Assembly (NCBI RefSeq): GCF_000970465.2
Contig: NZ_LAJE02000363.1
Location: 62,001-126,000, forward strand
DNA: 64,000 nt
Source of the DNA: Devosia insulae DS-56
GTDB taxonomy: Bacteria; Pseudomonadota; Alphaproteobacteria; Rhizobiales; Devosiaceae
Reading direction: 5' to 3'
The position numbers were made by a program, and so were the translations under genes. A model generated the notes under the pieces. The model was not told the origin of the DNA and made no database searches. It saw only the letters and a program-made list of their open reading frames with translations. Each line of letters opens with the position of its first letter. Position 1 is the stretch's first letter. Positions 1 through 64,000 of the stretch are shown in pieces.

Positions 1-1
1 G

Positions 2-1951
2 CGCCCGCGCGTCATGATCAAGCAGCCGCGGGATGCCCGCGTTGCTCCTGCCCCCGGCGATCGCATCCTGGCGCGGATCAGCGCCGGCGATGGCGAGCTG
101 CCGGACTACACGGCGCGGGCGATGAAGATCCTCGACAAGCCGCGTCGCGGCCAGATCGGCATCGTCCGTATGGACGAGGATGGCGCGCGGCTGATCCCGG
201 TCGATCGCAAGCAGAAGGAAATGCGCATCGACGGCGGCGATCTCGGCAGCGCCCGCGACGGCGACCTCGTCGAAGTCGAGATCAAGCTCACCGGCCGGCT
301 GATGATTCCCAAGGCCAAGGTGACCAACGTCATCGGGAACCCCAAATCCGAGGGGGCGGTCTCGATGATCGCCATCCATAACCTCGAGATTCCTTACCGC
401 TTCCCCGCCTCGGTGACGAAAGAAGCCGAAGACGCCAAGGAAACCACGATCAAGGGTCGCGAGGACTGGCGGCACATTCCGCTCGTCACCATCGACCCGG
501 TCGATGCCAAGGACCACGACGACGCGGTCTATGCCGAGCCCGATACCGATCCGAAGAACGCCGGCGGCCACATCGTCTATGTCGCGATCGCCGACGTCGC
601 AGCCTATGTCCGCCCCGGCACGGCGCTCGATCGCGAAGCCTATATCCGCGGCAATTCGGTCTACTTCCCCGACCGGGTGGTGCCGATGCTGCCCGAGCGC
701 ATCTCGAACGACCTCTGCTCGCTGCGCGAGGGCGAGAACCGCCCGTCGCTGGCCGTCCGCATGGTGTTCGACCAGAACGGCAAAAAGCGCAGCCACAGCT
801 TCCACCGTGTGCTGTTCCGCTCGGCCGCCAAACTCAACTACCAGCAGGCGCAGGCGGCGATCGACGGCAAGCCGGACGACAAGACCGGGCCGATCCTCGA
901 CAGCATCCTCCGCCCGCTGTGGGCCGCCTACGGCGCCATGGCGAAGGCGCGGGACAATCGCGGACCACTCGACCTCGACCTGCCCGAGCGCAAGATCATC
1001 CTCGACAAGACCGGCATGGTCGTCGACGTGAAGGTGCCCGAGCGGCTCGATGCGCACCGGCTGATCGAAGAGATGATGATCGCCGCCAATGTCGCGGCCG
1101 CCGAAACGCTGGAAAAGCACAAAAGCGCCCTGCTCTACCGGGTGCACGATACGCCGAGCCAGGAGAAGCTGGTGGCGCTGCGCGACTTCCTGAGCTCGCT
1201 GCAGCTGCCGGCGCCGAAATCGGATGCAGTGCGGCCGGCGGATTTCAACCGCATCCTCGATAAGGCGCGGACCGACGGCAAGATCCAGCAGGTGTCGGAG
1301 ATCATCCTCCGCACCCAGGCGCAGGCCGAGTATGCCGCCGAGAACTACGGACATTTCGGCCTCAACCTCGACCGCTATGCGCACTTCACGTCGCCGATCC
1401 GCCGCTATGCCGACCTGATCGTGCACCGGGCGCTGATCAGTGCGCTGGACTTGGGTAAGGATGGGCTCACCGACGGCGAGATCGCCAAGCTGCCGGGCAT
1501 CGCCCAGCACATCTCGTCAACCGAGCGCCGCGCCATGCTGGCCGAACGCGAGACCATCGACCGGCTGCTGGCGCAGTTCCTTGCCGCGCATGTCAACGCC
1601 AAGTTCGAGGGCCGCATCTCGGGCGTCACCCGCTCGGGGCTGTTCGTGCGGCTGAGGGACACCGGCGCCGATGGCTTCATCCCCGCCTCGACGCTTGGCC
1701 AGGACTATTATCGCTTCGTCGAGGAGATGCAGGCGATGGTGGGCGACCGCACCGGCGAGACCTTCCGTATCGGCGACGATGTGAGCGTCCGGCTGCTCGA
1801 AGTCGCCCCGGTTGCCGGGGCGTTGCGCTTCGAACTGCTGAGCGAAGGCAGCCGCGGCGTTCCGTCATCTGGCGGGCGTCAACGCAAAGGACCATCTACC
1901 ACTCGAGGCAAGGCGGGCGCCTATCGCAAGCTCGCCAAACGAAAGAGATAG
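2..1951 (+). CDS. rnr: Ribonuclease R, 5'-truncated by the window edge
   Basis: 3'-to-5' exoribonuclease that degrades structured RNA and takes part in RNA quality control in the cytoplasm. The frame is open from the first base, so the true start lies upstream; the ATG at 14 is not taken as the start because the family normally has a longer N-terminus (RNase R is usually above 700 residues, about 650 are visible here). The RNB catalytic domain starts around residue 150 with the acidic metal-binding cluster DPVDAKDHDDAV and runs to about residue 500. An S1 RNA-binding domain (FEGRISGVTRSGLFVRL) follows near residue 535. The C-terminal tail is basic (ending KLAKRKR), typical of RNase R rather than RNase II. 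The next gene starts 3 bases after the stop, so the two are probably cotranscribed. Confidence 0.95.
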   Translation, partial: RPRVMIKQPRDARVAPAPGDRILARISAGDGELPDYTARAMKILDKPRRGQIGIVRMDEDGARLIPVDRKQKEMRIDGGDLGSARDGDLVEVEIKLTGRLMIPKAKVTNVIGNPKSEGAVSMIAIHNLEIPYRFPASVTKEAEDAKETTIKGREDWRHIPLVTIDPVDAKDHDDAVYAEPDTDPKNAGGHIVYVAIADVAAYVRPGTALDREAYIRGNSVYFPDRVVPMLPERISNDLCSLREGENRPSLAVRMVFDQNGKKRSHSFHRVLFRSAAKLNYQQAQAAIDGKPDDKTGPILDSILRPLWAAYGAMAKARDNRGPLDLDLPERKIILDKTGMVVDVKVPERLDAHRLIEEMMIAANVAAAETLEKHKSALLYRVHDTPSQEKLVALRDFLSSLQLPAPKSDAVRPADFNRILDKARTDGKIQQVSEIILRTQAQAEYAAENYGHFGLNLDRYAHFTSPIRRYADLIVHRALISALDLGKDGLTDGEIAKLPGIAQHISSTERRAMLAERETIDRLLAQFLAAHVNAKFEGRISGVTRSGLFVRLRDTGADGFIPASTLGQDYYRFVEEMQAMVGDRTGETFRIGDDVSVRLLEVAPVAGALRFELLSEGSRGVPSSGGRQRKGPSTTRGKAGAYRKLAKRKR

Positions 1952-1953
1952 CG

Positions 1954-2370
1954 ATGGCGGTCGAGATCGGTTTTGTGCGTGAGCAGCGCTCGCTGTGGAA
2001 GGCAATCGGCAATGGCGTGCTGTGCCGCTGCCCGAATTGCGGCAAGGGCAAGCTGTTCCGCTCCTACCTCAAGATCAACGACACCTGTGCCGAGTGTGGC
2101 GAAAAGCTGAGCGCGGCGCGTGCCGACGACTTCCCGCCCTATATCGCCATCTTCATCGTCGGCCACATCCTGGTCGGCTGGATGCTGCATGCCGAAATGA
2201 GCGGGCCGGTCGACCCGATGCTTTATGTCTGGACGATGATTCCGGCGGCCATCGTCCTGCCACTGATCATGCTCCCCTCGATCAAGGGCGCGGTGATCGG
2301 CCTGCAGTGGGCCAACTACATGTACGGGTTCGATCCGACGCGCGGCGATACTTCGAAGAGCGACGTCTGA
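1954..2370 (+). CDS. DUF983 membrane protein with zinc-ribbon-like N-terminus
   Basis: 138-residue protein of the DUF983 family, whose molecular role is not known. The N-terminal third has two CxxC pairs (CPNC near residue 27 and CAEC near residue 47), a likely zinc ribbon. Two hydrophobic segments follow (about 66-85 and 92-112), so the protein should sit in the inner membrane with the ribbon in the cytoplasm. It begins 3 bases after the rnr stop, and this rnr-DUF983-rpmG order recurs in Rhizobiales. Function cannot be inferred from sequence beyond membrane location and metal binding. Confidence 0.85.
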   Translation: MAVEIGFVREQRSLWKAIGNGVLCRCPNCGKGKLFRSYLKINDTCAECGEKLSAARADDFPPYIAIFIVGHILVGWMLHAEMSGPVDPMLYVWTMIPAAIVLPLIMLPSIKGAVIGLQWANYMYGFDPTRGDTSKSDV

Positions 2371-2381
2371 ACCCGCGCCGC

Positions 2382-2409
2382 TTGACATCGGCCCGAAAAT
2401 CCGTAGGTT
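2382..2409 (+). promoter_or_regulatory. Candidate sigma-70 promoter for rpmG
   Basis: A consensus -35 hexamer TTGACA (2382-2387) is followed after 16 bases by TAGGTT (2404-2409), a plausible -10 for a GC-rich alphaproteobacterium. It lies 87 bases before the rpmG start, in the only gap between DUF983 and rpmG. Inferred from motif and position only. Confidence 0.45.
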
Positions 2410-2496
2410 CCGGCCAAATTTCCACAGGCCGGTTGGCCGGTTGAATTCACAGCCCCGCGGATAGCGCGCGGCAAGCCGTTTCAAGGAAACACGACC

Positions 2497-2664
2497 ATGG
2501 CCAAAGCCGTATCCCTCAAGATCAAGCTCGTGTCGACCGCCGACACCGGCTTCTACTACGTCACCAAGAAGAACTCGCGTACCCAGACCGAGAAGCTCTC
2601 GTTCAAGAAGTACGACCCGGTTGTGCGCAAGCACGTCGAGTTCAAGGAAGCCAAGATCAAATAA
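2497..2664 (+). CDS. rpmG: 50S ribosomal protein bL33
   Basis: 55-residue basic protein of the large ribosomal subunit. It has the family's typical length and pattern ([20 protein letters not shown] at the start, then YVTKKNSR and [22 protein letters not shown]). It lacks the CxxC zinc pairs, so this is the zinc-independent form. A purine-rich AAGGAAA lies upstream of the ATG. An intrinsic terminator begins 27 bases after the stop, so rpmG is probably a single-gene unit driven by its own promoter. Confidence 0.95.
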
Positions 2665-2690
2665 TCTGGCCTTTCCTGCCGCTTTCAAAG

Positions 2691-2716
2691 ACCCGCGCTC
2701 CTGAGCGCGGGTTTTT
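2691..2716 (+). terminator. Intrinsic terminator of rpmG
   Basis: Perfect 10-bp stem ACCCGCGCTC / GAGCGCGGGT around a CT loop, followed directly by a T run. It lies just downstream of the rpmG stop on the same strand. Confidence 0.85.
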
Positions 2717-2728
2717 CGTTATGGGCCT

Positions 2729-2780
2729 CACGAAGTTCGTGCGCGATAGTACGAAGAAGTTCGTGATGGACATCACGAAC
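2729..2780. repeat. Cluster of short perfect palindromes (operator-like)
   Basis: Two inverted repeats share the half-site TTCGTG/CACGAA. The first is CACGAA-G-TTCGTG (2729-2741). The second is a perfect 10-bp palindrome with a 2-base centre, GTTCGTGATG-GA-CATCACGAAC (2759-2780). A further degenerate half-site (TACGAAGA) lies between them. Spacing and symmetry suggest a dimeric repressor site or a repeat element, but no gene with an obvious matching promoter is adjacent. A 63-codon plus-strand frame through this stretch is not considered coding. Confidence 0.4.
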
Positions 2781-2782
2781 GG

Positions 2783-2814
2783 AAAACGCCCGCCCCGGTA
2801 TAAGGGGCGGGCGT
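2783..2814 (-). terminator. Strong intrinsic terminator (minus strand)
   Basis: Read on the minus strand, ACGCCCGCCCC pairs perfectly with GGGGCGGGCGT around the loop TTATACC, followed by TTTTCC. The stem is 11 bp and almost all G:C. It ends either the pleD transcript or an independent RNA encoded in the 250 bases before it. Confidence 0.8.
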
Positions 2815-2955
2815 CTGAAGAAGCGGCTGGTCCGCGGCGGCATGTCGAAGAGGCCACTCTTGCCCGCTGCGAACCAGCCTCCCTACGGACCCAGGAGTTG
2901 CGGCGGACCTGAGGAGAACCGTAGGGGTGACTGCTGACACCGAAAGTGTCGGCGT
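2783..2955 (-). ncRNA. Candidate structured small RNA downstream of pleD
   Basis: The 395 bases between rpmG and pleD contain no convincing gene. On the minus strand they can fold into three consecutive hairpins before the terminator: GACAC/GTGTC (2936-2950); CCCTACGG/CCGTAGGG with an inner CTCAGG/CCTGGG stem (2881-2926); and GGCTGGT/ACCAGCC with an inner GCGGGCA/TGCCGC stem (2825-2879). Hairpins packed this tightly before a strong terminator look like a stable RNA or a structured 3' UTR of pleD. I could not match it to a named family: it lacks the SRP, RNase P and tmRNA signatures, and 6S RNA is not excluded. Confidence 0.45.
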
Positions 2956-3060
2956 TATTTCTATGGGTACAGCTTAACCCTTTCTGGCGTCGGAGCAAGT
3001 AGCCGCTCCACAACGTTACTAATCCTTAACCTTAATATTTCGGGCGGGCGCTGATCGCGA

Positions 3061-4431
3061 CTAGGCGGCGTCGACGACGACGCGGTTCCGCCCCTCGCGC
3101 TTGGCGCGATAGAGGGCCACATCGGCGCGCTTCAGCAGCAGCTCCGGCGTGTCGGTTTCGTGCTCGTTAAGCGCCATGCCAACCGACACCGTGACCGGCA
3201 AAGGCCGCCCGTTGCCGGCCTCGAACCCCTTCTCCGCCACGGCGCCGCGTACCCGCTCGGCGACGCTGTGCGCCTGCCTTGAGTCGGTATCGGGCATCAG
3301 CACCACGAACTCCTCGCCGCCAAACCGGCAGGCGAGGTCGACACCGCGAATATTGCGGCGCAGGCGGTCCGCGAACTCGCGCAGCACTGCATCGCCCGTG
3401 TCGTGGCCGTGGGTGTCGTTGACTTCCTTGAAATAGTCCATGTCGATCAGCATCACCGCCATGTCGCGGCCCTGCTGTTGCGCCTTCTGCAACAGGATCG
3501 ACAAATGCCGCTCGAAGTAGCGCCGGTTGTAGAGCCCGGTCAGTTCATCGGTCACTGCCAGCGCCAGAGTATTGTTGACGCTCTGGCGTAGTTCCACGGC
3601 ATAACGCTGGCGGCGAATCTGGGTTCGCACCCGCGCCATCAGCTCGTTGCGCTCCACCGGGCGCATGATGAAGTCGTTGACGCCGAGATCGAGGCCACGG
3701 ACCACGCGCGGCCGGTCGTCCTCTTCGGCGATCAGGATGATCGGCAGGGTGCGCGTCTGCTCGGCAGTCCGCATCTGCGAGCAGACCCGCAGCGGATCGA
3801 AATCGCCGAGCGCCATCGACACCAGCGCCAGCTCATAGTCGCCACCGCTGACCGCCAGCACGGCGTCGGCCGGGTTGGCGAGGATATCGATGCGATTGTG
3901 CGCCTCGAGGTAGCCGCGGATGCGCTCGGCGTGGCGCAGGTCGGGATCGACCAGGAGGATACGACCGTCATTGTGATCGATCGAATCCATCGCCCGCATG
4001 GCGTCCTCGATGGCGATCTCCTGGCCGGTGCGCGCCCGGGCCCTGAGCTCGTCGGTCAGCGCCTTGAGACGCACCAGGCTCTTCACCCGTGCCATCAGCT
4101 GAATGTCATCGACCGGCTTGGTCAGAAAATCATCGGCGCCGGCCTCGAGCCCGCGTACCCGGTCGGAGGGCTGGTCGAGCGCCGTCACCATCAACACCGG
4201 GATGTGACTGGTCCGCCGATCGGCCTTCAGCCGCCCGCAGACCTCGAAGCCGTCCATTTCGGGCATCATCACGTCGAGCAGGATAATGTCGATCTCGCCC
4301 GCGGCGCAGATCGCCAGCGCTTCCTTGCCGGAAGCTGCCGTAACGACGTCGAAATACTCGGCCGAAAGCCGCGCCTCGAGCAGGCGGACATTCGTTGGAA
4401 TATCGTCGACGATCAGCACCCGCGCCGTCAA
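3061..4431 (-). CDS. pleD: Diguanylate cyclase response regulator PleD
   Basis: 456-residue regulator with the PleD layout REC-REC-GGDEF. The first receiver has phospho-acceptor Asp53 (IILLDVMMPEMDGF). The second receiver has Ser where the Asp should be (LALVSMALGDFDP), as expected for the PleD adaptor domain. The cyclase domain carries GGEEF near residue 371, preceded by an RGVD inhibitory site five residues upstream, so it should make cyclic di-GMP and be product inhibited. In Caulobacter PleD drives the swarmer-to-stalked transition and acts with DivK, whose gene lies 56 bases upstream here. The two are probably one operon read from 4862. Confidence 0.95.
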   Translation of the reverse strand: MTARVLIVDDIPTNVRLLEARLSAEYFDVVTAASGKEALAICAAGEIDIILLDVMMPEMDGFEVCGRLKADRRTSHIPVLMVTALDQPSDRVRGLEAGADDFLTKPVDDIQLMARVKSLVRLKALTDELRARARTGQEIAIEDAMRAMDSIDHNDGRILLVDPDLRHAERIRGYLEAHNRIDILANPADAVLAVSGGDYELALVSMALGDFDPLRVCSQMRTAEQTRTLPIILIAEEDDRPRVVRGLDLGVNDFIMRPVERNELMARVRTQIRRQRYAVELRQSVNNTLALAVTDELTGLYNRRYFERHLSILLQKAQQQGRDMAVMLIDMDYFKEVNDTHGHDTGDAVLREFADRLRRNIRGVDLACRFGGEEFVVLMPDTDSRQAHSVAERVRGAVAEKGFEAGNGRPLPVTVSVGMALNEHETDTPELLLKRADVALYRAKREGRNRVVVDAA

Positions 4432-4487
4432 AGACCTCAGGCCCCGCGATTTGAGGAAATCTGCCCGAATGCCATATAGGGCAAAGC

Positions 4488-4862
4488 CTAGTTGGCAGGC
4501 CCAATGTAGCGGGCAATGGTTTCCAAAAAGTGAGGCACGGAGATGGGTTTAGAGATGTAACCCTCGCAGCCGCCCTGGAGGATTCGCTCCTCATCGCCCT
4601 TCATGGCGAAGGCGGTCACGGCGATGACGGGAATCGACATCAGCTCGTCGTCTTCCTTCAGCCACTTGGTGACCACGAGGCCCGAAACCTCCGGCAGCTG
4701 GATATCCATCAGAATCAGGTCGGGGCGATGCGCTCGCGCAAGATCCAGCGCCTCCAGGCCATTGCGGGTCTGGATGATCGAATATCCACGCGATTCAAGC
4801 AGATCGTTGAAGAGCTTCATGTTGAGCTCATTGTCTTCGACGATCATGACGGTCTTGGGCAT
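4488..4862 (-). CDS. divK: Single-domain response regulator DivK
   Basis: 124-residue stand-alone receiver domain. Phospho-acceptor Asp53 lies in [13 protein letters not shown], the conserved Thr in [12 protein letters not shown] and the Lys in GYISKPIS. DivK is the essential cell-cycle phosphorelay protein that links the kinases PleC/DivJ to the CtrA pathway in Caulobacter and Rhizobiales. The start chosen is the ATG giving [18 protein letters not shown], the family's usual N-terminus; a longer open frame upstream overlaps nothing conserved. It is followed by pleD on the same strand. Confidence 0.95.
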
Positions 4863-4959
4863 ACGGGACTCAAATCCACCCTGAACGGGGCTGGCGGGCC
4901 CTCGTGTTCTGCCCGAAGTTCGGGGTAACATCAATCCGATACCCATCGAGAGCCTGCCC

Positions 4960-5232
4960 TTGCCGAAAACCCTCGAACTCACTTCCCGCAGCCTGGGCGA
5001 GCTCTGCCTGCACCAGCTCGCCGAGAACCCGGCACAACTGGCCGAGTTCATGACCATGACCGGATACTCGCCCGACGCCCTGCGCAAGGCCGCCGGCGGC
5101 GACGGGCTCGACCGCGGGCTGATCGATTATTTCGCGGCCAACGAGGCGCTGCTGCTCGCGCTATGCGCCAATAACAGCTTCAGGCCGGACGACTTCATGC
5201 GCGTCTGGGCTCGGCTCAACCCGGCGGGATGA
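4960..5232 (+). CDS. DUF3572 family protein
   Basis: 90-residue protein of the DUF3572 family, of unknown function, common in Rhizobiales and usually next to divK/pleD and dinB as here. It is predicted helical ([20 protein letters not shown] then [12 protein letters not shown]) with no signal or membrane segment. The start is TTG at 4960; no in-frame ATG gives the conserved N-terminus. It is divergent from divK, and its stop is 4 bases before dinB, so it probably shares a transcript with the polymerase gene. Confidence 0.75.
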
Positions 5233-5236
5233 GGCT

Positions 5237-6565
5237 ATGCTGGCGATTTGCCGCGACTGTTCGGCGACGGTGGAGGCCTTCGAGGCCCCTACCCGCTGCC
5301 GCACCTGCGGATCGCCCAGAATCAGGGCGCATGACGAGTTGGGCGCGCTCAGCATCGCCCATGTCGACTGTGACGCCTTCTATGCATCGATTGAGAAACG
5401 CGACGACCCGAGCCTGGTCGACAAGCCGCTGATCATCGGCGGCGGCGTGCGCGGCGTTGTCTCCACCTGCTGCTACATCGCGCGGCAATATGGCGTGCGC
5501 TCCGCCATGCCGATGTTCAAGGCGAAGGAACTCTGCCCGCACGCCGTGGTGATCCCGCCCAACATGGCGAAATACGTGGCGGTCAGCCGCGAGATCCGCA
5601 CGCTGATGGATCAGCTGACGCCGCTGGTCGAGCCACTGTCGATCGACGAGGCGTTTCTCGATCTCACCGGTACCGAGGCGCTGCATAAGGCCAAGCCCGC
5701 CGTGGTGCTTGCCCGGTTCGCTAGACGCGTCGAACAGGAGATCGGCGTCACCATCTCGGTGGGCCTCAGCCACAACAAGTTCCTCGCCAAGGTCGCCTCC
5801 GACCTCGACAAGCCGCGCGGCTTTGCGGTGATCGGCAAAGCCGAAACCGTGGCGTTTCTCGCGCCGCAGCCGGTGACGTTGATCTATGGCGTCGGCAAGG
5901 TGTTCGCCGAGACGCTGCGCAAAGATGGTTTTGAGACCATCGGTCAGCTGCAGCAGACGCCGCCCGAGCAGTTGATGCGCCGCTACGGCGATTCCGGCGC
6001 CCGCCTCGCGCGGCTGGCGCGCGGCGAGGATGCCCGCGCCATCTCGACCGACGACCAGATGAAAACGGTCTCCGCCGAGACCACCTTCAACACCGACCTG
6101 AGGACGTTCGAGGACCTTTCGACCGAGCTGCTGGCGCTGTGCGAGCGCCTCTCCGAGCGGCTCAAGGCCAAGTCGATCCTCGGCGACACGGTTACGCTCA
6201 AGCTCAAGTCGGCAGGTTTTCGCTTGCGCACCCGGGCCCGGCAATTGATGATCCCGACACAGCTTGCCAACGTGCTCTACGAAACCGGCGTGCAGCTTCT
6301 CGCTCGCGAGATCGACGGGACGGCGTTCCGGCTGATCGGGATTGGCGTCAGCGGCATTTCGGAGGCCGACGGCATCGATCCGGTCGACCTGATCGAGCCG
6401 GGAATCGCTCGGCGCGCCGCGGCCGAACGGGCCATTGATCGTGTACGCGATCGCTTCGGCCGGGACGCGGTGATCCGCGGCAAGCTATACGACCGGGTGA
6501 AGGCTCGCGCCGCCCGTAACGCAGACAAAGACGAAGAGAACCAGGATGACCAGCCCCCTCGATAA
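5237..6565 (+). CDS. dinB: DNA polymerase IV (Y family) with N-terminal zinc-ribbon-like extension
   Basis: 442-residue error-prone translesion polymerase. The Y-family palm is clear: metal ligands in [20 protein letters not shown] near residue 40, and the second acidic pair in [13 protein letters not shown] near residue 135. Helix-hairpin-helix and little-finger regions follow. The first about 35 residues precede the usual family start and carry CRDC and CRTC pairs (C-x2-C-x12-C-x2-C), a likely zinc ribbon. Similar extensions occur in Rhizobiales DinB proteins. The 3' end overlaps the ridA-like gene by 20 bases. No LexA box (GTTC-N7-GTTC) was seen just upstream. Confidence 0.95.
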
Positions 6566-7010
6566 GCTCCGCGAATATGGCTACGAGCTGCCGCAGCCGA
6601 AAGCGCCGGTCGCCACCTATGTGCCGATCACCCGGACGGGCAACATCGTCTACGTCTCCGGTCAGATCTCCTCGGGTGCCGATGGCGTGGTGACGGGCTT
6701 GCTCGGCGACACCATGAACGTCGTCCAGGGTGGCAATGCTGCCGAGCTCGCGGCGGTGAATTTCCTCAGCCAGATCGTTCACTCGGCCGGCGTCGACCTC
6801 AGCAAGGTCAAGCGGGTGCTGAAGCTCACGGTGTTCGTCGCCTCTACCGCCGAGTTCGCCGAGCATCACCTCGTCGCCAATGGCGCCTCGAACCTCATCG
6901 TCGGCGTCTTGGGCGACAAGGGCAAGCATGCGCGCTCCGCTGTCGGCATGGCCGCCCTGCCGCTTGGCGCCGCGGTCGAAGTCGAAGGCATCATCGAAGT
7001 CGAAGAGTAA
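6546..7010 (+). CDS. RidA family protein (reactive enamine/imine deaminase-like)
   Basis: 154-residue member of the RidA/YjgF family, which hydrolyses reactive enamine or imine intermediates of amino acid metabolism or has related roles. It shows the family core [19 protein letters not shown] and the C-terminal sheet [20 protein letters not shown]. At 154 residues it belongs to the longer group (annotated as atu1219-like in rhizobia) rather than archetypal 128-residue RidA, so the exact substrate is uncertain. The ATG lies inside the dinB 3' end, implying translational coupling. Confidence 0.85.
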
Positions 7011-7031
7011 GGGACGGGCGACGCGAAAGTG

Positions 7032-7075
7032 TCATGTGGGGCTGCTAGCGCCCGGGCGTCCTGAACCCCATATGA
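7032..7075. repeat. Imperfect intergenic inverted repeat
   Basis: TCATGTGGGG (7032-7041) pairs with CCCCATATGA (7066-7075) through nine Watson-Crick pairs and one G:T pair, around a 24-base loop that itself contains GCGCCCGGGCG. It lies in the 77-base gap between the RidA-like and phosphodiesterase genes. No T run follows, so it is a weak terminator at best; mRNA processing or an operator are alternatives. Confidence 0.35.
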
Positions 7076-7087
7076 CGGCTTAACAGC

Positions 7088-7849
7088 ATGTGCGCCAAAC
7101 CCAATTTCGATCGTCCCATTGCCCACCGTGGTCTGCATGACCGCGGTCGCGGCATCATCGAAAACACCGCGAGCGCCTTCGCGGCGGCGATCGAGGGCGG
7201 CTACGCCATCGAGTGCGACGTCCAGCTCAGCCGCGACGGCATCCCGATGATTTTCCATGACGACGACCTCGACCGGCTGACCGGCGTTGCCGGTCCGGTC
7301 GGCGCTCGGAGCATGGCGGAGCTCTCGACCTACACGCTGCTCGACAGTGCCGCCGGCGATACGCCGCAGCGGTTCGACCAGTTCCTGGCCCAGATCAACG
7401 GCCGGGTGCTGCTGCAGATCGAACTTAAGCAGCAACCCAACCAGGCCGCCACCGAGGTGCTGGCGCAGACGGTGATGGACGGACTCAAAGGCTATCGTGG
7501 GCCGGTGACGCTCGAGTCGTTCGACCCTAAGCTCATTATCGAGGTGAAAAAGCGCGGCGCTACCATGCCGGTCGGCATCGTTACCTATGCCTATGACGAG
7601 CCGGAATGGGACCAGCACCTCAGCGACGCCACCAAGTTCATGCTGCGGCACCTGCTGCACTGGCCGGTCAGTCGCTTCGATTTCATTTCCTGCCGCGACA
7701 AATCGCTCGAGCTGCCGGCGGTGAAGCTGTTCCGTTCGTTCGGCATGCCGGTCACCGCCTGGACCATCAAATCTCCAGCCGCGGCGCTCGCCGTGCTCGG
7801 CAGGGCCGACCAGATCGTGTTCGAGGGGTTCGATCCGCCAAGTGCCTGA
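7088..7849 (+). CDS. Glycerophosphodiester phosphodiesterase
   Basis: 253-residue cytoplasmic GDPD enzyme, predicted to hydrolyse glycerophosphodiesters to glycerol-3-phosphate and an alcohol. The TIM-barrel signature is present: AHRGLHDRGRGIIENT near residue 14 with the catalytic His-Arg, then ECDVQLSRDG and FHDDDLDRLTG with the metal-binding Glu/Asp and second His. No signal peptide is seen, so it resembles UgpQ (cytoplasmic) rather than GlpQ (periplasmic). The downstream gene starts with GTG at 7842 inside its last codons, so the two are translationally coupled. Confidence 0.9.
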   Translation: MCAKPNFDRPIAHRGLHDRGRGIIENTASAFAAAIEGGYAIECDVQLSRDGIPMIFHDDDLDRLTGVAGPVGARSMAELSTYTLLDSAAGDTPQRFDQFLAQINGRVLLQIELKQQPNQAATEVLAQTVMDGLKGYRGPVTLESFDPKLIIEVKKRGATMPVGIVTYAYDEPEWDQHLSDATKFMLRHLLHWPVSRFDFISCRDKSLELPAVKLFRSFGMPVTAWTIKSPAAALAVLGRADQIVFEGFDPPSA

Positions 7850-9008
7850 GGAAACGCTCAGCGCCGACGTACTTAGCTCCATCGCGGAGATCCCCGCGGC
7901 GGTGTGGAACGCCTTGGCGCCTCAGCATGACGGGCTGGTCGACAACCCGTTCCTCGATCACCGCTTCCTGCTCGCGCTCGAACAATCCGGCTCCGCCTCC
8001 AACCGCACCGGCTGGCAGCCGCAGCATCTGCTGCTGAGCGACAGCACCGGCACCCTGGTCGGCGCCATGCCGCTCTACCTCAAGTCGCATTCGCAGGGCG
8101 AATATGTCTTCGATCATGGCTGGGCCGATGCGTTCCAGCGCGCCGGCGGCGAGTATTATCCAAAACTGCAATGCGCCGTGCCGTTCACCCCGGTCACCGG
8201 CCCGCGCTTCCTCGCCAAAGACGATGCCAGCCGCACGGCGCTGATCCGCACGGCGGAGACGCTCGCCACCCGCAACAATATCTCTTCCGTGCACGCCACC
8301 TTCGTCAGCGAGGCCGAGGCCGACCTCGCCCGCGGCTCGGGCTGGCTGGTCCGCCACGACACCCAGTACCACTGGCACAATGATGGCTTCTCGAGTTTTG
8401 AGGATTTCCTTGGCACCCTGTCGTCGCGTCACCGCAAGGTTACCCGTCGCGAGCGCCGTGATGCGCTGGAAGCCGACGGCCTGACCGTCAAATGGCTGAC
8501 CGGCGCCGACCTCACCGAGGCGGTCTGGGATCAGTTCTTCGAGTTCTACCAGGATACCGGCAGCCGCAAGTGGGGCCGCCCATACCTGAACCGCCGCTTC
8601 TTCTCGCTGCTCTCAGAGGCGATGGCCGATCGGGTGCTGCTGATGTTCGCCTATGATGGCGACGAGCCGATTGCCGGCACGTTCTCGATGATCGGCCACG
8701 ACCGACTCTACGGCCGCTACTGGGGCGCCACCCGCAATGTGCCGTTCCTGCATTTCGAGCTCTGCTACTATCAGGCCATCGACTACGCCATCGCCCACAA
8801 ACTGCCGGTGGTTGAAGCCGGGGCGCAGGGCGAGCACAAGCTGGCGCGCGGCTATGCGCCTGCCACGACCCGCTCGGTCCACTGGATTGGCCACCCCGGT
8901 CTTCGCGACGCCGTCGCCCGCTTTGTGGCGCAGGAGCGTGCCTCGGTGGCGCGCGAACAGGAACAGCTGGAACGCTACACCCCATTCAGACATGGGGACC
9001 CGCATTAG
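7842..9008 (+). CDS. FemAB-related GNAT family acyltransferase (DUF482)
   Basis: 388-residue member of the DUF482 / peptidogalycan biosynthesis family, related to the FemAB branch of the GNAT fold. Features visible: LLLSDSTGTLVGAMPLYLKS near residue 60, the segment SSRHRKVTRRERRDALEADG near residue 190, and the terminal substrate region VVEAGAQGEHKLARGYAP near residue 325. Members are annotated as N-acetyltransferases, but the acceptor is unknown. GTG start at 7842 overlaps the previous stop by 8 bases. Adjacent genes do not reveal the substrate. Confidence 0.8.
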   Translation: MPEETLSADVLSSIAEIPAAVWNALAPQHDGLVDNPFLDHRFLLALEQSGSASNRTGWQPQHLLLSDSTGTLVGAMPLYLKSHSQGEYVFDHGWADAFQRAGGEYYPKLQCAVPFTPVTGPRFLAKDDASRTALIRTAETLATRNNISSVHATFVSEAEADLARGSGWLVRHDTQYHWHNDGFSSFEDFLGTLSSRHRKVTRRERRDALEADGLTVKWLTGADLTEAVWDQFFEFYQDTGSRKWGRPYLNRRFFSLLSEAMADRVLLMFAYDGDEPIAGTFSMIGHDRLYGRYWGATRNVPFLHFELCYYQAIDYAIAHKLPVVEAGAQGEHKLARGYAPATTRSVHWIGHPGLRDAVARFVAQERASVAREQEQLERYTPFRHGDPH

Positions 9009-9152
9009 CTGGGAGTTGCACCGGGCCCGGCACTGTGGTTCGAAGGCACCACACTGGACGGGCTCGGGTCTGGCGCGGTATTTTCCTGCCTCAGCCAGAC
9101 CATACTGTCGATAGATATGACGGCCGCCTCCTCTCGAGGCCCTGGAGACCGA

Positions 9153-10481
9153 ATGAGCAAGCGCATCGCCGTAGCCGCGATTGGGACGATGGGGGATGTG
9201 CAGCCCTTCGTCGCGCTTGCACTGGCGCTGAAAAAGCGTGGTCACTCGGTGGTGCTGTGCGCCACCAACGATTTCGAGGGTTTTGTTACCGGCCACGGCG
9301 TCGAGTTCGCGACGCTGGGCAGCGATATCCAGGCGTTCATGCGGCAGAGCCAGTTCGACAACGTCATGTCGAAGAACTCGCTGCTCTACGCGCCAAAACT
9401 GCTGCGCGACGGCCAGAAGATCATGAAGACGGCCTGCCGGCACCTCTGGGCCACCGCCCAGGACGTCGACGCCATCATCTTCCACCAGACTACCAATTTC
9501 GCCGTCGATGTCGCCGAGGCGCTGGATATTCCGGCGATCATGACCGCCTTCCAGCCGATCAACCCGACCGGCGAGTTCCCGTATTTCGGCTATGACGGCC
9601 CGCCGCCCGAGCCGCTGTTCAACCGCATCAGCCTCGATCCGCTGTTCAACCGGCTGAGCTACGTGGTGCAGGCAGCGCACCAGAGCTACTACGATTTTCC
9701 GCGTGACCGGATGCGCGCCAAGCTGCTCGGGCTCCGCAGCCGCAAGCGCTCGGGCTTTTCGAAGAACGCCCGCGGTGAGCCGATCCCGGCACTGCACGCC
9801 TACTCGCCGGTGATCTCGCCGCGCCCCGGCGACTGGCCGGAGACCACCACCGTCACCGGCTTCTGGCGGCTCGACGACATTACCGGCTGGGAGCCGGACG
9901 CGGCGTTCCGCAAGTTCCTCGATGCCGGCGAAGCGCCGATCTATCTCGGCTTCGGTTCGATGCCGTGGGGCGCGGCGCGCAACACCGAGATCATCACCAA
10001 GGCGCTGCGGGAGTGGGGCGGCCGCGCGGTGGTCGGCAAGGGCTGGGGCGGCATCAAGGCCGAGGACTTGCCCGATACCGTCTACACCATCGACAAGGCG
10101 CCCCACACCAAGCTGTTCCCGCTGATGAAGGCACTGGTGCACCATGGCGGCGCCGGCACCACCTATGCCGGCCTCTATGCCGGTCGCCCGACCTTCGTCG
10201 TGCCACACTTCTTCGACCAACCCTATTGGGGTCGCCGCGTCTACGAGCTGGGCTGCGGCCCTGCCCCGGTCCGCCTCCGAAAACTCACCCCCGGAATCCT
10301 CGCCTCGGCGCTCGAGGAACTGGCCACCGATGCCACGTTCCAGATCGCCGCGACTGAACTGCGCGACCGGCTGGTGCTCGAGGACGGCACCGGGCTCGCC
10401 GCCGACATCGTCGAAGAAACGATCGAGAGCTATCCGGGCAACCTCTACGACACCGACGATGTGATGGAGACCGCCTCGTGA
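9153..10481 (+). CDS. Glycosyltransferase, UGT / family 28-1 type (MGT-like)
   Basis: 442-residue GT-B glycosyltransferase resembling sterol/macrolide glucosyltransferases. The N-terminal domain begins RIAVAAIGTMGDVQPFVALA. The C-terminal sugar-nucleotide site reads FGSMPWGA and then HHGGAGTTYAGLYAGRPTFV near residue 330, the UGT signature with the catalytic-site His and Gly pair. The ATG at 9153 is chosen because GGAG lies 7 bases upstream; an in-frame ATG at 9117 would add 12 residues. Acceptor unknown, a lipid or secondary metabolite being usual. The stop overlaps the start of the HIT gene by 4 bases (GTGA). Confidence 0.85.
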   Translation: MSKRIAVAAIGTMGDVQPFVALALALKKRGHSVVLCATNDFEGFVTGHGVEFATLGSDIQAFMRQSQFDNVMSKNSLLYAPKLLRDGQKIMKTACRHLWATAQDVDAIIFHQTTNFAVDVAEALDIPAIMTAFQPINPTGEFPYFGYDGPPPEPLFNRISLDPLFNRLSYVVQAAHQSYYDFPRDRMRAKLLGLRSRKRSGFSKNARGEPIPALHAYSPVISPRPGDWPETTTVTGFWRLDDITGWEPDAAFRKFLDAGEAPIYLGFGSMPWGAARNTEIITKALREWGGRAVVGKGWGGIKAEDLPDTVYTIDKAPHTKLFPLMKALVHHGGAGTTYAGLYAGRPTFVVPHFFDQPYWGRRVYELGCGPAPVRLRKLTPGILASALEELATDATFQIAATELRDRLVLEDGTGLAADIVEETIESYPGNLYDTDDVMETAS

Positions 10482-10897
10482 CCGCCTACGACCCGAGCAA
10501 CATCTTCAATAAGATCATCAAGGGCGAGATCCCGTCCCACAAGGTCTACGAAGATGCGGACGTCCTGGTCATGATGGACATCTTCCCGCAGTCCAAGGGC
10601 CATGTGCTGATCATCCCCAAGGCCGCGTCGCGTAACCTGCTCGATGCCGATCCGGCCGTGCTCGCCCGCACCATCCCGCAGGTGCAGCGGGTGGCGAGGG
10701 CAGCGCAGAAGGCGCTGAACCCCGACGGCATCCGCGTCGTGCAGTTCAACGAAGCGCCGGCCGGGCAGTCGGTGTTCCACCTGCATTTCCACGTCATCCC
10801 GGTCTACGAGGGGGTCGAGCTCGGCCGCCACGGCCAGGGCAAGGCCGATGACGCCGAGCTCGCCGCGCAGGCCAAGGCCATCGCAGCAGCACTCTAG
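10478..10897 (+). CDS. HIT family nucleotide-binding hydrolase
   Basis: 139-residue histidine-triad protein of the Hint branch, probably a purine nucleoside phosphoramidase or related nucleotide hydrolase in the cytoplasm. The triad HLHFHVIPVY sits near residue 105, and the N-terminus NIFNKIIKGEIPSHKVYED is the conserved Hint opening. GTG start at 10478 overlaps the upstream glycosyltransferase stop, so it is translationally coupled to it. Length is typical for the family. Confidence 0.9.
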   Translation: MTAYDPSNIFNKIIKGEIPSHKVYEDADVLVMMDIFPQSKGHVLIIPKAASRNLLDADPAVLARTIPQVQRVARAAQKALNPDGIRVVQFNEAPAGQSVFHLHFHVIPVYEGVELGRHGQGKADDAELAAQAKAIAAAL

Positions 10898-10906
10898 GGA
10901 CCTCGA

Positions 10907-11323
10907 ATGTCCGGCTATGCCAGCGTGGATGCCGATATCGACGCCTGGATAGACAGACATCAGTTGGTCCTCTTTTCCTCGTCGGGCGGTGAGGAGTGTC
11001 GTTCTGCCTTCCTTTCCAGCGACGGTGGCGACACGTTCCAGATCTGGGTCGACCTGCCGACGGACGAAAACGTCACCGTGGGCCTCGCCTGGATCAATGG
11101 ACCTATCGAGCGCCCGACTGCCCCCGAGCCGAAATGGATCGTCCCCACGGCCGAGATCAGCTTCGCGCTTGAGCGAGCGATGGCCGAAGCGCTCGCGCTG
11201 ATGGCCCCTCAGGGCGCTATTTTCCTTCACGGCCGCAGCAGCAATGACGCCCGCGCCGCAGCTCAGCCTCGGCCTGCTGCTCACCGCCGCCGCCGGGATG
11301 ATCGACGTCGTCGGCTTCATTGA
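10907..11323 (+). CDS. Hypothetical protein overlapping the DUF1275 gene
   Basis: 138-residue protein I do not recognise. The first about 110 residues look like a small alpha/beta domain (IDAWIDRHQLVLFSSSGG, FQIWVDLPTDENVTVGLAW) with no signal or membrane segment. The last 27 residues are Arg/Ala rich (RPAAHRRRRDDRRRRLH) and lie in the 80-base overlap with the next gene, so the tail may be low-information sequence read through the start of the DUF1275 gene. It lies 9 bases after the HIT gene, with a weak ribosome binding site GGACC. Confidence 0.55.
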   Translation: MSGYASVDADIDAWIDRHQLVLFSSSGGEECRSAFLSSDGGDTFQIWVDLPTDENVTVGLAWINGPIERPTAPEPKWIVPTAEISFALERAMAEALALMAPQGAIFLHGRSSNDARAAAQPRPAAHRRRRDDRRRRLH

Positions 11324-11885
11324 ACTGGGCGGTTTCTACACCTCGTTCATGAGCGGCAACACCACGCAGCTCGGCGCCGGTCTCGCCGAGCTCGGCCCGG
11401 CGCTGGCGCTGCCTGCCGGGCTGATCGTGATGTTCGTCGTCGGCAGCTTTTTCGGCAGCCTGATCGGCGGCACTACCGACCGTCGGCGCGCCATGGGCGT
11501 GCTGGCGCTGGTGCTGGCCGGCCTCGGCGTCACGCTGGGGCTCAGCGGGCTGGGGTTCTCGGCAGCGCAGGCAATGCTGGCGCTGGCGACCGCCGCAGGC
11601 TCGCAGAACGCCATCATGTCACCGCGCGGCGCCGTCCGGCTGGGCGCGACCTTCGTTACCGGCACCCTGTTCGCTGTCGGCCAGGATCTTGCCCGCACGG
11701 TGCGCGGCGAAGCGCCGCCGCTGCGTTGGGTGCAGCACCTGCTGGTCTGGCTCGCCCTGTTGGTCGGCGCCCTCATCGGCGGCCTCGTCTATGGCGCCTG
11801 GCATCTATGGGCGCTCGCCCTGCCCGCGACGATCTATGTGGCGTTCTTCGTCGGGCTGGCGGTGAGGCGCCAGGCAATGCATTGA
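11244..11885 (+). CDS. YoaK/DUF1275 family membrane protein
   Basis: 213-residue DUF1275 protein with about six hydrophobic segments, an inner membrane protein of unknown function (sometimes suggested as a transporter). The family motif FYTSFMSGNTTQLGAGLAEL is clear near residue 32, as are ATAAGSQNAIMSPRGA and VRLGATFVTGTLFAVGQDL further on. The start overlaps the previous gene by 80 bases; the N-terminus LSLGLLLTAAAGMIDVVGFI is family-like, so this start is well supported. Confidence 0.85.
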   Translation: MTPAPQLSLGLLLTAAAGMIDVVGFIELGGFYTSFMSGNTTQLGAGLAELGPALALPAGLIVMFVVGSFFGSLIGGTTDRRRAMGVLALVLAGLGVTLGLSGLGFSAAQAMLALATAAGSQNAIMSPRGAVRLGATFVTGTLFAVGQDLARTVRGEAPPLRWVQHLLVWLALLVGALIGGLVYGAWHLWALALPATIYVAFFVGLAVRRQAMH

Positions 11886-11967
11886 TAACGATTGTGTGCC
11901 GTTAGTTGCGGGGCCGATCTGCGGCTGAGGAGAGTTCCTCCGCGCTGGCGTGAACTGGGGGGGTTCG

Positions 11968-12513
11968 ATGGGTGACCAAGGCACTGAAGGCCTTCTTTCT
12001 CCGCTATTGCGGCGGGCGCGGGTCCAGGCTGCCAAGCCCTTCCTGGTGGGTAGCGTGCTCGACTTCGGGTGCGGCGGCGGCAATCTGGCCGCGTTCGTGT
12101 CAACTGACCTCTATGTCGGATTTGATCGCGATCGCGTTGCACTGGGGAGCGCCGCGGGCACTTACCCTGCGCACACATTCACCTCTAGCTTGCCGACCGG
12201 CGCGTTCGACACAGTCGTGGCCCTCGCTGTGATCGAGCACATGCAGGACCCGGGTGCCGCCGTGGCGCAATGGCGAGACCTGCTGACGCCCGGCGGCCGC
12301 ATCGTGCTGACGACGCCGCGCCGGGCGCTCAGACATGTTCACGAGATCGGCGCTGCCGTCGGGCTGTTCAGCAAAGAGGCGGCAGATGAGCACGAAGTCA
12401 TGTTCGAGCGGGACGGGCTGACGCAGTTGGCGCAGGAAGCCGGAATGATCGTTGCTCGTTACGAACGGTTCCTGTTCGGCGTGAACCAGCTCGTGGTCAT
12501 GGCACGAGCCTAG
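11968..12513 (+). CDS. Class I SAM-dependent methyltransferase
   Basis: About 181 residues with the Rossmann methyltransferase core: motif I VLDFGCGGGNLAAF, the acidic residue YVGFDRDRVA, then FDTVVALAVIEHMQDP and LTPGGRIVLTTP. Methyltransf_11/23-like; the C-terminal HEVMFERDGLTQLAQEAGM resembles methyltransferases found near polysaccharide or lipid genes, but the acceptor is unknown. ATG at 11968 follows a G-rich run; a GTG at 11950 would add six residues. It is a single gene facing the SDR gene. Confidence 0.8.
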   Translation: MGDQGTEGLLSPLLRRARVQAAKPFLVGSVLDFGCGGGNLAAFVSTDLYVGFDRDRVALGSAAGTYPAHTFTSSLPTGAFDTVVALAVIEHMQDPGAAVAQWRDLLTPGGRIVLTTPRRALRHVHEIGAAVGLFSKEAADEHEVMFERDGLTQLAQEAGMIVARYERFLFGVNQLVVMARA

Positions 12514-12594
12514 CCGTTCGAGCCCCTTCGCAGCGTAGTAAGCAGACGATGACATGCCAGCGACGCGCAGCGCCCCGTGGGAGAAGACCGCCAG

Positions 12595-13335
12595 CTAACT
12601 GAGGAACTCGGTCCGGGCCCGCTCGATCACCAGCGACCGGATGGCGACGTTGCGCGGCTGGCCGAGGACGAACAGGATCGACTCGACCACATCCTTGTCG
12701 CTCAGCGCGTCTTCGACGCCGCGCGGATGGTCCCAGTTCTCCTCGAGCGGTGACGTGTCCTCGATGTGGCCGGGATAGACCGAGGTGACGCGTACGCTGC
12801 TGCCGGCCATCTCCTCGGTCAGCGCCTGGACAAAACCGTTCTGGGCGTGCTTGGCGGCGACGAACGGCACCGATGAGCCGCGCATCCGCGCATAGGGCAG
12901 CCCGCTCATCGACACCACGGTATGGATATCGGCCTCGGGCCGCTTCAGCAGCAGCGGCAGCAGGCGCCTGGTCAGTGCCATGGTGCCGGTTACCGTCGAG
13001 TCGACGATTGCGGCGATCTGCGCATCGGTCATCGCCTGGTAGGCGCCACCCACCCATTGCGAGCCGGAGTTGACGAGGATGTCGAGCTCGGGGTGCACGG
13101 TGGCGATCTTGCTCGCGGCGCCGGTCAGCGACAGCGGGTCGGCGAGATCGCAGACGAAGGCGTCCGGCCGCTTGCCGGTCCGCTGCTCGATCGCATCGGC
13201 CACGGCGCCGATGCCGGCGGCATTGCGGCCGAGCAGCAGCGGGATCATGCCGCGGTCGGCCGCGACGATGGCCAGCGCTGCCCCAAGGCCGCGCGCCGCG
13301 CCGGTTATCGCGATGGTCTTGCCCTCAAGTCCCAT
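12595..13335 (-). CDS. SDR family NAD(P)-dependent oxidoreductase
   Basis: 246-residue classical short-chain dehydrogenase. The N-terminal cofactor motif is IAITGAARGLGAALA (TGxxxGxG). The structural NSG in ILVNSGSQW replaces the usual NNAG, and the catalytic Ser lies in VVSMSGLPYARM. The expected YxxxK is less clear: the region SVPFVAAKHAQNGF has Phe in place of the catalytic Tyr, with Lys at the right place. Activity may therefore be altered. Substrate unknown. It lies downstream of clpA but beyond the clpA terminator. Confidence 0.8.
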   Translation of the reverse strand: MGLEGKTIAITGAARGLGAALAIVAADRGMIPLLLGRNAAGIGAVADAIEQRTGKRPDAFVCDLADPLSLTGAASKIATVHPELDILVNSGSQWVGGAYQAMTDAQIAAIVDSTVTGTMALTRRLLPLLLKRPEADIHTVVSMSGLPYARMRGSSVPFVAAKHAQNGFVQALTEEMAGSSVRVTSVYPGHIEDTSPLEENWDHPRGVEDALSDKDVVESILFVLGQPRNVAIRSLVIERARTEFLS

Positions 13336-13362
13336 TCATTCCTCCCCCGTTACTGACCCAAG

Positions 13363-13389
13363 AAAAAGGCCGGGATCGCTCCCGGCCTT
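13363..13389 (-). terminator. Intrinsic terminator of clpS-clpA
   Basis: On the minus strand AAGGCCGGGA pairs with TCCCGGCCTT around GCGA, followed by TTTTTC. It lies 22 bases after the clpA stop. Confidence 0.85.
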
Positions 13390-13411
13390 GCATAAGTCCC
13401 TGCATGGGATC

Positions 13412-15784
<2,373 letters not shown>

Positions 15785-15794
15785 ATGTCGGTTC

Positions 15795-16232
15795 CTATTG
15801 CTTTTCCATCACGCACTGAAGTGGGTGCTGGTTCTTGCGGGCCGCGTCCATCACCCTGGTGACCTTGGTCTCGGCCACCTCGAAGGGGTACACACCACAT
15901 TCGCCGACGCCCTGGTTGTGGACGTGGAGCATGATGCGCATGGCCTCTTCGCGGGTCTTGTTGAACACATCCTGCAGCACCAGGACGACGAACTCCATCG
16001 GGGTGTAATCGTCGTTGAGCAGCAGCACCCGATAAAGACTGGGCCGTTTGCTCTTGGTCTTCGGCTTCGTGATGGTCGCCGTATCGTTCTTGCTTCCCCC
16101 ATCGCCCTTACCGCTCTTGCGGTCATCGTCGGCCCCGCGCGGCGGCATCACAGATGCACCAGTGGTCGGGAGCGTCAGTTCGATGGCTGCACGCATGGCT
16201 CGGGTCTGGGGGAGATCGGTTCGAAGCAGCAT
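15795..16232 (-). CDS. clpS: ClpA adaptor protein ClpS
   Basis: Adaptor that binds the ClpA N-domain and delivers N-end-rule substrates. The core [20 protein letters not shown] and the terminal [20 protein letters not shown] are characteristic. The open frame gives 145 residues; internal ATGs (16196 and 16148) would give shorter proteins, and the family's usual length of about 110-120 favours the 16148 start. No clear ribosome binding site decides between them. Cotranscribed with clpA 10 bases downstream. Confidence 0.92.
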
Positions 16233-16475
16233 GGTGAGGCCATTATGTAGGCAAAACTCTCTGCCTGTTAAGTGCCGAACTACCTAAACTTTGGAGCAGG
16301 TCGCCGTGTTCGCCGGCCCTTAACCAAGTGCCCGAAATCCATCGCATTTTACGGAATGGTAAGACGGGCTGCCTAAGGTGGTGGGTAACAGGGAAGGTGA
16401 CTGGTCTCGTTTGGGGAGGATCAGCCGCAGCTTCTCGAGGCGTTGAGTACGGGCGGCGTTTGCGCCCGAGAGTAG

Positions 16476-18146
16476 TTGGAGTACCGGGTGCTTTCCGAGA
16501 AGCATTTTTCCCATTCGCGCGCGCTGTTCCGGCGTATTGCCACGGCAATCGCGCTGACCCTGGCACTGCTGGTGCCGATGATCTCGGCTGCCGAAGCGGC
16601 GACCGTGTCGCGCAAGTTCGCGGGCATCGTGGTCGACGCCAAATCCGGCAAGATCCTCTACGAGAGTTCGGCCAACGCGGCGCGCTATCCCGCCTCCGTC
16701 ACCAAGGTGATGACCCTCTACGTCCTGTTCCAGGAATTGGAGGCCGGTAACATTACGTTGAAGACCAAGTTCACGGTGTCGAAATACGCCGCGCAGGCGG
16801 TACCGACCAAGCTTGGGCTCAAAGCCGGCTCGACCATCACCGTCGAGAACGCCATCAAGGCGATCGTCACGATCTCCGCCAACGACATTGCCCGCGTCAT
16901 CGCCGAGAACATCTCCGGCTCCGAGAGCGCCTTCGCCAAGCGCATGACGGCCACGGCCAAGGCGCTGGGCATGTCGAACACCACCTACCGCAACGCCTCG
17001 GGCCTGCCTGACAAGGGTCAGGTCACCACCGTTGCCGACCAGGCCATCCTCGGCATCGCCGTCTACCAGCACTTCCCGAACTACTACGAGTATTTCCAGA
17101 CCCGGAGCTTCTCGTACGGCAAGCGCACCTACGGCAACCACAACCGGCTGCTCGGCAATAACGGCGTCGACGGCATCAAGACCGGCTACACCAATGCGTC
17201 GGGCTTCAACCTTCTGACCGCGGCGCGCGCCGACGGTCACCATATCGTCGTCGCCGGCTTCGGCTTCGACTCGAGCGGCGCCCGCGACGCCAAGGTGCGC
17301 GAGCTGGTCAAGAAATACCTGCCCAAGAGCCGCAGCGGCGGCTACCTCGATGTCGCCATGATCCCGCAGCCGGGCCGCAAGGGCGCGACCGTGATGGTCG
17401 CCTCCACCGATCCGGTGCCGGTGATGCCGGCCCCCTACCCGTCGTTCCGGATCGGTGGCGCCACCGTCAGCGTCACTGCCAAGCTGCAGCCGACCGAAGC
17501 GACGCAGCAGCCCGACGACATCGTGGTCGCCTCGATAGGCGAAGCAGCGCCGCTGCCGGAGGCCCGTCCTGCCGATCTCGGCTTCGATGAAGCCGTGCAG
17601 GCCGCCAATACGCTCGCCAGCCGGCCGACCATTGCCAGCATTGCGCCGCAGCAGGAGCGCCCGCTCGACGTGATCGGTGCCTGGCTCAGCGACACCTTCT
17701 CGCTCGGCGCGGCTCCTGCCCCGCTCGGCCAGACCGCGCCGTCGGCGCCGCTGCTGCCGCCGGTCGGCATCGGCGAAGAAGGCCAGCCGATCGACCTGAT
17801 GACCTCGGGCGGCATCGGCGACACGGCCCCCGATATCATTGAAGACCAGCCTGCTCCGGCGCCGCTCGCCGTCGAGGTGGCCGAGGTCCCGCAGGAAGTC
17901 AGCGGCGGCTGGATCGTCCAGATCGGCGCGGCGCCGACCGAGGGCGGTGCCAACTCCCTGATCAGCGACGCTTCGTCCAAGGTCGGTAACCTTGGCGTGG
18001 CCCGCTCCTATGTCGAGCGGTTCGAGAAGAACGGGCAAGTGTTCTTCCGCGCCCGCTTCGGTGGTTTCAGCGACCGCGATGCCGCGGCCGGTGTGTGCAA
18101 CGAGCTGAAGAAAGCCAAGATGAGCTGCCTCGCGATGCAGTCCTAA
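16476..18146 (+). CDS. Secreted D-alanyl-D-alanine carboxypeptidase with C-terminal SPOR domain
   Basis: 556-residue penicillin-binding protein of the DacF/PBP5-6 class, trimming peptidoglycan stem peptides in the periplasm. A basic N-terminus and hydrophobic stretch (residues about 18-42, ending AAEAA) form a signal peptide. Catalytic motifs: SVTK at 74-77, SAND, and KTG in GIKTGYTN. After the beta-lactamase fold comes a long Pro/Ala/Glu linker, then a SPOR domain (GGWIVQIGAAP near residue 465, ending FFRARFGGFSDRDAA) that should bind denuded glycan at the septum. The start is uncertain (TTG 16476 or GTG 16488). It is divergent from clpS across 243 bases that hold no other gene. Confidence 0.92.
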   Translation: MEYRVLSEKHFSHSRALFRRIATAIALTLALLVPMISAAEAATVSRKFAGIVVDAKSGKILYESSANAARYPASVTKVMTLYVLFQELEAGNITLKTKFTVSKYAAQAVPTKLGLKAGSTITVENAIKAIVTISANDIARVIAENISGSESAFAKRMTATAKALGMSNTTYRNASGLPDKGQVTTVADQAILGIAVYQHFPNYYEYFQTRSFSYGKRTYGNHNRLLGNNGVDGIKTGYTNASGFNLLTAARADGHHIVVAGFGFDSSGARDAKVRELVKKYLPKSRSGGYLDVAMIPQPGRKGATVMVASTDPVPVMPAPYPSFRIGGATVSVTAKLQPTEATQQPDDIVVASIGEAAPLPEARPADLGFDEAVQAANTLASRPTIASIAPQQERPLDVIGAWLSDTFSLGAAPAPLGQTAPSAPLLPPVGIGEEGQPIDLMTSGGIGDTAPDIIEDQPAPAPLAVEVAEVPQEVSGGWIVQIGAAPTEGGANSLISDASSKVGNLGVARSYVERFEKNGQVFFRARFGGFSDRDAAAGVCNELKKAKMSCLAMQS

Positions 18147-18205
18147 GACGCGAAAAGCAGCCGCCTCAGGGAAGCGAATTTGTGGCCTGTGTTGGAGTAG
18201 CCCAA

Positions 18206-18484
18206 ATGAGCGATACGTCTAGCCTTTCCGAACTCGCCCGATTTGTAGGGCAGTCGGCCCTCGCGTCCGAAGATGCCGTTGTCCGCAGGCAGGCGGTCAA
18301 TGCCATGGTGACGCGGTTCAACCCCGGCCTGAAGCGCCGCGGCGTCGGCGATCTGCTCGGCGTGGTGATGGCGCTCAGCGCCCGCACCCGTCGCATGCTG
18401 ATGCCGCATGTCGAGATCGAACTCGATGTGTTCGACCCGGCGGGCAGCCGGGCCGTCAAAGTTACATTGCCCCGCCGAAATTAA
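18206..18484 (+). CDS. Hypothetical 92-residue protein
   Basis: I do not recognise this protein. It is basic and soluble, with no signal or membrane segment. The middle reads RRQAVNAMVTRFNPGLKRRG and resembles a helical domain; the end (HVEIELDVFDP) looks like a beta strand. The ATG at 18206 is preferred because GGAG lies 9 bases upstream; the frame itself is open from 18095 and overlaps the end of the carboxypeptidase gene. It is convergent with mipZ. Confidence 0.55.
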   Translation: MSDTSSLSELARFVGQSALASEDAVVRRQAVNAMVTRFNPGLKRRGVGDLLGVVMALSARTRRMLMPHVEIELDVFDPAGSRAVKVTLPRRN

Positions 18485-18501
18485 GGTCCGCCGCGGGCCT
18501 T
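18483..18501. terminator. Possible bidirectional terminator between convergent genes
   Basis: AAGGTCC and GGGCCTT form a 7-bp stem (one G:T) around GCCGC in the 21-base gap between the 92-residue gene and mipZ. There is no long T run, so efficiency is doubtful. Confidence 0.35.
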
Positions 18502-18505
18502 GTGC

Positions 18506-19408
18506 CTACTCGCCGGCCATATGCTCGAAACTGGCCGGCGCGCCCGCGCTGGCCGCCAATGCCTTCTCGCCCTCGATGCGCGCCTTGGCGCGCTCGCTCA
18601 CCGGCAGCTTCAGTGCCTCGACCAGCGCTCGGTATTCCTGCCGGGCGCTCAGATGCGACATCGACGGCAACCCGCCCAGCATTTCCGCATCCAGCGGATC
18701 GAACACCGTCATGCCAGTTGGAAACAGCGAGCGGAAGATCACGCGCTCGGCGATGCCCTCCGCCACGCGGCAGCCCAGCCGCACCGCAATCTTTTCGATG
18801 GCGCTCTGCACGATCTTGGTCGAGCGCGACGGCAGCATCGAGATGCGGTTGCGCACGATCACCCAGTCGATGGTGCGCCCATCGATCGACAGCCGCTCGG
18901 TGCGGGCTCGCTGCACCAGCCGCGCATAGTGGCTCATCTCTCTGGGGTCGCCGGTGACCGGGTCCACATGCGCCATCACGTCGAGGTCGATGATCGAGTC
19001 GTTGAGCGGAGTGATCAGCGTATCGGCCAGCGAATGCGCCAGCCGGGTCAGGTGGGTGTCGAAGCCCGGCGTGTCGACGATCAGGAAGTCGGCTTCGCCC
19101 TCGACCTCGATGATCGCCTGCCGGAACAGGTCGAACTCGACTCGCTGGTTCTCCTTGACCGAATCCGACTTCGACAGCGGCAGATGGAAATGCGTGGCGT
19201 GCGGCAGCTTCAGGTCGTGCGCCTGGGCCCAGTTGCGGCGGTTGCGCACATAATGGGTCAGCGTCTGCTGGCGGCTGTCGACGTCGATCGAAGCGACGCG
19301 AAAGCCCTGATACATCAGGAAAACGGCAAGATGGAACGCCGTGGTCGACTTGCCGGAGCCGCCCTTCTCATTGCCGACGACAATGACGTGCGTGCCTGTC
19401 CTGCCCAT
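18506..19408 (-). CDS. mipZ: Division plane positioning ATPase MipZ
   Basis: 300-residue ParA/MinD-family ATPase. In Caulobacter and related alphaproteobacteria MipZ forms a gradient from the ParB-bound poles and inhibits FtsZ, placing the division site at mid-cell. The deviant Walker A VVGNEKGGSGKSTTAFHLAV is near residue 10, followed by VASIDVDSRQQTLTHYVRNR and the Walker B LIVDTPGFDTHLTRLAHSLA, which match MipZ rather than chromosomal ParA. No parB is adjacent, which is normal for mipZ. Confidence 0.93.
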   Translation of the reverse strand: MGRTGTHVIVVGNEKGGSGKSTTAFHLAVFLMYQGFRVASIDVDSRQQTLTHYVRNRRNWAQAHDLKLPHATHFHLPLSKSDSVKENQRVEFDLFRQAIIEVEGEADFLIVDTPGFDTHLTRLAHSLADTLITPLNDSIIDLDVMAHVDPVTGDPREMSHYARLVQRARTERLSIDGRTIDWVIVRNRISMLPSRSTKIVQSAIEKIAVRLGCRVAEGIAERVIFRSLFPTGMTVFDPLDAEMLGGLPSMSHLSARQEYRALVEALKLPVSERAKARIEGEKALAASAGAPASFEHMAGE

Positions 19409-19491
19409 CAGTCTCCCCTGCCGCTCCAGTAGCCCGAAGCGACGCGATTTCGGGATTCGGTCGTTATTTGCCCGAGCGAACTATTGATGAG

Positions 19492-19516
19492 ACACCCACC
19501 CCGTTCAAGGGGGTGT
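19492..19516 (-). terminator. Possible terminator after the GST-DUF1489-DUF4180 genes
   Basis: ACACCC (19492-19497) can pair with GGGTGT (19511-19516), extended by C-rich and G-rich inner bases, in the 144-base gap between mipZ and the DUF4180 gene. The T run is weak, so this is tentative. Nothing else is seen in the gap. Confidence 0.35.
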
Positions 19517-19552
19517 TTCAGCATCAGGCGATGACAGGCACACAACGTCACC

Positions 19553-19900
19553 CTAAAGCCGCGCTTCCAGCGCCGCCTGATCGGCGAGGAACATCACCTG
19601 GCCGCGCCGGTTGCTCTCGTAGATGAAGTCGCGCAGCGACGGGCTCTCCGCCGTGAAGCGCGAGATGTCGCCCAGGATGGCAACGCGAAAGCCGTATTGC
19701 TGGAATTTCTGCAGCACCGCGCCGGCGAGCCCGGTGCTCAGCCAGAAGAAATCGTCCACCAGGTGGTCCACCGGAATGGCGATCAGGTCGATGCCCAGCC
19801 CGTAGGTCGAGCCGATCACGTCGTTGCTGTCCGCTTCGGCGGCAATCACCGGCCCCTCGTAAAAGCCGACATTGACGCCCTTGATCGCTGTGCTCTGCAT
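19553..19900 (-). CDS. DUF4180 domain-containing protein
   Basis: 115-residue small cytoplasmic protein that fits the DUF4180 family (function unknown). Characteristic segments are SNDVIGSTYGLGIDLIAIPV, DDFFWLSTGLAGAVLQKFQQ, and the end SLRDFIYESNRRGQVMFLAD. No signal or membrane segment. Its ATG overlaps the stop of the DUF1489 gene by 1 base, so the GST, DUF1489 and DUF4180 genes form one tight operon on the minus strand. Confidence 0.7.
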   Translation of the reverse strand: MQSTAIKGVNVGFYEGPVIAAEADSNDVIGSTYGLGIDLIAIPVDHLVDDFFWLSTGLAGAVLQKFQQYGFRVAILGDISRFTAESPSLRDFIYESNRRGQVMFLADQAALEARL

Positions 19901-20331
19901 CAGATCAGTCCTAGTTTCGCCAGTTCTTCGGCGAGTTCGAGCGAGCCTTCCTCCTCGAAACCGCCTTTGCCGATATCGGCCGGGGCATCCTTGGGATCAA
20001 GGTAGCGCCAGCCCTGGAACGGTGACTTTGGCCGCGGGATGGTGCGCACCATGTCCGGCGCCATGATGATGTCGCAGCACTTCAGCCCCTGCTCGTCGAC
20101 GGCTTCGGCGAGCCTGAGGATCGGCTGGCGGCAGCGTACGACGCCCGAAATCACCCAGTAGATCGAGCCTTGCCCCTCCATCTCGTCCTTGCGCTTGGGC
20201 ATGGTGCGAGTGCGGTGGACGTGGACGTCCTCGCCGTAGTCGGCGCCCCACCAGTGAGCGCGCTCGTTGCGATAGGATTCGAGCTCTTCCAGCGTCGCAA
20301 CGCCGACGCAGAGCTTGATCATGTGCATCAT
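19900..20331 (-). CDS. DUF1489 family protein
   Basis: 143-residue protein of the DUF1489 family, well conserved in alphaproteobacteria but without known function. Visible segments include MIKLCVGVATLEELESYRNE, VHRTRTMPKRKDEMEGQGSI, and WVISGVVRCRQPILRLAEAV. The ATG at 20331 overlaps the TGA of the upstream GST gene (ATGA), so a longer open frame starting at 20421 is not used. Cytoplasmic; the Cys-Arg-Gln motif is a family hallmark of unknown meaning. Confidence 0.8.
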   Translation of the reverse strand: MMHMIKLCVGVATLEELESYRNERAHWWGADYGEDVHVHRTRTMPKRKDEMEGQGSIYWVISGVVRCRQPILRLAEAVDEQGLKCCDIIMAPDMVRTIPRPKSPFQGWRYLDPKDAPADIGKGGFEEEGSLELAEELAKLGLI

Positions 20332-21005
20332 GCGCTGCCGGCCGCGTCCCGCTTGGCGAGGATGATGTCGATCTCGTCGTGCTCGACCACCCACGGCTCT
20401 TTCACGGCTTCGGCGAACCACTCCTGGAAGGCCGGCAGCGCGTAGATCGCCTCGACATATTCCTGCGCCAGATCGCTTACCGGCAGCTCGTAGGTGCGGA
20501 TGCGTGTCGCCACCGGCGCAAACATGGCGTCGGCGGCGTTGAACGCGCCGAACAGGTAGGGGCCTCCGGAACGCGACAGCAGGTCGCCCCAGATCCGCTC
20601 GATGCGCTTGAGGTCATCGGCCACCACGTCGAAATCGACCTTGCCCGGATGCGAAGCCCTGAGGTTCATCGGCGCTGCGTCGCGCAGGGCGTTGAAGCCA
20701 CCATGCATTTCGGCGGCCGCCGAGCGCGCATAGGCCCGCTCCATCCGATTGGATGGCCAGATGCCCTTGGCCGGATACTTGTCGTGGAGGTACTCGATGA
20801 TCGCCGTGGTCTCGGGCAGCACGACGTCGCCATCGACCAGCACCGGCACTTTGCCGCTCGGCGATTTCTTGCGCAGGTTCTGCTGCCAGCCCTCGCCATT
20901 GAGCAGCACCAGGTCCTCATCGAACGGGATGTTGAAGTGGCGGAGCACCAGCCAGGCGCGCAGCGACCAGCTCGAGTAATTGCGATTGGCGAAGATCAGT
21001 TTCAT
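20328..21005 (-). CDS. Glutathione S-transferase family protein
   Basis: 225-residue GST with an N-terminal thioredoxin fold (MKLIFANRNYSSWSLRAWLV; Ser in NYSSWS is the likely glutathione-activating residue) and the glutathione-binding PSGKVPVLVDGDVVLPETTA. The C-terminal domain is all helical. The sequence resembles the YfcF/zeta-like group annotated simply as GST family; the substrate is not known. First gene of the GST-DUF1489-DUF4180 operon, beginning 12 bases beyond the terminator of the preceding small gene. Confidence 0.88.
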   Translation of the reverse strand: MKLIFANRNYSSWSLRAWLVLRHFNIPFDEDLVLLNGEGWQQNLRKKSPSGKVPVLVDGDVVLPETTAIIEYLHDKYPAKGIWPSNRMERAYARSAAAEMHGGFNALRDAAPMNLRASHPGKVDFDVVADDLKRIERIWGDLLSRSGGPYLFGAFNAADAMFAPVATRIRTYELPVSDLAQEYVEAIYALPAFQEWFAEAVKEPWVVEHDEIDIILAKRDAAGSA

Positions 21006-21016
21006 CGGTCGGCCTC

Positions 21017-21053
21017 AAAAGCGGAAGGGCGCCGAGTGGCCCGGCGCCCTTCC
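21017..21053 (-). terminator. Intrinsic terminator of the 37-residue protein gene
   Basis: On the minus strand GGAAGGGCGCC pairs with GGCGCCCTTCC (11 bp) around GGGCCACTC, followed by GCTTTT. It lies between the small gene at 21101-21214 and the GST start. Confidence 0.85.
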
Positions 21054-21100
21054 AAAATTCTGTACTATCGAAGGACCTTCAGGTCCAGTTGCACCCCGTC

Positions 21101-21214
21101 CTAGGCGCCGGCAACGATAGTGAACACGAGTGACATGGCCAGCAAACAGACGAGTGTCCAGGACACTGTCGGTAAGGCGGAACGCCACCATTCGGTCTTT
21201 GATTGGCCTCGCAT
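21101..21214 (-). CDS. Small single-pass membrane protein, 37 residues
   Basis: A short frame reading MRGQSKTEWWRSALPT followed by one hydrophobic segment (VSWTLVCLLAMSLVF TIVAGA, residues about 17-37). The ATG has a good ribosome binding site (AGGAG, 6 bases upstream) and the frame is followed within 50 bases by a strong terminator on the same strand, so it is a complete short transcription unit. I do not recognise it; it should lie in the inner membrane with a basic cytoplasmic N-terminus. The 358-base gap between mgtE and the GST gene holds nothing else I can support. Confidence 0.65.
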   Translation of the reverse strand: MRGQSKTEWWRSALPTVSWTLVCLLAMSLVFTIVAGA

Positions 21215-21363
21215 CAAAGCTCCTCTTTGCCGTTCTCGGGCTGCCGCAACCACACTTGGTGACGAAATTGCGACAGTAATGATTCGTTAACTCGGCGAGG
21301 GCGTGGTTGGGAAGTGGCGGGAAAGCCACGGTGGATAGGTCGAGTATCCCTGTGGAAAGCGGT

Positions 21364-22779
21364 TCAGAACAGTCCGAACCAGAGCCCGGCGATGCCCAAA
21401 AAGGCGAAGAATCCAATGACATCGGTCACCGTGGTGACGAACACCGAGGAGGCGATGGCTGGGTCGACCTTCAGCCTGTTGAGGGCCAGCGGGATCAAAA
21501 TTCCAGCGCTGCCGGCGGCGATCATGTTGATGATCATGGCCAAACCGATGACCATCCCCAGACCCGGGTTGGCATAGCGGAGCCAGGTGACGGCGCCGAT
21601 CAGCACCGCGAAGATACAGCCGTTGAGGAAGCCGCCGGTGACCTCGCGGAGGATCAGCCGGCGAACGCGGCCCCGATCGAGGTCGCGAGTCGCCAGCGCC
21701 CGCACCGTCACCGTCATGGTCTGCGTGCCGGCATTGCCGCCCATCGAGGCGACGATCGGCATCAGTGCCGCCAACGCCACCATCTGCTCGATGGTGGCGT
21801 TGAACAGGCTGATGACGAACGAGGCGAGCATGGCGGTGAAGAGGTTCACCACCAGCCAGGGGGCGCGGCTTCGCACCGTCGACAGCACGTTGTCCGACAG
21901 TTCTTCGTCGCCGACGCCGCCGAGCAGCTTGATGTCCTCGGTGGCCTCCTCATGGATGACGTCGACGATGTCGTCGACGGTCAGCACGCCGACCAGCCGC
22001 TTGTTCTCGTCGATGACGCCGACTTCCACGAGGTCATAGCGCTCGAAGTCGCGCGCCGCTTCCTCCTGGTCCTCGGTAGCTTCCACGGTGAGGACGTCGT
22101 GGTTCATCAGGTTCTCGATCCGCACCTGCCGCTTGGCGCGGAGGAACTTGTCGAGCGGGATGGTGCCCAGCACGCGGTAGCTGGGGTCGACGACGTAGAG
22201 CTGGTAGAATTCGTCCGGCAGGTCCTTTTCCACCCTGAGGTAGTCGATGGTCTGACCGACGGTCCAGAATGGCGGGATGGCGATGAAATCGGTCTGCATC
22301 CGCCGACCGGCGGAATCCTCGGGGAAATCGAGGCTGCGCTTGAGGCTCAGCCGTTCGAAGGCCGGCAGCTGCGCGAGGATTTCCTCGCGGTCACCCGCAT
22401 CCATGTCCTCGAGGATGTAGACGGCGTCGTCGTTGTCGAGCGTCGCGACGCCACGCGCCACATCTTCGGTCGGCAGCTCCTCGATCAGGTCGGTACGAAC
22501 GTTGTCGTCGACTTCGGTCAGCGCCAGGTAGTCGAACTTGTCACCCAGCATCTGGACCAGGGCGACGCGCTCGTCCTGCTCCAGCGCCTCGAGCACGTCG
22601 CCGGCGTCAGCGGCGTGCAGCGGCTCCATCATCTCGGCGACGTCGTGCTCTTCGCCCGCCGAGAGGTGGGCGCGCAGCCGCTCGATCCACTCCTGATTCA
22701 GGTGATCGTCCGGACCGCGAAGCGCGTTCGGATCGGGCCGGGTTTCCCCGATTTCCGCGATGTCGGATTCATTGGTCAT
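21364..22779 (-). CDS. mgtE: Magnesium transporter MgtE
   Basis: 471-residue Mg2+ channel/transporter. It has an N-terminal superhelical domain (DVLEALEQDERVALVQMLGD, residues about 40-150), a CBS pair (near 150-270; VLTVEATEDQEEAARDFERY and LVGVLTVDDIVDVI) and five transmembrane helices at the C-terminus containing ALMPIVASMGGNAGTQTMTV, which holds the pore signature. Start set at the ATG giving MTNESDIAEIGETRP, since the open frame further upstream has unrelated composition. Gated by cytoplasmic Mg2+ in characterised members. Confidence 0.95.
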   Translation of the reverse strand: MTNESDIAEIGETRPDPNALRGPDDHLNQEWIERLRAHLSAGEEHDVAEMMEPLHAADAGDVLEALEQDERVALVQMLGDKFDYLALTEVDDNVRTDLIEELPTEDVARGVATLDNDDAVYILEDMDAGDREEILAQLPAFERLSLKRSLDFPEDSAGRRMQTDFIAIPPFWTVGQTIDYLRVEKDLPDEFYQLYVVDPSYRVLGTIPLDKFLRAKRQVRIENLMNHDVLTVEATEDQEEAARDFERYDLVEVGVIDENKRLVGVLTVDDIVDVIHEEATEDIKLLGGVGDEELSDNVLSTVRSRAPWLVVNLFTAMLASFVISLFNATIEQMVALAALMPIVASMGGNAGTQTMTVTVRALATRDLDRGRVRRLILREVTGGFLNGCIFAVLIGAVTWLRYANPGLGMVIGLAMIINMIAAGSAGILIPLALNRLKVDPAIASSVFVTTVTDVIGFFAFLGIAGLWFGLF

Positions 22780-22900
22780 GGAGACCCCGGGAGGCAGGCG
22801 CTTCGGGTTCAAAACGTGGTGTAGCCAATCGGTCGTGGATGCGCCAGACTTGCGAAGCTCGTCGAGCGCTGTTTTTTGCTTCGCTGAGAAGGAGATGGCG

Positions 22901-23251
22901 ATGGGCCGCGAGATGGATCGGATGCTGCGCCTCTGCGCGGCACTGCAGCTCCCCGAAGTGAGCGAGTCCACCAGCTATGGCGCGCCATCGCTCAAGGTGA
23001 AGGGCAAGAATTTCGCCTCGGTGCGCGGCCCGGCGGAGATGGTGCTGCACTGTCCGCTGGAACACAAAGAGCTGCTGATGGAGATGGCGCCCGAGATCTA
23101 CTGGCAGACCGACCACTTCAAAGGCTGGCCGGGCCTGTTGGTCCGGCTCGATGTGATCGGCGACGAGGAGCTGTCGCTGCGGCTCGAGGACGCCTGGCGG
23201 TTCCGGGCGCCCAAGCGGCTAGCGGATGCCTACACCGCCAGCAAGCCTTAG
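22901..23251 (+). CDS. MmcQ/YjbR family DNA-binding-fold protein
   Basis: 116-residue protein with the MmcQ/YjbR fold (cyclophilin-like double wing). Segments [33 protein letters not shown], and [20 protein letters not shown] match the family. Function unknown; the fold resembles DNA-binding modules. ATG 22901 is preferred because AAGGAG lies 6 bases upstream; ATG 22895 is the alternative. The TAG stop overlaps the folD stop on the other strand by 2 bases. Confidence 0.8.
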
Positions 23252-24150
23252 GGCGTCAAATCCTTTGGCGGCTCGATGCCGTTGATCAGCGATGCCGTGG
23301 TCACCGTGTTGGCAAGCAGGCAGACGATGGTCATTGGCCCTACCCCGCCTGGCACCGGCGTAATGGCGCCCGCCACCTCGGCGGCCGCTGGGTAGTCGAC
23401 GTCCCCGAGCAGACGCGTCCTGCCTTCGCCGCGTTCGGGCGCCGGGATCCGGTTGATGCCCACATCGATCACCGTGGCGCCCGGCTTGATCCAGTCGCCC
23501 TTGATCATCTGCGGGCGGCCGACCGCGGCAACCACGATGTCTGCCTGCCGAACCACATCGGCAAGGTTCTTGGTTCTGGAATGCGCCACCGTCACGGTGC
23601 AGTTGTCGCGCAACAGCAGCTGGGCCATCGGTTTGCCCACGAGATTTGAACGCCCGACGATCACGGCGTTCAGCCCTTCGAGCGAACCGAGCGTATCACG
23701 CAGCAGCATCAGGCAGCCGAGTGGCGTACAGCTCACCGGCCCTGGCAGCCCGATCTGCAGCTTGCCGACGCTCGCCGGCGTGAAGCAGTCGACATCCTTG
23801 TCGGGCGAGATGGTGGCAATCACCTTGTTGGGGTCGATCTGCCTGGGCAGCGGCAGCTGCACCAGGATGCCATGAATGGCCGGGTCGGCGTTGAGGTTCT
23901 GCACCAGCGCAAGCACTTCGGCTTCCGAGGCATCCTCGGGCAATTCGTACTTTTCAGAGTGCATGCCGACCTCGACGGTCTGCCTGGCCTTCTGGCTGAC
24001 ATAGATCTCGCTGCCTGGATCATGCCCGACGATCACCACCGCAAGGCCGGGTGTCACGCCGTGCTCGCGCTTCAGGCGCTCGACATGGCCGGCAATCCGG
24101 GTGCGAAGCCCCTCGGCGTAAGTCTTTCCGTCGATGATCTTGGCGGTCAT
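23248..24150 (-). CDS. folD: Bifunctional methylenetetrahydrofolate dehydrogenase/cyclohydrolase
   Basis: 300-residue cytoplasmic enzyme that interconverts 5,10-methylene-, methenyl- and 10-formyl-tetrahydrofolate. Conserved features: the Tyr and Lys of the active site in [43 protein letters not shown] for NADP binding, and [15 protein letters not shown] at the end. ATG at 24150 has AGGAG 6 bases upstream, so a longer open frame is ignored. It follows pxpA by 55 bases on the same strand and could be cotranscribed with the pxp genes. Confidence 0.96.
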
Positions 24151-24205
24151 GGCAGCTCCTTGGGTGGAGCCGCCGATATGGAACAACTCGCACTTCGGCG
24201 CAACC

Positions 24206-24949
24206 TCAGTAAGGCGCGCGGATAGTGATCCCTTCGGCCTCGAGCGCAGCCCGCACGGCCCGAGCGATCGCCACCGCCTCATCGGTATCGCCGTGGATAC
24301 AGAGCGAAGTCGCCTCGGTACGGATCACCGAGCCATCAATTGCTACCAGTTCCCCCGCCCGCGCCAGCCGGACGGCGCGTTCGGCAATCGCTCCGACATC
24401 GTGCAGCACCGCGCCGGGCTGCGAGCGCGGCACCAGCAGGCCGTTGGGCTGGTAAGCGCGGTCGGCATAGGCCTCGCGCACCACCGGGTAGCCCAGTGCC
24501 TCGGCCACCTCGACCTGGGCGCTGTCATCGATCGCCAGCACCGAGAGACCCGGCACCAGCCCCGTCACTGCAGCAAAGCACAAAGCCGCCACGGCCGGTT
24601 CCTCAGCCGCCATATTGGCCAGCGCACCGTGCAGCTTGAGGTAGCGCACCGGCACACCCTCCTCCTCGGCGTACTCGACCAAGGCGCGCACCTGTCCCCG
24701 TACCTGCTCGTCCAGCTCTTCGGGTGGCAGGAACAAGCGGCGGCGACCAAAATGCTCGCGATCGGCAAAGCCCGGGTGCGCGCCAACCGCAACACCGCGT
24801 GCCTTGGCTGCCCGCAGGCTGAGCCGCATCGTCGTCTCGTCGCCGGCGTGGCCGCCACAGGCGATCGAGGCCGACGAGATGATGTCGAACAGCGCGGCAT
24901 CGCCCGGCATGCCCTCACCGAGATCGGCATTGAGATCGAGTTCGTTCAC
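24206..24949 (-). CDS. pxpA: 5-oxoprolinase subunit PxpA (LamB/YcsF)
   Basis: 247-residue LamB/YcsF family subunit of the ATP-dependent 5-oxoprolinase PxpABC, which opens the damaged-glutamine product 5-oxoproline to glutamate. The N-terminus [20 protein letters not shown] and the motifs [20 protein letters not shown] and [17 protein letters not shown] are diagnostic. The start is GTG at 24949 overlapping the pxpC stop (GTGA), so translation is coupled. Order on the minus strand is pxpB-pxpC-pxpA. Confidence 0.93.
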
Positions 24950-25836
24950 GGCTTCAGTCCTTCTGCATGCGCCACGGTCACCGGCGCGAACCGCACCTGG
25001 GTGCCGGGCCGCAGTTGGGAAAATCGGTCGAGATCGGCCGTCACCACCGTGGCGATCCGCGGGTAGCCGCCGGTCGGTTGGTGATCCCGCATCAGCACGA
25101 TGGGCGTGCCATCGCCGAGGATCTGGATATCGCCCGGCACCACGGCATCCGACACCAGCGACAGGATTTTTGCTTCGGCGAACACCTGTCCGGGATCGGC
25201 AAGCCGGACGCCCATGCGGTCGAGCTGCGGCGATACCGCGAAAGCATCGGTAACAAAGCGCTGACGGATCGCATTGCTGAAGCGGTCGGCATGAATGCCC
25301 CGGATCACCCGGATCGGGCCATCCGCCACCGTCGCCGGCGTCGGATGCTGGCCCCGCCCGCGTGGCAGCGTCGCGCCGAGCGGCAGCACATCGCCAGCCC
25401 GCAAGGCCCGCCCATCCAGACCGCCGATCCCGGCAATCGAGCTGGTTGCGCGACTGCCCATCACCAGGGGCACATCGATTTCGCGGTCGAACCGCAGGTA
25501 GCCATAGTTCCCGGCCGGACCCGGTCGGATATCCACGATAGAACCAGCGCTCAGCAGCGCCCGCGATGGCCATGATTTCGCTTCGCCATCGATGCTGAGT
25601 TCGAACGAACCACCATCGACAGCAATGGAAACCGAGCCCTCGGCAACAAAGCCGAGGCCTGCCGTGGTGAACTCGATCCCGGTCGCCCCCGCGGCGCCGA
25701 GCCAGACGCCGGCCCGCTCGAACGCCGTGCGATCCATAGGGCCGGAAGCGCTGATGCCGTGCCGCAGCAGCCCCGGTCGCCCGGCATCCTGCAACGTCGC
25801 CAGCGGGCCGGCGCGGGTGATGCGGATAGCGCTCAC
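24946..25836 (-). CDS. pxpC: 5-oxoprolinase subunit PxpC (KipA family)
   Basis: 296-residue KipA-like (CT_A_B) subunit of 5-oxoprolinase. The family start IRITRAGPLATLQDAGRPGL and the GISASGPMDRTAFERAGVWL segment are clear, as is LMRDHQPTGGYPRIATVV near the end. GTG start at 25836 overlaps the pxpB stop. The same fold occurs as an internal domain of the urea/guanidine carboxylase encoded about 4 kb away (29450-32985), so cross-annotation of these two should be avoided. Confidence 0.92.
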   Translation of the reverse strand: MSAIRITRAGPLATLQDAGRPGLLRHGISASGPMDRTAFERAGVWLGAAGATGIEFTTAGLGFVAEGSVSIAVDGGSFELSIDGEAKSWPSRALLSAGSIVDIRPGPAGNYGYLRFDREIDVPLVMGSRATSSIAGIGGLDGRALRAGDVLPLGATLPRGRGQHPTPATVADGPIRVIRGIHADRFSNAIRQRFVTDAFAVSPQLDRMGVRLADPGQVFAEAKILSLVSDAVVPGDIQILGDGTPIVLMRDHQPTGGYPRIATVVTADLDRFSQLRPGTQVRFAPVTVAHAEGLKP

Positions 25837-26480
25837 GACGCCACGAACGCTACGCTGTCGCCGGCGCGCACCGTGGTCGGGGGCTCGGCGGCCGGGTCGA
25901 AGTTGCGGAACTCGGTATGGCCGATCACGTGCCAGCCGGTCGGGATGGCGGTCGAGGTGATTGCCGTCTGCCCGGCAGCGAACAGCACCGTGCCGGCCGG
26001 CACCTGCCGCCGCACCACGCCCCGTCGCGGCACCACCAGCGCCTCGGGGTGCATGCCGCAATAGATGAAGCCCGGCGCAAAGCCGGTGGCCAGTACGCGC
26101 AGTGGCGCGGCGTTGTGGGCGGCAATAAAGTCGGCCACCAAGAGCCGCACCAGCCCTGCCACCTCGGAGAGATCCTCGCCGTCGAAATGCACGGTAACGC
26201 GGTGCTCGGCGTCCCCGGCAGCCGGCTGCCCGGGTGCCGAGACCAGCAGGCGCACCTCACCGGCCAGTGCATCGAAGCCGATGGCCCCCGGCTCATAGCG
26301 CAGCAGCACCGAAACGAGGTTCGGCACGATCTCCACCACGCCGCGCACGCCCGCGGCTTCGACCCGGGCAGCAAAGCCGATCGCTGCGCGATTGGCGTCG
26401 TCGGAAAGGCTCTCGGCGAAGCGGATCAGCAGCCCACGGTCGCCCAGGGGCAGCAGGGTTGGCGTAAGGGTGTCGGTCAT
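25833..26480 (-). CDS. pxpB: 5-oxoprolinase subunit PxpB (KipI family)
   Basis: 215-residue KipI-like (CT_C_D) subunit that works with PxpC as the ATP-dependent part of 5-oxoprolinase. Signature segments: LLPLGDRGLLIRFAESLSDD at the start, FAPGFIYCGMHPEALVVPRR near residue 138, and TAIPTGWHVIGHTEFRNFDP near the end. First gene of the pxpBCA operon; the gap to the upstream secreted-protein gene is 9 bases, so that gene may lead the transcript. Confidence 0.92.
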   Translation of the reverse strand: MTDTLTPTLLPLGDRGLLIRFAESLSDDANRAAIGFAARVEAAGVRGVVEIVPNLVSVLLRYEPGAIGFDALAGEVRLLVSAPGQPAAGDAEHRVTVHFDGEDLSEVAGLVRLLVADFIAAHNAAPLRVLATGFAPGFIYCGMHPEALVVPRRGVVRRQVPAGTVLFAAGQTAITSTAIPTGWHVIGHTEFRNFDPAAEPPTTVRAGDSVAFVAS

Positions 26481-26489
26481 CGGGCGGCG

Positions 26490-26894
26490 TCAGGCACCGC
26501 CGCCGGGACAGCAGGCCATCAGCAGCTCCCACCGGCGTGGCTTTGGTGGGATCGAGCGCGGCGCATCGACCAACGAAGCGACCTGGTAGGGACTAAGCGG
26601 CGGGAGGTCGACAAAGCTGCTTGGTCCCGAACATGGGAAGCAAGGTGGTGGCGGCGGTGGGGCGGCATCCCCGCTGCCCCCGGCGCCCAGCGGCGTGAGA
26701 TCGAGCGGCACCCGGCTGGGGCCGCAGTACTGGGCATGGGCGACAGAATCGAGCAGCAGCGAGAAGCAGCCGAGGAAGTGTCCGAGCCCGTCCTCCGCTG
26801 CCGACGGCACGGAAACCGCTCGCGCCGGGCTCGCAGATATCAGCAACGCCAGAGCGCAAGCCGCGCCGAGACGCCAGTACTGGTTCAGTTTCAT
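26490..26894 (-). CDS. Small secreted Pro/Cys-containing protein
   Basis: 134-residue protein with a classic signal peptide (ACALALLISASPARA, cleavage near residue 26). The mature part has two cysteine-bearing stretches, HFLGCFSLLLDSVAHAQYCG and a proline run PPPPPPCFPCSG, and ends MACCPGGGA. The Cys pairs suggest disulfide bonds in the periplasm. I do not recognise the family. ATG chosen at 26894 (GGAG upstream), giving the signal peptide. It lies 9 bases before pxpB and could be cotranscribed with it, but nothing in the sequence ties it to oxoproline metabolism. Confidence 0.55.
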   Translation of the reverse strand: MKLNQYWRLGAACALALLISASPARAVSVPSAAEDGLGHFLGCFSLLLDSVAHAQYCGPSRVPLDLTPLGAGGSGDAAPPPPPPCFPCSGPSSFVDLPPLSPYQVASLVDAPRSIPPKPRRWELLMACCPGGGA

Positions 26895-27040
26895 CGGCGC
26901 TCTCCCGCCCACCGGGCACCTGACGGCCCCCACCAATAGCTAGCAAGGCGCGCCACTCATGGCTATCCGTATGCGAACAGAGTCTCCGGCTTTCGCGGGC
27001 GTCTCACGGCAATCGCGCAAGACGAAAAGGTCCAGTTCCC

Positions 27041-27589
27041 ATGTCTATTCCCGGCGCCAGCGTTATCGTCGAAGGCCACGCCATCGTCTCGGTCGACGGC
27101 ATGATCGCCGCTGCCGATGGCAGCATGCCGCCGGCGCTCCGCAACGAAGCCGACTGGCGCATCTTCCAGGCGGCGCTCGACGCCGCGGCGCTGGTCGTTC
27201 TTGGCCGGCTGGGTCACGAGCGGCATCCCAACCCCGGCCGCAAGCGCCTGGTGCTGACCCGCTCGGTCGCAACGCTCGAACGCGACCCGGCCGATCTCCT
27301 GACGCAGTTCTGGAACCCAGACGGCATGGAGATCGGCGATGTCCTGAAACAGCTCGAGATCGCCTCGGGCACCATCGCCATCACCGGCGGCACTGGAACG
27401 TTCGATGTGTTCCTGCCGCTGCTCGACCGCTTCGTGCTTTCGGAGGTTCGTGATCTCACATTGCCCGACGGCATCCCCTGCTTCAGCAAGGGCCACCCAC
27501 GCCTGGTGCTGCCGGGCGCCGGTCTCGAGGCCCGCGACATGGAACTGATCGATCGTGGCGTGGTCCAGACCCAGTGGGTCCGGCCCTGA
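27041..27589 (+). CDS. RibD C-terminal / dihydrofolate reductase-like protein
   Basis: 182-residue Rossmann-like reductase of the RibD_C/DHFR superfamily. The N-terminal strand IVEGHAIVSVDGMIAAADG and the NADPH-binding segment IAITGGTGTFDVFLPLLDRF fit the family; the typical GRxT signature appears as VVLGRLGHERHPNP. It lacks the deaminase domain of RibD, so a riboflavin role is not implied; substrate unknown. Its stop abuts the dodecin stop on the other strand (TGATCA). Confidence 0.75.
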   Translation: MSIPGASVIVEGHAIVSVDGMIAAADGSMPPALRNEADWRIFQAALDAAALVVLGRLGHERHPNPGRKRLVLTRSVATLERDPADLLTQFWNPDGMEIGDVLKQLEIASGTIAITGGTGTFDVFLPLLDRFVLSEVRDLTLPDGIPCFSKGHPRLVLPGAGLEARDMELIDRGVVQTQWVRP

Positions 27590-27805
27590 TCAGCTCGGAT
27601 CCTCGATCCGGAAGCCGACCTTCATGACCACCTGATACTGCGCGACCTTGCCCTCGAAGATCGAGCCGCGCACCTCCTCAACCTCGAACCACTCGAGGTT
27701 GCGCGTGGTGCGATGCGCCCGGGCGATGGCGCTTTCGATGGCGTCGGTAATCGAGGCCGTCGACGAGCCGACCAGATCGATTTTCTTGTAGGTGTGGTTT
27801 GGCAT
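27590..27805 (-). CDS. Dodecin family flavin-binding protein
   Basis: 71-residue dodecin, a small protein that assembles as a hollow dodecamer and stores flavin or coenzyme A. Typical elements: YKKIDLVGSSTASITDAIES at the start, the flavin-stacking Trp in TRNLEWFEVEEVRG, and the closing strand VAQYQVVMKVGFRIED. It is convergent with the reductase gene, whose stop codon abuts its own. Confidence 0.92.
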   Translation of the reverse strand: MPNHTYKKIDLVGSSTASITDAIESAIARAHRTTRNLEWFEVEEVRGSIFEGKVAQYQVVMKVGFRIEDPS

Positions 27806-27989
27806 GTCAGTCCCCTTCATCTGTCGAACGGGCAATGAGCCTGGGCTGCCGGGTGAGCCGGCAGGCCAGCTACGCCGCGCCGTTCCGGCGGCGCTGTCAA
27901 GAGAATGCGGTGCCAATTGGCCGGCAGCATCTTGACGATACCGCCCCGCAACCGTCACCTGCTGCGCCCACCTCCCAGCGTAGTTCCAG

Positions 27990-28457
27990 ATGTCACCTCG
28001 CCGGATCGATCTCGCCGCCAACCTTGCCGCGCTAGCGGCAGGAGCCCTGCTCTCGCTTATGGTCCACCTCAACGGCGAACTGGCTCGCCAGGGCGGCGCA
28101 CTGTTCTCGTCGTGGATGGCGCACGGCACCGGGACGGTCGCAGCCCTCCTGGTGATCCCGCTGTGGTGGAAGGCGATCCAGCGCAGTGAGGGGCCGCGCC
28201 AAGCCATTCCGTTCTGGGCCTATCTCGGCGGCTTTGCCGGCGCGGTGACGGTAATTATGACCTCGACGGCGGTGAACTCGGCGCTGGCGCTGAGCGGCAC
28301 TCTGGCACTGGGCCTCGCGGGGCAGATCGTCTTCAGCCTCGCCGCAGATCGCTGGGGGCTGTTCGGCATCGCCAAACGGCGCCTGCGGCTGGGCGACGGA
28401 ATCGCCCTCGCGCTGATTGTCGCCGGCAGCGCCCTCGTGATCTGGGGCAGCCTATGA
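27990..28457 (+). CDS. YdcZ-type (DUF606) DMT transporter, first subunit
   Basis: 155-residue membrane protein of the EamA-like YdcZ/DUF606 group, with about five hydrophobic helices (AALAAGALLSLMVHLNGELA at the start). Members occur as short paired proteins and are presumed small-molecule exporters or importers; the substrate is unknown. The stop overlaps the ATG of a second, similar gene by 4 bases, so the two are probably a heteromeric pair. The 184 bases upstream show no other gene. Confidence 0.82.
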   Translation: MSPRRIDLAANLAALAAGALLSLMVHLNGELARQGGALFSSWMAHGTGTVAALLVIPLWWKAIQRSEGPRQAIPFWAYLGGFAGAVTVIMTSTAVNSALALSGTLALGLAGQIVFSLAADRWGLFGIAKRRLRLGDGIALALIVAGSALVIWGSL

Positions 28458-28906
28458 TCGAAGCAGTGGTGCTTGCGTTTGTCGCCGGCGGCCTGGTCGG
28501 CGTCAGCCGCCAGTTGAACGGCCGCCTCGCGGTATCGACTTCGGCGCTGTTCGCCTCGTTCTGCAACCACCTCGTCGGCTTTGGCCTCCTGACCGTGCTC
28601 GGGCTGGCGATCGGCGGGCTGCTCCGCGACGGTGCGTTCTCGGGGCCGTGGCATATCTATTTCGGCGGGCCGGTCGACGTGGTGTTCGTGGCGCTGAGCA
28701 GCTGGATCATCGCCCAGATCGGCGCCACCCGTTCGACCATGCTGATCATCGCCGGTCAGGTGCTCGGCGGTGTGGCGCTGGATTGGGTGCTGACCGGCAA
28801 GCCGGTGTCAGTGGCCGCGCTCTGCGGCATCATCCTGATCGTCGCCGGGGTGATCGTCGCGCAGCGGCAGCGGACGACCGCCCCGACCGCGGCGGATGGT
28901 GACTGA
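28454..28906 (+). CDS. YdcZ-type (DUF606) DMT transporter, second subunit
   Basis: 150-residue partner of the preceding gene, again of DUF606 type with about five helices (AVVLAFVAGGLVGVSRQLNG at the start, SSWIIAQIGATRSTMLIIAG in the middle). The C-terminal stretch LIVAGVIVAQRQRTTAP closely resembles a 17-codon relic at 41512-41562. Translationally coupled to the first subunit. Convergent with the guanidine operon's last genes. Confidence 0.82.
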   Translation: MIEAVVLAFVAGGLVGVSRQLNGRLAVSTSALFASFCNHLVGFGLLTVLGLAIGGLLRDGAFSGPWHIYFGGPVDVVFVALSSWIIAQIGATRSTMLIIAGQVLGGVALDWVLTGKPVSVAALCGIILIVAGVIVAQRQRTTAPTAADGD

Positions 28907-28926
28907 GCTGGTGGGGAGGCGGAAGC

Positions 28927-29034
28927 CTAGTTCGGCGGAGGATCTTTCCTTGGCCGAACAATGCCTTTGCGGGCGGCGAGGCCGTCGCCCAGGCGATGCA
29001 GCAGCAACCGCACGGCGCGAATGACAGCGTTCAT
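28927..29034 (-). CDS. Possible 35-residue protein at the end of the guanidine operon
   Basis: A short frame, MNAVIRAVRLLLHRLG then DGLAARKGIVRPRKDPPPN, whose ATG overlaps the stop of the allophanate hydrolase-domain gene (ATGA), the spacing seen at most junctions of this operon. It is basic with an amphipathic N-terminal helix. No family recognised. Support is only the coupled overlap and an uninterrupted frame, so this could be chance. Confidence 0.35.
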   Translation of the reverse strand: MNAVIRAVRLLLHRLGDGLAARKGIVRPRKDPPPN

Positions 29035-29447
29035 CCTGCACGCTCCGCCAGAAATGCCCGCCAGCCGCCAAAGCGCGTGATCTCTTCCGCCTCGGCCACG
29101 GCATGGGCCTCGCAGAGGAACCCCGAAACGGCGGTACCGTCCTCGAGCGAGACCTTGCCGATGCCGAGCGGCGCAGGGATGGCGGCAACGAAACGGCCGA
29201 AGGCATCGGATGGCAGCGACCAGACTTCGACCTCGAGACCGGGACCGACAAAACCGGGTTCGCGCACCATGCCCGGCTTGGGCGGCGTCGTGTTGGGGAG
29301 GGCGAAGAGCCGGTAATCCGGGGAGGTGCGGCAGCGTTTGACGAACTGGCCGCCCGAGGAGGTCAGTTGCGGGTTGAGCGGCAGGCCGGTGAGATGGGCC
29401 CCGACGACCACGATGGGAAGCGCGCCGTCAGCTTGGTTCTCGGCCAT
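29031..29447 (-). CDS. Stand-alone allophanate hydrolase C-terminal domain protein
   Basis: 138-residue protein matching the C-terminal domain (gamma-glutamylcyclotransferase-like fold) of allophanate hydrolase AtzF/DUR1, which in studied enzymes acts after the amidase domain on the N-carboxycarbamate product. Characteristic stretches: VVVGAHLTGLPLNPQLTSSG, SPDYRLFALPNTTPPKPGMV, and ITRFGGWRAFLAERA. It starts at its own ATG 2 bases after the carboxylase stop with GGAG upstream, so it is not just a read-through remnant. The amidase domain (Ser-Ser-Lys triad) is absent here and elsewhere in the window. Confidence 0.85.
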   Translation of the reverse strand: MAENQADGALPIVVVGAHLTGLPLNPQLTSSGGQFVKRCRTSPDYRLFALPNTTPPKPGMVREPGFVGPGLEVEVWSLPSDAFGRFVAAIPAPLGIGKVSLEDGTAVSGFLCEAHAVAEAEEITRFGGWRAFLAERAG

Positions 29448-29449
29448 GT

Positions 29450-32400
29450 TCAGATCTCCTCTAGTACGATGATGACGTCGCCGGTTTTGACGTTGCGCCC
29501 CGGCCCGGCCCGAACGTCGCGGACGGCGCCGGCGGCGTGGGCGGTGACGGTGATTTCCATCTTCATGGATTCGATGATGGCGACCGGCTGACCCGCTTCG
29601 ACATGGGCGCCGTCCTCGACCAGGATCTTCCAGATATTGCCGGGCACCGAACTCGCCACGCCGAAGTGGCCGGTCGGGATCTCGCTGGTGTCGGCAGCAC
29701 TTGCGCCATCGTCGGCGACGAAGCTGTCGAGACCCTCTTCCTTCCAGCGCTGACGCTCGGTTTCAAAGGCCGACTGCTGGGTGCGCTTGAAGGCGCTGAT
29801 GCTGTCGGCGTTGCGGGCGAGCTCGGCCGCGTAATCCGCGTAGGAGAGCTTTGTCTCCTCGATCCGCACTGGGTAGCCGCCATGCGGGAAGGCGGCGCGC
29901 GCTTCGGTCAGCTCATCATGGCTGACCGGAAAGAAGCGGATCTGATCAAAGAAATCGAGCAGCCATGGCGACCTGGCGAAAGCAGCCGTCCGACGCCAGG
30001 TGTTCCAGACCTGGATGGTGCGGCCGAACAGCTGATAGCCGCCCGGACCTTCCATGCCGTAGATACACATATAGGCGCCGCCGATGCCTACAGCGTTCTC
30101 CGGGGTCCAGGTGCGGGCCGGGTTGTACTTGGTGGTGACGAGGCGATGGCGAGGGTCCATCGGGGTCGCGACCGGCGCACCGAGATACACATCGCCCAGA
30201 CCGAGGACGAGGTAGCTGGCATCAAAGATGGTGGCCTTTACCGCCTCGATGTCCGGCAAACCGTTGATGCGGCGAATGAACTCGATGTTGTCAGGACACC
30301 ACGGGGCATTCGGCCGGACCAGCTCCTGGTACTTCCGCATCGCCAGTTGCGCCTCGGGATCGTTCCAGCTCAGCGGCAGATGGACGATGCGGGAGGGGAC
30401 CGTGACCTGTTCCGGGACCGGAAGGGATTGCTCCATCTCCCGCAGCAATCCGAGGAGATGGCCGCGGCTGATGCGGGTCGAGTCGTAATGGATCTGGAGG
30501 GAGCGGATGCCGGGGGTGAGGTCGATGATACCGTTCCTCGCTCCGAGCCTCGCCTCCCGACGCACGGATTCCATCAGCAGGTGAACGCGGAGGCGCAAGG
30601 CGAGGTCGAGCGCCATCGGGCCGTACTCGACCAGCAGGTTGTCATCACCCTGCCGCCGGTAGACCACCGGCACGGGGCCGGCATCGGAATGGCCGACGAT
30701 GGCTGAGCCGGCCTCTCCCGGCCGGTGGATCGCCGGGCCGGCGATCGTGTCATCGGGGCGGGCGACCGGGACAAAGCGGATGCTGTCGCCTGGCTTGAAC
30801 TGGCCAAGTTTCCAAAGCTCGTCGCGCGCCATGACGGCGGGGCAGACGAAGCCGCCAAGGCTCGGCCCGTCCGGACCGAGGATGATCGGCATGTCGCCGG
30901 TGAAGTCGATGGCGCCGACGGCATAGGCGTTGTCATGCAGGTTGGACGGATGGAGGCCAGCCTCGCCACCATCGGTACGGGCCCATCTCGGCGCCGGTCC
31001 GACCAGCCGGACGCCGGTGCGCGCCGAGTTGAAGTGCACCTCATAGGCCGTCGAGAACAGGGTCTCGATATCCTGCTCAAGGAAGAAGTCCGGCGCACCG
31101 TGCGGGCCGTAGAGCACGCCGACTTCCCAGTTGCGGGTCAGCGGCGCGGGATCGGTGGCGGGGCTAGCAATTTGCCCGGCACGGCCGAGATGCAGGACCT
31201 CGCCGGCGCGCAAGGTGCCGGTGGCATGGCCACCGAACTTGCCAAGCGCGAAGGTGGCCCGGGACCCAAGCACTTCGGGCGCCGCAAGGCCGCCGGAGAA
31301 GGCGAGGTATGACCGTTGGCCCGGCCCCTCGATCGCGCCGATGCTCAGGATCTGGCCTGCGCCGATCTCGATGCGCTGGTTGTGCAGCAGCGGGGCGCCG
31401 TCGAGCTTCATGGGCATGTATGCACCCGCGAGCGCGAGCGTTGCCGGCGCATGAAACCGCAGGGTTGGTCCGGAAACCGTGAGTTCGAGCGCCGCCGTCT
31501 CATCGGCATTGCCCACGAGGCGATTGGCGTGGCGAAAGCTGCGCTCGTCCATCGGTCCCGATGGCGGCACGCCGACGTGCCACAGCCCGAGCCGGCTCGG
31601 CAGTTCCTGCAGCGAGGACTGCGCGCCGGGCGTGATGACTTCCACTACGTCCGGGGTGAAAGCGAAGCGCCGCAACGCCGTGGTCGCCACCAAACCGGAG
31701 GCGAGCAGGTCGGACGAGGCGATGGCGCGGAGGTAGTCGAGGTTGGTTTCGACGCCCGAAATGCTGGTCTCATCCAGCGCGGTGCGCAGCTTCGCGATCG
31801 CGGCCGGCCGATCATCGGCAGCGACGATGATCTTGGCCAGCATCGGATCGTAGAAACTGGTGACCTCGGTGCCGGTCTCGACCCAGGTATCGACGCGGGC
31901 GTCGCCGAACTTCACCTCAGTGAGCAATCCGGCGCTGGGCTGGAAGTTGGCATGCGGGATTTCGGCGTAGAGCCGGACCTCCATCGCCGCGCCCTTCGGC
32001 GTCAGCGGCGCAACCGGGATGACGGTTTCGCCGGCGGCCTGGCGGATCATCCACTCGACCAGATCAATGCCGAAAACCGCTTCGGTGACCGGGTGTTCGA
32101 CCTGCAGGCGGGTGTTGACCTCGAGGAAATAGAACTCCTCGCGATCGGGGTCGTAGATGAACTCGACCGTGCCGGCGGATCGATAGCCGACGGCACGGCC
32201 GAGATTCACGGCGGCCTCGTGTAGCCGATAGCGTGTGGTAGCGGAAAGCCCGGGTGCCGGCGTTTCCTCCACCACCTTCTGGTTGCGCCGCTGCAGCGAG
32301 CAGTCGCGCTCGCCCAGTGCAATCACCCTGCCCTTGCCGTCGCCGAAGAGCTGAACCTCAACATGGCGGGCGTCGGAGACGAAGCGCTCCAGATAGACCC

Positions 32401-32985
32401 GCGCATCGCCGAAGCTGGCCCGGGCGGTGCGTTGTACGCCATCGAAGGCGGCACTCAGCGCCGCTGCGTCAGCACAGAGCGACATGCCGATGCCGCCGCC
32501 GCCGGCGGTCGACTTGAGCATCACCGGGTAGCCGACCGTCTCGGCTGCCTCGAGCGCCTGCTCGGCAGTGGCGAGCAGGTCGGTGCCTGGGAGCAGTGGC
32601 ACACCGTTGGTTTTGGCCAACTCGCGAGCCGTGTGCTTGAGCCAAAAGCCTCGATGTTCTCGGGCGTCGGCCCGATAAAGGTGATGCCCTCGGCTTCGAG
32701 CCGGCGGGCAAAAGCCGTGTTCTCCGACAGGAAGCCGTAGCCGGGGTGGACCGCCTGCGCCCCAGTTGCCTTGCAGGCGGCGAGGACGGCTTCGACGTCG
32801 AGATAGCTCTCGGCGGCCGGCGCGGGGCCGAGGCGGATGGCTTCGTCAGCGAGTTGCACTGCCTTGGTGAAGCGGTCAGCGTCGGAGTAGACCGCGACCG
32901 AGCCGATGCCCATGCGCTTGAGCGTGCGGATGATGCGCACCGCGATTTCGCCGCGGTTGGCGATAAGGACCTTGGTGAACATCAC
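29450..32985 (-). pseudogene. Urea/guanidine carboxylase with a one-base frameshift
   Basis: Biotin-dependent carboxylase of about 1,178 residues if the frame is repaired, normal for urea carboxylase and the related guanidine carboxylase. Domain order: biotin carboxylase (start MFTKVLIANRGEIAVRIIRT; HPGYGFLSEN; ATP-grasp loop KSTAGGGGIGMS; EVNTRLQVEHPVTE), KipA-like domain (VGVPPSGPMDERSFRHANRL), KipI-like domain (GDVYLGAPVATPMDPRHRLV), and a biotinyl domain with ESMKMEI. The frame breaks near 32640: codons GAG GCT TTT GGC (EAFG) continue correctly as LKHTARELAKT only if one base is added after GG. Riboswitch and UAAP neighbours favour guanidine over urea as substrate. Either a true mutation or an assembly error. 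Confidence 0.85.
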
Positions 32986-33602
32986 TCGGCGTCCCAGACC
33001 AGGACCTGAATGGGCGTCGGGTTGAAGCCGTTACAGGGGTTGTTGATCTGCGGGCAGTTGGAGATGACGCAGAGCACGTCCATTTCGGCGACCAGTTCGA
33101 CATAGTCGCCGGGCTTGCTCAGCCCATCGACGATGGTCATCTCGCCCGAGGGCGAGATCGGCACGTTCATGAAGAAGTTGATGTTGGGGACGATGTCCCG
33201 CTTGCTCATGCCGTGTTTGCTCACTTCCAGCAGGAAGTTGTCACGGCAGGCGTGCAAATAGCGGGTTTCATGGCCGAAGCGGACGGTGTTGCTTTCGCAC
33301 GAGCAGGCGCCGGCCATGGTGTCATGACGACCGCAGGTGTCGGCAACCACCGTGAGCATGGTGTTGCCCTCGCTGGAGACGATCTTCGTGCCGACCCCGA
33401 CATAGGCCGAGCCCTGGGTCCGCAGCGTGTCCTGGGCGCTGTAACGTTCGGCAAAGTCGTCGGCGCGGTAGAAGATCGTGTCGACGGCCTGCTGCCCCTC
33501 GCTGTCGACGATGCGGATGGTCTGGCCTTTCCTGACGATGCCGGACCACGGCGCTTCGGCGGGGATGAAATGGGACTGGATGGCGGTGGCTGGCTGACGC
33601 AT
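32982..33602 (-). CDS. Urea carboxylase-associated protein UAAP2 (carboxyguanidine deiminase subunit)
   Basis: 206-residue DUF1989 protein of the UAAP2 type. In characterised guanidine pathways the UAAP pair (CgdAB) forms carboxyguanidine deiminase, turning carboxyguanidine to allophanate. Visible hallmarks: PWSGIVRKGQTIRIVDSEGQ, AVDTIFYRADDFAERYSAQD, a His/Cys-rich likely metal site VADTCGRHDTMAGACSCESN, and the end SNCPQINNPCNGFNPTPIQV. ATG at 33602 overlaps the UAAP1 3' end by spacing of 1 base; the stop overlaps the carboxylase ATG by 4. The assignment to CgdA or CgdB is not settled from sequence alone. Confidence 0.85.
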   Translation of the reverse strand: MRQPATAIQSHFIPAEAPWSGIVRKGQTIRIVDSEGQQAVDTIFYRADDFAERYSAQDTLRTQGSAYVGVGTKIVSSEGNTMLTVVADTCGRHDTMAGACSCESNTVRFGHETRYLHACRDNFLLEVSKHGMSKRDIVPNINFFMNVPISPSGEMTIVDGLSKPGDYVELVAEMDVLCVISNCPQINNPCNGFNPTPIQVLVWDAE

Positions 33603-33603
33603 T

Positions 33604-34416
33604 TCAGGCCCCCGCACGGGCGTTGTTCTCGAAACCGCGAACGGCTTCGGCGGTGGCGGTGCGGCAGAGGTCATCGCCCGCCACTTCGGCAACATAGCGG
33701 GTGATTTCGACGGGGTTCGGCGCGTAGACCGGCCCGGGATCGAGTGGGTGTGGACAGTTGGACAGCGCAACAAGCAGGTCCATCTCAGCGCGCAGGTCGA
33801 CATAGTGGTTGCCGTCGAGCAGGTCGGACTGCCAGGCGAAGTGGCCATCGTCATCGGAAACACGGACCGGCGCGAACAGGGTGAGCGCCATCGGCAGATC
33901 GCGTCGCGACAGGCCAAGCTTGCCGGCAGCCAGGACGAAATTATCCCGTGTGTTGCGGGTGACGGCGCCGGGATACTTTGCGGCATTGGCGGCGGCAGTG
34001 GAGCCGCCAAGCAGCACGTCATGCGCGCCGCCCGAGGAGTCCTCGGTGATCGACAGCATCACCCGGCCCATGTCGGAGAACAGCACCCTGCCCCGCTGGG
34101 CGCGGGTATCCCACTGCACCTTGACGGTATCCGGCAGGTTGAGCCGCTCGCTGGTGTCACGGGCGCTCCAGCAGACGAGGGCAACCGAGGCGAAACCGTG
34201 CGTCTGTGCGATGCGCAGGGCCTCCCCCTGGCGCAGCAGGGTCGACCAGTACCAGCCAGCGGCCAGGGTTTCGGTGGCGATGACATCGCCCGCGATCGGC
34301 GCGGCCGGCACTACGCTGGCTTCCGGCAGTGCCTTGGCGGCAAAGCTGAGGCCCTTTCTCTGGTGTTCTTCGTAGCGGGCGCGGTCGGCAGCGATCTGCT
34401 CCGGGGTTCGGCTCAT
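33604..34416 (-). CDS. Urea carboxylase-associated protein UAAP1 (carboxyguanidine deiminase subunit)
   Basis: 270-residue DUF1989 protein of the UAAP1 type, the expected partner of the downstream UAAP2. It starts MSRTPEQIAADRARYEEHQR, followed by GLSFAAKALPE; the core has VCWSARDTSERLNLPDTVKV and FSDMGRVMLSITEDSSGGAH, and it ends with SNCPHPLDPGPVYAPNPVEI. Each of the two DUF1989 subunits has a Cys/His pattern consistent with a metal-dependent heteromer. Its ATG overlaps the stop of the ABC ATPase by 4 bases. Confidence 0.85.
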   Translation of the reverse strand: MSRTPEQIAADRARYEEHQRKGLSFAAKALPEASVVPAAPIAGDVIATETLAAGWYWSTLLRQGEALRIAQTHGFASVALVCWSARDTSERLNLPDTVKVQWDTRAQRGRVLFSDMGRVMLSITEDSSGGAHDVLLGGSTAAANAAKYPGAVTRNTRDNFVLAAGKLGLSRRDLPMALTLFAPVRVSDDDGHFAWQSDLLDGNHYVDLRAEMDLLVALSNCPHPLDPGPVYAPNPVEITRYVAEVAGDDLCRTATAEAVRGFENNARAGA

Positions 34417-35237
34417 GCCGGATCTCCTTGAGGTGATGGCGCCGGGTCGTCCCGGCTGGCGCCCACCTCGTGGATCGGGCCGTCCCGATCGGGGCTGTCT
34501 GGGTCGAGAACACCGGCACGACGCGGCGGCCAGATGTCGATGTCGCGGCTGAGCGAGGCGCCGTAGCGCTCGCGCTCGTCGGGCCGGTTGCGCGGTCGCT
34601 CAAAGGCGATGACGCGGGTGCCCAGGGTGAAGGCCTCGCGCATGTCGTGGGTGACCATCACGACGGTGAGATTGGTTTCGTTCCAGAGCCGCTTCATCAG
34701 AACGTGGATCTCGGCACGGATGCCCGGATCGAGCGCGCCGAACGGCTCGTCGAGCAGCAGCACCCGCGGCTGCATGATGAGGGCTTGCGCCAGAGCCAGG
34801 CGCTGCTGCATGCCGCCGGAAAGCTGGGCCGGATACTTGTCCTCGCTGCCGGCGAGGCCGACTTCGGCGATCAGTCCACGCGCCTCTTCGATGGCGTCGC
34901 GACGGGCCGCGCCGACCAGCCGGGCGCGAAAGCGGGACGCCTCAAACTCCTTGCCGAGCAGCACGTTGCCGAGCACCGTCAGATGCGGAAACACCGAGTA
35001 ACGCTGGAACACGACACCGCGGTCGGGGCCGGGTTCGGGCGCCAACGGCTTGCCGTCGAGGACTATGGTGCCTTGTGTTGCCCGCTCTTCGCCGAGCAGC
35101 AGCTTCAGGAACGTGGTCTTGCCACAGCCGGAGGGGCCGACCAGGGCGACGAAGGCCCGGTCCTCGATGGTCAGCGACACGCGCTCGAGGACGATCTGGT
35201 CGCCGTATTCCTTCCACACATTGTTGACGACGATCAT
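34413..35237 (-). CDS. ABC transporter ATPase (NitT/TauT type, guanidine operon)
   Basis: 274-residue ATPase of a nitrate/sulfonate/taurine-type importer. Walker A GPSGCGKTTFLKLLLG near residue 35, Q-loop VVFQRYSVFPHLTV, ABC signature LSGGMQQRLALAQALI, Walker B LLLDEPFGALDP and the switch His in MVTHDMREA. The C-terminal stretch IDIWPPRRAGVLDPDSPD is an extension typical of urea carboxylase-linked ATPases. Overlaps the permease stop and the UAAP1 start by 4 bases each, so expression is tightly coupled. Confidence 0.93.
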   Translation of the reverse strand: MIVVNNVWKEYGDQIVLERVSLTIEDRAFVALVGPSGCGKTTFLKLLLGEERATQGTIVLDGKPLAPEPGPDRGVVFQRYSVFPHLTVLGNVLLGKEFEASRFRARLVGAARRDAIEEARGLIAEVGLAGSEDKYPAQLSGGMQQRLALAQALIMQPRVLLLDEPFGALDPGIRAEIHVLMKRLWNETNLTVVMVTHDMREAFTLGTRVIAFERPRNRPDERERYGASLSRDIDIWPPRRAGVLDPDSPDRDGPIHEVGASRDDPAPSPQGDPA

Positions 35238-36052
35238 GACGCCTTATCCAGTTCGGACCACGGAAAGACCCGGATGCGGACGAGATCGATCAGGACGTTG
35301 GTGAGCACGGCGAGCAGCGTGATCCAGATGACGTAGGGAAAGATCACGTCCATCGACAGGTAGCGACGGACGAGAAAAATGCGGTAGCCGAGCCCGGAAT
35401 CTGCCGAAATCGCCTCGGCCGCGATGAGGAACAGCCAGGCCGGACCGAGTTGCAGGCGAAGGCAGGTGAGAAGGCGCGGCAGGATCTGCGGCAGGACGAC
35501 ACGCAAGGCGATCTGCCAGGAATTGCCACCCAGCGTTTCGGCCTTCACCGTCTGCTCGCGCGGCAGTTCCATGACCTTGAGCGCCAGGTCGCGGATCATG
35601 ATCGGGGCAACGCCGATGACGATGAGGGTGATCTTGGATGTTTCACCCAAGCCCATGACGATGAACAGGATGGGCAGCAGGGCGAGCGGCGGCACCATCG
35701 AGACGGCGGCAAAGAACGGGGCCAGCAGCGCCCGGGCATAAGGGAACATGCCAACGACCATGCCGAAGACGAGGGCAATAAGCGTCGAGATGCCGAGGGC
35801 GGAGCAGAGGCGGCCAAGGCTCGCCAGAGTATCGGACCAGAGCAGATACTCGCCGGTGCGCGGGTCGGGCACGAAGGCCAGGCGATTGACGGCATCGGCG
35901 ATACTGCTCAGCGCCGGCAGCAGCTTGTCCGACGGGTTCTCGGCCAGGCGGGCGGTGGATCCGAGCGCATAGGCCAGCAGCAGCGCAAGGAACGGCAGCA
36001 GGGCCAGGATCAGCTGGTTGGTTCGCGATGGCTTGAGGTTGATGAGACGCAT
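35234..36052 (-). CDS. ABC transporter permease (NitT/TauT type, guanidine operon)
   Basis: 272-residue BPD_transp_1 permease with about six transmembrane segments (LILALLPFLALLLAYALGS near residue 15). The cytoplasmic coupling loop (EAA motif region) reads VKAETLGGNSWQIALRVVLP. Together with the adjacent ATPase and binding protein it should import guanidine or a related nitrogen compound across the inner membrane; the substrate is inferred from the riboswitch, not from the permease. 108 bases, including a hairpin element, separate it from the binding-protein gene. Confidence 0.92.
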   Translation of the reverse strand: MRLINLKPSRTNQLILALLPFLALLLAYALGSTARLAENPSDKLLPALSSIADAVNRLAFVPDPRTGEYLLWSDTLASLGRLCSALGISTLIALVFGMVVGMFPYARALLAPFFAAVSMVPPLALLPILFIVMGLGETSKITLIVIGVAPIMIRDLALKVMELPREQTVKAETLGGNSWQIALRVVLPQILPRLLTCLRLQLGPAWLFLIAAEAISADSGLGYRIFLVRRYLSMDVIFPYVIWITLLAVLTNVLIDLVRIRVFPWSELDKAS

Positions 36053-36078
36053 GGGGTGCCCGGTGGTGGTGGAGACAG

Positions 36079-36126
36079 ACCCCTCATCCGCCGCTCGGGT
36101 GCCTTCTCCCCGGCGAGGGAGAAGGC
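36079..36126. repeat. Rhizobial-type intergenic palindromic (RIME/REP-like) element
   Basis: ACCCCTCATCCGCCGCTCGG leads into a perfect 10-bp stem GCCTTCTCCC / GGGAGAAGGC (36101-36126) with a 6-base loop. The CCTCATCCG...CCTTCTCCCC pattern is a well-known dispersed intergenic element of Rhizobiales. It lies inside the operon between the binding-protein and permease genes, where a transcript hairpin could protect the 5' cistron and lower expression downstream. Confidence 0.6.
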
Positions 36127-36160
36127 GATGGAGCCGAAGCTGCGGTGAGACGTGTCGTGG

Positions 36161-37228
36161 CTACAGCGCGCCCTCTGCCGCGGCCTTCATGTAGACGTCC
36201 GAGAACCGCAGCTTGATGTTGTTGGCGTCGCCGAGCACCGCGCCACCCGGCAGCTCGATGCCGATGACGTCGGCGGAGGCGGCGCCCGAACCGAGCAGGC
36301 CCTTGTCGAAGAGGAAGGTGCGGACCTTGTCCATCGTCACCTTGAGGTCGGGCGAGGTGGTGAAGGTCACGGCTTCCGCCGCGGTCGGGAACAGTTTGGT
36401 CGCGGCGAGCTGGGACTCGAAACCGGCCTGATCGGTGCCCGAGGCGGCGCCCATCGCGGCGCGGGCCGCCGCCCCTTCGGGGGTTTGGGCGGTCATCACG
36501 GCCATGGTGTCGTACCAGATGCCGGCCAGCGCCTTGCCGAAATCGGGGTTGTCGGTGAGCACCTGGGTGTTGGCGACCATCATGTCGATGATCTCGCCGG
36601 GGACCTGCGCGCTGTCGAACACCTTGTGGGCGCCGGGCAGAGCAGCGATCTCGGAGACCATCGGGTTCCAGGTCACCATGGCGCTGACATCGGCGGTCTG
36701 GAAGGCGCCGACCATATCGGGGTCCGAGGTGTTGACGACGTTGACGTCGCGCTCGGTCATGCCGACGCTCTCGAGCGCGCGCGCCAGCAGATAATGCGAC
36801 ACCGAGAACTCGACGAGGTTGACCGGAAGCCCCTTGATGTCGGCAAGGGCAGTCTTGTCCTTGAGGATCACCGCGTCGTTGCCGGCCGAGAAATCGCCGA
36901 TGATCACCGCAGTGGTGTCGACGCCGCCGGCGGACGGGATGGAGAGGCCATCCATGTTGGTGAGGGTCACCGCGTCATAGGCGCCGGCGGTGTATTGGTT
37001 CATCGACTCGACGTAGTCGTTGAATTGCGTGACCTCGATGGTGATGCCGTATTTGTCGGCCCATTTCTTGACGATGCCGGTGTCGGCGGCATAGCCCCAG
37101 GGCATCCAGCCGACATAGATCGACCAGGCCACCTTGAAGTCGGTCTTCTGCTGCGCCTCGACGGTGGTCGCGCCGGCGGCGATGAGCGCCGTGAGCGCGA
37201 GGGCTGAAACCAGTTTGGTGATCTTCAT
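36161..37228 (-). CDS. ABC transporter substrate-binding protein (guanidine operon)
   Basis: 355-residue periplasmic binding protein. The signal peptide is MKITKLVSALALTALIAAG with cleavage after VEA (about residue 25). The mature protein starts with TDFKVAWSIYVGWMPWGYAA, the N-terminus typical of binding proteins next to urea carboxylase genes, and has the two-lobed NMT1/TauA fold. First gene of the operon and the one directly controlled by the guanidine-I riboswitch: its ATG lies 72 bases after the aptamer. A longer open frame upstream runs through the riboswitch and is rejected. Confidence 0.93.
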   Translation of the reverse strand: MKITKLVSALALTALIAAGATTVEAQQKTDFKVAWSIYVGWMPWGYAADTGIVKKWADKYGITIEVTQFNDYVESMNQYTAGAYDAVTLTNMDGLSIPSAGGVDTTAVIIGDFSAGNDAVILKDKTALADIKGLPVNLVEFSVSHYLLARALESVGMTERDVNVVNTSDPDMVGAFQTADVSAMVTWNPMVSEIAALPGAHKVFDSAQVPGEIIDMMVANTQVLTDNPDFGKALAGIWYDTMAVMTAQTPEGAAARAAMGAASGTDQAGFESQLAATKLFPTAAEAVTFTTSPDLKVTMDKVRTFLFDKGLLGSGAASADVIGIELPGGAVLGDANNIKLRFSDVYMKAAAEGAL

Positions 37229-37233
37229 GCGCA

Positions 37234-37256
37234 ATCCCCTGTTTCGACTTGGGGAT
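37234..37256 (-). promoter_or_regulatory. Hairpin over the ribosome binding site of the binding-protein gene
   Basis: On the minus strand ATCCCC pairs with GGGGAT around AAGTCGAAACA, ending 5 bases before the ATG at 37228. The right arm contains the only purine-rich ribosome binding candidate (AGGGGA). Its position between the aptamer and the start codon makes it the likely expression platform for translational control, though this is inferred from a 6-bp stem. Confidence 0.45.
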
Positions 37257-37299
37257 CGGCGATGGCGCGTAAAGACCCGCGCTGCCAATCCCTTGGCTA

Positions 37300-37410
37300 C
37301 GAGGTCTCCCGGGCTTTTGTCCCGCCGTGTCCCGGAGGGATGTCTCCCGCTCCGGTGGATGCTCTCGGACCTGACGCGCCGGATACGTACCGGCGCCGGA
37401 ACCCTAGCTC
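37300..37410 (-). ncRNA. Guanidine-I riboswitch (ykkC-yxkD class)
   Basis: The minus strand carries the conserved blocks of the ykkC subtype 1 aptamer in order: CTAGGGTTCCG (37407-37397), GGTCCGAGAG (37371-37362), and ACGGCGGGACAAAAGCCCGG followed by GAGA (37328-37305). Between them are stem-forming segments (CGGCGCCGG, CCGGAGCGGGAGACATCCCTCCGG). This class binds guanidinium and turns on export, detoxification or catabolic genes; carboxylase/UAAP/ABC operons are a known target. It lies directly between the sigma-54 promoter and the binding-protein gene. Confidence 0.93.
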
Positions 37411-37429
37411 CTAACTCTGGATACAATGG

Positions 37430-37445
37430 AGCAAGGGCCGTGCCA
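37430..37445 (-). promoter_or_regulatory. Sigma-54 (RpoN) promoter of the guanidine operon
   Basis: Read on the minus strand, TGGCACG-GCCC-TTGCT matches the -24/-12 consensus TGGCACG-N4-TTGCW at every defined base. The start point predicted about 12 bases beyond TTGC (near 37420) falls just before the first conserved riboswitch block. Suggests nitrogen-limitation control through an enhancer-binding protein such as NtrC; no convincing NtrC site was identified upstream. Confidence 0.8.
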
Positions 37446-37560
37446 GACTTGAATGCTGTTGCCTTTCAGACTCTTAGATGATGCGCCCACTGTCGGCCAG
37501 GCGGTGCCATGTCGAATGCGGGAGCAACCTGCACACAAAGTAGGCGCTGCGCAGCGCTTC

Positions 37561-38484
37561 TTACCGGGTGATGGCGGGCGCGCCCGCGCTGGCTCCCAGG
37601 TACCGTTCTTCCCACCAGGTAAAGAGCATGTCGCGCAGCGCTGCGCCGTCATCATTGCCGTAGAGCGGCTGGCGCGCCGCGTCGAACAGCAGGGCCTCTT
37701 CCTCCGTCAGCGTGACGACAAGCTCTTCGATGCGGATCGGCACATTGGTGAAGGCTGGGGCGTAGCTGGGATCGCGGTAGAGTTCCCGGTCGGCCTTGAT
37801 GACGGGCTGGCGGAAATCCTGCGGCGTGCGCTGGCTGCGCAGGACGGGCGTCGGCGGGACACTGGCGAGGTCCGACTCGGTTGCCTCGAACACGGTGAGC
37901 CGGATCGGCTTCAGCGAGAAATTCGAGGTGCGCATGATGTCGGCGCCACAGACATTGGGCACGGCGAGCACATCGGTCAACGCCAGCAGGTCGACATGGT
38001 CCCCTGCCCGGCTCGACTGCCGGGTGATGGCCGCCCGACCGTCGGCACCGACTTCGGTGTTCATGAAGAAGTTGAAGCTGTCATGCACATCGTCCGGGGT
38101 CAGACCATACTCGCGCTGCGCCTCGGACTGGATGTCATGGCAGTTGGTGTGATCGTGAAAGCCGTAGGCGCTTTCGTAGAGATAGGCCGAGCAGCGCGGG
38201 AACAGCACGTCGTTACGCTTGACGGTATCCTTGAGGATATAGAGCAGCGCCCGCTCGCGCGGCGGCTGGCTCCACAGGAACGCGCCTTCGGTGGGGTTGA
38301 AGCCGTGCACCGTACGGGTGCGTCCGCAATGCATGAACTCCTTGTAGTCGTGCAGGTTGAAGGCGTTGAAATCGACGCATTGCCCGCCCTCCACCTGCTC
38401 GATGCGGAGGATCTGACCGGCGAGCAGCTCGAACGCCTTGCCGGTGCCTGGCTGCAGCATCAGGGTCTGGAGCACGGTTCTCAT
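37561..38484 (-). CDS. DUF1989 family protein (third urea carboxylase-associated paralog)
   Basis: 307-residue protein with a DUF1989 domain like UAAP1/UAAP2 but longer. Core segments: GGQCVDFNAFNLHDYKEFMH, RSSRAGDHVDLLALTDVLAV, and YGFHDHTNCHDIQSEAQREY with a His/Cys-rich likely metal site. The C-terminal about 70 residues (IRIEELVVTLTEEEALLFDA onward) are not part of the usual UAAP domain. It starts at an ATG overlapping the stop of a 47-residue ribbon-helix-helix gene. It stands upstream of the sigma-54 promoter, so it is a separate unit. Function unknown; a deiminase/hydrolase on a guanidine-like compound is possible. Confidence 0.8.
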   Translation of the reverse strand: MRTVLQTLMLQPGTGKAFELLAGQILRIEQVEGGQCVDFNAFNLHDYKEFMHCGRTRTVHGFNPTEGAFLWSQPPRERALLYILKDTVKRNDVLFPRCSAYLYESAYGFHDHTNCHDIQSEAQREYGLTPDDVHDSFNFFMNTEVGADGRAAITRQSSRAGDHVDLLALTDVLAVPNVCGADIMRTSNFSLKPIRLTVFEATESDLASVPPTPVLRSQRTPQDFRQPVIKADRELYRDPSYAPAFTNVPIRIEELVVTLTEEEALLFDAARQPLYGNDDGAALRDMLFTWWEERYLGASAGAPAITR

Positions 38485-38624
38485 TTGGCGCGCCGTCCCG
38501 CGTGCTCGCGGATGGCCAGCTTCACTAATGCCGCGCGGTCGGGTGCAGCGCCCTTGGCGATGGTGCGGTCGATCAGTTCGAGCTGCTGCTGGTTGAGCTT
38601 GAGAATAATGGTCCTGGCCGGCAT
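38481..38624 (-). CDS. Ribbon-helix-helix mini-protein (47 residues)
   Basis: MPARTIILKLNQQQLELIDR followed by TIAKGAAPDRAALVKLAIRE, a compact strand-helix-helix pattern like CopG/Arc-type DNA-binding proteins. GGAGG lies 8 bases upstream of the ATG. The stop overlaps the DUF1989 gene start by 4 bases, so the two are coupled. No toxin gene follows, which argues against an antitoxin; it may be an autoregulator of the DUF1989 gene. Confidence 0.65.
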   Translation of the reverse strand: MPARTIILKLNQQQLELIDRTIAKGAAPDRAALVKLAIREHAGRRAK

Positions 38625-38653
38625 GCGCCCCTCCCGTTTCGAATACCAAAACT

Positions 38654-38667
38654 GTATACATGATTGG
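38654..38667. promoter_or_regulatory. Operator-like repeat, left copy
   Basis: GTATACATGATTGG, 30 bases before the start of the ribbon-helix-helix gene. It contains the palindrome TGTATACA and matches the right copy (38795-38808) at 12 of 14 bases. Candidate site for the divergent GntR regulator. Confidence 0.45.
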
Positions 38668-38794
38668 CGCAACGACGATCCGGTTTCGTGCAGATCAGCC
38701 ATGCGATTCTCGCATGTTGGCCGCAAGTGGCTGCAAACTGCTGCAGTTTTGCCGGTTGACCGCAAATTCTGGCATACTTGCAACGCTCAATCTC

Positions 38795-38808
38795 GTATGC
38801 ATGAATGG
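38795..38808. promoter_or_regulatory. Operator-like repeat, right copy
   Basis: GTATGCATGAATGG, 21 bases before the GntR gene start, in the same orientation as the left copy 141 bases away. ATGCAT is itself a palindrome. Candidate autoregulatory site of the GntR gene. Confidence 0.45.
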
Positions 38809-38828
38809 ATCGGCAATACGAGGTTTGA

Positions 38829-39566
38829 ATGACCAGGCCATCCCCCCGCACCGATATCGCTCACGAGGCGCTGAAACAGGCGATCCTCGAGCGGGCGCTG
38901 CAACCGGGCACCAAACTGCCCGAGGATGAGATAGGCGCACATTTCGGCATGAGCCGGACGCTGGTGCGGGCAGTGCTGGCGAAACTGCAATCAGAAGGGC
39001 TGGTCGATGCACGGCCCAAGCGCACGGCCATCGTCGCCCAACCGACCCTGGCGGAGGCCCGTGACGTCTTCGAGGTGCGGCGGGGGCTGGAAGCCCAGGC
39101 CGTCGACCTCGTCATCAAGCGCTGGAAACCAAGCTTTGGCGCCGAGCTCGAAGGGCTGGTGCGCGAGGAGGATGCGGCCCGCGAGCGGCATGAAGAGCAC
39201 GTTGCCGGGCGCCTGGGTGGTGAGTTTCACATCCGGCTGGCGAAACTGAGCGGCAATGTGCTGCTCGAGCGCTACATGTCCGAACTGGTGACCCGCTGTT
39301 CGCTGATCCTTGCCGTTTACGGCTCGCCGCACAGCCACGATCACAGTGGCCCCAACGAGCATATCGAGATCATCGCCGCGCTGCGCGCCGGCGACGCCGC
39401 CAAGGCCATCGGCCTGATGGACGCGCACATGTCCGTCGTGGAGCGCCGGGCCATGCACGATACCGACCCCGCCAGTGTGGCGCTGGGCGATGTGCTGGCC
39501 CGCTATGCCGGTGCCATCGCGGGGCGCGACGGCGCGATCCCGCTCAAGCAGAAGCGCGCCAAATGA
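38829..39566 (+). CDS. GntR family transcriptional regulator (FadR/FCD type)
   Basis: 245-residue regulator with an N-terminal winged helix (residues about 10-75; KLPEDEIGAHFGMSRTLVRA then VLAKLQSEGLVD) and a C-terminal FCD effector domain. The FCD metal ligands Asp/His appear in GGEFHIRLAKLSGN, and GPNEHIEIIAALRAGDAAKA near residue 180. FCD members bind small carboxylates or amino acid derivatives. It is divergent from the ribbon-helix-helix/DUF1989 genes and overlaps the following flavin reductase gene by 4 bases; it probably controls both directions. Confidence 0.9.
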   Translation: MTRPSPRTDIAHEALKQAILERALQPGTKLPEDEIGAHFGMSRTLVRAVLAKLQSEGLVDARPKRTAIVAQPTLAEARDVFEVRRGLEAQAVDLVIKRWKPSFGAELEGLVREEDAARERHEEHVAGRLGGEFHIRLAKLSGNVLLERYMSELVTRCSLILAVYGSPHSHDHSGPNEHIEIIAALRAGDAAKAIGLMDAHMSVVERRAMHDTDPASVALGDVLARYAGAIAGRDGAIPLKQKRAK

Positions 39567-40234
39567 GCGGCCACGTCCACTTCGACTTTGCCGAGCTGAG
39601 TGCGCGCGAGCGCTACAAGCTGTTGATCGGCACGGTGATTCCCCGCCCCATCGCGTTCATCACCACGCTGAGCCGCAGCGGCCAGCGCAATGCCGGGCCG
39701 TTCAGCTTTTTCAACGTGCTCACCCACGATCCGGCGATCGTCGCCATCGGCATCGAAAACTACGATGACATGCGCCTCAAGGACACGGCGCGGAATATTC
39801 GCGAGACCGAGGAGTTCACCGTTCACATCGTCGACGACGCGCTCGCCGCACAGATGGAGATCTGCGCCATCAAGTTCGGCCCCGATGTCGACGAACTGGC
39901 CGAGGCCGGCCTCGAAACGGTACCGGGCAAGGCGGTGCGCAGCCCGCGCATCGTCTCGGCGCCCGCGGCGCTCGAGTGCCGGCGCCATACCACGATCGAA
40001 GTCGGCAGGGCGCGAGAGATCGTGCTGGGGCAAGTGCTGGGCATCCATATCCGGGCCGACATTGTCGATCCGGCGCGACTGCACGTCGACCAGCTCAAGA
40101 TGGATGCCATCGGTCGCCTCGGCGGCCATAGCTACGCCCGCACCCGCGATCAGTTCGACATCAAAACGCTCGGGGTGGGTGAGTACGAACAGCTCAAGGC
40201 CAACCGCCTTGTGACTGAAACCGGCGCCGCCTGA
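39563..40234 (+). CDS. Flavin reductase family protein (FMN-binding split barrel)
   Basis: 223-residue DIM6/NTAB family protein that binds FMN in a split barrel. Diagnostic stretches: VIPRPIAFITTLSRSGQRNA, NAGPFSFFNVLTHDPAIVAI, and FTVHIVDDALAAQMEICAIK. Enzymes of this type reduce flavin for a partner oxygenase or act on their own; no oxygenase is adjacent here. ATG overlaps the GntR stop, so the gene is likely under GntR control. Confidence 0.85.
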   Translation: MSGHVHFDFAELSARERYKLLIGTVIPRPIAFITTLSRSGQRNAGPFSFFNVLTHDPAIVAIGIENYDDMRLKDTARNIRETEEFTVHIVDDALAAQMEICAIKFGPDVDELAEAGLETVPGKAVRSPRIVSAPAALECRRHTTIEVGRAREIVLGQVLGIHIRADIVDPARLHVDQLKMDAIGRLGGHSYARTRDQFDIKTLGVGEYEQLKANRLVTETGAA

Positions 40235-40361
40235 CCGCGCTCCGGAACTAACCGACTAAGCCATCGCTGCGCCACCGCGCGGCCGAGACGATGGGCGCAT
40301 GCCGCGCTCACCGGACGATGAAACCTGGACTCATGGGGGTGCAACCTTGTCCAATTTCTCA

Positions 40362-41450
40362 ATGAACCGCCGACACTTCCTCGGCAGCGCCGCTGCCGGA
40401 TCGCTGCTGCTGGCAAGCGGCATGAAGGCCGAGGCTGCAACGCCGCTGACCATCGGGATGATCTATGTCGGTCCGGTCACCGACTTCGGCTGGAACCAGG
40501 CCCATGCCGTCGGTGCCGCCGCGCTGAAAGCCCTGCCTGATGTCACCGTGGTCGAGGAGGAGAATGTCCCCGAGACCGACGCGGTCGCCCAGTCGATGGA
40601 ATCGATGATCAACCTCGACGGTGCGAAACTGCTGTTCCCGACTTCGTTCGGCTATTTCGACCCGTTCATGAAGGAAGCGGCGAAGAAGCACGCGGACGTC
40701 GAGTTCCGCCACCCGACCTCGCTGTGGAACAAGGACACCGATCCGATCAATCTGGGTGGCTACTTCTGCTATCTCGACCAGGGCCACTATGTGAATGGCG
40801 TGGCCGCCGGTCTCTCCACCAAATCCAACAAGATCGGCTTCATCGCCGCCAAGCCGATCGCGCTGGTGCTGCGCAACGTCAACGCCTTCACGCTGGGCGT
40901 GAAAAAGGTGAACCCCAATGCCGAGGTGCGCCTGATCATCACCGGCGAGTGGAGCCTGCCGGTGCGCGAGGCCGAGGCCACCAACGCGCTGGTCGACGCT
41001 GGCTGCGACGTCATCGCCTGCCACGTCGACAGCCCCAAGGTGATCGTCGAGACGGCGGAGGGGCGTGGGGTCAAGAGCTGCGGCCATAATGCCGACCAGG
41101 CGTCGCTGGCGCCCAAGGGCTTCATCACCGGCGCTGAGCTCAAGTGGGGCACGGTCTATACCGAATATGCCAAACTGATCGCCGCCGGTGAGAAATTGCC
41201 CAACGTCAACGAGGGTGGCTACGACAAGGATATGGTGGCTTCAACGGCGTTTGGCGCCGGGGCGACCGAAGCCGCGATCGCCGCCGCCACCAAGGCGATC
41301 GAAGAAACCAGATCGGGAGCCCCGATCTTCGTCGGCCCGCTCAAGGACAATACCGGCAAGCTCGTCATCGACGGCACGCTCGGCCTCTATGACGGCGCCC
41401 TGTGGGGCACCGACTACCTGATCGAGGGCGTGGTCGGCTCGATCACCTGA
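40362..41450 (+). CDS. BMP family (PnrA-like) ABC substrate-binding protein
   Basis: About 362-residue periplasmic binding protein of the BMP/Med family, usually specific for nucleosides or purine-like compounds. The Tat-type signal is NRRHFLGSAAAGSLLLASG with the twin Arg. The mature part begins LTIGMIYVGPVTDFGWNQAH, the family's ligand-loop. ATG at 40362 gives the signal peptide; an ATG at 40299 or TTG at 40347 would lengthen it. No permease or ATPase gene is adjacent, so it is an orphan binding protein. Confidence 0.88.
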   Translation: MNRRHFLGSAAAGSLLLASGMKAEAATPLTIGMIYVGPVTDFGWNQAHAVGAAALKALPDVTVVEEENVPETDAVAQSMESMINLDGAKLLFPTSFGYFDPFMKEAAKKHADVEFRHPTSLWNKDTDPINLGGYFCYLDQGHYVNGVAAGLSTKSNKIGFIAAKPIALVLRNVNAFTLGVKKVNPNAEVRLIITGEWSLPVREAEATNALVDAGCDVIACHVDSPKVIVETAEGRGVKSCGHNADQASLAPKGFITGAELKWGTVYTEYAKLIAAGEKLPNVNEGGYDKDMVASTAFGAGATEAAIAAATKAIEETRSGAPIFVGPLKDNTGKLVIDGTLGLYDGALWGTDYLIEGVVGSIT

Positions 41451-41464
41451 GAAAGCCGATGAGC

Positions 41465-41488
41465 GGGCCGCGTCGAGAGACGCGGTCC
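41465..41488 (+). terminator. Hairpin downstream of the BMP gene
   Basis: GGGCCGCGTC pairs with GACGCGGTCC (one G:T) around GAGA, 15 bases after the stop. There is no T run, so it may be a factor-dependent terminator or only an mRNA 3' stem. Confidence 0.4.
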
Positions 41489-41511
41489 GTCGCCCCCGCG
41501 CTGCACCCTAC

Positions 41512-41562
41512 TGGATCATCGTCGGAGCAATCGTCGCGCAGCAGCAGCGTACCACCGGCTGA
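41512..41562 (+). pseudogene. 17-codon relic of a YdcZ-type transporter C-terminus
   Basis: The frame reads WIIVGAIVAQQQRTTG then stop, closely matching the C-terminal LIVAGVIVAQRQRTTAP of the YdcZ subunit at 28454-28906; the DNA agrees over most of a 30-base stretch. There is no further similarity upstream. It looks like the tail of a deleted transporter gene or a short duplication. The 221 bases between the BMP gene and the secreted-protein gene hold nothing else. Confidence 0.4.
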
Positions 41563-41671
41563 TGTGTCGCACCGTCTGGCCTGTAAAGCGAACCGCAAAA
41601 AATCAGGGTCGGCGACCGAGGTCTGCCAACCCGTGCGATGCGCGCGATAACCCGCTCGTCCGCGGGGGGGA

Positions 41672-42091
41672 TCAGGCTGGGCTGGCCGAGACGTCGCCCC
41701 CGCCGAGGTCGATGCCGGCTTCGACATTCGCCGCGGCGACCTGAATCCGAGAGGCCAGGGTAGGATCGGTGATTTCGTTGGCAATGATGTTGATGGCGTC
41801 CGCGACGCGGGCCCGAACATTGGCCGGCAGGCTGGAGGCAATCGAGCCCAGCTCAACCACGAGTTGCGCCAGGAGCGCGTCCTTCTGATCGGCCGGCAGC
41901 CCTGCCGCCCTGATATCGGCGATGTAGGCCTCGACCGCGGCGATGCACGCCTGGTCGCTGCCGCCAGTATGGCAGCTGGCTTTGATGTCGGCGATCGATA
42001 CGCTGGTAACGACGCTTTGGGCGCCCACAGGGGCTATCGCGCCGAAGGTCACCATGCTAGCGACGGCAAGCGTTCCAAGTATGTTTCGCAT
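41672..42091 (-). CDS. Small secreted helical protein
   Basis: 139-residue protein with a signal peptide (ILGTLAVASMVTFGAIAPVG, cleavage after AQ near residue 25). The mature part is mostly helical with one Cys pair: ASCHTGGSDQACIAAVEAYI. It ends in LGGGDVSASPA. No family recognised. ATG 42091 is used because GGAG is 9 bases upstream and it gives the signal peptide. It stands alone between the BMP gene and the polysaccharide cluster. Confidence 0.6.
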   Translation of the reverse strand: MRNILGTLAVASMVTFGAIAPVGAQSVVTSVSIADIKASCHTGGSDQACIAAVEAYIADIRAAGLPADQKDALLAQLVVELGSIASSLPANVRARVADAINIIANEITDPTLASRIQVAAANVEAGIDLGGGDVSASPA

Positions 42092-42275
42092 GACAAATAT
42101 CTCCGCAGGATGGCGCAAGGTACTGCATGGTACCGGTCGCGGTCAATCTTGCTGACACTGGGCGACTCTCGTGGCGAGAGGCCGGAGCAGGCAGAATTAG
42201 CAAGCTTAACCACGTCTCGTTGCTTGAGTCACCTGAGGTTTCCTGTGGTAACGCCGATGTCTTGAGGGCACGGCG

Positions 42276-42983
42276 ATGAGTGGTCGACGAGCTACCGGCG
42301 CCCTTGGCCTGCTGCTGCTTTCGATCACCTCACTGCTCCTGGCCTTCGGCTCGGCCTACGCGCTCCTCGCCGAATCGGGGCCCTATCTGTTCGCCGGCAG
42401 CGGGCTGGCACAGCGCATCGAGGTGCTCGCCGACGGTGAGTTCCATCCAGGGCTGTCGCGCCCGGCGCACGATCTCATCCTCGACGATTGCGTGGCCGTC
42501 GCGAGCTCGCTCTATGGCCTCACCATGCCCACCGAACGGCGCAACGCGGCGCTCAAGACCTGCAGCAGCGCCGCCACGGGCTTTGCCGCGGCGTCGCCAA
42601 CCTATGCCTACGCCTATTATGTCGTGGCACTGCTGGCCGCCGAACACAGCGACTCGGGCGCCTTCAACGCCGCCCTCGGCACCTCGCGAGAGTTGGCGCC
42701 CACCGAGCAATGGCTGGCCGAGCTCCGCGTGAAGCTGTCCGAGGATCACCTGGCGCAGTTGCAGCCCGCCGCCATTGCCGGCCACGAGACCGACCTGGCG
42801 CTGCTGGTCATCAGCCAGCGCGGCATCCGGGTGATTGCTCGCCGCTACGCCGCGCTGGCAGGATTCCGCGAGCGCATCACGGCGATCGTCGAAACCCTGC
42901 CACCCGAGCAGCAGAGGCGCTTCGTCGCGGCCTTGCGCAACGAGATCGCCGCCCGCCGAGCGGCGCCCCCTGCCACCCCGTGA
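42276..42983 (+). CDS. Membrane-anchored hypothetical protein leading the polysaccharide cluster
   Basis: 235-residue protein with one N-terminal hydrophobic segment (ALGLLLLSITSLLLAFGSAYAL), then a helical, TPR-like region rich in Ala and Leu (YAYAYYVVALLAAEHSDSGA). I do not recognise a family. It ends 17 bases before the polymerase/ligase gene and is probably cotranscribed; comparable helical accessory proteins occur beside O-antigen ligases. The 184 bases upstream contain no other gene and probably hold the cluster's first promoter. Confidence 0.6.
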   Translation: MSGRRATGALGLLLLSITSLLLAFGSAYALLAESGPYLFAGSGLAQRIEVLADGEFHPGLSRPAHDLILDDCVAVASSLYGLTMPTERRNAALKTCSSAATGFAAASPTYAYAYYVVALLAAEHSDSGAFNAALGTSRELAPTEQWLAELRVKLSEDHLAQLQPAAIAGHETDLALLVISQRGIRVIARRYAALAGFRERITAIVETLPPEQQRRFVAALRNEIAARRAAPPATP

Positions 42984-43000
42984 GACCTGGAGCCCCAGAC

Positions 43001-44389
43001 GTGACTGCCCTGCCCGATCAAGCCATGGAGCGCACGCGCCGGCATGCCGTGCCAACCCGCCGCGGCAATGCCAATGACCGCCTGGGCGGGGTGCTGCTGC
43101 TGCTGGTTGGCCTGTCGCCGCTGCCGCTCGGCAGCAATCGGCCGGCATTCTGGGCCGCCTGGGGTGTCGTGCTCGGCGTGATCGGGCTGGTGTACTTCCT
43201 CTCGCTGCGTGCCCGGGGCAGCGCTTTGCGCATCAGCCCCTGGCGGCTTCCGGAAGTGACGATCCTGTTCATCGTGCTGCTGTTGTTCGTCGTGGTGCAG
43301 GTGCTGCCACTGGGCGGGCTCGGCTACAGCCCGATCCAGGTTTTGCCCCGCGGACTTCAGCTCAGCGCATCCAGCATCAGCCTCGATCCGGCGACCACCA
43401 GTCTGACGCTGCTGCAGTTCGCCTGCTACGGGCTGCTGGCCCTGTTGTTCCGGCAGGTGGGCTATCGCAACTCGCGCGCCGACCGGGTGCTGAACGCCAT
43501 CTTCGTGATCATCGTCGCCTATGGCCTGCTTGGCATCGTGCTGCAGGGGCAGTTGGGCGCCCTGCTCGGCATCCCGGGCTCGGGGAGCATCGCCACCGGC
43601 CCCTTCGTCAATCGCAACAGCTACGCCACCTATCTCACCTTTGGCCTCGCCATCGGCGTGGCGCTGGCCATCGGCCAGCTCGAACAGGGCGAGAGCCGGC
43701 GCAAGCGCCATCGCCGTGTCGCAACCCTGGCGTTGATCGGCGCAGGGCTGTTCGTTATCGGCGCGGCGCTCGTCGCCACTCAATCGCGCATGGGCTTTGT
43801 CGCCGGGCTGGTCGGCGCCCTCTCGGTGACGCTGCTGGCGCTGGCCGGCCGTCGCCTCGGCACCGGCATCTGGCTGGGCATCCTCGCCGTATTGCTGCTC
43901 GGGACCATCGGCATGCTGGCCCTGAATGGGGGCGGCCTGCTGGAGCGCGTCGGTTCGCTCGAAACCGCCGGCGACGTCCGCGTCGATCTCTACCGGCAGG
44001 TTTGGCAGATGATCGTCTCGAGCCCGCTTGTCGGCTATGGTGGCGGCACTTTCGAGGGCACCTTCCCGCTGTTCCACCAGCTCCCGGTCAGCCCCGACGT
44101 GGTGTGGAACAAGGCGCATTCCACCTACTTTGCGCTCTGGGCGGAGTTTGGATTGATCTTCGGCACCCTGCCGCTGATCATCGTCGTGGCGGCGGCCATC
44201 CGGCTGCTCGCCGCACGCCCCAGCGGCCCACGCCTCGCGGCGATCGGGGTGATTGTGGTGGCAGCGGTTCACTCGAGCGTCGATTTCAGCCTCGAGATCG
44301 AGGCGGTGGCGTTCGTCTTCGTGGCCATCGTGTTTCTTGCCATCGGCGCAGGCATCGGCGCGGCGGAGCAGCGGCGAGACCATGCGTAA
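43001..44389 (+). CDS. O-antigen ligase/polymerase family membrane protein (Wzy_C)
   Basis: 462-residue inner membrane protein with about ten helices and the Wzy_C domain in its middle. The signature lies near residue 200 (GSGSIATGPFVNRNSYATYL), followed by the periplasmic loop with SRMGFVAG and the late motif PLVGYGGGTFEGTFPLFHQL, all typical of WaaL/Wzy-type enzymes that transfer polymer from undecaprenyl diphosphate. GTG at 43001 (GGAG 8 bases upstream) is preferred over ATG 43025. Since a separate Wzy-like protein occurs at 54132, this one may be the ligase or an exopolysaccharide polymerase. Confidence 0.85.
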   Translation: MTALPDQAMERTRRHAVPTRRGNANDRLGGVLLLLVGLSPLPLGSNRPAFWAAWGVVLGVIGLVYFLSLRARGSALRISPWRLPEVTILFIVLLLFVVVQVLPLGGLGYSPIQVLPRGLQLSASSISLDPATTSLTLLQFACYGLLALLFRQVGYRNSRADRVLNAIFVIIVAYGLLGIVLQGQLGALLGIPGSGSIATGPFVNRNSYATYLTFGLAIGVALAIGQLEQGESRRKRHRRVATLALIGAGLFVIGAALVATQSRMGFVAGLVGALSVTLLALAGRRLGTGIWLGILAVLLLGTIGMLALNGGGLLERVGSLETAGDVRVDLYRQVWQMIVSSPLVGYGGGTFEGTFPLFHQLPVSPDVVWNKAHSTYFALWAEFGLIFGTLPLIIVVAAAIRLLAARPSGPRLAAIGVIVVAAVHSSVDFSLEIEAVAFVFVAIVFLAIGAGIGAAEQRRDHA

Positions 44390-45194
44390 CTACCTGCAGC
44401 GCCTGCTCGCACGGCTGCCACTGTCGCGCCCCCCGCAGGCGACAGCGGAATTCGAGGCCCTCAGCGCGGCGGAGGAGCCAGGCACCATCTACGCCATTGG
44501 CGACATCCATGGCTGTCTCGATCTGCTGCGCCAGCTGGAGGCGCTGCTGTTCGAGGACGCGGCCGGACGAGAGGGTCCCAAATGGCTGGTCATGCTGGGC
44601 GACTATATCGACCGCGGTCCGCAATCGGCCGGCGTGCTCGATCACCTCCTCACGCCATTGCCGCCGGACTTCCAGCGGATCTCGATTGCCGGCAACCACG
44701 AGGTTGCCATGCTGAAGTTCCTCGAGCAGCCATCGCGCAACTCGTCCTGGCTGGGTTTTGGCGGCATCGAGACGCTGCAATCGTACGGGATTTCTGAAAC
44801 GGCGGTGGCCAGCGCCTCCCGCTCGGCCCTGCGCGACCTGATCCACAGCCACATTCCTGCCGAACACGGCGACTTTTTGAGGCAGCTGCCGCTGCTTTTT
44901 TCGACGCCCAACTATCTTTTCGTGCATGCCGGCCTGCGGTTGGGCACCCCTTTAGAACAACAGCATCCCGATGACTTGCTGTGGATTCGTAACGAGCCTG
45001 CAACGGGTTACGCTGAGTTTCAAAAGCTGGTGCTGCACGGCCACACGCCCACCCCCGACGTAGTCTTCGGCGATCACCGCATTTCGGTCGATACTGGGGC
45101 GTATCTTACCGGGCGACTGTCAGCAGTTCGCCTGAGCCGAGAGAATCAGCCACAGTCCTTTTCGGTGCAGGCGCGCATTCCAGGTGCACGTTAA
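44382..45194 (+). CDS. PPP-family metallophosphatase
   Basis: 270-residue phosphoesterase with all PPP motifs: GDIHG near residue 40, GDYIDRGP near residue 70, GNHE near residue 100, and the later His in VHAGL and LHGHTPT. Proteins of this set are serine/threonine phosphatases or diadenosine tetraphosphatases (ApaH-like). It starts inside the end of the polymerase/ligase gene (8-base overlap), then 90 bases separate it from the BY-kinase, which suggests a part in polysaccharide control rather than nucleotide cleanup. No membrane segment. Confidence 0.88.
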   Translation: MRNYLQRLLARLPLSRPPQATAEFEALSAAEEPGTIYAIGDIHGCLDLLRQLEALLFEDAAGREGPKWLVMLGDYIDRGPQSAGVLDHLLTPLPPDFQRISIAGNHEVAMLKFLEQPSRNSSWLGFGGIETLQSYGISETAVASASRSALRDLIHSHIPAEHGDFLRQLPLLFSTPNYLFVHAGLRLGTPLEQQHPDDLLWIRNEPATGYAEFQKLVLHGHTPTPDVVFGDHRISVDTGAYLTGRLSAVRLSRENQPQSFSVQARIPGAR

Positions 45195-45284
45195 GCGCAT
45201 ACCGGCGGCCTCAATAGTTCACTATCCGCCATAGTCCACCGGCCGGGCCCACAGGGGGTGGCAGCAATTGGTGCTTGAGTATTT

Positions 45285-47420
45285 ATGACTGACCAAGGTT
45301 TCGATCTCCGCAGCATCCTGGGGTTGCTGCGCCGGCAAGCGCGATTGATTGCGATTACCGTGCTGGCGGTGCTGGTGGTTGCTACGGCCGCCGTGTTTAC
45401 CATGAAGCCCATCTACACCGCGAGCACGCTGGTACTGGTCGACCCCTCGCGGAAAGACCTGCTCGACCCCAATGCCCAGATGGGCGGCGGCTCGGGTGAA
45501 AGCGCCAGGGTCGACAGCGAGGTGGAGCTGGCGAAGTCCGAAGCGACGCTGCTGCAGACCATCGAGGACGAGAACCTCATCGACGATCCCGAGTTCGGCG
45601 TACGGCTGGGGTTCCGCGACACGGTGCTGAGCTTCTTCCGCATCACCGAGGCGACGTTGCCCACCGGCGACGAGGCGCTGCAGAGCGTCATGGCGAAGCT
45701 GCGCGAAAGTATCACCGTGCAGCGCCGCGGCCTCACCTTCATGCTGGCCATCCAGGCCCGTTCGCCCAACCCGGCGACGGCGGCGCGGATCGCCAACGCG
45801 GTTGCCGCCGCCTACATCAAGGTGCAGCTCGCCGCCAAGATCGGCTCCACCCTCGCCTCGCGCGACATCATCCAGGGCCGCATCGCCGGCGCCAGCGCTG
45901 CCGTGTCGCAATCGGAAGGCGCCTTCGACAAGTTCATCGAGGACAATATCGACAGCATCACGGCGGAGACCGGTCGCACCGATCTCACCGCCTTGCGTGC
46001 GCAACTGAAGGAAGTCGGGGGCAACCGGGCCCGCGACGCGGCGGTGGCCGAACTGGTGCAGCGCAGCCTCGAGCAGCGCGACTGGGCGGCGGTCTCGGCC
46101 AATCTCGGCTCGCAGGCGATCGCGGCCCTCGCCGAGCAGCGCCAGCAGCTGGTCAACAGCCTCGCCGACACCGTCGACGCCTCGCAGCAATCGATCGACC
46201 TCAGGGCCGAGGTCGCCAAGCTCGACACCGAACTCGAGAACTCGACGACCGCCGAGCTCACCACCATGCGCCAGCGCGTCGCCACCTATCAGTCGCAGGC
46301 TTCCGACATCCGCAACCAGCTGCGCACCAGCATCCTCTCGACCGACCTGCCGCCCGACGTGCTGACCAATATCTACGAGCTGCAGCAGAACGCCGAGATT
46401 GCCCGCACCCAGTACCAGACGCTGCTGTCGCGCCTGCGCGAGCTCGAGGCCCAGGCTTATCTGCAGGTGGCCGACAGTCGCGTGGTGTCGCAGACCCTGC
46501 CCCCATCCGAGCCCTCGTTTCCCAACCCGCGCCAGATCCTGACGCTGGCCGGTCTCGCCGCCCTCGGCCTCGGCATCGGCCTTGCCTTCCTCAGGGAGAA
46601 CTTCGTCGGCGGCTTCACCAGCGAAGCGCAGCTGCACTCCTTCCTCCGCGGTCCGGTGATTTCGGCAGTGCCCCGGCAGAAGGAGGCCCGAGCCGGCGCC
46701 GGCGATGGCGGGATCGGCGAATACATGGTGTCGAGCCCGCTCTCGATCTTTGCGGAATCGGTGCGTCGCATCCGCGTCGGCATAGATCAGTCGCTGCAAC
46801 GCAGCGAGGCGCACCGGCCAGCGGGTGGCATCGTCATAATGGTATCGTCGGCTTCGCCGAGTGAAGGCAAATCCACGCTGGCCCTCTCAATAACTCGGGC
46901 CTATGCGCTGGCTGGCCACAAGACCCTGCTGATCGATTGCGACCTCAGAAAACCCAGTATTCACCGTCAACTCGGGCTAGAACCGTCGACCGGCCTGCTC
47001 GAATATCTCAATCATGCGGTCAAGGAAGATGCGCTGCCGTCGATCATGACTGTCGATGATGAAAGCGGCGCCCAAGTTGTGCTCGGCGCCCGTCGAAGTG
47101 ACATTGCCACAGATTCGCTGCTTTCCAGTACCACGTTCGCCCGACTGATTAGTGCGGCGCGTTCCACGTTCGATATTATTGTTCTTGATACTCCGCCCGT
47201 CGGACCAGTGGTTGACGGACTGTATCTTGTGAAGCACGCCGATTCTATTGTGTTTGTAGTGCGTTGGGCCAGCACTTCGCAGCACGATGTTCGTCATGCG
47301 GTGACGCTGCTCCAGGGCGCCAAGAAGCCGGAGACCGAAATTCTGGCCGTGCTCAACCAGCAGGAGATTTCCAAGTCCGCCTATTCCGGCAAGTACGCCG
47401 GATACTACACCGCCACATGA
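45285..47420 (+). CDS. Polysaccharide co-polymerase with tyrosine autokinase (Wzz-BY kinase, ExoP/GumC type)
   Basis: 711-residue inner membrane protein. Wzz domain between two transmembrane helices (about 20-40 and 410-430), with a long periplasmic coiled coil between them. The C-terminal BY-kinase has Walker A SASPSEGKSTLALS near residue 525, Walker A' LLIDCDLRKPSIH and Walker B IIVLDTPPVGPVVDGLY. Only a short Tyr tail (SGKYAGYYTAT) is present. It sets polymer length and export together with an outer membrane Wza, which is not in the window. Start ATG 45285. Confidence 0.93.
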   Translation: MTDQGFDLRSILGLLRRQARLIAITVLAVLVVATAAVFTMKPIYTASTLVLVDPSRKDLLDPNAQMGGGSGESARVDSEVELAKSEATLLQTIEDENLIDDPEFGVRLGFRDTVLSFFRITEATLPTGDEALQSVMAKLRESITVQRRGLTFMLAIQARSPNPATAARIANAVAAAYIKVQLAAKIGSTLASRDIIQGRIAGASAAVSQSEGAFDKFIEDNIDSITAETGRTDLTALRAQLKEVGGNRARDAAVAELVQRSLEQRDWAAVSANLGSQAIAALAEQRQQLVNSLADTVDASQQSIDLRAEVAKLDTELENSTTAELTTMRQRVATYQSQASDIRNQLRTSILSTDLPPDVLTNIYELQQNAEIARTQYQTLLSRLRELEAQAYLQVADSRVVSQTLPPSEPSFPNPRQILTLAGLAALGLGIGLAFLRENFVGGFTSEAQLHSFLRGPVISAVPRQKEARAGAGDGGIGEYMVSSPLSIFAESVRRIRVGIDQSLQRSEAHRPAGGIVIMVSSASPSEGKSTLALSITRAYALAGHKTLLIDCDLRKPSIHRQLGLEPSTGLLEYLNHAVKEDALPSIMTVDDESGAQVVLGARRSDIATDSLLSSTTFARLISAARSTFDIIVLDTPPVGPVVDGLYLVKHADSIVFVVRWASTSQHDVRHAVTLLQGAKKPETEILAVLNQQEISKSAYSGKYAGYYTAT

Positions 47421-47630
47421 GTTCGACGGCCACTCTCTCATGCGGTCGATTTTCCAGTCTGCTTACCGCCAACCATAGCAAAGACAAATTTGACCGCGAC
47501 GACACTAACGTCTTTGGCAGCAACGGCGGACACTTGAGCGAACGTAGCTACTTTTAGACTCTCTTAGACCAAGCGCAGCGTTAATTTACATAAGAAGCAT
47601 TGAACTGCTTCACTGAGGGGATACTGATGA

Positions 47631-48950
47631 ATGACGCAGGATGCGGCAAAATCTGCGGAAATTCAGGAGGAAGGCCTGGGAGGTCTATGGCCTCCGCACT
47701 GGCTGCTGAGCCGGCTGGGTCGCACGCGCGTGCAGATAGCCGGCGCCCTGCTGTTCGGCGTCCTCGTGCCGGTGGCGTTCCGCTGGGGCACCGACATTGA
47801 CGGCTGGCTGCTGCCCGAGCAGATCTCCACCATCGTTGCCACCGCCTCCGCCATCACCCTGGGCCTGATCGGGCTGCGCCAGTTGGCGCGGCTGCCCGGC
47901 GTCGAAGAGAGCATCTATTGCGTGCCGGCCCTGTTGGTGAGTTTCCTGTTGGCGCTGGCAGCCCTGCTGATGCTGCGCCTCGAGTACAATCGCTACCTGT
48001 TCCCCATCAGCTTCGCCCTGACCATCGTCTGGGTGTTTGTCGCCCACGCCCTCAACCGCCGCTACCGCACGGTGCGCCTCGCCATCGTGCCGGGCGGCGA
48101 GGTCGATACGCTCGGCGCAATCCGCGAGGTGGAGTGGCTGCCGCTCGACACCCCCACCCTGCCACGGGGCCGCCTCAACGGCCTGATCGTCGATCTCAGG
48201 CAGGATCTCGAGCCGCACTGGGAACGCTTCATCGCCGATTGCGCTCTCGCCGGCATCCGCATCTTCCACGTCAAGCAGATCAGGGAATCGCTGACCGGCC
48301 GGCTGGAGATCACCCACCTCTCCGAGAACACCCTCGGCTCGCTCAACCCCGACGCGCTCTATCTCAAGGTGAAGCAGGGGCTGGACTGGATCTTTGCACT
48401 CGTGGCGCTGATCGTGCTGTCCCCGGCCCTGCTGCTCGTCGGCCTCGTCATTCGCCTGGAGTCGCCCGGGCCGGCGATTTTCCGCCAGACGCGGATTGGG
48501 TTCCGAGGGCGCCCCTTCAAGGTCCTGAAGTTTCGCACCATGCATCACGACGGCCGGCCCGGCGACACGCTCGCGTCTGCGGTAACCACGGACACGGATC
48601 CGCGCATAACGCGCCTGGGCAAGTTCCTCCGCCGCACCCGGATTGACGAGCTGCCGCAGCTATTCAACGTGCTCAAGGGAGAAATGAGCTGGATCGGCCC
48701 CAGGCCGGAGACCGCGCCCTTATCGAAATTCTACGACAAGCAACTGTCGTTCTATGGCTATCGCAACATTGTCCGCCCAGGCATATCCGGCTGGGCCCAG
48801 GTCAACCAAGGCCACGTCACGGGGGCCGACCAAACCCTCGAAAAGCTTCACTACGACTTCTATTACATCAAGAACTTTTCCCCTTGGCTGGACCTGCTGA
48901 TCGCGTTCAGAACGGTTGCGATCGTGGTGTCAGGGTTCGGGTCGAAGTGA
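47631..48950 (+). CDS. Undecaprenyl-phosphate sugar phosphotransferase (WcaJ/WbaP-like)
   Basis: 439-residue polyisoprenyl-phosphate hexose-1-phosphate transferase that starts polysaccharide repeat-unit assembly. It has four N-terminal transmembrane helices (about 35-130), a CoA-binding-like domain, a further helix (near 255) and the catalytic C-terminal domain: ESPGPAIFRQTRIGFRGRPF, KVLKFRTMHHDG, LRRTRIDELPQLFNVLKGEM, and RPGISGWAQVNQG. ATG at 47631 has GAGGGG about 10 bases upstream. The 210-base gap before it is A+T richer than the surroundings and may hold a promoter, though no clear one was found. Confidence 0.92.
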   Translation: MTQDAAKSAEIQEEGLGGLWPPHWLLSRLGRTRVQIAGALLFGVLVPVAFRWGTDIDGWLLPEQISTIVATASAITLGLIGLRQLARLPGVEESIYCVPALLVSFLLALAALLMLRLEYNRYLFPISFALTIVWVFVAHALNRRYRTVRLAIVPGGEVDTLGAIREVEWLPLDTPTLPRGRLNGLIVDLRQDLEPHWERFIADCALAGIRIFHVKQIRESLTGRLEITHLSENTLGSLNPDALYLKVKQGLDWIFALVALIVLSPALLLVGLVIRLESPGPAIFRQTRIGFRGRPFKVLKFRTMHHDGRPGDTLASAVTTDTDPRITRLGKFLRRTRIDELPQLFNVLKGEMSWIGPRPETAPLSKFYDKQLSFYGYRNIVRPGISGWAQVNQGHVTGADQTLEKLHYDFYYIKNFSPWLDLLIAFRTVAIVVSGFGSK

Positions 48951-49023
48951 AAGTGAAGCGCTTTCACCCACTAACCGCAGGGCTTGTCGACGCGACATGC
49001 CTTAGGGCAAGCAAACAGTTCAC

Positions 49024-50175
49024 ATGAGCATTCCAAACACGGCTCGGCCGTACCAAATCTGCAGAAACTGCGTAATGGACACCTCCGACGCAGCTATCAG
49101 CTTCGACGATACGGGGCTGTGCGATCACTGCCGTACCTTCCACACTGAAATCCTCCCTAACTGGGATACCGGCGAGCAAGGCCAAGCAAGGCTCTCGACG
49201 CTGGTTGAGAAGATCAAAGCTGCGGGAGAGGGCCGGGATTTCGATTGTATCCTCGGAGTCAGCGGTGGGATCGACAGCTCCTACCTGGCCTATGTTGCCA
49301 AGATTCAGCTGAAACTTCGTCCGCTGATCTTTCACGTTGATGCCGGCTGGAACTCGCAAGAGGCCGTCAACAACATCGAGAAGCTGATCGACCATCTGGA
49401 TCTGGACCTCTACACCCACGTCATCGACTGGGAGGAGATGCGCGACCTGCAGCTCGCCTTCTTCAAGGCCGGCGTGCCTCACATCGACACGCCGCAAGAC
49501 CACGCCTTCTTTGCCACCATGTACCAGTTCGCACTCCAGCATGACGTGAAGTACATTCTGACGGGCGCAAACTACTCCACCGAATGCATCCGGAATCCGC
49601 TGGAGTGGATGTACTACCAGTCCGACGAGACGCAGCTGCGGGATATTCATCGCAGGTTCGGATCAAGGCCGCTCAAGACCTTTCCGACCACCTCGATTCT
49701 CCGCCACAAGATCTACCTGCCCTACGTCAAAGGCATCAAGGTTGTCAGGCCCCTGAATCACCTGCCTTATCTCAAGGCTGATGCGATCAAACTGTTGACC
49801 GAACAGATCGGTTGGCAGCCCTACCCGCAGAAACACTTCGAGTCCCGGTTCACCCGGTTCTACGAAGGTTATTGGCTCCCCACCAAGTTCGGCTATGACA
49901 CCCGACGCGTGCAATATTCGAGCCTCATTCTGACCGGTCAGATGACGAGGGACGAGGCCTTGGCAGCGCTCGCCATGCCCGCGCACGATCCTGAAACCCT
50001 GACTCGCGACTTTGAGTATGTCGCCACCAAGCTCGGTATCTCGCCGAAAGAACTGACCAGTTATCTGGAAGCTCCCAACAAGAGCTACCGGGACTACAAG
50101 TCACAACAGCCGCTCTATGCCCTTGGGGCGGCGGCTATGCGCAGCTTCGGTCTGGAACTGGGCGGCAAGCGATGA
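49024..50175 (+). CDS. N-acetyl sugar amidotransferase (WbpG/PseA-like)
   Basis: 383-residue PP-loop ATPase. In Pseudomonas aeruginosa WbpG works with a HisH/HisF pair to convert a 2- or 3-acetamido sugar into an acetamidino sugar. Features: a Cys pair near residue 14 (CRNCVMD) and CDHC near 38 as a probable zinc site, the PP-loop GVSGGIDSSYLAYVAK near residue 78, and later YILTGANYSTECIRNPLEWM. Its stop overlaps the hisH start by 4 bases, and hisF follows, the full trio. Some relatives act on pseudaminic acid; the sugar here cannot be named. Confidence 0.88.
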   Translation: MSIPNTARPYQICRNCVMDTSDAAISFDDTGLCDHCRTFHTEILPNWDTGEQGQARLSTLVEKIKAAGEGRDFDCILGVSGGIDSSYLAYVAKIQLKLRPLIFHVDAGWNSQEAVNNIEKLIDHLDLDLYTHVIDWEEMRDLQLAFFKAGVPHIDTPQDHAFFATMYQFALQHDVKYILTGANYSTECIRNPLEWMYYQSDETQLRDIHRRFGSRPLKTFPTTSILRHKIYLPYVKGIKVVRPLNHLPYLKADAIKLLTEQIGWQPYPQKHFESRFTRFYEGYWLPTKFGYDTRRVQYSSLILTGQMTRDEALAALAMPAHDPETLTRDFEYVATKLGISPKELTSYLEAPNKSYRDYKSQQPLYALGAAAMRSFGLELGGKR

Positions 50176-50792
50176 TCGCCATTGTCGACTATGGACTGGG
50201 GAACATCCAGGCCATTGCGAACATCTATGACCGCCTTGGCATCGTGGCCGCTCCTGCAGCGACCGCGGAGGCGATCGAGCAGGCGGAGCGCATCATACTT
50301 CCCGGCGTCGGTTCATTCGACTGGGCCATGCAGTCCCTCGACAATGCTGGACTGCGTTCCCCACTCGACCATGCCGTGCGAGTTGCGCGTAAACCCGTGC
50401 TCGGCATCTGCGTGGGCATGCAGATGATGACGCACCGGAGTGAAGAGGGACAACTGGCTGGCCTGGGTTGGATTGATGCTGATGTCCAACGCTTCCGTAT
50501 CGGCCCTGCCGAGCGCCGGCAGGTGTTGCCGCACATGGGCTGGAACGATGTAATCCCGGGTCAACCGTCGCCGCTGATGCGCGGGCTCGAGGCGGACGCC
50601 CGATTTTACTTCCTCCATAGCTATTGTGTCGTACCGCGCCGTAATGAGCTGACCTTCGCCGTCGCCGAGTATGGAAGCGACTTCGCCTGCGGCGTGCAGC
50701 AGGAAAACTGCTACGGAGTGCAGTTCCACCCGGAGAAGAGTCACGCCTGGGGAGTGCAGTTGCTTCGCAACTTCGCGGAGTTGACGTGCTGA
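50172..50792 (+). CDS. hisH: HisH-family glutamine amidotransferase (amidino-sugar type)
   Basis: 206-residue class I glutamine amidotransferase. The catalytic Cys lies in VLGICVGMQMMTHRSEEGQ near residue 77 and the His-Glu pair in GVQFHPEKSHAWG near the end. In this operon setting it should supply ammonia to the WbpG-like enzyme through HisF rather than make imidazole glycerol phosphate. Overlaps the upstream stop and the downstream hisF start. Confidence 0.9.
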   Translation: MIAIVDYGLGNIQAIANIYDRLGIVAAPAATAEAIEQAERIILPGVGSFDWAMQSLDNAGLRSPLDHAVRVARKPVLGICVGMQMMTHRSEEGQLAGLGWIDADVQRFRIGPAERRQVLPHMGWNDVIPGQPSPLMRGLEADARFYFLHSYCVVPRRNELTFAVAEYGSDFACGVQQENCYGVQFHPEKSHAWGVQLLRNFAELTC

Positions 50793-51571
50793 GACCTCGC
50801 CTCATCCCCTGCTTGCTGCTCCGTAACGGCGGCCTCGTGAAAACCCGGCAGTTTCGTGACGCGACCTATGTCGGCGATCCGATCAACGCGGTGCGAATAT
50901 TCAACGAGAAGGAAGTCGACGAGCTGCTGACTATCGACATCGATGCCACAGTCCGCGGACAGGAACCCAATTACGACCTGATCTCCCAGTTGGCCGCCGA
51001 GTGTCGCATGCCGCTCACCTATGGCGGAGGTGTTGCCACGCCCGAGCAGGTGCAGCGGATTATCAAGCTCGGCGTCGAAAAGGTCGCGTTGAGCAGCGCG
51101 GTGATCGCCAATCCGGCGCTGATCCAAGACGCCGCGCGGATCGTCGGCAGCCAGAGCATTGCGGTGGTGGCCGACGTTCGGCGCCGAGCTGACGGCAGCT
51201 TTGAGGCTTTCACCCATAGCGGCACAAGGGCGACAGGCAAGTCGCCCGAAGCGATAGCTCGCCTCGCCACCGAAGCAGGAGCTGGCGAGTTCATCGTCAA
51301 CGATATCGATCGCGACGGCATGCTAGCCGGCTACGATCTCGCCTTGGTTGCCCGCTGCCGCGCCGAAACCAGCCTGCCCATGACCATCCTCGGTGGCGCC
51401 GCCAGCCTCGACGACATGGCCGGCCTCTTTGCCCAGCACCCGATCATCGGCGCCGCCGCCGGAAGCCTGTTCGTGTTCAAGGGGAAGTATCGGGCGGTAC
51501 TGATCAACTATCCCGACCGGAGGCGAAAAGAGGCACTGCTCAGTAGGCACCACGAGCTCGTTCAATCGTGA
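50786..51571 (+). CDS. hisF: HisF-family protein (amidino-sugar type)
   Basis: 261-residue TIM barrel of the HisF family. In canonical HisF the first strand reads PCLDV with the catalytic Asp. Here it is IPCLLLRNGGLVKTRQF, so that Asp is replaced by Leu, as seen in HisF2 of O-antigen clusters. Other features stay: IDIDATVRGQEPNYDLISQL and GEFIVNDIDRDGMLAGYDL. This supports an ammonia-channelling role with HisH and the WbpG-like enzyme. Start GTG 50786 inside the hisH end. Confidence 0.9.
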   Translation: MLRPRLIPCLLLRNGGLVKTRQFRDATYVGDPINAVRIFNEKEVDELLTIDIDATVRGQEPNYDLISQLAAECRMPLTYGGGVATPEQVQRIIKLGVEKVALSSAVIANPALIQDAARIVGSQSIAVVADVRRRADGSFEAFTHSGTRATGKSPEAIARLATEAGAGEFIVNDIDRDGMLAGYDLALVARCRAETSLPMTILGGAASLDDMAGLFAQHPIIGAAAGSLFVFKGKYRAVLINYPDRRRKEALLSRHHELVQS

Positions 51572-51610
51572 ATACAAACACCATGGACCGATGACAGTGA
51601 GGTCACTCAC

Positions 51611-52903
51611 GTGACGTCCGGCGGCAACAGACTTCGATCATCGTTAGAGTTGCTGTCATCAAACATGGCAGCAAATGCCATTTTGTTCCTCGGTATTTAC
51701 CTACTCAGTCGACTGATTAGTCCGGCCGAGTTCGGCCGATACTCAGCGTTTCAAGCCATGGTTTTGGCAGTCTACCCGCTGCTCACATTGCGATACGAGT
51801 ACGCAATTCCTGTGGCGCGTTCAGATGGTAGCGCGCGTGCGTTGCTCACACTGAGCCTTCTGCTAAGCGTATCGGCGACCGCTGTCCTGTCCGTAGGCGT
51901 GCTTGTACTTCGCGGGTGCTGCCTGCCTGTCGAATGGATTAGCCCCGCCGTTGCCGAACTTATCCCCTTGATGGGATTCGCCGCGGTCTCGGCGTCGCTT
52001 GCCTCAATCTTCCAATTGGCTGCAGTGCGCACTGGCGCTCTGCGCGCCATGGGCGTCGGTCGCGTATTGCGAGCTGTCTGTATGACGGTGGGACAGGTGG
52101 CGCTAGCCCTGATTGTGGCTCGAGGCGCATCCTCGCTGATCGTGGGCGAACTTGTGGCAAATCTAGTTTTGGCCGCGATACTGGCTTGGGCTTCTGCACG
52201 TTACCTGCCGAAATTGTCAGTCGCCCTTCAAGGTCGAAACATTGGGAAACTATGGGCAGCCGCGAAGCGCTTTCGTGCTTTTGCCCTAGTGTCTGTGCCG
52301 CATGCGGTGAGCCACCAAGCGCTTGTGGCGATTCAAGGAGTAGCGATCGGCGTCCTCTATGGTCCGACTGCGATGGGCCACTACTTCTTGATGCGAAAAG
52401 TACTGTTCAGCACCATCGGGCTGGTCAGCACCGCCCTCTACCAAGTCTGCTTTTCCGAAGCGTCGAAGACGAAGGGGAATCACGCACGGCTGCGCGAACT
52501 CTGGACCTACTCAGCAAGCTTGTTGGCGATTGTTACCATTCCGATTGCGGTCATGTTGCTTTTTCTCGGAGAACAGATCTTCGCCCTATTGTTCGGTACT
52601 GAATGGGCGTCAGCGGGTTCCCTCGCAGCGGCGGCATTTCCGATAATTATTATGGAGCCCATCGCCGCTGCGATGGCGTTCATGCCAGCGTTCCTCAAAC
52701 GACAACCCGCAGCATTTGGCTGGTCGTTGACACAGAATATCGTCGGAATTGGATCAGTTTGGGTGATCTTTCTGGCGGGAGGGCGCATCGAGCAAGCGAT
52801 CTTGGGATCAAGCCTTGCCGTTGCGGCAGTAATGCTCGCATACGTGGTTTGGCTGCGTGCAGCATCCGCCCCCTCGGCAACTCAGATGGCTGCCACCCAA
52901 TGA
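51611..52903 (+). CDS. wzx: Wzx-type oligosaccharide flippase
   Basis: 430-residue polytopic protein with about 12 hydrophobic helices, matching the Polysacc_synt/MATE-like flippase fold (AANAILFLGIYLLSRLISPA at the start, FAAVSASLASIFQLAAVRTG, and PIAVMLLFLGEQIFALLFG later). It should move undecaprenyl-linked repeat units across the inner membrane. GTG start at 51611. Base composition drops here: codons ending in A/T are common compared with the preceding genes. Its stop overlaps the next gene by 4 bases. Confidence 0.82.
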   Translation: MTSGGNRLRSSLELLSSNMAANAILFLGIYLLSRLISPAEFGRYSAFQAMVLAVYPLLTLRYEYAIPVARSDGSARALLTLSLLLSVSATAVLSVGVLVLRGCCLPVEWISPAVAELIPLMGFAAVSASLASIFQLAAVRTGALRAMGVGRVLRAVCMTVGQVALALIVARGASSLIVGELVANLVLAAILAWASARYLPKLSVALQGRNIGKLWAAAKRFRAFALVSVPHAVSHQALVAIQGVAIGVLYGPTAMGHYFLMRKVLFSTIGLVSTALYQVCFSEASKTKGNHARLRELWTYSASLLAIVTIPIAVMLLFLGEQIFALLFGTEWASAGSLAAAAFPIIIMEPIAAAMAFMPAFLKRQPAAFGWSLTQNIVGIGSVWVIFLAGGRIEQAILGSSLAVAAVMLAYVVWLRAASAPSATQMAATQ

Positions 52904-54135
52904 AGCTCCTTGTCTTGACAATGCGCTATCCCTATGGCTCCCAGCACGAGGTGTTCTTCGAGCCAGAGCTGCGAGCGCTAGCGCAAGCCTTTGAAGATGT
53001 CACGATACTCCCGATGAAGGCTGCCGCCGGCCGCCGGGCGCTTCCCAGCAACGTAAAATGCTGGCGCCCCTTGGCGTCGCACGGTCGATGGCTGTACGTT
53101 CTGGGTCTTCTAAATCCAACTGCATGGAAGACGCTAGCTCGGCTTCTTTCAGACTGCTTCAAGGGAGGCAGGCTCGGTTGGCCACAACTGCGCAGCAGTA
53201 TCGTTGCAGCATGTTTTGACCTGGCGATGAGGCGTCACCGCGGTCTTAACGAGTTGCTCAAATCGCCAGACCTCGTTGTCTATTCCTACTGGGGAGCAAT
53301 CCCGGCGCTCTGCCTTCCTCTTGCCAAGGCTAAGGGCGCCGCCACCTGCTCCCGATACCACGGTGTGGACCTTTACCTCGAGCGACAGGAAAATGCCGGA
53401 TACATACCATTCCGGCGCGAAGTCCAGGCCGCCACTGACTTGAACGTTTTTGTGTCGGAACAGGGGAAGGACTACTTCGCCTATCACGCAGACGCAAAGG
53501 CTAGCGGCGAACAAGTCGTAGCCAGGCTCGGTTCGCCTGACTTTGGACCGCCTCTAGCGCGGCCCTCAACCCGCTCTCCAGATGAACCCATAGTCATAGT
53601 GAGCGTTAGCCAGATCGTTCCCGTCAAACGAGTTCACCTAATCGCGCGCTTGGCGAAAAGTATGGCGCAAGAGCGCCGAGTTGAATGGCATCACTTCGGC
53701 AGCGGCCACTCTCAATTACTGGAAAATGAACTTGCCAACATACCATCCGGCCTCGCCGTCAAAATGCACGGCGCCACCGAGAATTCAGATATCCAGAGCT
53801 TCTACCGCCGTACCTCGGTCGCCCTGTTTGCAAATCTCAGCGAATCGGAAGGGCTTCCGGTCTCCGTCATGGAGGCACTGAACGCGGACATACCGGCAGT
53901 GGCCGCCAACGTCGGCGGAACATCCGAAGTGGTCATCGATGGTAGGTCCGGAATGTTAGTGCCGCCCGATCAGTGCGAAGCATCAGAGGCACTCGCCGCC
54001 CGCGTACTAAATGCGCTTGGTGAGGGAGGACTCCTCTTGCGCTGCTCCCCGCGCGAAATTTGGAACCGATACTGCGATGCGGCACAGAATAGCGCTTCCT
54101 TTGCTAGCCTGCTCAGAGGTCTGACTGCTCGATGA
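52900..54135 (+). CDS. Glycosyltransferase family 4 protein (A+T-rich core)
   Basis: 411-residue GT-B enzyme. The N-terminus LLVLTMRYPYGSQHEVFFEP is GT4-like, the C-terminal nucleotide-sugar domain reads IVSVSQIVPVKRVHLIARL near residue 230 and SVALFANLSESEGLPVSVME with the catalytic-site Glu pair. Donor and acceptor unknown. Starts at the ATG overlapping the wzx stop. The open frame upstream in this phase runs inside wzx and is not used. Confidence 0.82.
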   Translation: MKLLVLTMRYPYGSQHEVFFEPELRALAQAFEDVTILPMKAAAGRRALPSNVKCWRPLASHGRWLYVLGLLNPTAWKTLARLLSDCFKGGRLGWPQLRSSIVAACFDLAMRRHRGLNELLKSPDLVVYSYWGAIPALCLPLAKAKGAATCSRYHGVDLYLERQENAGYIPFRREVQAATDLNVFVSEQGKDYFAYHADAKASGEQVVARLGSPDFGPPLARPSTRSPDEPIVIVSVSQIVPVKRVHLIARLAKSMAQERRVEWHHFGSGHSQLLENELANIPSGLAVKMHGATENSDIQSFYRRTSVALFANLSESEGLPVSVMEALNADIPAVAANVGGTSEVVIDGRSGMLVPPDQCEASEALAARVLNALGEGGLLLRCSPREIWNRYCDAAQNSASFASLLRGLTAR

Positions 54136-55421
54136 CTAGTCGAAGCTCCAGTTCCGAGATCGCAACCAAGAGGCACTCTTTGGAAGCGCCGAACTCGATG
54201 AAGCGGCTGCTGATGCACGCTCGGAGCCCCTGGTTTTGGGTCGAAAGCATCTGCTTTTTCATTGTGGCTACACATTTTGAGATCGGCGAGGCAGGTAGTG
54301 GTCTGGCCTATGTAATAAAGCTGGCATGCCTCGGAATTATTCTTCTGCCTCGATTTGCTATCGGCGGCGCAACAATTGGAAACGGTGTGGCGTGGGTTTT
54401 CATTCTCGCCTGCGTCTTTTTGTCGGTGAACTTGATCGAAACCACGGACCGAGCTGTCATCGCTTTTGCGCTAATCGCCGTTGGTAGTGCAGTTGGGCAG
54501 CTCCGCGACCCAAATTGGGACGACCGCCTGATCGCCCTACTAACAGTCTATCTCGTAATCCACTTAGGCGGCTTCATATTCCAAGTGGGGCAATTTCTCT
54601 TACAAGGCCAGATACTGGAACTGCACGGACTGATCTTTCCTAGCGCTTCAAGAGCTTACCAGATCGGTACAGCGGCGCGCCTTTCAGGGTTTCAGATCGA
54701 GCCGGGGACTTATGCCCAGTGGATGTTAATGGCGACATTTCTTCGGTGCTTACTCCTTAGGCGGATTATTTCACCGTTGACAGTCGCAATTGTTGCCTCG
54801 ACTTTAGTCACCCTGTCCCTTTGGGCGGTAATCGGCGCCGCGCTGTTCTCAGCTGGAGCAATAATTGAGGCAGTATTTCAGTCAACCGTTCGAAATAAAT
54901 TCCGAGCAACCTACCTAGTTCTCATATTCGGCGTTGCATTCTTGATCTTCTTCTACAGTCTCCCGGATGCAACAATCCGCGACTCCTTGACTTATCTAGA
55001 CGTAAAAGCAGACCTTACAAGCACCTCCGGTACGGACAAGGTCGCCGCGGTTGGAGCGATCTTTGAGCGGGTGTTCGACGTATTGATTTTTGGTGCGCCG
55101 ATGGGCTCGCGCTTTTGCGAAGCGTGCCTATCTCCGCAGGATGTCGGTATCTGGGCGAATCTGATTTACTATTTTGGTTTGCTCCCCACATTAGCGGTTG
55201 TGGGGCTGACTGCTTGGTCCATAGCAAGTCGGTGGGGACCATCGTATCTCCCTCTGTTAGTCGCTCTCCTCTCGTGGAAAGCGCAATTCTACGATCCTTT
55301 CCTTTGGATAATCCTCGGCTACGCGCTTCACCCAGTAGCCAGAACTGCACCAACCGAACGCGTGGCGACCGGCGAAGGTTTCGAGCCAAGGCCCACCGGC
55401 ACGGGGAACCTACGCCCGTGA
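54132..55421 (+). CDS. wzy: Wzy-like O-antigen polymerase (putative)
   Basis: 429-residue integral membrane protein with about ten helices and a large loop in the second half (SGFQIEPGTYAQWMLMATFL near residue 180), the layout of Wzy polymerases, whose sequences are poorly conserved. It sits between two glycosyltransferase genes in the A+T-rich core next to Wzx, the usual place for wzy. Assignment rests on topology and position. The ATG overlaps the previous stop by 4 bases. Confidence 0.65.
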   Translation: MTSRSSSSEIATKRHSLEAPNSMKRLLMHARSPWFWVESICFFIVATHFEIGEAGSGLAYVIKLACLGIILLPRFAIGGATIGNGVAWVFILACVFLSVNLIETTDRAVIAFALIAVGSAVGQLRDPNWDDRLIALLTVYLVIHLGGFIFQVGQFLLQGQILELHGLIFPSASRAYQIGTAARLSGFQIEPGTYAQWMLMATFLRCLLLRRIISPLTVAIVASTLVTLSLWAVIGAALFSAGAIIEAVFQSTVRNKFRATYLVLIFGVAFLIFFYSLPDATIRDSLTYLDVKADLTSTSGTDKVAAVGAIFERVFDVLIFGAPMGSRFCEACLSPQDVGIWANLIYYFGLLPTLAVVGLTAWSIASRWGPSYLPLLVALLSWKAQFYDPFLWIILGYALHPVARTAPTERVATGEGFEPRPTGTGNLRP

Positions 55422-56569
55422 ACCAGCGAAATATTCGAGTATTGTCGTTGCTACCGGTGATTGGCCATCCGCGGGACTCGAAGCGCATCGCAATGCTCCG
55501 TTCGGAGGGGTTTGACGTGCGGGCCGCTGCATTTACGCGACCGTATCACCAAGGAAGAATGCCTGACTGTGACGTCACCTTCCTGGGTCACATAGAACAT
55601 GGCCGGTACGTTTCCCGCCTCGTCAAGATGATGTTTGCGATACCTGAGTTGCGCCGACTCATCCGTAACGCGGACCTGATCTATGCCTCGGGACCGGATC
55701 TGGGAGCGTTCGCGCAAATCGCCGCACTTTTCCTTGGGAAACCTGTCGTTATCGAGGTTGGCGATATTAGAAAGATCCAGGTAAGCCGTGGTCTAGTGGG
55801 CTCGGCGCTACGCGCACTTGAGACAATCGTCGCTAACCGTGCGTCTCTACTCGTGTCGACCACCGGCGCCTTCATGACCGAGTATTATCGAAATACCCTG
55901 CATGTAGGCACACCCTATCTGGTGATCGAGAACAAATTAGAGCCAGGCATCGACGGCCCTGAGCCACGAAAGACCGGTGATTTCACGATCGGTTATTTTG
56001 GAATGTTGAGATGCGTTACGTCCTGGCGCATCTTGGAAGCTTTGGCAGCTTCGATGCCTACGTGGAATATTCTCGTAGCCGGGATGGCGTTTCAGCCGCC
56101 CGACATTGAGAAACGCATCGAACGCTTGCCCAACGTCAAATGGCTCGGTGAATACAAGTCACCGCAGGACCTTCCGCAGCTGTACGGCCAGGTCGATATG
56201 ATCTGGGCCTCACCGTTCCCAGGGCCGGACGAGAGCAATTGGCGATGGGCCAGATCCAATCGCTTCTATGAAGCGTGTCATTTTCGCAAGCCATTGATTG
56301 TGTACAGGGGCAGCGGCGACGGCAATGCAGTCCGCACCTACGACATTGGAATCGAGATCGGAGGAGATTCAATCGAGACAAATGTTCGCGAGATAAACGC
56401 AGTTTCCAAAGACGACATTGAGAGATGGTCACGAAACATGAGTGAAATTGAGCCGTCGGTTTACACTTTGACCGACGAATCCACGTTGTTGGGTGAATCT
56501 CTCGCTATGATTGTCGGTCGCGCATATCCCGCGGGCAAACGGCGCCCCGCGTTAATGGACACCGAATGA
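55418..56569 (+). CDS. Glycosyltransferase family 4-like protein
   Basis: 383-residue GT-B protein. It begins with GTG at 55418 overlapping the wzy stop (GTGA); the frame reaches back to 55115 inside wzy but that part is ignored. Rossmann-like segments: RVLSLLPVIGHPRDSKRIAM, LIYASGPDLGAFAQIAALFL, and FTIGYFGMLRCVTSWRILEA near residue 190. The end is less A+T rich than wzy. Acceptor sugar unknown. Its stop overlaps the two-domain oxidoreductase by 4 bases. Confidence 0.75.
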   Translation: MNQRNIRVLSLLPVIGHPRDSKRIAMLRSEGFDVRAAAFTRPYHQGRMPDCDVTFLGHIEHGRYVSRLVKMMFAIPELRRLIRNADLIYASGPDLGAFAQIAALFLGKPVVIEVGDIRKIQVSRGLVGSALRALETIVANRASLLVSTTGAFMTEYYRNTLHVGTPYLVIENKLEPGIDGPEPRKTGDFTIGYFGMLRCVTSWRILEALAASMPTWNILVAGMAFQPPDIEKRIERLPNVKWLGEYKSPQDLPQLYGQVDMIWASPFPGPDESNWRWARSNRFYEACHFRKPLIVYRGSGDGNAVRTYDIGIEIGGDSIETNVREINAVSKDDIERWSRNMSEIEPSVYTLTDESTLLGESLAMIVGRAYPAGKRRPALMDTE

Positions 56570-58704
56570 AGCAAGTCCTGCAGTCCCTGCGAACTGGTGT
56601 TACTGAGCTTGCCGAGGTTCCATCCCCGGGCGCGGGGCATGGACATTTGCTAGTGCGAACGAAGACATCCCTTGTCTCAGCCGGTACTGAGCGGATGCTG
56701 GTTGAGTTTGGCAAGGCCGGGTTCATCGGCAAAGCCATGCAGCAGCCTGAGCGAGTGAAGGCCGTACTGGAGAAGGCCCGGACTGATGGCCTCGCCGAAA
56801 CCTTCGATGCCGTCAGCCGCAAGCTCGATCAGCCTTTGGCCTTAGGCTACTGCAATGTCGGTCGCGTCATCGAGCTCGGCACTGACGTGCAGGGGTTTGC
56901 GGTGGGCGACCGTGTCGCCTCAAACGGCAAACACGCCGAGATAGTGAGTGTGCCAACCAACCTCACGGCGCGCATTCCCGACAATGTGGACGACGAGGAG
57001 GCCGCCTTCACAGTGCTCGGCGCCATCGCGCTGCACGGCATCCGGCTGGCTGCACCGACGCTGGGTGAGGTCTTTGCCGTCTCCGGCCTCGGGCTGGTTG
57101 GTCTCCTCACCGTGCAGCTGTTGCGCGCCCATGGCTGCCGAGTGCTCGGGCTGGATTTCGACCCGGCGCGGCTGGAACTGGCGCGGCAGTTCGGGGCCGA
57201 GACGGTCGATCTCTCCGCCGGCAACGATCCCGTGCGGCGCGCCGACGCGATGAGTGGCGGCCACGGCATCGATGGGGTCATAGTCACCGCCTCTACGAAA
57301 AGCAGCGAGCCGATCCACCAGGCGGCGCAGATGTGCCGTAAACGAGGGCGCATCGTGCTGGTCGGCGTGACGGGGCTCGAACTCTCGCGTGCTGATTTCT
57401 ACGAGAAGGAGCTGACCTTCCAGGTGTCGTGCTCCTATGGTCCGGGACGGTACGACTCGGCCTACGAAATCAAGGGGCTGGACTATCCAATCGGCTATGT
57501 CCGATGGACCGAGCAACGCAATTTCGAAGCCGTGCTGCAAATGCTGGCGGAGGGAAAGCTCGACGTCAGGCCGCTGATCTCCCACCGCTTCGCCATCGAC
57601 GCTGCGGAAGCGGCGTATCGCATAGTGGGCGGAAGCGAGCCTTCGCTGGGCGTGTTGCTGAACTATCCAACGACCGAGGCGGTGGACCTTCAGCGCAGCC
57701 CAAGCGTCAGGGTGCCGGCCGCCGTCGCGACACGAGAGCGGCAGTCACGGTCGGGATCGGGGCGAAACCCCACGATCGGCCTGATCGGTTCGGGCAACTA
57801 CGCGACCGGCATCCTGTTGCCGGCGCTGCAGGCGACCGGCGCCCGGCTGAAGGCAGTTGCCTCCAGCGCCGGCGTGAGCGGCATGCACGCTGCGCGCAAG
57901 TTCGGCATCGAGACGGCGACCACTGACGTTGCCGCCGTGCTGGCCGACGAGACGATTGACGCAGTGGTCATCGCCACGCGCCACGATAGCCATGCCAATC
58001 TGGTGATCCGGACGCTGCAGGCCGGCAAGCATGTCTTTGTCGAAAAGCCGCTCGCTATCACTGCTGCCGAACTCGAGGCTGTTGTTGCCGCCTACGCGGC
58101 AGCCGGCGCCAGCCCGCTGACCCTGATGGTCGGGTTCAATCGCCGCTTCGCGCCACATGTCGTGCAGTTGCGGAAGCTCCTTGGCAGCGAGCCCAAGGCC
58201 ATGGTGATGACCGTCAATGCCGGAGCCATCCCCTCCAGCCATTGGACGCAGGATCGCCAGCAAGGCGGTGGTCGGCTGATCGGCGAGGCCTGCCACTTCA
58301 TCGACCTGCTCCGGCACGTGGCGGGATCCTCGATCAGCAGCGCGCGCCTCAACCGCATGGTCTCCACCACAGGCGATACCGCCAGCATCGACCTCGGTTT
58401 CGCTGACGGCTCGATCGGCACGATCCACTACTTCGCTAATGGCACCAAAGCCTTTCCCAAGGAGCGCCTAGAGGTCTTCTCGGCTGGCAGGATCGTGCAG
58501 CTGGACAATTTCCGCACCCTCACCGGCTTCGGCTGGCCCGGCCTTAAGCGGCAGCGTTTGTGGCGACAGGACAAGGGCCAGGCCGCCTGCATCAGCGCCT
58601 TCATCGACGCCCTTGCCAACGGCGGGCCGTCACCCATCGTTTTTGAGGAACTGATCGAAGTCAGCCGCGCGACAATTGCGCTGGAAGCCGGAGGGACGGT
58701 CTGA
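56566..58704 (+). CDS. Two-domain oxidoreductase: zinc-type alcohol dehydrogenase fused to Gfo/Idh/MocA
   Basis: 712-residue fusion. The N-terminal half (about 1-370) resembles zinc-type alcohol dehydrogenases (VGRVIELGTDVQGFAVGDRV, VFAVSGLGLVGLLTVQLLRA). The C-terminal half (about 395-712) is a Gfo/Idh/MocA domain (TIGLIGSGNYATGILLPALQ, HVFVEKPLAITAAELEAVVA with the EKP motif). Such bi-domain proteins recur in polysaccharide clusters next to heparinase-like genes and probably oxidise or epimerise a nucleotide-linked or lipid-linked sugar; no family member I can name precisely has a proven substrate. It is followed 18 bases later by the heparinase-like gene. Confidence 0.85.
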   Translation: MKQVLQSLRTGVTELAEVPSPGAGHGHLLVRTKTSLVSAGTERMLVEFGKAGFIGKAMQQPERVKAVLEKARTDGLAETFDAVSRKLDQPLALGYCNVGRVIELGTDVQGFAVGDRVASNGKHAEIVSVPTNLTARIPDNVDDEEAAFTVLGAIALHGIRLAAPTLGEVFAVSGLGLVGLLTVQLLRAHGCRVLGLDFDPARLELARQFGAETVDLSAGNDPVRRADAMSGGHGIDGVIVTASTKSSEPIHQAAQMCRKRGRIVLVGVTGLELSRADFYEKELTFQVSCSYGPGRYDSAYEIKGLDYPIGYVRWTEQRNFEAVLQMLAEGKLDVRPLISHRFAIDAAEAAYRIVGGSEPSLGVLLNYPTTEAVDLQRSPSVRVPAAVATRERQSRSGSGRNPTIGLIGSGNYATGILLPALQATGARLKAVASSAGVSGMHAARKFGIETATTDVAAVLADETIDAVVIATRHDSHANLVIRTLQAGKHVFVEKPLAITAAELEAVVAAYAAAGASPLTLMVGFNRRFAPHVVQLRKLLGSEPKAMVMTVNAGAIPSSHWTQDRQQGGGRLIGEACHFIDLLRHVAGSSISSARLNRMVSTTGDTASIDLGFADGSIGTIHYFANGTKAFPKERLEVFSAGRIVQLDNFRTLTGFGWPGLKRQRLWRQDKGQAACISAFIDALANGGPSPIVFEELIEVSRATIALEAGGTV

Positions 58705-58722
58705 AATGGCGCGCCGTCGAAG

Positions 58723-60393
58723 ATGGCCCCGCAACTCCGCGACGCCCCCCGTGATGGCGCCTCGACAATGACAATGTCCGGCGCTCACGCCCTGCGGCTG
58801 TTTCATACGGTTCGTCGCCTGCGGCCGGTGCAGGTGTATGGTAGGGCCTGGCGACGGCTTGAGCTGGGCAGGATCGATGCTCGGCCGTCCCCTCCCGTTC
58901 GGACGGTGATCGGCCCCTGGGCGGCCCCTGCCCCGCGCGAGCGCTCGCTTTACGCAGCCTGGCGGATGCGCTTCCTCAACCACGACGGCGAGATCGCCCA
59001 GGCGGCGCAGTGGGAAGATCCGTCGCAAACCAGGCTCTGGCTCTACAACCTGCACTATTTCGACGACCTCGCCTCGGCAAGCGACGAGCAGCACCGAACA
59101 CTGCAGCGCCAGCTGATCAGCCGCTGGATCGCCGAGAATCCGCCGGCGAACGGCACCGGCTGGGAGCCCTACCCCATCTCGCTACGGGCTGCGAACTGGA
59201 TCAAATTCTGGCTGGCCGGCAACCAGCCCGAGGCCGGCGGGCGGGACAGCCTGGCCATCCAGTTGCGCTGGCTGATGACGCACCTTGAGTGGCATCTGCT
59301 CGGCAATCACCTGCTCGCTAATGCCAAGGCTTTGGTGCTGGCGGGGCTCTGTTTCGAGGGCGACGAGCCCGAAGGCTGGCTGCGCAAGGGCCTCGAAATC
59401 TATGCGCGCCAGTTGTCCGAGCAGATCCTCGGTGATGGCGGCCATTTCGAGCTTTCGCCGATGTACCACGCCATCATCCTCGAGGACCTGCTGGACCTCA
59501 GTAATGCCGGCCGCGCCTATGGTCGGACGGAACCGTTCTTTGCCGCACTGCCGGCGATCATCGGCCGGATGCGGGCCTGGCTCGCGGCAATGACCCATCC
59601 TGATGGAGAGATCGCCCTGTTCAACGATGCCGCCTTCGGCATTGCAGCGCCGCCGAGCGACCTCGAGGCCTATGCCCGACGGCTTGGGCTACCAGAACTG
59701 CCTCCGGGGACCGGCCGGCTTCGCCACCTCGCCGCCTCGGGCTATGTGCGCCTCGACCGCGGCGAGGCGGCTGCGATCCTCGACCTGGCCGCCGTCGGGC
59801 CGGACTACCTCCCCGGCCATGCCCACGCCGATACCCTGTCCTTCGAGCTCTCAGTCGGCGACGAGCGTGTCATCGTCAATGGCGGCACCTCCACCTACGA
59901 ACGCGGACCACTGCGGGAGGCGCAGCGCGCAACACGCGCCCACAGCACCGTCGAGGTCGCAAGCCAGGACTCATCGGAGATGTGGGCAAGCTTTCGGGTG
60001 GCCCGGCGCGCCTATGTCGAGGCCGCTGTAGTGGCCGATACGGCCCGGGAGACATCCGTCTTAGCCGCCCATAATGGCTATCGCCGCCTGCCCGGCAAGC
60101 CGCTGCACCGACGCAGCTGGGTGATGACCGACAACGCGTTCGAGATTCGCGACCAGGTCACCGGCAGCCAGCCCGTGCCGGCGATCGCGCGCTTCCATCT
60201 GGCGCCTAGCGTAGCGGCCACTGGCGACCAATTGATCACCGCCTCCGGACGTGCCATCCGGTGGCGCTCCACGGCGCCGGCAACTATTGAACAGCGCGAT
60301 TGGCATCCCCGCTTCGGACAGAACTTGCGTTCCAGCACCCTAGTCGTTCCGATGCCGGCCGGGGAGTTGATCACCGTTTTCGAGTGGGGCTGA
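58723..60393 (+). CDS. Heparinase II/III family protein in the polysaccharide cluster
   Basis: 556-residue protein with an alpha/alpha toroid N-terminal part (LWLYNLHYFDDLASASDEQH, EPYPISLRAANWIKFWLAGN, NHLLANAKALVLAGLCFEGD) and a heparinase II/III C-terminal sheet (GHAHADTLSFELSVGDERVI, VNGGTSTYERGPLREAQR). Enzymes of this fold are polysaccharide lyases; in biosynthetic clusters they may trim or release the nascent polymer. There is no obvious signal peptide, so export is uncertain. ATG 58723 is used; ATG 58768 (MTMSGAHALRLFHTVRRL) is a fair alternative. Confidence 0.85.
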   Translation: MAPQLRDAPRDGASTMTMSGAHALRLFHTVRRLRPVQVYGRAWRRLELGRIDARPSPPVRTVIGPWAAPAPRERSLYAAWRMRFLNHDGEIAQAAQWEDPSQTRLWLYNLHYFDDLASASDEQHRTLQRQLISRWIAENPPANGTGWEPYPISLRAANWIKFWLAGNQPEAGGRDSLAIQLRWLMTHLEWHLLGNHLLANAKALVLAGLCFEGDEPEGWLRKGLEIYARQLSEQILGDGGHFELSPMYHAIILEDLLDLSNAGRAYGRTEPFFAALPAIIGRMRAWLAAMTHPDGEIALFNDAAFGIAAPPSDLEAYARRLGLPELPPGTGRLRHLAASGYVRLDRGEAAAILDLAAVGPDYLPGHAHADTLSFELSVGDERVIVNGGTSTYERGPLREAQRATRAHSTVEVASQDSSEMWASFRVARRAYVEAAVVADTARETSVLAAHNGYRRLPGKPLHRRSWVMTDNAFEIRDQVTGSQPVPAIARFHLAPSVAATGDQLITASGRAIRWRSTAPATIEQRDWHPRFGQNLRSSTLVVPMPAGELITVFEWG

Positions 60394-60531
60394 TGCGGGT
60401 CCTGTCCCCTACCGGCGACATACCGCGCAGAACGCCTATTCCCGCGACGCGCTGCTGCAATGGGGCCTCCTTGTTGCTTAAGCCGCCGTTGCCATCGGCC
60501 GCATATTCCAAGCAAGGGAGGCGGTAGTTCA

Positions 60532-61722
60532 GTGCGTATCTTGATCGTGTCGCAGTTTTACCCCCCCGACATTACTGCTGCGGCCTTTCGCATTGGCGAG
60601 ACGGCGGAGATACTTCGCAGCCTAGGGCACGACGTCAGGGTGATCACCACTGAACCCCACAAGTCAGATGCGAAGGTCGATGAAGACAGTGATCGATCGC
60701 GTGGTGTGTTGCGTGTGCGCGTCAGCTCTACCGAAGGGGGTGGCGCCTGGCGCTACGTGGCGCACTACCTCTCGTTCATGCGTCGAAGCGCTTGGATAGG
60801 GTTTTCTCGGCTGTTCGGGCGCTGGCGGCCACAAGTCGTCTGGGCGACCTCGCCGCCTCTGTTTGCAGGCCTGACCGGATGGTTCCTGGCCCGGATCAAT
60901 CGCTGCCCGCTGGTCTTTGATGTGCGTGACATCTGGCCGGAATCCGCGGTAGCCGCTGGGCAGCTATCCAGCACAGGACTTGGGTTCAGGGTCGGCAAGC
61001 TGCTTGAAAAATGGCTCTACGACCGCGCCGACCACATCACCTGCGTCTCAAGCAGGATGGCCGCGTACATCGGATCCCGTACGTCGACCGGCACATCGGT
61101 TATCTACAACGGCGTGTCGGCCAACCATGCACGCACGGCCCCTGCGGCGGTAGATCGCAAGCGGATACTTTATGCCGGCAATCTTGGGCGTGCCCAAGCG
61201 CTGGATGCCACGGTCAGAGGCTTCGCGCGTATCGCCAACGAAACCACCGCTAACGGCTGGACTCTGGAGTTCCTGGGAAACGGCGCTCTCAGGAGCGAGC
61301 TCCAGGCAGTTGCCGCCAAGTCCGGTGTAGAAGACCGTGTGGCCTTTCACGCCGCGGTCACCAAAGACAAGGCCATGGACGAGCTGGCGCGTTCCGCGGT
61401 GCTGCTGATCAGTCTGAAATCCGATGCGGTGTTCGATTTGACCATTCCGTCAAAAGTCTTCGACTACTTGGCCGTTGGGCGACCTATCCTCTTCGGCATA
61501 AATGGCGAGGGCCGCGATATCCTTCAGTCAACGGGGGCAAATGTCGGGTTCACGCCCGACGATGAAGATACCCTTGCCGTGGCCATTCGCCACATGATGA
61601 TGGGTTACGATCAGTTCGACGCTCGCGCGGAGCGAAACCCGGCCGCCGTGACCGACGCCTACTCCCGCGAGGCAAACACTACTCAACTGGCTGCAATATT
61701 CGAGGGATCTCTGCGGCCATGA
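60532..61722 (+). CDS. WbuB-like glycosyltransferase family 4
   Basis: 396-residue GT4 enzyme resembling WbuB-type (N-acetyl-L-fucosaminyl) transferases. The N-terminus ILIVSQFYPPDITAAAFRIG and the second domain AGNLGRAQALDATVRG and SAVLLISLKSDAVFDLTIPS, plus KVFDYLAVGRPILFGINGEG, are typical. Start GTG 60532, with GGGAGG about 10 bases upstream. Donor sugar cannot be told from sequence. Its stop overlaps wecB by 4 bases. The 138 bases upstream hold no other gene. Confidence 0.85.
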   Translation: MRILIVSQFYPPDITAAAFRIGETAEILRSLGHDVRVITTEPHKSDAKVDEDSDRSRGVLRVRVSSTEGGGAWRYVAHYLSFMRRSAWIGFSRLFGRWRPQVVWATSPPLFAGLTGWFLARINRCPLVFDVRDIWPESAVAAGQLSSTGLGFRVGKLLEKWLYDRADHITCVSSRMAAYIGSRTSTGTSVIYNGVSANHARTAPAAVDRKRILYAGNLGRAQALDATVRGFARIANETTANGWTLEFLGNGALRSELQAVAAKSGVEDRVAFHAAVTKDKAMDELARSAVLLISLKSDAVFDLTIPSKVFDYLAVGRPILFGINGEGRDILQSTGANVGFTPDDEDTLAVAIRHMMMGYDQFDARAERNPAAVTDAYSREANTTQLAAIFEGSLRP

Positions 61723-62864
61723 ACAGCACCAGGATCCTCCTCGTCTTCGGCACGCGCCCCGAAGCCATCAAGATGCTGCCGCTGGTCAAGGTGCTGGCGG
61801 CTGAGCCGGCGCTCGAAGTTCGGGTCTGCGTCACGGCGCAGCACCGGCAGATGCTGGACCAGGCGCTGGAGCTATTCGGGGTGCGGCCCGACTACGATCT
61901 CGACCTCATGACGGCGGCGCAGGGGCTCGAGCAGATCACCACCGCAGTGCTCACCGGCCTCTCCACCATTCTCGACGCCTGGCGGCCGGATCGCGTTCTG
62001 GTGCATGGCGACACCGCAACGGCGATGGCCGCTTCCCTGGCTGCGTTCTACAAAAAGATCCCGGTGGGGCACGTCGAGGCCGGATTGCGATCGGGCGACC
62101 CGCTGCAGCCATGGCCCGAGGAAGTCAACCGACGGCTGATCGACGTCATAGCCGACCAATTCTATACCCCCACGGCCGAGACGCGCGACAACCTGCTGCG
62201 CGAAGGAGCTCGGCGCGACGCGGTCTACCTCACTGGCAACACTGTCATCGATGCACTGCTGATGATGGCAGATCGGGTGGAGGGCGAGCCGGGGCTCGCC
62301 GAGAGACTTGCAGACAGCTTCTCCTATCTCGAGCCCGACCTGCCGCTGCTATTGGTGACCGGGCATCGGCGCGAGAATTTCGGGCAGCCGTTGCTCGACA
62401 TCTGCGCGGCGATTGCCGAGCTGGCCCGCACCCATCGGCTGCAGGTGGTCTACCCGATCCACCCCAACCCGAATGTGCAGGGCCCGGTGCGCCAGGTCCT
62501 CGCGGGGGTGCCGCATGTCCACCTGGTCGAGCCGCTCGACTACCTGCCATTCGTCTACCTGATGAAGCGCAGCCACGCGATCCTCACCGACAGCGGCGGC
62601 ATCCAGGAAGAAGCGCCTGCATTGGGCAAGCCGGTGTTCGTGACCCGCAATGTAACGGAACGCCCCGAAGCGGTTGCGGCTGGTACGGTGGAACTGGTCG
62701 GGACGGACCAGCGAACCATCGTAGAGCGCGTGGGCCGGGTGTTCACCCCGGCCGGCGCGCATGAGCGCATGGCGCGCCGCATCAATCCCTATGGCGATGG
62801 CCGAGCTTCGCGCCGCATCGCCGACATACTGGTTGGACGCAAGATGAAGGAATTTGAGCCATGA
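61719..62864 (+). CDS. wecB: UDP-N-acetylglucosamine 2-epimerase (non-hydrolysing)
   Basis: 381-residue enzyme converting UDP-GlcNAc to UDP-ManNAc. Family motifs: LLVFGTRPEAIKMLPLVKVL at the start, VHGDTATAMAASLAAF, HVEAGLRSGDPLQPWPEEVN, VTGHRRENFGQPLLDICAAI and DSGGIQEEAPALGKPVFVTR. The product feeds the next gene, wecC. ATG overlaps the glycosyltransferase stop and its own stop overlaps wecC, so the trio is coupled. Confidence 0.95.
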   Translation: MNSTRILLVFGTRPEAIKMLPLVKVLAAEPALEVRVCVTAQHRQMLDQALELFGVRPDYDLDLMTAAQGLEQITTAVLTGLSTILDAWRPDRVLVHGDTATAMAASLAAFYKKIPVGHVEAGLRSGDPLQPWPEEVNRRLIDVIADQFYTPTAETRDNLLREGARRDAVYLTGNTVIDALLMMADRVEGEPGLAERLADSFSYLEPDLPLLLVTGHRRENFGQPLLDICAAIAELARTHRLQVVYPIHPNPNVQGPVRQVLAGVPHVHLVEPLDYLPFVYLMKRSHAILTDSGGIQEEAPALGKPVFVTRNVTERPEAVAAGTVELVGTDQRTIVERVGRVFTPAGAHERMARRINPYGDGRASRRIADILVGRKMKEFEP

Positions 62865-64000
62865 CCACCACATCGACCGCTCTTACTTGTGTCGTCGTTG
62901 GCCTGGGCTATATCGGCCTGCCAACTGCTGTAGTGATTGCCCAAAGCGGGATACGGGTCGTCGGCGTCGACGTCAACGCAACGCTGGTGGCAAGCATCAA
63001 TGCAGGTCTTTGCGCGATCGTCGAACCCGGCCTTCCCGAAGCCCTCGCGGCCCTCGTCGCCGATGGCAGCATTGTCGCCACGACTACCCCGCAGAGCGGC
63101 GATGTCTACATTATCGCCGTGCCGACGCCGTTCGCCGGCGGCTACAAGCCCGATCTCACCTATGTGAACGCCGCAGTGCACGCCATCGCTCCCGTGCTCA
63201 AGCAGGGCCAATTGGTAATCCTTGAATCCACTGTGCCCGTGGGCACCACCGAGCTGGTGGCGCGCTGGATCGAAACGCTGCGGCCAGACCTCACCTGCTC
63301 GCGCCAGGGCGGTGACAGCGGCGATATTCTTGTGGCGCACTGCCCTGAGCGCGTGTTGCCCGGGCAGATCCTGCGCGAGCTGACCGAGAATGACCGGGTG
63401 ATCGGAGGGCTAAGCGAGCGTGCCGGCGAGGCCTGCCGCGCTTTCTACAGCTCGTTCGTTACCGGCAACTGCGTCGTGTCCGACGCCCGCACCGCCGAGC
63501 TCTGCAAACTCACCGAGAACTCGTTCCGCGATGTGAACATCGCCTTCGCCAACGAGCTGGCCGAAATCTGCGCCCAGTTGCAGATCGATGTGTGGGAGCT
63601 GATCTCGCTGGCGAACCTACACCCGCGCGTCAACATCCTGAAGCCCGGTCCGGGCGTCGGCGGCCATTGCATCGCGGTCGATCCGTGGTTCATCGTTTCG
63701 GAGGTGGGAGAGAAAGCGCGGTTGATCCGAGAGGCGCGCTGGATCAACAGCGAACGACCGCGCCAGATCGTCAGGAAAGTGCTGGAGAGCGTGGCCGCGG
63801 GGGGCATTCGTACGATCGGCTGCTTCGGTCTGAGTTACAAGGCGGATGTCGACGATTTCCGCGAGAGCCCCGCGGTGGAAATTGTCAGCCTGCTCGCCAA
63901 GGAGTTGCAACTGATCGGCTCCAATGTCGAGCTGCGAGTGATCGAGCCGCACATCACTGGCCTGCCAGAGGAGCTCTCACACTCCGGACTGACGACCCTG
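62861..64000 (+). CDS. wecC: UDP-N-acetyl-D-mannosamine dehydrogenase, truncated by the window end
   Basis: The first 380 residues are present and the frame is open at the window's last base. The enzyme oxidises UDP-ManNAc to UDP-ManNAcA with NAD+. The Rossmann motif CVVVGLGYIGLPTAVVIAQS starts at about residue 10, IAVPTPFAGGYKPDLTYV and ILESTVPVGTTELV follow, and the catalytic Cys is in GPGVGGHCIAVDPWF near residue 268. It pairs with wecB, so the polymer probably contains N-acetylmannosaminuronic acid. ATG at 62861 overlaps the wecB stop. Confidence 0.95.
   Translation, partial: MTTTSTALTCVVVGLGYIGLPTAVVIAQSGIRVVGVDVNATLVASINAGLCAIVEPGLPEALAALVADGSIVATTTPQSGDVYIIAVPTPFAGGYKPDLTYVNAAVHAIAPVLKQGQLVILESTVPVGTTELVARWIETLRPDLTCSRQGGDSGDILVAHCPERVLPGQILRELTENDRVIGGLSERAGEACRAFYSSFVTGNCVVSDARTAELCKLTENSFRDVNIAFANELAEICAQLQIDVWELISLANLHPRVNILKPGPGVGGHCIAVDPWFIVSEVGEKARLIREARWINSERPRQIVRKVLESVAAGGIRTIGCFGLSYKADVDDFRESPAVEIVSLLAKELQLIGSNVELRVIEPHITGLPEELSHSGLTTL

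Follow-up and report, generated by a model that had tools for sequence, protein, structure and literature searches.

A probable guanidine-scavenging operon in Devosia insulae with a predicted sigma-54 start at a Guanidine-I riboswitch and a Guanidine-II riboswitch inside its ATPase gene

The Guanidine-I and Guanidine-II riboswitch classes both sense guanidine, and to our knowledge it is unclear whether bacteria sense it as a poison or as food. Guanidine-I (RF00442) is known from guanidine carboxylase operons with genes for an importer, a carboxyguanidine deiminase and a carboxylase, and Guanidine-II (mini-ykkC, RF01068), known from 5' leaders, has two hairpins, each with an ACGR loop, shortly before a ribosome site. 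Nitrogen-scavenging promoters controlled by NtrC and sigma-54 carry a -24/-12 box with a TGC-N11-GCA dyad some 100 nt upstream. An operon with two RNA sensors is described in Bacillota, in which a T-box stands in tandem with a guanidine riboswitch (PMC12452182).

Here, we analysed a stretch of 64,000 nucleotides from Devosia insulae DS-56 (the window; contig NZ_LAJE02000363.1 of a draft genome of 5.75 Mb in 410 contigs). The locus has the aptamer family and the importer, deiminase and carboxylase genes of the RF00442 operons, but here a sigma-54 start is predicted at the aptamer edge and a second riboswitch class lies inside the operon. The Guanidine-II RNA has the same two hairpins just before a ribosome site, whereas most copies studied here lie mid-operon, inside the frame of the upstream gene. 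The box and the putative dyad resemble those of NtrC/sigma-54 promoters, but here the predicted +1 borders a riboswitch aptamer, so that promoter and riboswitch controls would share one junction. Unlike the tandem of T-box and guanidine riboswitch, the two sensors belong to two classes with one ligand, and each precedes its own gene module. In the open-licence PMC literature, we found no report of a sigma-54 promoter paired with a guanidine riboswitch, and an S. meliloti RpoN promoter table (PMC3616915, 112 start sites) may hold a start of this kind; no report of a second riboswitch class within a guanidine operon was found in the same literature. As far as these searches show, the parts are of known kinds and their stacked arrangement, with a sigma-54 start at the aptamer edge and an in-gene riboswitch of a second class at the module border, is new.

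The predicted sigma-54 start and the Guanidine-I riboswitch

The original prediction had placed a perfect RpoN -24/-12 match, a guanidine-I aptamer with its conserved blocks and an ABC gene within about 220 bases of the minus strand. A motif scan bears this out, as the box (Table 1) has GG at -24, GC at -12 and a spacer of 10 bases, is the sole zero-mismatch match within the 64-kb window and lies 218 bases from the ATG of the first gene, which encodes a binding protein as predicted. Counting from the GC at -13/-12 of the box gives a predicted +1 at 37419, close to the start near 37420 that had been expected just before the riboswitch, and the first position of the Guanidine-I model, 37418, is one base past it. 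A covariance-model search of the aptamer region, which had been proposed as a check, gave a significant match. The gap between the aptamer end and the binding-protein ATG (37228) is 75 bases and not the 72 first given.

Table 1. Features of the operon region (positions in the window)
Feature	Position	Strand	Evidence or remark
Putative NtrC-type upstream activator region	37517..37546	-	Motif match
Sigma-54 -24/-12 box, TGGCACGGCCCTTGCT	37430..37445	-	Motif scan, zero mismatches
Guanidine-I riboswitch aptamer	37304..37418	-	Rfam RF00442 positions 1-107, 79.9 bits, gathering 63, E 1.3e-12
Likely translational expression platform	37229..37303	-	Suggested by sequence and folds
Platform element A, GGGATTGGC	37284..37292	-
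Platform element B, GCCGATCCCC	37251..37260	-	Complement of A
Platform element C, AGGGGATTG	37232..37240	-	Near copy of A, contains ribosome site
Substrate-binding protein, urea-carboxylase-linked ABC importer (putative guanidine importer)	36161..37228	-	TIGR03427 'ABC_peri_uca' 537.7 bits, cut-off 333.9
ABC permease (TauC/SsuC/NtrB-like)	35234..36052	-	Every match under curated cut-offs
ABC ATPase	34413..35237	-	Final ~25 codons hold Guanidine-II
Guanidine-II (mini-ykkC) riboswitch in ATPase frame, peptide PDRDGPIHEVGASRDDPA...	34442..34491	-	Rfam RF01068 35.1 bits, gathering 32
AAGGAG ribosome site of UAAP1	34424..34429	-	12 nt past Guanidine-II (sequence)
UAAP1, likely carboxyguanidine deiminase subunit (DUF1989 family)	33604..34416	-	TIGR03425 259 bits, cut-off 205.95
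UAAP2, likely second carboxyguanidine deiminase subunit	32982..33647 (stretch analysed; start codon unsettled)	-	TIGR03424 341.2 bits, cut-off 284.7
Guanidine carboxylase (family name: urea carboxylase)	29450..32985	-	TIGR02712 1572.2 bits; Biotin_carb_N in other frame
Stand-alone allophanate hydrolase C-terminal domain (AH_C), directly after carboxylase	29031..29447	-	PF21986 168 bits

The box was sought in the ~200-210 nt upstream of each aptamer at 120 Guanidine-I loci (39 from a family search and 81 from an order search), with dinucleotide shuffles as the control. With 0, at most 1 and at most 2 mismatches, it was present at 35, 88 and 104 of the 120 loci, compared with 0.02, 0.17 and 1.65 in the shuffles. 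At 103 of the 120 loci the box with at most 2 mismatches lies 4-15 nt before the aptamer, a recurrence which shows that its place beside Guanidine-I is not due to chance. Three further loci over the cut-off have the box 11 nt before the aptamer, so that it is in place at 106 of 123 family and order loci and missing at this stringency from 17. Boxes 38 nt (L142) and 140 nt (L236) upstream of the aptamer were both scored as out of place. As negative controls, the cobalamin and TPP riboswitches of 21 related genomes had the box at up to 2 mismatches in 0 of 30 cases (30 of the 47 listed matches) and 0 of 25 cases (25 of 25), respectively.

In the rest of the class, the box (at most 2 mismatches) was found at 22 of 29 loci (shuffles, 0.53 of 29), 21 of them with it 4-14 nt before the aptamer; three of the 29 (L235-L237) are below the cut-off. 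Two class loci without the box show a TGGCAC-type sequence ending in TTGA at the equivalent position, and three of the four f94 class loci have another promoter-like sequence. In three class genomes of one family (L218, L224 and L229), TTTGCTGTAATTG(T/C)ATACA precedes the aptamer in place of the -24/-12 box and is perhaps another promoter or an operator. The phylum sample, of which one locus (G1080) belongs to the class of the window, has the box at 19 of 22 loci (shuffles, 0.38), always 39-77 nt upstream of the aptamer; since the box is shared but its distance is not, a start at the aptamer edge seems to characterise the class of the window. Left out were the family matches G053 and G132 and the order matches below the cut-off, G445 at a contig edge, class matches without a fetched locus (second matches of G834 and G755, and G592) and phylum matches without a locus, and one family match below the cut-off (G068:C13:110038-110140) was retained.

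At 80 named loci, which overlap the other sets and in which the core was located by pattern and not by Rfam, the aptamer core is present in all 80 and the box is in place in 71. Rhizobium johnstonii 3841 (L370) carries the box TGGCACGCACTTTGCT with a gap of 11, plus an in-frame Guanidine-II. The nine exceptions are one Allorhizobium locus and eight Rhodobacterales loci named Rhodobacter, Tabrizicola, Rhodovulum or Sinirhodobacter. The latter (L339, L341, L380, L381, L390, L400, L407 and L408) keep the Guanidine-I core with no -24/-12 box nearby, and all except L407 match the Guanidine-II model. These boxless loci are a natural swap of promoter type.

Upstream of the box in the window, an exact TGC-N11-GCA (37533-37517, minus strand; centre at -106 from the predicted +1) overlaps CGCCTACTTTGTGTGCA (37546-37530), which has 2 mismatches to the dyad TGCNCA-N5-TGNGCA. 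The exact site is weak singly, as shuffles yield one in about a tenth of such regions (10.9 of 103). The same motif was found in 43 of the 103 order and family upstream regions, and a scan of half-site spacers in these regions gave a single prominent length (54 versus 18). The fuller alpha-type dyad was derived from the same 103 regions, so that its enrichment there is partly circular, and the fair tests are the published TGC-N11-GCA and the held-out class set, in which this dyad (at most 2 mismatches) was found at 18 of 27 loci compared with 3.9 in shuffles (L236 and L237 having been dropped). In the phylum sample it was not enriched (4 of 22 versus 3.5). The classic NtrC consensus TGCACC-N5-GGTGCA, at up to 2 mismatches, was found in none of the 103 order and family regions and in 1 of 27 class regions (0.3 in shuffles), and 5-mer inverted repeats upstream showed no excess over shuffles. 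An rpoN gene (one match, 418.9 bits, cut-off 277.35) and one NtrC above the cut-off (680.5 bits, cut-off 558.6) are encoded in the genome.

Downstream of the aptamer, element B of the likely platform can pair with A or with C, the two pairings being mutually exclusive, and in the ligand-free fold of the window B is paired with C. Element A is found in 28 of 84 importer loci, 27 of which, the window included, show A, B and C by eye; the remainder have other layouts, and L182 has A with B missing. This platform fits a translational switch, presumably of the ON type.

Both the aptamer and the promoter can be read in another way. Guanidine-I in Firmicutes is often a terminator switch, and in folds of the first 40 of the 84 importer loci, some other loci of the order show the 3' strand of the aptamer paired with a GC-rich hairpin downstream, which speaks for transcription termination. 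In the window and 26 other loci, by contrast, the hairpin downstream masks the ribosome site, with an antagonist copy farther upstream (by eye), and in the window no U-run follows the hairpin; termination is a possibility that we consider rather unlikely, and hiding of the ribosome site is preferred. As for the promoter, a real box could be served by a sigma-54 enhancer-binding protein other than NtrC, in which case the first signal would not be general nitrogen limitation. The genome encodes four NtrC-like proteins above 300 bits, including the NtrC itself, so that the activator could be another of them, the dyad of the window is weak, and 36 of the 103 order loci have no dyad at up to 2 mismatches. 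Against this, the phylum sample is enriched in the classic NtrC consensus (6 of 22 loci versus 0.4 in shuffles), and the dyad type agrees with the TGC-N11-GCA motif footprinted for rhizobial NtrC (PMC10746234). In an ntrC mutant of B. cenocepacia H111 under nitrogen limitation, a urea carboxylase gene is down 6.0-fold, and zero reads are seen for the binding-protein and UAAP-type genes linked to it (PMC5491218). COG3665 is the UAAP/DUF1989 family. A 2025 survey gives 102 COG3665 genes as sigma-54 regulated, 59% of them named urea carboxylase (PMC12316311), and with the H111 data this provides a precedent for control of the gene family by sigma-54 and NtrC. A different activator appears unlikely, and NtrC is the activator that these motifs suggest.

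Operon genes and the Guanidine-II riboswitch

On the minus strand, the genes follow in the order binding protein, permease, ATPase, UAAP1, UAAP2, carboxylase and finally an allophanate hydrolase C-terminal domain that stands by itself. Of the named matches of the binding protein, the two best are from Devosia MAGs (86% identity). We take UAAP1 and UAAP2 to be the two subunits of the heteromeric deiminase. A third gene of the DUF1989 family lies upstream at 37561-38661 (minus strand), with 115 bases between its end and the -24 box. Carboxyguanidine deiminase is described as a heteromer of the PF09347 family (PMC11410670). When the carboxylase was aligned with K. lactis urea amidolyase (positions counted by hand), Asp was found at the position of Asn1330 (GAIDFTGD versus GAINFTGD) and Asp1584 was retained (LGLGDVYLG). 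Asp at K. lactis positions 1330 and 1584 has been used to recognise guanidine carboxylases, and Asp at 1330 distinguishes them from urea carboxylases (PMC11410670). The carboxylase frame switches near 32641-32647 and is not continuous in this assembly, while the enzyme of the same-genus relative G088 is a single frame of 1178 aa. The change reflects an error of the draft assembly or else a genuine inactivation, and in view of the broken frame we do not claim that this assembly encodes an active enzyme. The AH_C gene matches only positions 433-563 of TIGR02713, and a full allophanate hydrolase (755.4 bits) is encoded on another contig of the genome. Elsewhere in the window, we observed the small RNA EcpR1 (Atu_C6) at 2820-2928 (minus strand, 85.4 bits) and the 5-oxoprolinase subunit PxpA at 24206-24955 (minus strand), whose neighbours at 24946-26480 (minus strand) resemble partner subunits by eye.

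An Rfam scan of the window revealed a Guanidine-II riboswitch that the original prediction had not noticed. It has two hairpins with ACGR loops and lies wholly inside the ATPase frame, 25 nt before the ATG of UAAP1, the start codon of which overlaps the ATPase stop as ATGA. Among the 120 fetched loci, 39 have an Rfam Guanidine-II (E at most 0.001) downstream of Guanidine-I on the same strand, mostly at a distance of ~2.8-3.1 kb; three of these 39 (G059, G097 and G360) are below gathering, at 30.4-31.5 bits. A model built from 30 of the 39 copies located Guanidine-II in four additional loci; the copies of L170, L141 and L105 are at 26.1-29.2 bits, below gathering, and L117 is unlisted. In L141, Guanidine-II (251-298, minus strand) lies ~300 nt from Guanidine-I (601-712, plus strand), and this opposite-strand pair possibly marks divergent guanidine-controlled genes.

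Guanidine-II was found at 42 of the 43 junctions between importer (ATPase) and enzyme genes, the junction of L182 being present with Guanidine-II missing, and in 1 of 77 loci without a visible junction, a locus that is cut off ahead of it. These counts come from related loci, for which the Fisher value was not used as a probability, and five of the 77 (L131, L145, L173, L181 and L197) end soon after the ATPase gene. In the other 76 loci, a search with the Guanidine-II model gave nothing above 22.6 bits. Where UAAP1 is apart from the importer, ten loci have Guanidine-I directly before UAAP1. Taken together, the loci examined show an enzyme module that almost always comes with a guanidine sensor of its own. 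In the ligand-free fold of the window, the Guanidine-II linker pairs with a stretch before the ribosome site; this pairing is weakly general, with a mean z of -0.58 over 37 loci (14 with z of -1 or lower and 3 with z of 1 or higher; 2 of the 39 loci were omitted as having no recognisable ribosome site).

The position of the RNA relative to the ATPase frame varies. Of 39 Rfam-located copies, 29 are entirely within the frame, 2 contain the stop and 8 follow it; the overlapping set of 77 model-located copies from the 80 named loci divides into 56, 15 and 6. In an alignment of 30 rows (29 distinct), two-sided changes were found in 6 of 13 pairs, compared with 3.5 in shuffles (2 of 500 reach it), and covariation was 0.172 versus 0.100 (attained by 0 of 500 shuffles, with lower values in slid controls), although related sequences can exceed shuffles even without structure. 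Further pair types, a weaker measure, numbered 12 versus 9.8 (43 of 500 shuffles reach it).

The Guanidine-II match could be a by-product of a conserved ATPase tail with an RDDP repeat, and not a working RNA, as most in-frame copies share one frame and similar peptides (DRDDP..RDDP), the score in the window is only 3 bits above the Rfam threshold, and three of the 39 Rfam-located copies are under it. However, some stem changes are compensatory, so that the pair is retained although both amino acids differ (R to Q with P to L), and the loop variation ACGA/ACGG turns D into G. In G435 the RNA occupies another frame and encodes a different peptide, at least two Rhodobacterales loci (L341 and L408) have the second hairpin in another frame, and the stop lies inside or ahead of the RNA in the copies counted above. 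The frame comparison led us to reject the coding explanation, because the RNA is kept while the peptide, the frame and the stop position vary; with the compensatory changes and the covariation, a protein-only cause is very unlikely, and we give it almost no weight. A working riboswitch is the reading retained. The substrate could likewise be urea or methylguanidine in place of guanidine, and the family names, urea carboxylase and urea transporter, point to the former, but Guanidine-I and Guanidine-II are both established sensors of guanidine. For methylguanidine, demethylation genes are known in a related operon (PMC12508155); the Asp aligned with K. lactis 1330, which separates guanidine from urea carboxylases (PMC11410670), speaks against this reading. 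We regard these substrates as quite improbable and guanidine as the probable one.

Proposed order of control and its meaning

The original prediction had proposed dual control by sigma-54 and guanidine. This part is favoured by the comparative evidence, since the box is in a fixed place, NtrC-type dyads lie upstream, rpoN and ntrC are in the genome and the carboxylase has the guanidine-type residues; two-layer control of the operon is thus supported at the level of sequence. It was incomplete, as the in-gene Guanidine-II would add a third layer. The sequence elements, their conservation and their places are observed, and they probably form a guanidine-scavenging operon with three stacked gates, NtrC/sigma-54, Guanidine-I for the importer and Guanidine-II for the enzymes. 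Under nitrogen limitation, NtrC or a related enhancer-binding protein would let sigma-54 polymerase start the transcript at the aptamer edge. Guanidine-I would then control synthesis of the importer, most likely by freeing the ribosome site, and Guanidine-II, at the end of the ATPase gene, would control translation of the downstream deiminase and carboxylase, so that the ATP-consuming enzymes would be made only once guanidine is inside. From the elements we infer that NtrC is the activator, that both switches turn expression on, that they act on translation and that the importer is made before the enzymes. Translation through the ATPase gene would unfold Guanidine-II, which counts against the third gate. 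Whether the whole forms a conserved relay in Alphaproteobacteria, in which an NtrC/sigma-54 start at the aptamer edge and a Guanidine-I importer are followed by an in-gene Guanidine-II that releases the enzymes as imported guanidine rises, we judge to be evenly balanced; in such a relay, Guanidine-II would perhaps toggle the coupling of stop and start at the ATGA junction when a ribosome exits the ATPase gene.

The operon offers a clear example of one ligand served by two unrelated RNA sensors, placed at the two modules of a single operon, and one of the two sensors shares its letters with a protein-coding tail, so that searches confined to leaders and intergenic gaps would miss it. A promoter of the nitrogen-starvation type stands beside Guanidine-I in most proteobacterial loci examined and is missing from two other riboswitch families, which, on the question of poison or food, points to food for these operons and makes that question testable in ordinary soil bacteria.
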